Source: a virus. From it: a DNA stretch of 22,739 nt. Within the stretch, counting starts at the first letter, position 1; each line of letters starts with the position of its first letter. Below are positions 1 through 22,739 of the stretch, one piece after another. Made by a program: the position numbers and the translations under genes. A model generated the notes under the pieces. The model saw only the letters and a list, made by a program, of their open reading frames with translations, searched no databases and was not told where the DNA came from. Location of the stretch: the IMG/VR virus record IMGVR_UViG_3300042445_000511, positions 1-22,739 of that record, one strand, 5' to 3'.

Positions 1-883
1 TAATCTCGGGTCTTGAGTAATCCGCCATAATGTCAATCGTCTTTTCAATGTCGAGGTCTTTGAACTTTTGAATTAACTCCGAAGTGGTCAGGTAGCTTTG
101 ATAAATCACGGGTTCGATATAGATATCCCCGTCAGACCAATAGACCCTAACGAGCGCAGTCGGGTGATTATATCCGAAGTCAAGTCCGTAGACGAAATTA
201 GTAAACCTCGCAGGTCTCGATATAGTAAACGTCCAATTGTTATAGATATTAGATTTGCTTATTGCCTTCTCACCGAGTGCGTAGATTTGGTATAGACTTT
301 CGTCCGTCCGCTTTAGGTCTTCGATTTGGCGTTTAATACTTTCGGGCAGGAAAGGGTTGTCCCGGTACGTGGATTTGATTAACTTACTTTCATGGGGAGG
401 TAACTCATAAAGCCATGAAGAACTTTCCGAAGGGTTGTAGTCAAATATCAGTTTATCTTCGGTTCGCATGTTCAGCTGTTGAAAGTCCTCAAACCAAAGT
501 TCGTTGGCTTCATTGCACCAACCTATATCCCTCTTACGCCCCCTAATCTTTTGCTCGTCGTCCACACTGAAGAACTCCACGATTGACCCATTTGGAAAGC
601 GGTATATATTCTCGCTCATGTTATGGTTCGCCTTTTCGTAGATATCCAAGTCTTTAAGAATCTCGAAGAAATCCCTCATAACCGTAGCCCTCAACGCAGG
701 GAAGGTCTTACGCACTATACTCACCACCTTGTTGGGGTTTTGAATACAATACACTATGACCATCTGACAAAGTGAGTAGGTCTTACTTGAACGTGAGCCG
801 CCTTCGTTAATTATGAAACGCACCTCCGAGTTGGTAAGCGCGTCCCAATTTCTTGCGAAGATATTAGTTGCCCGAATCTCCAT
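1..883 (-). CDS. terL: Terminase large subunit (partial, 3' end beyond the window)
   Basis: This is the ATP-driven DNA-packaging motor and headful nuclease that docks on the portal. I translated it from ATG at 883, and it stays open to the window edge (294 residues, so the C-terminal third is missing). A Walker A-type loop GGSRSSKT lies at residues 28-35, a Walker B-like stretch DIGWCNEANEL at about 119-129 with E125 as likely catalytic glutamate, and the start of the RNase H-like nuclease YGLDFGYNHPTAL near 232-244 with D235 as first metal ligand. This matches the Terminase_3/PBSX type. The start lies inside the end of the small terminase gene (20-nt overlap), the usual terS-terL arrangement. 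Lying about 18 kb from the portal, it suggests a circularly permuted map. Confidence 0.95.
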   Translation of the reverse strand, partial: MEIRATNIFARNWDALTNSEVRFIINEGGSRSSKTYSLCQMVIVYCIQNPNKVVSIVRKTFPALRATVMRDFFEILKDLDIYEKANHNMSENIYRFPNGSIVEFFSVDDEQKIRGRKRDIGWCNEANELWFEDFQQLNMRTEDKLIFDYNPSESSSWLYELPPHESKLIKSTYRDNPFLPESIKRQIEDLKRTDESLYQIYALGEKAISKSNIYNNWTFTISRPARFTNFVYGLDFGYNHPTALVRVYWSDGDIYIEPVIYQSYLTTSELIQKFKDLDIEKTIDIMADYSRPEI

Positions 884-1292
884 TAACTATTCTAACAGTT
901 ACGGGTTGGTTCAACTTATCCCCTCCAGTTGTCACGTCCGTTTTTTCGGTGAGTCCATTCATTCGAGCGGTCAAGTTTGGTGCTTTGAATTTACCCGTTA
1001 AAGTTCCGCTAACTTGGTTTTCTTCCCACTCATCTCGCATGTACGTAACGACTCCCAAATACGCCGAATATGCACCCTCGTAGTTGTCTATATATTGGTG
1101 AACATGAAACTTATAATTTCTATACACGTAGGCTTGAAATCCCTTTCGTTGGTAAGGCTTATCTACTAACTCAATTTGCACTCCTTTGTTTGTCGCCTTT
1201 TGTATTTGGTCGGGTGTGCTATCTATATAGGCTTTGTAATCCTCCCACATTTTTAGTAGGTCGTCGGGTGTTTCTATATACTTACTTTTCAT
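864..1292 (-). CDS. terS: Terminase small subunit, P22 gp3-like
   Basis: This 142-residue protein is immediately upstream of and overlapping terL. It should recognise the packaging site and load DNA onto the large terminase. The N-terminus (YIETPDDLLKMWEDYKAYID) and the middle segment with a helical YRNYKFHVHQYIDN stretch resemble the gp3-like DNA-packaging family of P22. The C-terminal 40 residues are polar and probably flexible, as expected for the part that contacts the large subunit. The ATG overlaps the end of the preceding small gene by 11 nt. The identification rests on family resemblance plus position, and position is the stronger part. A P22-type small subunit would be consistent with headful packaging. 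Confidence 0.85.
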   Translation of the reverse strand: MKSKYIETPDDLLKMWEDYKAYIDSTPDQIQKATNKGVQIELVDKPYQRKGFQAYVYRNYKFHVHQYIDNYEGAYSAYLGVVTYMRDEWEENQVSGTLTGKFKAPNLTARMNGLTEKTDVTTGGDKLNQPVTVRIVNGDSGN

Positions 1293-1476
1293 TGTTCGTC
1301 TTTTTGGTGTAGTGGTCTAAAAATTCATCTTCGCTTATTTCTTCCAAGCACATTAACCCATCCACATCGGTCAGGTAAAAAACTACGTGGGCTTTTTGCT
1401 CTTTGAGTTCATCCTCTAAAGCCATAGCGAACTTGGTCATGTTCTTCCCTGCGTCTAGTAGGTAGTAATTAGCCAT
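1282..1476 (-). CDS. Small hypothetical protein (64 aa)
   Basis: I do not recognise this protein. Starting at ATG 1476 it encodes 64 residues, beginning MANYYLLDAGKNMTKFAMAL and ending in a charged KKTNNEK tail. A longer reading from TTG 1503 is possible, but the ATG overlaps the stop of the upstream two-helix membrane protein by 8 nt (ATGGCTAA), the coupling pattern used throughout this genome, so I prefer it. It overlaps the small terminase start by 11 nt, so it is cotranslated with the packaging genes. The composition is that of a soluble alpha/beta protein with many acidic residues (EEISEDEFLD). No catalytic motif is visible. Confidence 0.6.
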   Translation of the reverse strand: MANYYLLDAGKNMTKFAMALEDELKEQKAHVVFYLTDVDGLMCLEEISEDEFLDHYTKKTNNEK

Positions 1477-1639
1477 TGTGTTCGTTTTCGCCCGTGATGG
1501 CAATTAGATAACAAAGGTAGCTTATTAGTGACCATCCCGAAAATGTCATTACTAAGTCGGTCTCGTGGTAAATCAAACTTAGTGCTGCCACAAACGTAAG
1601 ACAAGCTACTAAAAAAGCAAATACATGACTTAACTTCAT
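1469..1639 (-). CDS. Small two-helix membrane protein (56 aa)
   Basis: This short gene was found by direct translation. It starts at ATG 1639 and stops at TAA 1471-1469. Residues about 5-23 (HVFAFLVACLTFVAALSLIY) and about 30-49 (VMTFSGWSLISYLCYLIAIT) form two hydrophobic segments joined by a short acidic turn, a hairpin inner-membrane protein. The start overlaps the preceding gene's stop as ATGA, and the stop overlaps the next gene's start by 8 nt, which strongly argues that it is translated. The function is unknown. Small hairpin membrane proteins in phages can be holins, antiholins or superinfection factors, but a holin-like gene already sits at 14500-14913, so I make no functional call. 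Confidence 0.6.
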   Translation of the reverse strand: MKLSHVFAFLVACLTFVAALSLIYHETDLVMTFSGWSLISYLCYLIAITGENEHNG

Positions 1640-1875
1640 TTCTTTTTGCGTTTAGGTTTGACCTCTATACCTTCGTATGCAATGGTTGGTAGTTGTTCGG
1701 TTGGTTGTTCCGTGTTTTCGGTGACCTCATCAAAGTATTTCCCCAAGTTTAACCCCCACTTTTTAGCCGTCTCGATATCCTTCTCGGTAAGGTCTTCAAT
1801 TTTCTTCGTCACTCGGACAGTGCCTAGTAAGTATTCAACGCTTACCCCCTTATATTGGTCTTTTATCTGCAACAT
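1636..1875 (-). CDS. Hypothetical protein with basic tail (79 aa)
   Basis: I do not recognise this protein. It begins MLQIKDQYKGVSVEYLLGTV, is mostly charged, and ends in a lysine/arginine tail (VKPKRKKK). The middle (IEDLTEKDIETAKKWGLNLGKYF) should form helices. It resembles small Bacteroidota phage proteins that carry a repeat-like 'LTEKDIETAKKWGLNLGKYFDE' style segment and a basic end, but I can give no function. The start overlaps the sigma-like gene by 26 nt, and the stop couples to the two-helix membrane protein (ATGA). The basic tail could bind nucleic acid, which is inference only. Confidence 0.6.
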   Translation of the reverse strand: MLQIKDQYKGVSVEYLLGTVRVTKKIEDLTEKDIETAKKWGLNLGKYFDEVTENTEQPTEQLPTIAYEGIEVKPKRKKK

Positions 1876-2353
1876 ATTTTTTAAATTTCGTCTTTATGTC
1901 ATTTATGTAAATCAAAGCACTCGACGGGTCAATGTTAAAATGTTCCGCAAGGTCTCTCTTTGTCGTTTTGCCCTTGTTAAAATACACCTCAAAGATAATT
2001 TGGTCGGTTCTATTCAACGTATTAACAAAGTCGCTTACATCTATTTTAAGTACTAATTGGTCGCTTTGGTTATTCGTGTCCGATATGTCAAAGTCGAGGT
2101 CTACCGGGTTAATCCTTTCTTTAAGGTTCGTTTGTGAGTTGGTTCTTATCAGCTCCAAGAGAATAAACCCAAAGGCTAAGCGTGGTATTTCGTCCTCCGT
2201 AATGGTGTCGGCTTTACCCACTACGTATAGGTAGGAAGAACTTACCAAACTTTCGGGCTCAATGTTTTTCTTTAGTTGCGTTATTCGTCTTTTTGCAGCT
2301 AAAACTAAGGTCTTGTAATTCTCAGTATAAAATTTATCTATTGTAACTTTCAT
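1850..2353 (-). CDS. Sigma-70-like regulatory protein (167 aa)
   Basis: This is a probable transcription factor related to small RNA polymerase sigma factors. The N-terminal half (about residues 8-85) is helical, with an AFGFILLELIRTNSQTNLKERI stretch reminiscent of sigma region 2. The middle, about 86-105, is acidic (DLDFDISDTNNQSDQLVLKID), like the linker of ECF sigmas. The last 50 residues hold a clear helix-turn-helix candidate (TTKRDLAEHFNIDPSSALIY, about 129-148) followed by a basic helix, like region 4. Size and layout match ECF-type factors, but the sequence is divergent and a plain HTH regulator cannot be excluded. It is the third gene of the unit driven from 2797-2826 and lies just ahead of the terminase genes, which would suit a late-gene activator. 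Confidence 0.55.
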   Translation of the reverse strand: MKVTIDKFYTENYKTLVLAAKRRITQLKKNIEPESLVSSSYLYVVGKADTITEDEIPRLAFGFILLELIRTNSQTNLKERINPVDLDFDISDTNNQSDQLVLKIDVSDFVNTLNRTDQIIFEVYFNKGKTTKRDLAEHFNIDPSSALIYINDIKTKFKKYVADKRPI

Positions 2354-2540
2354 ACCATTCGATAAAGTCCCTGCCGTATATCCGTCTTTGAACCGAAGAA
2401 CACATGCAATAGGTGATTTTTCTTGTAGGGTTGTAAATGTTCCAAACGTCCCGACATCGAACGGCTGTAACCTTGCTCACCTTACCAGTGTTAAACTCGT
2501 CTTTGAGTTGCTCGAATAAATCTACTTCCTGCGCATCCAT
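2334..2540 (-). CDS. Small hypothetical protein (68 aa)
   Basis: I do not recognise this protein. It begins MDAQEVDLFEQLKDEFNTGK and ends FIEWYESYNR. The first 20 residues are acidic, and the second half is basic and aromatic with two cysteines spaced C-x-C (YCMCSS), too few for a zinc site. The phrase VTAVRCRDVWNIYNPTRKIT could be a small helical DNA- or protein-binding element. It overlaps the upstream membrane protein by 19 nt and the downstream sigma-like gene by 20 nt, so it is part of the same coupled unit. A partner role for the sigma-like protein is possible but is only an inference from position. Confidence 0.55.
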   Translation of the reverse strand: MDAQEVDLFEQLKDEFNTGKVSKVTAVRCRDVWNIYNPTRKITYCMCSSVQRRIYGRDFIEWYESYNR

Positions 2541-2779
2541 CCTTCATGTAGTATTTGAAGACCGAAAACAATAAACGACGATATGACCGCCTTTTCAAAC
2601 GACCAAGTGACAGCTAACGCAGACCAAAACGTGCAACACTGCCAACATTCAAGTGAGCCGAAAATGTACTCAAGAATTGGTCTTGGTTTAATTCGGTCAT
2701 AAACCCACTCGGCAATATATTTAAATGGTTCAAACTCTTGGATAAACCACCCTAACGCAATTAAAAAAACGTACTCCAT
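2522..2779 (-). CDS. Small membrane protein with CWQC motif (85 aa)
   Basis: This is a predicted inner-membrane protein. Hydrophobic stretches lie at about residues 3-14 (YVFLIALGWFIQ), 48-58 (CCTFWSALAVTW) and 63-75 (KAVISSFIVFGLQ), with a basic end (GWMRRK). The segment LECWQCCTFWSALAVTWSFE places two or three cysteines at the start of a membrane helix. This recalls the C-x2-C-x-(G/T)-x-W pattern of the DUF1360-like phage and plasmid membrane family, whose role I do not know. It is the first gene after the promoter at 2797-2826, with a 5' leader of about a dozen nucleotides. The ATG choice is secure because no upstream in-frame start follows the promoter. Confidence 0.6.
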   Translation of the reverse strand: MEYVFLIALGWFIQEFEPFKYIAEWVYDRIKPRPILEYIFGSLECWQCCTFWSALAVTWSFEKAVISSFIVFGLQILHEGWMRRK

Positions 2780-2796
2780 AATGATTAGATTTTAGT

Positions 2797-2826
2797 CAAA
2801 GATACAATTATTTATTAACCAACAAA
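2797..2826 (-). promoter_or_regulatory. Bacteroidota-type promoter upstream of the packaging operon
   Basis: On the minus strand TTTG (2826-2823) is followed after 18 nt by TATCTTTG (2804-2797), an exact match to the Bacteroidota -33/-7 pattern TTTG ... TAnnTTTG. Transcription would start near 2790, about ten bases before the ATG at 2779. The -33 element is formed by the last T residues of the preceding terminator. This is the clearest promoter in the window. Confidence 0.65.
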
Positions 2827-2852
2827 AAAACCCTGACTTATTCCTCAGGGTT
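2824..2852 (-). terminator. Intrinsic terminator
   Basis: The inverted repeat AACCCTGA (2829-2836) and TCAGGGTT (2845-2852) forms an 8-bp stem with an 8-nt loop, followed on the minus strand by a run of seven T. The TAA stop of the 40-residue gene upstream lies in the loop, so translation would run into the hairpin. Confidence 0.8.
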
Positions 2853-2960
2853 CAAACGCTCAAATGGCGGTAGTTGGCATATGTAACGGCATAAATCTAT
2901 TATCTTCCGTCTTTTCGTCCGATACTCTCGGTGCTGTTTATCAATCTTCTTTCGTTTCAT
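2838..2960 (-). CDS. Small basic protein (40 aa)
   Basis: This short gene runs from ATG 2960 to TAA 2840-2838. The product begins MKRKKIDKQHREYRTKRRKI and ends PPFERLNPEE: a strongly basic first half, then a C-x3-C pair (CRYIC), then a short acidic end. It is likely to bind nucleic acid or another acidic partner, but this is inference from charge. It fills a short stand-alone unit between a TAATTTTG element (3026-3033) and the terminator, with its stop codon in the terminator loop. It could instead be a small RNA whose reading frame is accidental. The regular codon use and the fit to the unit make a real small protein somewhat more likely. Confidence 0.45.
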   Translation of the reverse strand: MKRKKIDKQHREYRTKRRKIIDLCRYICQLPPFERLNPEE

Positions 2961-3025
2961 TTCGTTATAGTTTAAGTCCTAAATTTTGCCACATATCTTA
3001 AATCGTTTTGTAATTAATAGTGCGC

Positions 3026-3033
3026 CAAAATTA
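3026..3033 (-). promoter_or_regulatory. Possible -7 promoter element (TAATTTTG)
   Basis: TAATTTTG on the minus strand fits TAnnTTTG exactly and lies about 65 nt upstream of the 40-residue gene, in an otherwise empty 84-nt gap. No TTG is found at the expected -33 distance, so support is partial. Confidence 0.3.
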
Positions 3034-3044
3034 TATCTTATTTG

Positions 3045-3275
3045 CTAGTTTTGGCTAAGTATATCCTGCGCTTCGTAGCGTGAGTCAATCAATGCGTGGG
3101 CTATTCTCTCAACGGTGGTCGTGTTTAAGCCACCTTCGTTGTTTAGTAGTTTCTTCACTTGACTGCATTGCACTTTTGAACGTCTGCAAAATGACCTCAT
3201 GCTTTCCACTTCAAGCCGTGACTCAACGACCTCCCGAAGAAAGCCGTTGAGTTGGGTTAGTTCAGCTACTCTCAA
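3045..3275 (-). CDS. Small helix-turn-helix DNA-binding protein (76 aa)
   Basis: This is probably a Cro/XRE-like DNA-binding protein. Residues about 25-62 have the look of a helix-turn-helix core: MRSFCRRSKVQCSQVKKLLN, then a short turn NEGGLNTTT, then the helix VERIAHALIDSR. This is the usual layout in which the recognition helix precedes a 'LNTTTVERIAHAL' segment. The reading frame starts with TTG at 3275. That TTG forms a TTGA overlap with the stop of the upstream gene, so I keep it rather than the internal ATG near residue 26, which would cut into the fold. It is the last gene of the early run before the TAATTTTG element and may regulate it. The target is unknown. Confidence 0.55.
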   Translation of the reverse strand: MRVAELTQLNGFLREVVESRLEVESMRSFCRRSKVQCSQVKKLLNNEGGLNTTTVERIAHALIDSRYEAQDILSQN

Positions 3276-3508
3276 AATGGAATACCCGTTGAGTCAGCAA
3301 TTTTCTCGCTGGTGTTCTGCGGTGTAGGTTGGAACGGCTCGGATAGTTTCAAAGAAAGGAATTGACCTTTGTCCGTCTTTTTAACCCATCCCGCAAGTTC
3401 AAACTCTTGCTCACCTACTTTGATTTTCCCTTTGTAGTCAGGGTGATTGTCCGCCTTTTTGTTGTTAGGGAAAAGTGTACCCGTGTTTGCTTTGTGTTCG
3501 TAACTCAT
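3272..3508 (-). CDS. Small phage protein, single-domain beta-rich type (78 aa)
   Basis: It begins MSYEHKANTGTLFPNNKKAD and continues with a hydrophilic beta-rich core (YKGKIKVGEQEFELAGWVKK ... GQFLSLKLSEPF) and a disordered tail ending GIPF. I have met this pattern (N-terminal 'NTGTLF.N..K....PDY.G.I.V.G.E..L.GW.K......FLSLK') in many phage and plasmid proteins of unknown function. The short OB-like strands and acidic-to-aromatic C-terminal tail make a single-stranded DNA-binding role conceivable, but that is inference. The stop overlaps the HTH gene start. The tRNA-like element lies just upstream of its ATG. Confidence 0.6.
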   Translation of the reverse strand: MSYEHKANTGTLFPNNKKADNHPDYKGKIKVGEQEFELAGWVKKTDKGQFLSLKLSEPFQPTPQNTSEKIADSTGIPF

Positions 3509-3529
3509 AATTGTTTGGTTTAATGTTAG

Positions 3530-3618
3530 TAGTCTATACGGGATTCAAACCCGCACACTTTGTTAAAACAAAGAGGCTATCCTAAGGTGGTATTCATTCC
3601 CACTTACCTCAATAGACT
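3530..3618 (-). tRNA. tRNA-like sequence, divergent, class II-like
   Basis: On the minus strand a 7-bp acceptor stem AGTCTAT/ATAGACT encloses 75 nt. A T-arm GCGGG-TTTGAAT-CCCGT (3554-3538) abuts the 3' acceptor strand with no gap, as in a tRNA, and an A follows as discriminator. Before it, CTTTGT-TTTA-ACAAAG (3573-3558) makes a hairpin that fits the long variable arm of Leu/Ser tRNAs. A D-loop-like AAGTGGG and a CTTAGGA segment, which would give anticodon UAG (Leu), are in roughly the right places. However, I cannot form a good anticodon stem around CTTAGGA, and the T-loop has T instead of the conserved C56. It may be a decayed or unusual tRNA or a tRNA mimic. The alternative reading, with the hairpin as anticodon arm (UUU, Lys), leaves an oversized D region. 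CCA is not encoded. Confidence 0.45.
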
Positions 3619-3627
3619 AACAATTTA

Positions 3628-3762
3628 TTATTGTTTGTTTTTACCAATTTCGATTTGTAAAATAAGAAATGCAATTCTAATTGACTTGTCTTCAAAGTCG
3701 ATTGCTACCATTGGAGTAAAGCATATTACCCCCCATTGTTTAAACGTGTTGTACACTCTCAT
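3628..3762 (-). CDS. Small hypothetical protein (44 aa)
   Basis: This short gene runs from ATG 3762 to TAA 3630-3628. It begins MRVYNTFKQWGVICFTPMVA and ends IEIGKNKQ. The ATG overlaps the stop of the 70-residue gene as ATGA, good evidence for translation. The sequence alternates aromatic and hydrophobic residues (FEDKSIRIAFLILQIEIG), suggesting a small beta-rich domain. The last residues, GKNKQ, echo the IKNKQL end of the two genes upstream. The function is unknown. Confidence 0.5.
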   Translation of the reverse strand: MRVYNTFKQWGVICFTPMVAIDFEDKSIRIAFLILQIEIGKNKQ

Positions 3763-3788
3763 AACTGTTTGTTTTTGATTTGCTCTTT
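3758..3788. repeat. Direct repeat copy 1 (31 nt, gene boundary)
   Basis: This 31-nt segment is identical to 3967-3997. It covers the last nine codons and stop of the 70-residue gene and the first codon of the next, so both upstream genes end in the same KEQIKNKQL peptide followed by an ATGA coupling site. Confidence 0.9.
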
Positions 3789-3971
3789 TATGAACTGTTT
3801 ATTTATTGGGTTATTATCTAAATAATCGTATGCGTATTTAATTCCTTTCATAAATGAACTTTTTGGGTCATGCCCCTCACATCTCAATAAGTCATAAAGA
3901 AAATGTAAATCTACAACTGCGTCTAAGTATTCGCTTCCTTGTGGTAGTTCGTTTAATGGCTCACAACTCAT
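3759..3971 (-). CDS. Hypothetical protein (70 aa)
   Basis: I do not recognise this protein. It begins MSCEPLNELPQGSEYLDAVV and should be mostly helical (LHFLYDLLRCEGHDPKSSFMKGIKYAYDYLD). It ends KEQIKNKQL, identical at DNA level to the end of the next gene upstream (3968-4168). It is coupled on both sides by ATGA overlaps. The region is more AT-rich than the exonuclease and ERF genes nearby. The shared tail looks like the product of a local duplication that copied a ready-made stop/start junction rather than a functional domain. Confidence 0.55.
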   Translation of the reverse strand: MSCEPLNELPQGSEYLDAVVDLHFLYDLLRCEGHDPKSSFMKGIKYAYDYLDNNPINKQFIKEQIKNKQL

Positions 3972-3997
3972 AACTGTTTGTTTTTGATTTGCTCTTT
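3967..3997. repeat. Direct repeat copy 2 (31 nt, gene boundary)
   Basis: This is the exact partner of 3758-3788, at the junction between the 66-residue and 70-residue genes. It carries the same KEQIKNKQL codons, TGA stop and overlapping ATG. Confidence 0.9.
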
Positions 3998-4168
3998 AAG
4001 TCGTTCTAAATATAGACATAAGTCCATTGCTTCCTCTTGGGCGTGTTGTAACCAGTCCAAGGTTTCGAGGTCTGTTCGTTCAAGGTTCGTTCCGTATTTC
4101 TCTAGCCCCTTCTCGCTGCGGTCGGCTATTTGGTTAAGGACTTGGATAACTATTCTATCTACTTTCAT
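3968..4168 (-). CDS. Hypothetical helical protein (66 aa)
   Basis: It begins MKVDRIVIQVLNQIADRSEK and continues EKYGTNLERTDLETLDWLQHAQEEAMDLCLYLERLKE. The pattern G-x-x-K-Y-G-x-x-L...D-x-L-x-W...A-x-E-E-x-x-D is that of the small MazG-like / DUF550-like helical phage proteins (all-alpha NTP pyrophosphatase-like fold). The E-E-x-x-D in helix two would be the metal-binding part. At 66 residues it is shorter than catalytic MazG proteins, so activity is uncertain. The start is duplicated 92 nt upstream (4221-4260), and the end is shared with the next gene. The start overlaps the stop of the short upstream frame as ATGA. Confidence 0.55.
   Translation of the reverse strand: MKVDRIVIQVLNQIADRSEKGLEKYGTNLERTDLETLDWLQHAQEEAMDLCLYLERLKEQIKNKQL
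4129..4168. repeat. Direct repeat copy 1 (40 nt, gene start)
   Basis: This segment matches 4221-4260 at 38 of 40 positions. It encodes the first 13 residues (MKVDRIVIQVLNQ) of the 66-residue helical protein. Confidence 0.9.
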
Positions 4169-4260
4169 AAGTTGTCTTTAAAATTACTTTTTGTTCGTGT
4201 TTTGTGCGTTATAATGCACTTTTGGTTAAGGACTTGGATAACTATTCTATCTGTTTTCAT
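4165..4260 (-). CDS. Short frame from a duplicated gene start (31 aa), possible leader or remnant
   Basis: ATG 4260 opens a 31-residue frame beginning MKTDRIVIQVLNQ, the same 13 residues (one change, V to T) as the start of the 66-residue gene downstream, then continuing with an unrelated basic stretch to a TGA that overlaps the next ATG. It is either the truncated remains of a duplicated copy or a short coupling peptide linking translation of the Mom-like gene (stop at 4247, inside this frame) to the downstream gene. The overlap geometry on both sides would allow continuous reinitiation. No function of the peptide itself can be inferred. Confidence 0.35.
   Translation of the reverse strand: MKTDRIVIQVLNQKCIITHKTRTKSNFKDNL
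4221..4260. repeat. Direct repeat copy 2 (40 nt, gene start)
   Basis: This is the upstream copy of 4129-4168, with two mismatches. It spans the stop codon of the Mom-like gene and the start of the 31-residue frame. Confidence 0.9.
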
Positions 4261-4972
4261 TTTCCGTGTTTTTAATTGGTTCGTTGTAATATTTTGGGTA
4301 AGGTTTTTTCTTTAATAAAACTTTACTTTTCCATTTTTGGTCTATCCAGTAAATGTATCTAAATTGTCTTAATTCTTCGCTTGTAGCTGTTTCTTTATTT
4401 TCTTGTAAAAAAGCTGCTGACTTACTTAATTTTGGGTTTCTTGTCATTAAACTATTATGATATACTTCGTTATTTAAAGTCCAAAATTTAGCAATGTGTT
4501 CACCATAAAACTCAAAATTTGCACCCTGATAAACTATTCCAAAACAACCGCATCTTTCATCTGCAAAACTTTGTATCCATTTTATTTTATGAAATTTACT
4601 TCGAATATATCTAACTGCATAAGATATTGCTTGGCTTTCACTATTTCTTGGTGCTTTGTCATCTAACCACATTCGATTAAGTTCTAAATATTGGTCCATT
4701 TCAGTTCCACTAACAACACTTCCACAACTTGCAGGATTCATAGCATAACCAAATTGCAATATACCTACAAGTTCAGAATTTAACCACACCCCTAAATGTA
4801 TATAAGTTGCATTATAGAATTTTTTGCTGTAATGATTTTTAACTATAATATCGTTTGCTTTATTTCGGTCTATTTCATTAACATAAAATTCTTTTGAACC
4901 AAAACCGATTATTTCACGACTTCCAAAAATTGACTGCTGATTGCTATAAATTAAATCCTTTTTAGAACTCAT
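4247..4972 (-). CDS. mom: Mom-like adenine DNA hypermodification protein
   Basis: Resembles the Mom family of phage Mu, which adds a carbamoylmethyl-type group to N6 of adenine in phage DNA and so blocks host restriction. The fold is GNAT-like. Conserved-looking parts in order: NHYSKKF at 46-52, LGVWLNSELVGILQFGYAMN (60-79), YLELNRMWLDDKAPRNSES (95-113), and the core WIQSFADERCGCFGIVYQGA (132-151). The HY pair at 47-48 and D138 sit where Mu Mom has residues described as essential (from memory). At 241 residues the length fits the family. The gene is visibly more AT-rich than the exonuclease gene it overlaps (ATGA), suggesting separate acquisition. No homologue of the Mu translation activator Com was seen next to it. 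Confidence 0.82.
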   Translation of the reverse strand: MSSKKDLIYSNQQSIFGSREIIGFGSKEFYVNEIDRNKANDIIVKNHYSKKFYNATYIHLGVWLNSELVGILQFGYAMNPASCGSVVSGTEMDQYLELNRMWLDDKAPRNSESQAISYAVRYIRSKFHKIKWIQSFADERCGCFGIVYQGANFEFYGEHIAKFWTLNNEVYHNSLMTRNPKLSKSAAFLQENKETATSEELRQFRYIYWIDQKWKSKVLLKKKPYPKYYNEPIKNTENENR

Positions 4973-5640
4973 AATCTTTCAATTAATTCGTTGTAATATT
5001 CTCTTGCATGTAACAGCTTTTCTTTTACCTTATCAATGTCTTCGTCGGTTAACTCTATTAAGTACGCTCTAACACGCTTATTTTCGCTTATGTGGCTAAA
5101 TTCGTGTTTCGCTCGGACTTCATTCTCGGTTTCTTCCGTTACGTCAATCTCAAATTTCTTCCACGAGGTGCGTCTAATCTCGTCTTGTACGATGTCTTCG
5201 GGCGTGTCGACTAAGCAATACACTACCCGGGCTTTCGTTCGTCCAGTGAGCCAACAATACCCGACCAATTGCCAAAAATAATCCTTGTTAGGTAGTTCAT
5301 CTTCGAACCAAGGGAAGGTAGTGCCGTCCCAACTACATTTGATATCTATAATTTCGTCTTCTAAGATGAGGTCGGGTGTACCTTTGATAAATTCATTTTC
5401 AAAATATTCCGTGTTTTTGAGCGCAAACGGCAAACTTAATACCTTACTAGCCATTTCAATAGCGGTGTCTTCCTGAATGTTCCCCTTGTCAGTGTAACGA
5501 CTTGAGAACTCCTTACGAATACCAAACTTTTCCTCAATGGCAAGTTCTTTTAAATACGTCTTTGCGGTTTGAGACAAGACCTCCCCCTTTGATTTGGGGG
5601 AAGTCATTATCTTACCTAACGAGCTGCAGCGGATTTTCAT
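4969..5640 (-). CDS. YqaJ/lambda-type recombination exonuclease
   Basis: This is a PD-(D/E)XK nuclease of the viral recombinase (YqaJ/lambda exo) type, which would resect double-stranded ends 5'-3' to make single strands for the annealing protein encoded just upstream. The motif order is typical: SSLGKIM at 6-12, the helix DKGNIQEDTAIE (51-62) with E57 as a likely ligand, then the core GTPDLILEDEIIDIKCS (87-103) with D90, D99 and K101, then a Q-L-x-x-Y motif (FWQLVGYCWL, about 121-130). At 223 residues it matches the family. It overlaps ERF by ATGA, forming a classical annealing protein/exonuclease pair likely sharing the promoter at 6212-6238. Confidence 0.88.
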   Translation of the reverse strand: MKIRCSSLGKIMTSPKSKGEVLSQTAKTYLKELAIEEKFGIRKEFSSRYTDKGNIQEDTAIEMASKVLSLPFALKNTEYFENEFIKGTPDLILEDEIIDIKCSWDGTTFPWFEDELPNKDYFWQLVGYCWLTGRTKARVVYCLVDTPEDIVQDEIRRTSWKKFEIDVTEETENEVRAKHEFSHISENKRVRAYLIELTDEDIDKVKEKLLHAREYYNELIERL

Positions 5641-6188
5641 AGTAGTAGTAAAGATTTGGTTTGTAAGTCAGTTAATTGAAACCCGCTTAGTGCTTTCTTA
5701 AATGCTTCGGGTGTTAACTTGCCTTCCTCAATTTGGCTTAGTCCATTCTCGAATCTTACTTGGTCAATGCTTGGTTTCGTGTTTTTAACGGTTGCACTGG
5801 CGCTGTTTGCGTCGTCGTCTTCCGCTTGAAGGCTCAAAAGTGACTGCAAGGTATATCGTCGGTAGTAAGTGACCGCAGAACCTATTTTCTGAGGGTCTTG
5901 TATTTCGGGTAGGCGCATACTTGAAACAACCGACTGCCCACTTTCAATGTCAATGATTAACGTACTAACTACTCCTTCGGCTATTGGCTGCAATAACAAC
6001 AAACCTTGTTCGAGTAGCACTGGTTCAACCGTCTCAATCAATCCGTTAATGTCGGCGTACTTGTTTTTAAAATGTGGGTTAGTCGAGTTCTTAACTACCT
6101 TCCCAATCTTTTGCTTTGCAGCGTGTAGTTTTGGATAAAGTCCCGTGACCTTAACAAGTTCTTCAACTTTTACTTCTTCTTTTTTCAT
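5637..6188 (-). CDS. erf: ERF-family single-strand annealing protein
   Basis: This is a RecA-independent single-strand annealing protein of the ERF superfamily (P22 Erf type), used for phage recombination, end repair and possibly genome circularisation. Diagnostic stretches are NPHFKNKYADINGLIETVEP (37-56) and the C-terminal part of the core GSAVTYYRRYTLQSLLSLQA (about 102-121), followed by the acidic EDDDAN. The last 50 residues are a linker and a small helical tail. The ATG at 6188 lies 23 nt after the -7 element at 6212-6219. Together with the coupled exonuclease it makes a complete two-component recombination system. Confidence 0.9.
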   Translation of the reverse strand: MKKEEVKVEELVKVTGLYPKLHAAKQKIGKVVKNSTNPHFKNKYADINGLIETVEPVLLEQGLLLLQPIAEGVVSTLIIDIESGQSVVSSMRLPEIQDPQKIGSAVTYYRRYTLQSLLSLQAEDDDANSASATVKNTKPSIDQVRFENGLSQIEEGKLTPEAFKKALSGFQLTDLQTKSLLLL

Positions 6189-6211
6189 GTTGTTTTTCTT
6201 ATTGGTTTATG

Positions 6212-6238
6212 CAAATATACGTTTTATTTTTAATACAA
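6212..6238 (-). promoter_or_regulatory. Probable promoter for the ERF/exonuclease unit
   Basis: On the minus strand TTG (6238-6236) precedes TATATTTG (6219-6212) by 16 nt, matching the Bacteroidota -33/-7 pattern with slightly short spacing. It sits at the very end of ninG and 23 nt upstream of the erf start, in one of the few real intergenic gaps of the early region. Confidence 0.5.
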
Positions 6239-6751
6239 TTCGTCTTTTATCTTTTTTTTATATTCAGTGATTAATTCTTTCAATTCTTCCTTATCCCATT
6301 TACGGGTTTGGTGGGCTATATTCTCAAGTTCTTCGTACTTAGTAACTCCAATTTTGCTCAATAAACCATCTCGGTAGGGAAGTAAGTTTCCGTGTTTATG
6401 CTGATTGCAGCTGACACATTGAGCGTGTACGTTGTCAGGGTCAAACCGAACCGAAGAGTGTCCTCCTGCGCTCCAAAAGTGACCAGCGTCGTATTTGCTT
6501 CCGAGGGTGTTACCGCAACTTATACAACCTTGTTCCTGATCCCTAAGCCTTACCCACTTGTTGAACACTTGCTGCGCCAATTTAAGGTAGTCCGAAACGG
6601 TTAGTAGGTCTTCCTTTTGCTTTTTCAACTTGTCCTTTTTCATTTTGGCTAGGTTCTTTAACGCTTGTTCCGTCTTTTTGCAAATGTAACAGTGCTTGTC
6701 CAACGTCGAAAATGGTGTAAAGTTTTCGCCACATTTTTTACATGACTTCAT
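6230..6751 (-). CDS. ninG: NinG (Rap)-like recombination nuclease
   Basis: Matches the lambda NinG/Rap family, a structure-specific endonuclease acting on recombination intermediates such as Holliday junctions and D-loops. An N-terminal zinc knuckle uses C4, C7, C21 and C24, followed by a lysine-rich helix (30-47). The HNH-like core has C76-x2-C79, DAGHFWSAGGHSS (88-100), RFDPDNVHAQCVSCN (102-116) and HKHGN. At 173 residues it is close to the usual family length. It is coupled to the upstream coiled-coil gene (ATGA) and precedes the ERF/exonuclease pair, so the recombination functions are clustered. Confidence 0.9.
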   Translation of the reverse strand: MKSCKKCGENFTPFSTLDKHCYICKKTEQALKNLAKMKKDKLKKQKEDLLTVSDYLKLAQQVFNKWVRLRDQEQGCISCGNTLGSKYDAGHFWSAGGHSSVRFDPDNVHAQCVSCNQHKHGNLLPYRDGLLSKIGVTKYEELENIAHQTRKWDKEELKELITEYKKKIKDELY

Positions 6752-7038
6752 ATAAATTTCTTTAGTTCCGTGTTTTCGTCTCGCAGTCTCAAATTCTCCT
6801 CAAAGACGGAATAGTATTTCTTAACGACTTGCTTGTGGTCTTCACATACTCGGTAAAATGTGAGCATAGCTTCCTTCAATTCAATTTGTCGTGTTTCCAT
6901 CGGCTTAATCAAGTCTACCCGGTGAGCGTGTTTCGTCTTTAGGTCGTCAATGCTCATGCTTAACGCTTGGTCAAGTGTGCGTAGGTTTATTTGTGCGGTT
7001 AAAATGTCTAGTTCTTTCATGTTAAAATGGTAGGTCAT
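6748..7038 (-). CDS. Coiled-coil hypothetical protein (96 aa)
   Basis: I do not recognise this protein. From ATG 7038 it begins MTYHFNMKELDILTAQINLR. A second ATG at 7020 (MKELD), 1 nt after the stop of the upstream ATPase gene, is equally possible and would give 90 residues. Most of the protein should be helical, with a coiled-coil-like end (YYSVFEENLRLRDENTELKK, about 75-94) that has heptad leucines. It lies between the helicase-like ATPase and NinG and is coupled to both, so a helper role in replication or recombination is plausible but unproven. Confidence 0.6.
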   Translation of the reverse strand: MTYHFNMKELDILTAQINLRTLDQALSMSIDDLKTKHAHRVDLIKPMETRQIELKEAMLTFYRVCEDHKQVVKKYYSVFEENLRLRDENTELKKFI

Positions 7039-7897
7039 TGTTTGTATTTACTTTGTTTCGTTTGATTGGGTCAACGCTTCCGCACTTAAACCCTAAGCCC
7101 GAGTTAAAATTAAACATTACGGGTAAATTTAGCGTTGTTTGTCTTCCTCCCGTGTCGGTGTCTTTGACTTTTTCAATGCTCACCATAGTTTCGTACTTCA
7201 TGGTTTCGTGTTTTACTAGCCTATGAACCACTAACATATCGTCACATCGGTTAAGAAAAGCCTTACCACCTTCGATATGGTCTTTCAATGGTGGCTTAAG
7301 GTGACCTTTCCACTCTTTTTGGTCGTCTCCGTACAGCATTCCGCTCCTTCCACTTTCGGAAGTTGGGTGCGTGTTTATGTAGATGGTTTTTCCAGTGGTA
7401 TTGCAGAACTGACGTGCCATGTTTAGAAAGCGATAGTTAGCCTCGTAGCCCATTTGCCTATCCAAACCCGTAAAGGGATCAATTAAACAAGCGTTGCAGT
7501 CCGTCTTTTCAAAGATGCTCAACAACTCTTCAGGTGTGTATAGTTTGTCGTTAGGAATAAACGTAAAGTACGGTTCAAGTGCTAAATAAAACTGCTGAAT
7601 TTCAGACTTTGTTAATTGCTTGTAAGCTACACCCGAATACATTTGTATTAGATCCCGCATAATTTGTCCGCTTTGATTTTCACCCGACCATATGCACCAC
7701 TTTAAACCATGCTTTGAGGTCAGTGCGAGGAAGTACCAATTTATCCAATACGTTTTACCTACATTGTCATGTCCGAGAATTATGTTTAGTTGCTTGGGTT
7801 TAAACCTGAGATAAGTATCTAACTCAATATCCAACCCTAAGCCTTGCTTTATTAGTCCGTCTTTATAATCGAAAAGGTATTTAAGTGTGCTGTTCAT
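7022..7897 (-). CDS. RecA/DnaB-fold replicative ATPase (helicase-like)
   Basis: This is an ATPase of the RecA fold, most like the C-terminal motor of DnaB-type helicases. The Walker A loop GHDNVGKT is at 42-49, and a Walker B strand NACLIDPFTGLD at 135-146 has D140 as metal ligand. A sensor-like KTIYINTHPTSESG lies at about 169-182 and a helix with DHIEGGKAFLNRCDDMLVVHR at 206-226, as in DnaB's 'GG...D..L.l.R' region. There is no N-terminal DnaB domain and no primase motif, so it is a stand-alone motor of 291 residues. It follows the DUF6291 gene directly (ATGA), matching an initiator/helicase pair. A loader-type role rather than a helicase cannot be excluded. Confidence 0.75.
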   Translation of the reverse strand: MNSTLKYLFDYKDGLIKQGLGLDIELDTYLRFKPKQLNIILGHDNVGKTYWINWYFLALTSKHGLKWCIWSGENQSGQIMRDLIQMYSGVAYKQLTKSEIQQFYLALEPYFTFIPNDKLYTPEELLSIFEKTDCNACLIDPFTGLDRQMGYEANYRFLNMARQFCNTTGKTIYINTHPTSESGRSGMLYGDDQKEWKGHLKPPLKDHIEGGKAFLNRCDDMLVVHRLVKHETMKYETMVSIEKVKDTDTGGRQTTLNLPVMFNFNSGLGFKCGSVDPIKRNKVNTNNDLPF

Positions 7898-8487
7898 CGG
7901 TTATTTATTTGTGCCATTACGTTGCGGTAAAGTTGTTGGTCAAGTGTTAAATCTTCGTCACCTTTAATTAGGTTCTCATCTTTAAACCACACACCACGCA
8001 TTTTTTGTTTCCAGTTTAGCACCTTCCTACCTTGGGAGTCTTTCCATTCAGGGTGGTAGTAATTAAATGCTTTGGTTGCACTTTCGGTTGTATAGTTGTT
8101 TTCATTAAAGTAAGCTATTACTTCCTCCAAAATTGGTTGTTTATTTTTAAGAGGTGTGAGTGTTATATTATTGTTATTGTTATTGTTATTGTTATTAGCT
8201 TCGGTTTCGCTTATTTCTTGCTTCGGTTTCGCTTCCTTTTCGCTTGTCTTTTGCTTCTGTTTTGGTTTACTTCCGTTTAAGAACCGCTTTAAATTCGCTT
8301 CTATTTGAGGCTTAATAAGCAACCAAAGTGTTTTACTTAATCCATCTAACTCAACTTCCTTTTGATTAAAACCCATTTCAAAAATAGCGTTCCAAACGTC
8401 TGCTTGTACTTCCTTTTCACATTCTTTCAGGGACTCAAAAAATGACCGATAAACAATCATTGTTTCCCTACCTTTTTCTTTACTCAT
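7894..8487 (-). CDS. DUF6291-like replication protein with poly-Asn linker
   Basis: This is a probable phage replication initiation or helicase-loading protein. The N-terminal 65 residues (MIVYRSFFESLKECEKEVQA ... LIKPQIEANLKRFLNG) match the DUF6291 pattern of Bacteroidota and Firmicutes phages. Then comes a low-complexity Lys/Gln/Glu linker and ten consecutive Asn (about 98-107). The C-terminal domain (VIAYFNENNYTTESATKAFN ... KVLNWKQKMRGVWF) is of the type found at the end of phage Rep/DnaT-like proteins. Translation may start at ATG 8487 or at ATG 8460 (MIVYRSF), which is nearer to the family start. It couples to the helicase-like gene by ATGA. Confidence 0.65.
   Translation of the reverse strand: MSKEKGRETMIVYRSFFESLKECEKEVQADVWNAIFEMGFNQKEVELDGLSKTLWLLIKPQIEANLKRFLNGSKPKQKQKTSEKEAKPKQEISETEANNNNNNNNNNITLTPLKNKQPILEEVIAYFNENNYTTESATKAFNYYHPEWKDSQGRKVLNWKQKMRGVWFKDENLIKGDEDLTLDQQLYRNVMAQINNR
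8167..8196 (-). repeat. AAT/AAC microsatellite in coding sequence
   Basis: Thirty bases alternate AAT and AAC codons, encoding ten Asn in the linker of the DUF6291-like protein. Slippage here would change linker length in steps of one or two residues without breaking the frame. Confidence 0.9.
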
Positions 8488-8506
8488 TTTCTAAAATTTA
8501 GTCAAC

Positions 8507-8594
8507 AAAAAAACCCTATCCACTTTCACGGCTCTCACCTCGCTACTTGTAAATAGGGTTGTTAAAAACATCCTAAGTTCTATAATGTGAGAGC
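8507..8594 (-). ncRNA. Structured RNA element with interleaved stems ending in a terminator
   Basis: On the minus strand the order is GCTCTCAC (8594-8587), AACCCTAT (8560-8553), GTGAGAGC (8538-8531), ATAGGGTT (8519-8512), then a T run. The first pairs with the third and the second with the fourth, each 8 bp and perfect. The second helix can extend by two G-U pairs. The helices are interleaved, so they can form together only as a pseudoknot, or else exclude each other as alternatives. The second helix plus T run looks like an intrinsic terminator with a 33-nt loop. It fills most of the 168-nt gap between the nuclease-like gene and the DUF6291-like gene. It may be an attenuator, a riboswitch-like leader, or a separate small RNA. 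I do not recognise a known class. Confidence 0.5.
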
Positions 8595-8655
8595 GAACCT
8601 TCTACAATATTAAGTACTATTTAATTCATTTGGTTAATTATTTTTTACGGGGTTT

Positions 8656-9072
8656 TCAACAGTGCTTTTTAATAATTAAATCAACTGCATCTTTAAACAA
8701 AATATTTCGTTCTTCCCATTTATTATTTGTATTCGAATAAAAACTCAATACCCTTGAATTTTCAATTTGAATTTGATTGTTCTCAACTACACCTTGAACA
8801 TACAAAAAATAAACTGGTATTGTGTCTCGACTTATATACCTGCATAAATTTTGAGCTAGTATTTTCTGTCCACTTGGTAAGCCGTTAATTTTTTCACTTC
8901 GTTTAACTTCGGCAAAAATTAATACTTTGTTGCTTATTTCTAAAACCCAATCTAAATCTGTTGGTGTACATTTATTAAAACTCCTACCTTTAAAATTTAC
9001 AACGTAAGAATCTTTTCTATTAAAATCCCATTCGCCTTTTATTGTTTTAGAATTGTCCTTGTTCAGCTCCAT
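8656..9072 (-). CDS. PD-(D/E)XK nuclease-like protein next to a methyltransferase (138 aa)
   Basis: This is a small protein with a possible PD-(D/E)XK nuclease core. From ATG 9072 it begins MELNKDNSKTIKGEWDFNRK. The segment PTDLDWVLEISNKVLIFAEVK (37-57) has the acidic residue, hydrophobic strand and E-V-K of the motif (D41 or D39, E55, K57), followed by a helix SGQKILAQNLCRYI that could carry the downstream Q. The rest is strand-rich with no other domain. A longer reading from TTG 9126 is unlikely. It overlaps the ParB/MT-A70 gene by 26 nt and is likewise AT-rich, so the two probably moved together. It could be the nuclease half of a restriction-modification-like pair, a defence nuclease, or an inactive relative. 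Confidence 0.55.
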   Translation of the reverse strand: MELNKDNSKTIKGEWDFNRKDSYVVNFKGRSFNKCTPTDLDWVLEISNKVLIFAEVKRSEKINGLPSGQKILAQNLCRYISRDTIPVYFLYVQGVVENNQIQIENSRVLSFYSNTNNKWEERNILFKDAVDLIIKKHC

Positions 9073-10180
9073 AATGGTCCCAATTTTCTCTGTTTTGTCT
9101 ACTAAAATAATCCAACTTATTGCCAATACACATCCGTTCCGCCATTTGGTAAAATGCTTCAGGCTTTCTTGAGTGTTCTCTTCTTGGTTCTGTAATTATA
9201 TCACGCTCACTACTTCCGTTTATTATGGGGTTTCCTTTAACTGCAATTAAGCAAAATTCAACCTGCATTCTAACTGTTCTTCCTAGTCCCATTTTAACTT
9301 TATCCCATACCAAAGTAGCCTTATATTTAAAACCCCATTCGTCAACTAAATCAAAACTGTCTTTTAAAAACGCATGCGTAGTCCATAAAAATAAAACACA
9401 ATCGTCTGCGGCTGGTAATTCAATTTTTTTAATTTGTTCAACTGTCATTGTAGGGTAATCAACTGCACCTCTATTGCTTTCTGAGTCATAATCAGCACTA
9501 GAAAAACCTCCCTTTTCTTCATACGCCCAAGGTGGGTCAATACCAATAACGTGATATTTTTTATCAGGAGTTACTAAGTTTTCAGATTCTATTTTAGCTT
9601 TTACTTCTTCTATTTTTTTATCTCTTTCTTCTTTCTTTTCTTCTTTTTTTATGTCTTGATAAACTTGGTTTATACTTACCTCCCCAGTTGAAAGTTTAGC
9701 TTTTGTTTCTTCATTTGCTTTTGCTTCAATTACCTTAACCCTTGCAATAGTTTGTTCACCTACGGAAGCTACTTTAGCAAGTTCTTTTCTTGTATCTATT
9801 GGTATTTGTTTTGGTGAATTCACCGAAACAGATTCAGGCTTTCTAATTTGTTGCTCCTTTGCTTTTTCACTAAACACTTCCTCAAGTTGTAAGGCTAAAA
9901 CTGAACGTTGGTAATTGCTTAAATTTCTTCTGCCAAATTGGTTATTAATCATCCATTCACGTACATCGTTTTCGTTATTAAAACGCTTACTTTCTGTTTC
10001 GTAGTCTAAATTCCAACGTGTAGCAATTTCGTAACGGTTATGGCCGTCAATAATAAAACCATTCCAAGTAATAATTTTTTCACGGATTCCTTCTTCCAAA
10101 CAATTTGACTCTAGTTGTTTAAACTCTTCGGCAGTCAATGCTGGTATTAACTTTTTAAATTCTTCTTTTATTTGTAACAT
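9047..10180 (-). CDS. ParB-domain / MT-A70 adenine-N6 DNA methyltransferase fusion
   Basis: This is a two-domain protein of 377 residues. The N-terminal part is a ParB-like nuclease/NTPase-type domain (GFIIDGHNRYEIATRWNLDY at 41-60; VREWMINNQFGRRNLS at about 73-88), followed by an HTH-like segment (TRKELAKVASVGEQTIARVK, 130-149) and a charged coiled stretch. The C-terminal part is an MT-A70 methyltransferase: VIGIDPPWAYEE with the catalytic DPPW at 215-218, VLFLWTTHAFL, LVWDKVKMGLGRT, and SRKPEAFYQMAERM. It should methylate adenine N6 in DNA, protecting phage DNA or marking sites. ParB/MT-A70 fusions are known in phages and mobile elements. Its AT-rich codon use differs from the flanking replication genes. 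Confidence 0.85.
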   Translation of the reverse strand: MLQIKEEFKKLIPALTAEEFKQLESNCLEEGIREKIITWNGFIIDGHNRYEIATRWNLDYETESKRFNNENDVREWMINNQFGRRNLSNYQRSVLALQLEEVFSEKAKEQQIRKPESVSVNSPKQIPIDTRKELAKVASVGEQTIARVKVIEAKANEETKAKLSTGEVSINQVYQDIKKEEKKEERDKKIEEVKAKIESENLVTPDKKYHVIGIDPPWAYEEKGGFSSADYDSESNRGAVDYPTMTVEQIKKIELPAADDCVLFLWTTHAFLKDSFDLVDEWGFKYKATLVWDKVKMGLGRTVRMQVEFCLIAVKGNPIINGSSERDIITEPRREHSRKPEAFYQMAERMCIGNKLDYFSRQNRENWDHYGAEQGQF

Positions 10181-10200
10181 AATTTTTGTTTTTTAATTGT

Positions 10201-10644
10201 TTATTTATTTTGGTTTAATTTCTTGTAACGAGTTTTCAACAAGTTTTCAATTCGTCGTGCCGAAATAATCAAAGCCGTATTGTAGTCGTTTGCGTGTGCG
10301 TTAGTTATTTCGATGCACTCCAAAACCTCGTTTAGCTTTTCTAGTAGTTCGGGGTGGTAACCTTCCAGTGCTAACTTAACCATTTCTTGTGAGTGGATAA
10401 CCGTTGCGTGGTTCTTATTAAATAACTTTCCTGCCTCGGTAAGTGAAAAGCCTGACAACGTAGCCCACACCATACCAACTTGCCTCCATTGCATTAACTG
10501 TCTAAGTCGGTTTGCTTCCTTTAGTGACTCATGCGAACACGGACAAACTAAAAAGAATTCGTGCATGGTGTAAAAATTTCGTTTCGGTAGGTAGGACTTG
10601 ATAAACTTTATTTTTCTTCCGTATTCTGTGCTGACTTTAACCAT
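10201..10644 (-). CDS. DnaA domain IV-like DNA-binding protein (147 aa)
   Basis: The core RQLMQWRQVGMVWATLSGFS (48-67) followed by LTEAGKLFNKNHATVIHSQE (68-87) matches the DnaA domain IV pattern, including the signature 'R/K-x-H-(S/A)-T-V-x-H' that reads the DnaA box. No AAA+ domain is present, so this is a stand-alone DNA-binding module. It could recognise phage origin sequences, recruit or compete with host DnaA, or regulate transcription. The C-terminal 50 residues are helical and basic at the end (LLKTRYKKLNQNK). The start overlaps the preceding gene by 37 nt. An internal ATG at residue 27 gives a shorter alternative that keeps the domain intact. Confidence 0.75.
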   Translation of the reverse strand: MVKVSTEYGRKIKFIKSYLPKRNFYTMHEFFLVCPCSHESLKEANRLRQLMQWRQVGMVWATLSGFSLTEAGKLFNKNHATVIHSQEMVKLALEGYHPELLEKLNEVLECIEITNAHANDYNTALIISARRIENLLKTRYKKLNQNK

Positions 10645-10862
10645 TGCCTAAATGCTATTTGTATGTTTACTTGTTGTTCGCTTGTTTCGTTTGATGCGTG
10701 TTTCATTATCCTTTCATCGAGTTTTCGTATTTGTCCGATGAGGTTTAAGGTAGCCATCTTCATGTCGGTTCTAAAGGCTTTGTCTTCGTTTAGGTCTTCG
10801 AGGAAGTCGGCAAGTACCGGGAGGATTGCGGTCGATGCTATTAGTTTAAGGTCGTTGGTCAT
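10608..10862 (-). CDS. Helical hypothetical protein (84 aa)
   Basis: I do not recognise this protein. It begins MTNDLKLIASTAILPVLADF and is predicted to be nearly all helix, with acidic and hydrophobic residues alternating (LEDLNEDKAFRTDMKMATLNLIGQIRKLDERIM). It carries a hydrophobic patch near the N-terminus but no true membrane segment. The start overlaps the preceding gene as ATGA, and its 3' end overlaps the DnaA-like gene by 37 nt. It may be a partner of that protein, by position only. Confidence 0.55.
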   Translation of the reverse strand: MTNDLKLIASTAILPVLADFLEDLNEDKAFRTDMKMATLNLIGQIRKLDERIMKHASNETSEQQVNIQIAFRQWLKSAQNTEEK

Positions 10863-11176
10863 TTTGGTAATTGTTTAGTGTACATGTACTCAAGTTCGTG
10901 TTTTACTTCATTCCAAAATTCTAATGCAGTCATCTTATCAACTATAATAGAATCTTGATTTTCCCAACTATTAATATCAATTTCATTAAATTCTCTAAAT
11001 CTATAAATACTCATATCATAAAGTAATGTTTTAGGGTATCTCATTATCTCATCTACTGCAATTATAGCGCATTGTTTAGCGTGTGGGTAAAGCATTGCCA
11101 TTGCTGTGTCGTCTGTAAATTTGTCGCAGTTAAACATCTTGTTAACTAACTCGTTTGCTTTTTCTACTGGTGTCAT
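10859..11176 (-). CDS. Hypothetical protein (105 aa)
   Basis: I do not recognise this protein by function. From ATG 11176 it begins MTPVEKANELVNKMFNCDKF and includes MAMLYPHAKQCAIIAVDEIM, a pattern ('P-x-E-K-A-x-E-L-V-x-K ... A-K-x-C-A-x-I-A-V-D-E-I') shared by many small phage proteins of unknown role. The ATG at 11176 is fixed by its ATGA overlap with the stop of the 47-residue gene upstream. A longer TTG-initiated reading to 11209 is therefore unlikely. The C-terminal half repeats the theme of an aromatic helix (ALEFWNEVKHELEYMYTKQL). Confidence 0.6.
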   Translation of the reverse strand: MTPVEKANELVNKMFNCDKFTDDTAMAMLYPHAKQCAIIAVDEIMRYPKTLLYDMSIYRFREFNEIDINSWENQDSIIVDKMTALEFWNEVKHELEYMYTKQLPK

Positions 11177-11316
11177 ATCAATTCTACTTTTAAAATAATA
11201 CCTTCCCAAAGGTCGGCTTTTTTTACTGCGTCTTCTTTGCTATTGGCTGTCACTATCTTGTACATTTCTATCCAAGTTTTATGCGCAAAGCCTTTATAAG
11301 TTACTTTCCATCTCAT
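11173..11316 (-). CDS. Small hypothetical protein (47 aa)
   Basis: This short gene runs from ATG 11316 to TGA 11175-11173. It begins MRWKVTYKGFAHKTWIEMYK and ends WEGIILKVELI. The layout strand-strand-helix-strand (WIEMYKIVTANSKEDAVKKADLW) is like the tiny beta-alpha-beta phage proteins whose middle reads 'A.S.eeAi.kA'. The function is unknown. It is translationally coupled to the 105-residue gene. Confidence 0.55.
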   Translation of the reverse strand: MRWKVTYKGFAHKTWIEMYKIVTANSKEDAVKKADLWEGIILKVELI

Positions 11317-11360
11317 GTTAAATAGTTTTTACTTTTTGATTCGTTTTTGTAAATGGTATT

Positions 11361-11516
11361 TTACGTTGTTGCTTTTTTGATTTCTGAAATTCGGTTCACT
11401 AATTCAGCGTTGTAGTTCGTCCACCAGTTCTTTCGGTCTGCGTGGGTAATTGCCAACTGTCGTTTAAATTGCTCTTGAAAGTGCGTTAGGTTGCACTTAA
11501 TCTTGTTCTTCTTCAT
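11361..11516 (-). CDS. Small basic hypothetical protein (51 aa)
   Basis: This short gene runs from ATG 11516 to TAA 11363-11361. It begins MKKNKIKCNLTHFQEQFKRQ and ends SEIKKATT. It is strongly basic, with a probable helix pair and a WW pair (RKNWWTNYNAELV). It overlaps the zinc-motif gene upstream by 20 nt. The charge suggests a nucleic-acid or membrane-surface partner. I make no functional call. Confidence 0.5.
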   Translation of the reverse strand: MKKNKIKCNLTHFQEQFKRQLAITHADRKNWWTNYNAELVNRISEIKKATT

Positions 11517-11667
11517 AATCTTCTACATAAATATAAACTTCGCCTGAGCCTTCGCACTCATTGCAGCGGAACATTCCTATTTGTGAATAATCCCCTTCGT
11601 TGGTTTGACCTTCAACGACTCCTAAGCCGTTGCATTCGTCACATTCTACTAGTTGTTTTTCGTACAT
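11497..11667 (-). CDS. Small zinc-knuckle protein, DnaJ-type CxxCxGxG (56 aa)
   Basis: This short gene runs from ATG 11667 to TAA 11499-11497. It carries two knuckles, C-D-E-C-N-G-L-G at about residues 9-16 and C-N-E-C-E-G-S-G at 35-42, the CxxCxGxG pattern of DnaJ zinc fingers, joined by an 18-residue loop. The last 14 residues are very acidic (YVEDYEEEQD). It should bind one zinc ion, probably as a small protein- or RNA-interaction module. The start is 1 nt after the stop of the 71-residue gene. The motif is clear, but its partner is unknown. Confidence 0.6.
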   Translation of the reverse strand: MYEKQLVECDECNGLGVVEGQTNEGDYSQIGMFRCNECEGSGEVYIYVEDYEEEQD

Positions 11668-11668
11668 G

Positions 11669-11884
11669 TTAAATATCGGTTACGTTAATGTCAGTTATCT
11701 CAATCATTGTTTCTTCGACTATATTACGAGCTGTGTAATAAGCGGTACTTTCTGCGTCCGTCTTTGACATCTTTTGGTTGTGGTTTAGTTGGCGCATGAT
11801 TTCCTTGTAGCCTTCAATAAGTGCTTCAATTTTATCGTTTTTCTGCTCGATGATTACTTGCTGTTTAAATTCGTATGCTGTCAT
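11669..11884 (-). CDS. Helical hypothetical protein (71 aa)
   Basis: I do not recognise this protein. It begins MTAYEFKQQVIIEQKNDKIE and ends EITDINVTDI. It is predicted to be one long helix pair rich in Glu, Lys and Gln, possibly coiled-coil. The spacing to its neighbours (3 nt after the small membrane protein, 1 nt before the zinc-knuckle gene) marks it as a member of the early operon. Confidence 0.5.
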   Translation of the reverse strand: MTAYEFKQQVIIEQKNDKIEALIEGYKEIMRQLNHNQKMSKTDAESTAYYTARNIVEETMIEITDINVTDI

Positions 11885-11887
11885 GGT

Positions 11888-12001
11888 TTAAGGTATTAAG
11901 ATGATGATTAATAAAATGATTACGATGCCGACGAAAAGACCGCCTAATGCGTTACGCTCGTCTGCGTTGCGTGGTGTGAAATAGTTAACTAGTTTTTTCA
12001 T
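11888..12001 (-). CDS. Single-pass small membrane protein (37 aa)
   Basis: This short gene runs from ATG 12001 to TAA 11890-11888. A basic and polar N-terminus (MKKLVNYFTPRNADERNALG) precedes one very hydrophobic helix (GLFVGIVIILLIIILIP), so it should sit in the inner membrane with the N-terminus inside. It lies 3 nt from the next gene. Small single-helix proteins in phage early regions often tune host functions, but nothing specific can be inferred here. The 49 nt upstream contain a GTGCG/CGCAC inverted repeat without a T run. Confidence 0.5.
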   Translation of the reverse strand: MKKLVNYFTPRNADERNALGGLFVGIVIILLIIILIP

Positions 12002-12050
12002 GTTGTTAAGTTTAAAATGTGCGTTACGGATGCGCACCCCCCGTTTTGTT

Positions 12051-12239
12051 TTAGTTATTCTCGTCTAAGTATTGTTCGTATTTAGCAAGTAATTCTGTTA
12101 ATTCGTTAACTTGCTTTTCCGTAAATGGCATATTTAAAGTTTCGATAAATTCTTTAGCGTTGCTTTTTCTAAATACAGATAGAACTGCGTTAACTACTTG
12201 TTGTGAATTTGGCTTGTTTTGTTTTTTTGTTGCTTTCAT
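12051..12239 (-). CDS. Small hypothetical protein, first gene of the early unit (62 aa)
   Basis: It begins MKATKKQNKPNSQQVVNAVL with a basic disordered start, then two or three helices (VFRKSNAKEFIETLNMPFTEKQVNELTELLAKYEQYLDENN). The second half has the regular leucine spacing of a small helical bundle. It is the first gene after the long non-coding region and so may be among the first made on infection. That would suit a host-takeover or regulatory protein, but this is inferred from position only. Confidence 0.55.
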   Translation of the reverse strand: MKATKKQNKPNSQQVVNAVLSVFRKSNAKEFIETLNMPFTEKQVNELTELLAKYEQYLDENN

Positions 12240-12480
12240 CGTGTTTTGTTTTTTGTTTTGTGCCTTATTGACATTTGTAAAATTAGTATATTAAAATTAC
12301 TACACAATACATTTAAACACTTTTTTAACAAAATAAATAAAAGTTTATTTTAAAAGTCAATGTTTACAAGGGTTTCAGAACGAAAAAAAACTTTGCGGAA
12401 TTTGCATTTTGTCAAGTTTATTGCTTAAAAAACGTGACATTTGTCACAAAATTAGGCTAAATGTGTGACGGAAATGTAAC
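12240..12480 (-). promoter_or_regulatory. AT-rich non-coding leader, probable early promoter region
   Basis: This stretch has no gene on either strand. On the minus strand TTGACT at 12360-12355 is followed by an AT-rich run ending TTATTTTG at 12336-12329, one base off TAnnTTTG at about the right spacing. A second -7-like TAATTTTG lies at 12454-12447. The rest is A/T-rich with long A and T runs. It should drive the early genes from 12239 leftward. AT-richness next to repeats is also what a replication origin would look like. Confidence 0.45.
12434..12447. promoter_or_regulatory. 14-bp palindrome, possible operator
   Basis: GTGACATTTGTCAC is a perfect inverted repeat of 6 bp with a 2-bp centre. 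It shares its end base with the TAATTTTG element (12447-12454), so a bound protein would sit over the transcription start. Further GTGAC/GTAAC half-sites lie at 12465-12469 and 12476-12480. The binder is unknown. Confidence 0.45.
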
Positions 12481-12539
12481 ACTTGGGGGTAACTTGGGGG
12501 GTAACTTGGGGGGTGACTTGGGGGGAGACTTGGGGGGTA
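12481..12539. repeat. Five tandem copies of a G-rich 12-mer
   Basis: Five units, ACTTGGGGG(G) plus a two-base tail (TA, TA, TG, AG, TA), start at 12481, 12492, 12504, 12516 and 12528. The first is 11 nt, the rest 12. The plus strand has five runs of five or six G and so could form a G-quadruplex. The units sit in the gap between the late terminator and the early promoter region. An iteron-like origin or regulator array is possible. Confidence 0.9.
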
Positions 12540-12556
12540 TAGCCTTAAAATTTGGT

Positions 12557-12591
12557 AAAAAAAACAGGGTAACCCCTTAAGATTACCCCGT
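12557..12591 (-). terminator. Intrinsic terminator of the late unit
   Basis: On the minus strand a 9-bp stem (ACGGGGTAA with TTACCCTGT, one G-U pair; 12591-12583 and 12572-12564) with a 10-nt loop is followed by a run of T residues. It lies 39 nt after the exonuclease stop and closes the virion/lysis transcript. Confidence 0.8.
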
Positions 12592-12629
12592 CTAAACCTA
12601 ACATGAAAAAAAGAAGTGGTACGAAGATA

Positions 12630-13403
12630 CTAAATATTGTTTATCATTTTGTACTTGAGCCAATCCATGTAAACTTTATTATTTACTGAGTAAGCCGACC
12701 GACATCCCGCCTTGCAACCTAACGAGTGCATAATCGTACCTGCCGCAGTTGTGTAAGTCTTGCGAAGTTTAACGTCTTCCGTTCCGCAATTAGGACAATT
12801 CCAACGGTCGCCACCTCTCAATGTAGCGTAGTTGACTTTGTGTTTTGAATACGGGCGTAACTTGTCGTAAACCTTTTCTAAAATTACGACATCATTTTTG
12901 CAATACTCCACCATGTGATTAAGTGCCGTTTGGCTTTTGTCGAATAGTATGTCTTTCCAAGTTTGGAAACCTCCAGTGTCCGACTTTGCACCTACCCCTA
13001 AGAACTTACTTATATAATCTAGTTTATTAGAATTAAAATAGAACCCACTTTTAGCGTATTTAAGCGTGTCAATTGTACGGTAAGTAGGAAACATATCAAT
13101 GTCATGAAAGATGCAGCGTGTACGTAGCCATTTAATGTCGAACCTATCCCCATTGTGTCCGATTATTTCGTCAGCTGAATTTAATACCTTAATAAATTTC
13201 TTTAGTAGGTTCTTGTCGTCTTGGTTTTTATCCCAAGTCAAAGAGTGTACTTCGTCTTCACCTTCCCACTTCCAACACACGCAGATAATTGCTCTTTCAT
13301 GAATTATATTGTCAGGTGATATGTTTAGATTATAACCAATCCTCCAACTAGTAACTATATTTGGCGAAGTCTCAATGTCGAAAAACAATCTTTTGCGGGT
13401 CAT
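12630..13403 (-). CDS. DnaQ-like 3'-5' exonuclease with C-terminal zinc finger
   Basis: This is an RNase H-fold 3'-5' exonuclease, related to the proofreading domain of family B polymerases. Motifs are Exo I FFDIETSP with D9 and E11, Exo II IGHNGDRFDIKWL (81-93) with D86/D89, and Exo III YCKNDVVILEKVY (167-179) with the Y-x3-D acid D171. A zinc site CPNC...C-x3-C (C203, C206, C230, C234) follows, which may hold DNA. There is no polymerase domain, so it is a free-standing nuclease of 257 residues. It is coupled to the endolysin gene (ATGA) and ends the late transcript, an unusual place for a DNA-metabolism gene. Host DNA degradation or genome processing are possible roles. Confidence 0.82.
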   Translation of the reverse strand: MTRKRLFFDIETSPNIVTSWRIGYNLNISPDNIIHERAIICVCWKWEGEDEVHSLTWDKNQDDKNLLKKFIKVLNSADEIIGHNGDRFDIKWLRTRCIFHDIDMFPTYRTIDTLKYAKSGFYFNSNKLDYISKFLGVGAKSDTGGFQTWKDILFDKSQTALNHMVEYCKNDVVILEKVYDKLRPYSKHKVNYATLRGGDRWNCPNCGTEDVKLRKTYTTAAGTIMHSLGCKAGCRSAYSVNNKVYMDWLKYKMINNI

Positions 13404-13963
13404 GGTCTGAATGTTTTAGTATAGTCTTCCAATCTATTTAACCAACCCTTGCGAAATTTAGCGTTTTTGCTACCGGGCTTACTAATGGCAATAAAGAAAG
13501 CGTGTCTAAGTCGGATTAACTCGTCGAATAAAATTTGGTCGTCTAACTCATTTGCAGCTGCTAAAGTTTTCATTCCGATATCTCCATCCACTACGACATG
13601 TTTACCTAAATTATTGAGTGCTTGTTGAAGTGTTATAATTGCTCGGTGTTGACCTGAGCCCCAAGCCATACCCGTTACAATAACACCAATGGAAAAGCAC
13701 TTAAACTCGTCGGCTCGACATTTGTCCCAATAGCCTTTGCGGAAGACCTTAAACCAATCTTCATTACTCATGTTTAAGAATCGAACATTGTTTGAGTGTC
13801 CGAACTCACCTACCCAAGACGAGTAACATATCCCCATGTTTGTGTGGTATCGTTTTCCGTCTTTTAGCACGGGGCAATACATAGCTGAACAAGAGTCCGA
13901 AGGGTCGCCACTTAAGCCGCCTTCCCACTTTTTAATAAATTTTACGTACGTTTCTAAGTTCAT
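13400..13963 (-). CDS. Endolysin, GH108-type with peptidoglycan-binding end
   Basis: This is a probable glycoside hydrolase of family 108 that cuts host peptidoglycan at lysis. The N-terminal motif FIKKWEGGLSGDPSDS (9-24) carries the E-G-G and D-P-x-D of that family, with E14 as likely catalytic acid. HTNMGICYSSWVGEF corresponds to the usual T-x-x-G-I region. The second half (ALNNLGKHVVVDGDIGMKTL, then RHAFFIAI) matches the small PG_binding_3 domain. From ATG 13963 the protein has 187 residues, normal for the family. A GTG at 13987 would overlap the spanin gene and is less likely. There is no signal peptide, so release depends on the holin. Confidence 0.82.
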   Translation of the reverse strand: MNLETYVKFIKKWEGGLSGDPSDSCSAMYCPVLKDGKRYHTNMGICYSSWVGEFGHSNNVRFLNMSNEDWFKVFRKGYWDKCRADEFKCFSIGVIVTGMAWGSGQHRAIITLQQALNNLGKHVVVDGDIGMKTLAAANELDDQILFDELIRLRHAFFIAISKPGSKNAKFRKGWLNRLEDYTKTFRP

Positions 13964-13976
13964 AAGGTTTTTTTGA

Positions 13977-14438
13977 CTAAAGTACACGTTTTTTTAACAT
14001 CACAAAGACAAAAAACACAGTAAGCAGAAACCCTAAAATAACGAATAGCTGTTTAAATTGTTTCACGGGCTTGTTGCGTTGCACTACCCGTTCACGTTTA
14101 AGGTCGTTTTTAGCCGTTTTAAGCGCACTTTGTAGGCTGTCCTTATACATTAATCGAATTACACGTAAAGAATCGTTAAAACGCTTGTATTCGAATCTCG
14201 TTTCGTAGCGTGTTTTTGGATAGTAGGAAGTATTGTAATATATAATAGTGTCTTTTGACGTTACTACCTTCACCCAGTACGTAGTGTCATGTTTCCAAAC
14301 TAGGAAACTATCTACTTTTGTTACCCGGATGGTGTCGCTGATCGTGTCGCACCTATAACCTTTTTTAATTGCTTTGTTTAGGTGGTAATTAACCGAGCAG
14401 GATGTTAAACATAGGGCAAACATTATACGTAAAAGCAT
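13977..14438 (-). CDS. Probable unimolecular spanin (lipoprotein with C-terminal membrane helix)
   Basis: This is an envelope-spanning protein of 153 residues. The N-terminus (MLLRIMFALCLTSCSVNYHL) is a short lipoprotein signal with lipobox LTSC, so C14 would be lipidated and placed in the outer membrane. The last 25 residues hold a strong membrane helix (QLFVILGFLLTVFFVFVMLK) with a basic cytoplasmic end. Between them lies a periplasmic stretch of beta-prone and charged residues (VTSKDTIIYYNTSYYPKTRY ... SLQSALKTAKNDLKRERVVQ). A lipobox at one end and a transmembrane helix at the other is the layout of unimolecular spanins (T1 gp11), which fuse the membranes at lysis. Position between the holin-like gene and the endolysin fits. 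Confidence 0.72.
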   Translation of the reverse strand: MLLRIMFALCLTSCSVNYHLNKAIKKGYRCDTISDTIRVTKVDSFLVWKHDTTYWVKVVTSKDTIIYYNTSYYPKTRYETRFEYKRFNDSLRVIRLMYKDSLQSALKTAKNDLKRERVVQRNKPVKQFKQLFVILGFLLTVFFVFVMLKKRVL

Positions 14439-14484
14439 ATATAAGTGTTTTAATTGTGTAAATTATACGGAAAAACATATATAA
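14422..14484. repeat. Imperfect direct repeat of the spanin start region
   Basis: A 23-nt segment at 14422-14444, covering the spanin start codon, recurs at 14462-14484 with two differences. The upstream copy also contains an ATG, opening a short out-of-frame reading of 29 codons across the true start. Confidence 0.8.
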
Positions 14485-14499
14485 AGTCGGATTAAACCG

Positions 14500-14913
14500 T
14501 CAGAAACTATCCTTTATTTTCTTTGCGTTGGATATAAACCTCTTAAAACGGGCAATAAAACCTTTGTCATCTCCGTATTTAACTCTGATTTTTTCGTCAA
14601 TGCTGACTACTTCAATACTGGCAAGGAACAACCCGACCAATTTAGTAAGTGTATAGTCAACTGAAAACACCGTCTTAACCATGTCGTTAACCATTGCGTA
14701 GTCGATGAGGAAGAAAAGAATAACCGCACTTTGGTAGGTAATCATTTTACCTACTAAGCCTTGTCTAAGTCTTCGGCTGCTAAACTTTTCAGTCGTTAAT
14801 CGAATAGCTACAATAGTATCTACAAAAATTGCAAGTCCAATGACTAATAAAATAACTTGGATAGGTGCAAAAAACGAATAGATAGCAACGAGTGCCGTGA
14901 TTATATATTTCAC
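14500..14913 (-). CDS. Holin-like membrane protein
   Basis: This is a predicted membrane protein just ahead of the spanin and endolysin, the position of a holin that opens the inner membrane to time lysis. Starting from GTG 14913 (137 residues, VKYIITALVAIYSFFAPIQV), hydrophobic segments cover about residues 3-16, 17-33, about 57-73 and about 88-101, with a basic end (ARFKRFISNAKKIKDSF). It resembles the Bacteroidota phage holin group that has a first pair of helices around an 'F-x-P-I' turn. I chose GTG because it makes a GTGA overlap with the upstream stop. A TTG start at 14970 would add 19 residues and overlap 61 nt. Confidence 0.65.
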   Translation of the reverse strand: MKYIITALVAIYSFFAPIQVILLVIGLAIFVDTIVAIRLTTEKFSSRRLRQGLVGKMITYQSAVILFFLIDYAMVNDMVKTVFSVDYTLTKLVGLFLASIEVVSIDEKIRVKYGDDKGFIARFKRFISNAKKIKDSF

Positions 14914-15137
14914 ACTTCGTATTTTGAAAGTTCGGTTAAAGTCCAAAGTTCGACCTCTTCGTCGTTCCAATCAGTTACATAAGTAAAGCCGTCTAACGTA
15001 ATACCGAAGTTAGCCGTTTCCGTAGTTAAAAGAACGTCAACGCTACAAGTCCGTTTTGCTATTGTGTCGTGAATAACAAGAACCTCGATTCTTGGATTAA
15101 CTATTTCGACGTTGAATTGTGGGAATTTGTAAGTCAT
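14910..15137 (-). CDS. Small phage protein of the tail/lysis junction (75 aa)
   Basis: It begins MTYKFPQFNVEIVNPRIEVL and is predicted to be all beta (VIHDTIAKRTCSVDVLLTTETANFGITLDGFTYVTDW). This 'F-P-x-F-x-V-E-I-x-x-P' start recurs between the last tail gene and the holin in Bacteroidota phages I have seen, but the role is unknown. It lies 4 nt after the lectin-tail gene and is coupled to the holin-like gene by GTGA. A small structural or chaperone role in the tail is possible. Confidence 0.5.
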   Translation of the reverse strand: MTYKFPQFNVEIVNPRIEVLVIHDTIAKRTCSVDVLLTTETANFGITLDGFTYVTDWNDEEVELWTLTELSKYEV

Positions 15138-15141
15138 AATT

Positions 15142-16683
15142 TTATGATAAAGTTGTGCCAGTTACTGTGAATGTTCTGCATGCTATCCAACGAGCATCTG
15201 CGCCCGTTTTACCGCCTAAATTTATCCAACTACCTACATGTACATAGGCTAAAGTTGTCGACGCTGTGTATGTTGTTGAAGTCCAAATTTGAGCGTTTGG
15301 AAAGCTAAAAGGAGAATAGCTTATCCCAAAGGAAAGTGAGTAATTAAAAATGTTTTCTATTTCTTTTTTGTTAGGTAGTCTCCACCCACTTGTAAACCCC
15401 GTAATAGACAAAGCAAGTGCGGCATCAATGGCAGCGTTCCACGTTATATTAGTAGCACTAACGGTTCGATAATAGCCTAGCACATTTGAGCCGTTATAAG
15501 TACTCCAATCAATGACTATGTTTTTCGTGTATGTTTGACCGCCTAACTCGTCCGTAAATCTATTAGTATTTCCGAAAGGATTATTTGACGCAAGTACCGT
15601 GAACGAAGTGGCACGTCCCGCCTCAATGTCGCCATCGTCTCCAGTGCGGTAAGAGGTCGTTTGTCCCGTCTTCATTAAGGTAGCACCAACGGGTGTAAAT
15701 GAAGCCGTGTTAACCGTTATCGTAACGTGGTTTGAGTTGCCTTGGTAAACTACGGACTGCGGTGTAATGTCGCCACCGCTTTGGTTATGAAGTCGTATGT
15801 TTAACGGGTCGGTTGCGTGAATTGAAAACGGGTTAACTTGGTTAACGGTTATGTCGTTATCGGCTACAATGTAGTTTTCAGTAACTCCACTCGGTACGGC
15901 TTCAACGTGGATAGTGCCGTTGCTCTCTTTTCTTAAATGTATAGTTGCGTCAGGTGCAGTAATTATTTCGTTGTCGCCGCTTGGGATAGTTCCGCTAAAT
16001 AATAAAGTAGGTACGGAGTTATAAACATCGTAGGTTGCGTCGGCGCATGGTGGTATAGTTACCGTTATGTCTTGGTCTGTAACACTCGGGTACATTTCGT
16101 CACTAAGTACATTTCCGTCTTCATCGTAAACTACTAAACGAACGTCAGGAAGAACAAGTAAACCCCCACTTGGTGCAACGTCTTGGTAACTTCCGTCCGA
16201 GTTTTCAACGTTACCCGGTTCACATTCTACTTCAACGGGTTCAATTGGATTCATTGGAATTTCACACGCTCCGTAAGTTGAGACCTCAAACGTAATACTC
16301 ATCACCCACCCCGCTACATAATCGGAGTCAAAATTGTTTACGGGTGTCATGGTCGAAGTACCTACAACGTCAAGTTGAGCGTCCATGTCGTTAATGTAAT
16401 AGACGTACATATCCTTTAAGATAAGTTGGCAGTCGCTTACAATAGTGTTTAGGTTTGCTCGGTCTTTTTGTATAATGTCAACACAATAAACGTTAATAGA
16501 AAATTGGTTCGTGTTTAGGTCTTCCAAGTCGCTAACGGGTTCGACAAAAACAACGGGATATTTTTCGTCTTTGGTGCTAAAGTTCGGCATCTGCTCCCGA
16601 AATTCACCCCCGTACTTCTTTATTTGCAAGTGAGCATTGCAAAATTGCTCAATCTTACTAAGTAGTGTAATATAACTCGTCAT
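15142..16683 (-). CDS. Tail protein with C-terminal DUF1566/Lcl (C-type-lectin-like) domain, probable receptor binding
   Basis: This is a composite protein of 513 residues. The first 145 (MTSYITLLSKIEQFCNAHLQ ... VAGWVMSITFEV) form a domain found in tail-completion or tail-terminator-type proteins next to tape measures in Bacteroidota phages. A proline- and acid-rich linker (MNPIEPVEVECEPG) leads to beta-rich repeats (about 165-330). The last 160 residues carry the DUF1566/Lcl pattern: GWRLPNKKEIENIFNY, then QIWTSTTYT, then ARWIACRTF, a C-type lectin-like fold. Such domains bind host surface targets and are common variable parts of adhesins. It is coupled to the tape measure gene (ATGA). No reverse transcriptase or second copy of its 3' end is present in the window. 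Confidence 0.65.
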   Translation of the reverse strand: MTSYITLLSKIEQFCNAHLQIKKYGGEFREQMPNFSTKDEKYPVVFVEPVSDLEDLNTNQFSINVYCVDIIQKDRANLNTIVSDCQLILKDMYVYYINDMDAQLDVVGTSTMTPVNNFDSDYVAGWVMSITFEVSTYGACEIPMNPIEPVEVECEPGNVENSDGSYQDVAPSGGLLVLPDVRLVVYDEDGNVLSDEMYPSVTDQDITVTIPPCADATYDVYNSVPTLLFSGTIPSGDNEIITAPDATIHLRKESNGTIHVEAVPSGVTENYIVADNDITVNQVNPFSIHATDPLNIRLHNQSGGDITPQSVVYQGNSNHVTITVNTASFTPVGATLMKTGQTTSYRTGDDGDIEAGRATSFTVLASNNPFGNTNRFTDELGGQTYTKNIVIDWSTYNGSNVLGYYRTVSATNITWNAAIDAALALSITGFTSGWRLPNKKEIENIFNYSLSFGISYSPFSFPNAQIWTSTTYTASTTLAYVHVGSWINLGGKTGADARWIACRTFTVTGTTLS

Positions 16684-18674
16684 AGTGTAGCGTTTTCTTG
16701 CATTTTCTTAACCTTGTTTTGGGTGCTTGTCACGTCACTTTCGACTACAATAGCTTTAACCGTAAGTTGGTTATTATTGCTTTGTACGTCTTGCGCTGCA
16801 CTCGTCGTGTTTTGGTTATTACCTTGTCCGAAAAGTGAGAACGAAGGCGCACCACCTCCCGCAGCTTCACCACCACCACCAACGGCAGCACCCGCACCAC
16901 CTCCCGCAGGCGCACCTCCTTTACCTCCGTACTGACTTGACGCAATTTTAGCAATGTTTGCTAGTGAAGTTGTAATAGTAAAAGCCAAGGCAGCAATTGC
17001 ACCGGGGTTTGGCACACCTAAAACAGTCAAAGGTGATACAGAAAGTGAAGCGTTAGCCGCTTTAAACCCGTCGATAATAGCCATACTTAACGACATAGCT
17101 TTTTGAATTTGAAACTGACGCTTTGCCCGTTTTTCTTTGCTTTCTTCGTCTTGTTTTCCGAACCTATTAGAAATACTAAATACCGTTTCTGAAAGGTTGT
17201 TAACTGCATTTGCATAATCTGACGCAATTTGTATTTTTTCCGCTTGTTCTTTTAGACGTTTTTGTCTTGCTTTTTCTGCGGCATCCTCTTCAATAGCAGC
17301 TATTTCTTCTTCCTGACGTTTCTTAAGTTCTGCGCTGTCAAGTCCGTATTGTTCGGCTAAAGTAATTAGGTTAAAGTATTTTTCACGAACTGCGTCCTCT
17401 TCAAGTTGTGCTGCGCTGCGTGTGTTTTGGTCGTATAGTGCGGCAAAATCTTCTTCCTCTTGGGCTTGTAAAAGTTTAGCGTCTTTGATTATTTTGGCAA
17501 GGTCGGCTTGTTTCTTTACTTCAGCGTCAACGTATTTTTGATTAATCTTTTCGGCAGTTGTTATGCTCTCGTCAATATACAACTGGTTTATCTTTGCCCG
17601 TTCTTCCTTATTTAACTTTTCGTTTTTTAGTAGGTCTTCACGTAGTCGGTCGTATTTGTATTTATTGGCAAGTAGTTCCTTTTCTACTCCGTCTTGCATT
17701 ACGCCTAGGGTCAAGTCTTGAATAAGACGTGTAGCTGCTAACCTATCCGCTAAAAATTGTTTTTGTGCGTCCGCTGCCTTTTGACCTTCGGCAATTACTT
17801 CCTGATTTAACTTAACTTCCTCAACTTTTATGTCTCGTGCTTTGGTCTTATTTTCAGCAACGGTATCTTTATATAGTTTTGTTTGGTTCAAGAAATTGTT
17901 GTCCATAAATTTCAGCAACTTTTCTTGGTTTGCTATTTCTTCAGCAAAATATTTATTACGTTCAATCCTAACTGCCAAACTTGATTTACCTTCTGCTTCA
18001 AGTAATGCAATTTTTTCATCCATCTTTCCGATGATTTCTTGACGCTTTTCCTTTTCCTCTTCGAGTGAGGCGGTAGTTTTAGCCATTGACTCTTCAGCTG
18101 CGAAGTTGGTTAAACCTAGCAAGTCCAAAAAGTATTTAATCAAGTCAACCAAAGGTTTAAAAACCGCAGTCAACATTTTGACTATTCCGTCAAACCAACC
18201 TAATTTATTACCTAAGTAAACAAAGGCAGCAACCACCGCACCGATGAGAGTAACAAGTAAAAAGATAGGATTGAGTAAAAGTTGAGCCCCAAGTTTAAGG
18301 AACGCACCACCAACCGAGGCAATAGTAGAACCCAACCCTTTTAAAGATGCAGAAATAGTTTTACTATCTATTTTGCCAAGACTTCCAGCGAACAATTTAG
18401 CACTTGACGCAGCCCCTTCAAAGTCCATGTCCATCAACTGCGACTTCATCAACCCGAAAGCGTTACTCGTTTGCTCGAAGCGTGAACCCGAGGCAAAGAC
18501 CGCAACCTGTTCGTTTGCGTCTTTTAACTTATCCGAAAGTTCACCCGCCTTTTCACCGAGTTCAGCCATTTGTTTGGGGTCGGTTGCGTTGGCAAGTTCC
18601 CCTTTTAAGGCTTTAAGTTCCGAACGGATTTGTGCAATCCCGTTGAGTTTTATATTTATTTCTTGGTCTGCCAT
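16680..18674 (-). CDS. Tail tape measure protein
   Basis: This 664-residue protein sets tail length and helps DNA entry. The N-terminus (about 1-60) is helical and coiled (IAQIRSELKALKGELANATD). A hydrophobic block lies at about 120-185 (FLKLGAQLLLNPIFLLVTLI ... WFDGIVKMLTAVFKPLVDL), followed by a long coiled-coil rich in E, K, Q and A (200-500), a second hydrophobic part (MAIIDGFKAANASLSVSPLT, about 530-550) and a Gly/Ala-rich segment near residue 590 before a short polar end. These are hallmarks of the family. At the usual 1.5 angstrom per residue the tail would be around 100 nm. One-nucleotide overlap with the connector gene. Confidence 0.88.
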   Translation of the reverse strand: MADQEINIKLNGIAQIRSELKALKGELANATDPKQMAELGEKAGELSDKLKDANEQVAVFASGSRFEQTSNAFGLMKSQLMDMDFEGAASSAKLFAGSLGKIDSKTISASLKGLGSTIASVGGAFLKLGAQLLLNPIFLLVTLIGAVVAAFVYLGNKLGWFDGIVKMLTAVFKPLVDLIKYFLDLLGLTNFAAEESMAKTTASLEEEKEKRQEIIGKMDEKIALLEAEGKSSLAVRIERNKYFAEEIANQEKLLKFMDNNFLNQTKLYKDTVAENKTKARDIKVEEVKLNQEVIAEGQKAADAQKQFLADRLAATRLIQDLTLGVMQDGVEKELLANKYKYDRLREDLLKNEKLNKEERAKINQLYIDESITTAEKINQKYVDAEVKKQADLAKIIKDAKLLQAQEEEDFAALYDQNTRSAAQLEEDAVREKYFNLITLAEQYGLDSAELKKRQEEEIAAIEEDAAEKARQKRLKEQAEKIQIASDYANAVNNLSETVFSISNRFGKQDEESKEKRAKRQFQIQKAMSLSMAIIDGFKAANASLSVSPLTVLGVPNPGAIAALAFTITTSLANIAKIASSQYGGKGGAPAGGGAGAAVGGGGEAAGGGAPSFSLFGQGNNQNTTSAAQDVQSNNNQLTVKAIVVESDVTSTQNKVKKMQENATL

Positions 18675-19189
18675 CAGATTACCATCATGGTATTATCGTA
18701 GTCACCTCTATTGCCGCAACCACCTACGGGTTTAATGTCCGAGTCTCTATTGAGGTCGCTCGTAAATTCTGGGTAAAGTGCTTTGTATTCTAGCAAATAG
18801 TTGATTAATCTTTTCTCGTAGAAAGCAGCCATCTGTCCGTAGTGATCCATAACGAAGGCGGTTTCACTTTGACTCACTGAACTTGAATAGTCACCGCTTT
18901 GTTGTTGAATACCTTTGTTCTTAAGTTGGTATGTCAGTCCGAAGGCGGCTTGTTCCGCTGCTCTCCACGCTACGACAAACTGAATTTTCTCAACTAGCGT
19001 AACTTCGTCAGGTGTTAAAACTTCGTCGTTGTATTGAGTGAGTAAATAGTTGTAGAAATAACTGCCTAGTATAGCTTGTAAGCGCATATCGGAAGCAGGT
19101 TTAACGTATGGGAACACGTCCGTAACATCGACGTTACGAGTGATTGGTGTGTTTACTTTTAGAAAGTTCTCGGTTACGAAATAAATCAT
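18674..19189 (-). CDS. Head-tail connector / DUF6712-like protein (171 aa)
   Basis: This protein sits between portal and tape measure. It begins MIYFVTENFLKVNTPITRNV and includes PASDMRLQAILGSYFYNYLL and WRAAEQAAFGLTYQLKNKG, a helical pattern I associate with the DUF6712 family of Bacteroidota phages and with gp6/gp15-type head-tail adaptors (N-terminal 'I..yL...'; helical bundle; flexible end). The gene is coupled to the portal gene (ATGA). The function is inferred from family resemblance and position. The glycine-rich end (KPVGGCGNRGDYDN) is unusual and may be disordered. Confidence 0.6.
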   Translation of the reverse strand: MIYFVTENFLKVNTPITRNVDVTDVFPYVKPASDMRLQAILGSYFYNYLLTQYNDEVLTPDEVTLVEKIQFVVAWRAAEQAAFGLTYQLKNKGIQQQSGDYSSSVSQSETAFVMDHYGQMAAFYEKRLINYLLEYKALYPEFTSDLNRDSDIKPVGGCGNRGDYDNTMMVI

Positions 19190-20475
19190 GCTGTTGGTGT
19201 TTGAGTGTCAGGTAACGGAGCAAGTGAAGCAAGTTCCCGAATTTCGTTTGCTGTCATGTTTTCCAAAACTTTAGCCGCAAGTGTCGGGTTCATTGCGTTA
19301 AGTGCGTTAATTACGTCCTTTCCTTTTTCGTCTACGCTTGTAATAGTTTCGTTGACGATTTGGTAGTTAGTGATTTCGACGTGTGCATTAATCCCAACCG
19401 CCCGTAAAAGTCCGTTTACTACGTCCGTAATGGTTTCACGCAAAGGAATAATCGTATTCTTTTCAAAGATTACGTAGGCTTGTTTAATGTCCGAACCACT
19501 ACCCAAAGCCCCCGAAGTACGAACCCCCAAAAGAATAGGGTCAATGGTGTGTGCGAAACAAATTTGCTCGGTGTTTAATTCTGAAACCCCCCTAAACAAT
19601 TCGTCGTTTGAATTTGTAGGTACGTTCACCAAGTCAGGCAAACTTTCTTTATTATTAGCAAAGAAAGCAACCGCTTTTCCTGCGTTCTCCGCACCTTTTA
19701 GCTTGTTAACCGTGTCTTTGATTAACTGCATTTCTTCTGGTCCTTGAGGTTTCTTTGGAAACATCATTGCAAACGACGGAAAGATTGAATTTTGTATGTT
19801 TGATTTCTGCAAGTAACTCAATTCACCCGACAAAAAGGCGAAGTTTAACGCACTGGTGTACTGAGGTAAAGGATAGTAGTCTTGTCCGACTGACTTTTGT
19901 TCGTATGCGTATAGGTACGTTCCGTCTTTACATTCCGGGTGGTATGGTTCGTATGTTCTAATCTGCAAACCGAACTGCCAATCTTCATTAACAGCGTATA
20001 ATGTTTTTGCTTGGTTAATTCTTACCTTCTCAGGTGCTACTCGTTTCACGTTATAAGTCTTCCCACCTTTTAACTCAATAGTAAAGTAGCAACGTCCGTG
20101 CAAAATAACGTCTTTCGTGATCGTCTTTAGCGTGTCTTTAAAACCTATCTTTTTTCCGAAGGCGTAAAGTACTACCTTTTCCATGTCCGTTAACTTCGAC
20201 TCGTCAAATGTATACCCACCTCCAATAGTTGCGTTGGTCTTAAAATCGACAATTGACCCGTGAAGGGGTGACATGTAGTACATTTGGTTCATGTACTGCG
20301 GATAAAGGTTGTCACTTCCGAAACGAACGTAACCTTGTACAGTGTATCTAACATCTACAAACGGCAACGACAAGTTACCTTCAGGCACACGCAAAAATGG
20401 CGTACTAAAACTTTGGTAACCCGTGTCAACCACGCTTACACTTTCGTCTTTCTTAAACTTTCCAAATAAACCCAT
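19186..20475 (-). CDS. Portal protein
   Basis: This is a dodecameric ring protein at the capsid vertex, the DNA entrance and terminase docking site. Features are a disordered start (MGLFGKFKKDESVSVVDTGY), SDNLYPQYMNQMYYMSPLHG (54-73), and an SPLHGSIVDFKTNATIGGG stretch like the portal 'sP.v.acI...a..va'. Next come a wing domain with VILHGRCYFTIELKGGK, ETPE-like acid-rich parts, then the crown and stem helices (LLGVRTSGALGSGSDIKQAY, about 317-336; FEKNTIIPLRETITDVVNGL). At 429 residues it is within the HK97/SPP1-type range. It lies three genes after the capsid gene rather than before it, an unusual order. Confidence 0.85.
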   Translation of the reverse strand: MGLFGKFKKDESVSVVDTGYQSFSTPFLRVPEGNLSLPFVDVRYTVQGYVRFGSDNLYPQYMNQMYYMSPLHGSIVDFKTNATIGGGYTFDESKLTDMEKVVLYAFGKKIGFKDTLKTITKDVILHGRCYFTIELKGGKTYNVKRVAPEKVRINQAKTLYAVNEDWQFGLQIRTYEPYHPECKDGTYLYAYEQKSVGQDYYPLPQYTSALNFAFLSGELSYLQKSNIQNSIFPSFAMMFPKKPQGPEEMQLIKDTVNKLKGAENAGKAVAFFANNKESLPDLVNVPTNSNDELFRGVSELNTEQICFAHTIDPILLGVRTSGALGSGSDIKQAYVIFEKNTIIPLRETITDVVNGLLRAVGINAHVEITNYQIVNETITSVDEKGKDVINALNAMNPTLAAKVLENMTANEIRELASLAPLPDTQTPTA

Positions 20476-20822
20476 TAGTCATAAATTGAATTTGATATAC
20501 CTTCGACAACCATACGCCCTTCCTCAACTAAATCTAGTCCGTCCGAAGTCGTGTTTGGGTCAACTATTATCGGCACGGGACTTTCGTAAATCTCGTAGCG
20601 GTATTGTCCTATTCTTAAAGAAACGTCTACACCTTCCTCCAAAAAGAAAAGATTATATCTGTTTACATACTGCGAATAGTCAACACCTACCCAGTAAACG
20701 GGTGCAAGTGTCTCGTCCATTTCCCACACGAATTTAAACAACCATGTCGGCGCCGTGATCGTAGCACTTTCCGTTAGCGTTAAGGCTATTGTATTGTTTT
20801 CGTTTTGTTCGAGGTATATCAT
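20475..20822 (-). CDS. Hypothetical virion-region protein (115 aa)
   Basis: It begins MIYLEQNENNTIALTLTESA and is beta-rich: TAPTWLFKFVWEMDETLAPV, RYNLFFLEEGVDVSLRIGQY, RYEIYESPVPIIVDPNTTSD. The 'IYLE.N..N...LTLTE' start with a later 'G.Y.Y.IYE' resembles small immunoglobulin-like or BppU-type virion proteins of Bacteroidota phages. A head decoration, tail baseplate or assembly role is possible. It follows a terminator and precedes the portal with a shared base. Confidence 0.5.
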   Translation of the reverse strand: MIYLEQNENNTIALTLTESATITAPTWLFKFVWEMDETLAPVYWVGVDYSQYVNRYNLFFLEEGVDVSLRIGQYRYEIYESPVPIIVDPNTTSDGLDLVEEGRMVVEGISNSIYD

Positions 20823-20861
20823 ACTATCTTAATAAGTAGTATTTACAAAAGTTGGTTAAAT

Positions 20862-20888
20862 AAAAAAGGGGGCTAATTAAAACCCCCT
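20862..20888 (-). terminator. Intrinsic terminator after the probable tail-tube gene
   Basis: On the minus strand GGGGG (20887-20883) and CCCCC (20872-20868) with a 10-nt loop precede a run of six T. Downstream transcription must read through or restart. Confidence 0.75.
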
Positions 20889-20909
20889 CTTCAATTCGTG
20901 TTTATCTTA

Positions 20910-21416
20910 TTAGATAATGTCAGGAATTTCCGCAGCGTCTACCTCAAATGCAAGGTTTTCCGCTTCCGCTACGAACGTAACGCTGTACTTAGACCCGTCC
21001 GCTTTAGCAGTTCCCGAACCTTCCGTTACGGCTGTCAATTGAGCGTTTGGAAAATACCAATACTTGCCGTTAGCGTCACCAACTACAAGTGCAAGGTCTC
21101 TTTGACCTTCGCCTAAGATTTTGATTGCCTTAGATTTCGCAGCCTCTCTTCGGTGGAAAATTAAAGTAACCGTTTGTGTATAGTACGACGAACCGTTTAC
21201 GAGGTCAATTGCTGCCTCTTCGGTATACATTCCCGTGTTACGTCTGAACTCGAAAGGGATAAATGGGTCGGCTAAAGTTCCGAAGCTAGAAATAATGTAG
21301 TTAGCCTCGACAATAGTACCCGTCATGTTATCCATGTCGTTTATGTAAATCGAAGTTATCCCTCCGATATTTGAATCACATCCTTTAAGGATTGTTTCTA
21401 AAGTTGTACATGCCAT
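20910..21416 (-). CDS. Probable major tail (tube) protein (168 aa)
   Basis: This is a beta-rich protein of 168 residues starting MACTTLETILKGCDSNIGGI. It then has SIYINDMDNMTGTIVEANYI and YYTQTVTLIFHRREAAKSKA, a helix flanked by strands, and a carboxyl half with WYFPNAQLTAVTEGSG and KYSVTFVAEAENLAFEV. The size, the 'G...L.....G......v.a....G.....y.V.f..' flow and the own terminator of a highly made protein fit a tail-tube subunit. The order (between capsid and portal) is unusual, so a capsid-associated role is an alternative. I rate the tube call as moderate. Confidence 0.5.
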   Translation of the reverse strand: MACTTLETILKGCDSNIGGITSIYINDMDNMTGTIVEANYIISSFGTLADPFIPFEFRRNTGMYTEEAAIDLVNGSSYYTQTVTLIFHRREAAKSKAIKILGEGQRDLALVVGDANGKYWYFPNAQLTAVTEGSGTAKADGSKYSVTFVAEAENLAFEVDAAEIPDII

Positions 21417-21440
21417 ATTATTTAGTATTTAAAGGTTTAT

Positions 21441-21463
21441 AAAAAGGGGGCGGTTAAACCCCC
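21441..21463 (-). terminator. Intrinsic terminator after the capsid gene
   Basis: On the minus strand GGGGG (21463-21459) and CCCCC (21450-21446) with an 8-nt loop precede five T. It lies 9 nt after the capsid stop and would limit transcription of downstream genes relative to the capsid gene. Confidence 0.78.
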
Positions 21464-21471
21464 GTTATAAT

Positions 21472-22407
21472 TTAGCAGTATTGTGCTCCTCCGTACCAAA
21501 CAACTTGTGGTGTATTCACTACATAGAAACCTGCTTTGAAGTCAGCACGTGCACCGATACGACGGTCAAGTGTAGTCTTGCTAAAGTCAACGATTTGTAG
21601 GTTATCTTGGTCACCTTCGGCATCCAATGCGTAGATGAAGTTTGTATAATCAGACAAGATGATTGTTGAAGCAGGAAGACCGTACTCAACAACAACTGGA
21701 ATGTCCAAGTAAGTCAAAGCCAAACCTGTAGTAACGTTCGTTATTGTGTTAGTCGAAGCCGTAGCGATTCGGTAGTTAGCAGCAACGTCAGGAGAAACTT
21801 TAAACTGCATGTTTGAAGGGTTAACCAACATTTCGTTAGTTGCAGCCGCTAAAGTTGCACCCATCTTCGCCAATACGTTAGCTGAAGTAATAGCAGCGTA
21901 AGTACCCGCAGGAGTGATGAAGTCGTCAGCTGTACACAAACGCAACAACCAACCGTCACAAAGACCCAACGCAGTTTCCAAAGCCGTGTCACCTCTCCAC
22001 ATTAATTGTGCAAGTTCTTGGTGACCTTTCTTCGCCATTTGTGAATAAAAGAAATTCATGAAAGACGCAACTGAAAAATCAGAGTTTGAACCTTTAGCCA
22101 TTTCCAAAGCAAGGAAAGACTGCTCCAAGTCAAACTGGCAAACAGACGCTTGAGAAGTCAATGCACAAACATCGATTTCTACTGCGCTTAGGTCAGCATC
22201 TTGAGCTGAAAAGTTACAGCCACTTTCTGCAAGAACTTTATCGAAAAGAACCGTTGCAATTTTTGTTTTGTTTTTAATACCCGGTAGAACTCGGTAGTTA
22301 GTTACCGCATTTTCCATTCCGTAAAGAATAGAGTAGTACTCGGAAGGGTTTGCTTGTAGTAACGCACTGTTATCTACAGTCAAGTCGAATTTTAATTTTT
22401 TAGCCAT
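21472..22407 (-). CDS. Major capsid protein
   Basis: This is a probable HK97-fold capsid subunit of 311 residues. The N-terminal arm (MAKKLKFDLTVDNSALLQAN) is followed by mixed helix and strand: YSILYGMENAVTNYRVLPGI, SVCQFDLEQSFLALEMAKGS, a long helix around ASFMNFFYSQMAKKGHQELA. Then come a P-domain-like strand set (MQFKVSPDVAANYRIATAST), and an ending with FKAGFYVVNTPQVVWYGGAQ. Codon use is more GC-rich and regular than in its neighbours, as expected for an abundant protein, and a terminator follows at once. The preceding partial gene has the end of a scaffold. I do not recognise a specific family member, but size, position and codon use support the call. Confidence 0.7.
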   Translation of the reverse strand: MAKKLKFDLTVDNSALLQANPSEYYSILYGMENAVTNYRVLPGIKNKTKIATVLFDKVLAESGCNFSAQDADLSAVEIDVCALTSQASVCQFDLEQSFLALEMAKGSNSDFSVASFMNFFYSQMAKKGHQELAQLMWRGDTALETALGLCDGWLLRLCTADDFITPAGTYAAITSANVLAKMGATLAAATNEMLVNPSNMQFKVSPDVAANYRIATASTNTITNVTTGLALTYLDIPVVVEYGLPASTIILSDYTNFIYALDAEGDQDNLQIVDFSKTTLDRRIGARADFKAGFYVVNTPQVVWYGGAQYC

Positions 22408-22410
22408 TTC

Positions 22411-22739
22411 TTATTTTTTTAAGAAGTTAATTACATTACTGAATTTTTGCGCTGTTGACATTTCGATTTCTTCAACGGAGGCGACTTCTTCCGTTTCAGT
22501 TAATTCGTTTTTGAGGTCTGCAATGACTTGCAAAATTTCGCTTACACGCTGCTCTAAAACAGGGCTTACGATTGCAAGGATAGCTTCGGCATCTGCCGCA
22601 GGGTCAATAGCCGCCTCAACTTCTACAACCTCTTCAGGTGTTTCTGTTTCCGTTGCCATTTCCACTTCCGTAGACGCTTCAACTCCCATTGCTACTTCCT
22701 CGGCTTGCGGCTCTTGAACTTCTACGACAACTCCGTCTT
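22411..22739 (-). CDS. Scaffold / prohead-protease C-terminal part (partial, 5' end beyond the window)
   Basis: The frame is open to the right edge, 16 codons past ATG 22689 (DGVVVEVQEPQAEEVA before MGVEASTEVEM), so the true start probably lies outside the window. The visible 108 residues are highly acidic and alanine-rich (ETETPEEVVEVEAAIDPAAD), then a coiled-coil-like helix (ILAIVSPVLEQRVSEILQVI), ending QKFSNVINFLKK. This is the typical C-terminal scaffold of a capsid morphogenesis protein, often fused to a protease or ClpP-like domain and placed just ahead of the capsid gene. It ends 3 nt before the capsid ATG. The protease domain itself is not visible. Confidence 0.55.
   Translation of the reverse strand, partial: DGVVVEVQEPQAEEVAMGVEASTEVEMATETETPEEVVEVEAAIDPAADAEAILAIVSPVLEQRVSEILQVIADLKNELTETEEVASVEEIEMSTAQKFSNVINFLKK

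Follow-up and report, generated by a model that had tools for sequence, protein, structure and literature searches.

A probable restriction-modification-like cassette of phages: a constant ParB-fold module with an exchangeable methyltransferase domain and small candidate nuclease

The window analyzed here, a 22,739-nt IMG/VR virus record that is itself a fragment and within which the locus was read, carries a gene for a methyltransferase (MTase) with a ParB-fold N-terminus that overlaps a gene for a small protein, P0001. Across related loci the MTase domain and the nuclease-type partner are replaced as one block behind a constant ParB module, and the resulting cassette goes unrecognized by the defence and Pfam models now in use. 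We propose, with a probability of roughly two in three, that the two proteins constitute a phage-encoded restriction-modification (RM)-like unit in which the ParB module is held constant and the specificities of modification and cleavage are exchangeable.

Organization of the locus

A sequence-only reading of this region had described an MTase gene overlapping a gene for a 138-residue protein by 26 nt, and the open reading frames (ORFs) and coordinates agree with that description (Table 1). An alternative TTG-initiated frame of P0001 extends to 9126 and would encode 156 aa; despite this longer frame, the ATG start and the overlap are conserved in 8/8 relatives. The overlap of this length is kept in all P0001-type loci and is also found in L022, L023, L027 and L028, whose nuclease belongs to another family. 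Relative to the window copy, the MTase has a dN/dS of about 0.10 and the P0001 gene one of 0.12-0.16, low values which indicate that both genes are maintained by purifying selection. The same reading had remarked on an AT-rich composition of the pair unlike that of the flanking genes. The contrast is real: the GC fraction is 0.30-0.35 over 8250-10250, whereas it reaches 0.38-0.42 at 7000-8000 and 0.36-0.41 immediately upstream. Such a contrast is not unique to the pair, as there are further AT-rich patches in the window at the Mom gene (4250-5000) and at 12000-12500.

Table 1. Features of the ParB-MTase/P0001 locus in window coordinates
Feature	Position	Strand	Details or basis
ParB-fold/MT-A70 adenine methyltransferase gene	9047-10180	-	377 aa
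Small protein P0001 gene	8656-9072	-	138 aa, ATG at 9072
Overlap of MTase 3' end and P0001 start	9047-9072	-	26 nt
ParB-fold N-terminal module, constant part	9626..10180	-	residues 1-185; DGHNR 45-49, RRN 84-86
MT-A70 domain, exchangeable part	9047..9625	-	Pfam residues 209-373; DPPW 215-218 = 9527-9538
Candidate PD-(D/E)XK-type nuclease, exchangeable part	8656..9072	-	conserved residues, model, dN/dS
P0001 invariant residues	D41 8950-8952; E55 8908-8910; K57 8902-8904; Q69 8866-8868	-	
Cassette span set by the L240 empty site	8648..10201	-	alignment to L240
Short direct repeat GTTTTCAACA, one cassette edge	8652..8661	+	read from sequence
Second GTTTTCAACA copy, other cassette edge, within the end of the DnaA_C-like gene	10232..10241	+	read from sequence

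The ParB-methyltransferase protein

The C-terminal half of the window MTase matches the Pfam MT-A70 profile over residues 209-373 (E=1.2e-23; 84.4 bits against a cut-off of 23.9) with a DPPW motif at 215-218, which places it in the MT-A70 family and bears out the earlier claim of an adenine methyltransferase with the motif at this position; the PADLOC MTase_II model also matches it (2e-45). The ParB-like N-terminus that had likewise been proposed is supported by a match of the N-terminal half to phrog_12047 (ParB-like, 2.4e-10), by its alignment with ParB-N proteins and by a ParB-type DGHNR box that is invariant in 17 aligned sequences, although the Pfam ParBc model gave no score on this half. 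The ParB-CTPase fold has been described as a nucleotide-binding module that is fused to DNA MTases and enriched in phages and prophages (Kaljevic et al. 2025, PMC12704722), and the window protein, with its probable ParB fold joined to a DNA MTase and its conserved arginine in the DGHNR box, resembles those fusions as the available text presents them. The available text of that survey (PMC12704722) mentions neither a nuclease partner nor exchange of the MTase domain.

The small partner protein

Searches of Pfam, PHROGs, NCBIfam, PADLOC and PDB sequences gave no significant match for P0001. A scan of viral contigs yielded seven relatives with 83-96% identity, and no relatives were found in GTDB genomes (searched by peptide patterns), INPHARED phages or PLSDB plasmids. 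The D...E-V-K core that had suggested a nuclease is present as D41...E55-V-K57 and is invariant in eight close and 17 diverse relatives; Q69 is likewise invariant. A first AlphaFold model built from eight near-identical sequences was poor (pLDDT 62), and its Foldseek matches in the PDB were uninformative. The second model, built from a diverse alignment (A4), reached a pLDDT of 71.8 overall and of 77-93 over residues 40-138, with the first ~35 residues unmodelled. Its predicted order of elements is a strand at 42-46, a strand at 50-57, a helix at 67-79, a strand at 87-93, two more strands and a helix, with D41, E55 and K57 lying near or on the first two strands of a strand-strand-helix-strand core. 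Conservation and model together thus predict a D-(X)n-(D/E)-x-K arrangement on adjacent strands of an α/β core, which is the hallmark of the PD-(D/E)XK class.

Structure searches with this region (8656-9072), which the sequence-only reading had proposed as a check of the fold, returned nuclease-like matches among the best, at Z-scores below 8 that do not amount to proof. In VIA-align several Hjc/Hje resolvases were near the top, with 1ob8 aligned at Z 7.4 and an rmsd of 2.8 Å over almost the entire chain (85 residues); unrelated DHH-type folds scored at similar Z, and the best matches were all below Z 8. Foldseek against the PDB returned many HincII entries with weak E-values, and its best BFVD match, obtained with the first, poorer model, was a 'VRR-NUC domain' protein from a phage (E 5.8e-4, probability 1.0). 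The fold of P0001 is therefore probably, though not provenly, that of a small PD-(D/E)XK enzyme of the Hjc/VRR-NUC-like type, the assignment being held at probable because of these Z-scores and the like scores of the DHH-type folds.

The partner proteins encoded at related loci fall into many families. The D-x-D...E-x-K...Q pattern of P0001 is common to a group of them that includes the partners at L051, L131, L144 and L082. A profile of the A5 partners matched four Hjc sequences weakly but consistently (E 0.004-0.02), and its sub-threshold matches comprised PDDEXK_5, UPF0102, NERD and Hjc; VRR_NUC was also among the sub-threshold matches of the partner families. PDB sequence searches with P0001, A4, A6 and A7 returned nothing useful, with no match of the partner families A6 and A7 to any nuclease of known structure. 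In the A7 family (partners at L050, L052, L159, L183 and L187) a D...VRIR...T-x-R...TE-x-x-K pattern is shared by members that range from phages to Anaerolineae and other phyla. The partner at L165 does not look nuclease-like. PADLOC gave no restriction endonuclease (REase) match for P0001 or ten partner proteins, so that its defence models recognize the MTase of the window cassette and not both components.

Recurrent pairing of the two genes

Each of the seven viral relatives of P0001 (7/7) is preceded by a ParB-MTase gene that it overlaps by the same 26 nt. Searches that began from the MTase and continued from its ParB half recovered 220 loci with a usable ParB frame, a sample gathered as the best matches by ParB-N similarity that includes short contigs and in which contigs and pairs are partly redundant. 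Filtering at <90% identity of the MTase domain left 62 fused ParB-MTase loci, 49 of them viral and 13 from GTDB genomes, with MTases of the MT-A70 or N4/N6 (DPPY) type apart from a single C5-like one that is truncated; besides viral contigs, such loci occur in bacterial and archaeal ones. At 57 of the 62 a same-strand ORF of 95-235 aa starts between -79 and +7 nt from the MTase stop. The five exceptions comprise L128 and L167, where the ORF begins further upstream, a disrupted copy (L056), a contig end (L219) and L170, the only one of the 62 that clearly lacks a small partner ORF. The neighbourhood survey that had been suggested as a check on recurrence accordingly found the pairing in all relatives of P0001 and far beyond them.

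A crude D..ExK signature was present in 35/57 partners against 71/314 like-sized background ORFs (p=1.6e-8), a regular expression whose background rate of 23% confines its use to this test of enrichment. The same signature was seen in 0/15 genes behind ParB proteins without an MTase, and nine cultured phages with an MT-A70 MTase and no ParB fusion had no comparable neighbour directly behind the MTase. An orphan MTase is one with no nuclease partner gene, and a nuclease-type partner is present at nearly all of the ParB-MTase loci.

Several loci at the margins of this family deserve mention. At L144 (4001-5786) a ParB N-terminus is fused to an apparent C5-cytosine MTase, and the next gene encodes a protein with a D-I-D...E-S-K pattern. 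The fused MTase, which may be truncated or split, matches just the first half of the Pfam profile (positions 3-163 of 324) and was not accepted as a firm third MTase class. In L105 (4001-5582), L127 (3992-5621) and L163 (5001-5954) the same ParB-fold N-terminus is fused, with no MTase, to a domain that we take to be DUF4326-like, and in L105 and L127 this fusion is followed by an overlapping gene of 223-229 aa, which does not make an MTase-nuclease pair. The 'putative restriction endonuclease' beside the ParB gene of bajarodcaudo virus 4 was likewise rejected as a member: it looks HNH-like and lies upstream, and the ParB protein has no MTase.

The same gene arrangement as in the window is seen in gp52-gp53 of Methanoculleus virus L4768/Blf4, an archaeal virus. 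Its full-length ParB-N4/N6-MTase has 39% identity over 100% of that of L051, and gp53 (L015, 6208-6774), with 189 aa, overlaps the MTase gene and displays a D...IDVERK motif. It differs from the window in that gp53 has no Pfam match and no recognized similarity to P0001.

Block replacement of the MTase domain and the nuclease

The similarity of the MTase domains is correlated with that of the nucleases (Mantel r=0.67 overall for the 57 loci; range across comparisons 0.66-0.81), and this holds within classes, with r of 0.72 for the MT-A70 loci and 0.81 for the N4/N6 loci. The ParB half, despite being in the same gene as the MTase, correlates with the MTase or the nuclease at r of only about 0.04-0.16 among the viral loci. 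Pairs were then considered with at least 75% DNA identity on both sides, unrelated nucleases and MTase domains of <35% identity. In 42 such flank-matched pairs, not all of them independent, from 33 loci, both the MTase domain and the nuclease are replaced, one of the alleles being L021, a P0001-type locus. On the left, homology is lost between +532 and +694 nt counted from the ParB start, with a median of +554 that falls in the KEIKKEEKKE linker at about residue 185. On the right it returns within -45 to +34 nt of the stop codon of the nuclease gene, at a median of -6. These break positions indicate that the segment exchanged by recombination coincides almost exactly with the MTase domain plus the nuclease. 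None of the flank-matched pairs (0) had the MTase swapped while the nuclease was kept.

The two components are nevertheless not strictly locked, as indicated by the flank-matched pair L032/L149, in which the nuclease differs at 49% MTase identity, and by L022, L023 and L026, whose MTase domains are 82-89% identical to that of the window and yet accompany different nucleases. Such nuclease-only differences may reflect different nucleases for one site or a nuclease recruited by the MTase. The latter leads to a rather improbable alternative, under which the nuclease would possess no sequence specificity of its own and would be recruited by a ParB-MTase that senses the methylation state, dividing the task between two proteins in a manner reminiscent of type I and type III systems. 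An interchange of nuclease families behind a similar MTase, as in L022, L023 and L026, is what would be expected if the MTase supplied target recognition, and the nucleases are very small; on the other hand, the MTase and nuclease mostly change together, and a motor or translocase domain is absent.

Mobility and genomic neighbourhood of the cassette

Four phages with a helicase-like protein 87-100% identical to that of the window (L239, L240, L242 and L243) lack both cassette genes, and their DnaA_C-like gene is directly followed by the downstream DUF6291-type region. In L240, whose helicase-like protein is 97% identical, window position 10202 is joined to 8647. These empty sites in near-identical phages imply that the MTase and nuclease form an accessory unit and support its joint arrival or loss; together with the block replacement they lend weight to the earlier suggestion that the two genes arrived together. 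The GTTTTCAACA repeats at the edges possibly provided microhomology for gain or loss of the cassette; at the copy in 8652-8661 the alignment with L240 shows an overlap. In L241 (3788-4312) the slot of the cassette holds no MTase but a single, unrelated gene of 174 aa that carries a D...ELKK motif.

The cassette sits among phage replication and recombination genes. The affiliation indicated by the related helicase-like and portal proteins is with Bacteroidota phages (Cellulophaga, Maribacter, Nonlabens). The gene upstream of the cassette (10201-10644, minus strand) encodes a DnaA C-terminal DNA-binding domain (PF08299, 1.3e-8) and is possibly a replication initiator or regulator. The DUF6291-type gene (7894-8487, minus strand) contains a run of ATT/GTT triplets at 8160-8200, specifying about ten asparagines, that varies among relatives. 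A further DNA-modification gene of the phage, of the Mom family (4247-4972, minus strand; Pfam Mom E=2.4e-69), lies in a very AT-rich stretch and overlaps an exonuclease gene (phrog_5715, 4969-5640); the Mom gene is present at 100% in L239 and was not detected in the stretch of L240 examined.

This setting bears on two other explanations. It is unlikely enough that we do not favor it, but the small protein might be a structure-specific Hjc-/VRR-NUC-like resolvase for recombination or replication that merely shares an operon with an MTase acting as an orphan against host restriction. The best structural and profile likenesses are indeed to Hjc/Hje and VRR-NUC, and behind a ParB-less MT-A70 gene in L081 lies a protein that we take to be a RusA-type resolvase. 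Yet the genome already has a junction endonuclease, NinG/Rap, at 6230-6751, the closest relatives are entirely without the small gene, and its families swap together with the MTase domain, which is not required of a housekeeping resolvase. A prophage- or plasmid-like addiction or maintenance module, a selfish RM element whose nuclease would kill cells that lose the methylase and whose ParB part would be tied to maintenance, appears very unlikely. The ParB fold, the occurrence in bacterial and archaeal as well as viral contigs, and the mobility of the cassette with its empty sites would suit such a module; against it, no ParA or integrase was recognized next to the cassette in the window, and the fragment, with the locus placed among replication and recombination genes, gives no sign of lysogeny.

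Potential functional mechanism

The candidate nuclease fold matches, the recurrent pairing and the co-inheritance together support the RM-like partnership that had been proposed from the sequence. Adjacent, overlapping and co-inherited genes for an MTase and a nuclease-type protein are shared with type II RM systems in which an MT-A70-type MTase is paired with a PD-(D/E)XK partner. Unlike these, the present MTase carries a ParB-fold domain, the candidate nuclease is small and missed by the PADLOC models, and the MTase domain and candidate nuclease are replaced as a block behind the constant domain. At 138 aa P0001 is also small for a type II enzyme that recognizes a specific sequence, a point against the RM-like reading. 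In RM systems the MTase and the nuclease must share specificity, a requirement that would explain the joint exchange of the two, and their treatment as one unit by recombination is the expected signature of coupled specificity.

In the mechanism that we infer, including cleavage, methylation, their cognate specificity, the role of the ParB part and the biological target, the MT-A70 domain would methylate a motif in the phage's own DNA and the PD-(D/E)XK-type protein would cut DNA that does not bear this mark, either the host chromosome or competing phage or plasmid DNA, or both. If host DNA were the target, the purpose might be nucleotide supply or shut-off. The constant ParB-fold N-terminus, probably through NTP-dependent DNA binding or as a clamp, would deliver the MTase to DNA, and the MTase domain and nuclease would be exchanged as a block when recombination joins sequences in the ParB linker and at the stop codon of the nuclease gene. 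A more elaborate version, which we regard as unlikely, has an NTP-driven ParB clamp that loads at a parS-like site on the phage's own genome and spreads, such that the fused MTase could quickly mark 'self' in cis before the co-translated nuclease cuts other DNA, with the swappable blocks diversifying the self marks. If true, this would be a new principle of viral self/non-self DNA discrimination. In the 400 nt ahead of the ParB start at 48 loci, no common palindrome of the parS-like kind stood out above shuffled sequences.

Conclusions

Virus-borne RM systems with proven activity include M./R.Nph3I of Nitratiruptor phage NrS-3 (PMC10734518) and the GATC system of Marseilleviridae (PMC7253447), which share with the present cassette a virus-borne MTase paired with a nuclease, here a candidate one. 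In the available text of these sources those systems are individually characterized and no ParB module is described (PMC10734518, PMC7253447), whereas the present one is a widespread family with many candidate nuclease types, known from sequence. No description of this ParB-MTase/nuclease cassette was found in the open-licence literature.

As a rule phage MTases are regarded as orphans that conceal phage DNA from the restriction systems of the host. They far exceed recognized REases, as in sea-ice viruses, where 376 MTases were reported against 48 REases in Caudoviricetes (PMC12570018). Homology searches would label the window MTase as such an orphan, but it has a conserved, unrecognized nuclease-type partner, and the cassette may account for part of this excess. 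Our observations suggest that many supposedly lone phage methylases are one half of a hidden system of self/non-self DNA recognition, for which Blf4 gp52-gp53 might be a culturable test case. Should cleavage be confirmed, many of the viral MTases now called orphans would be parts of complete RM systems, phage populations would hold alleles for self/non-self specificity in one fixed slot, and the partner families would represent a rich set of small uncharacterized nucleases, each paired with a methylase.
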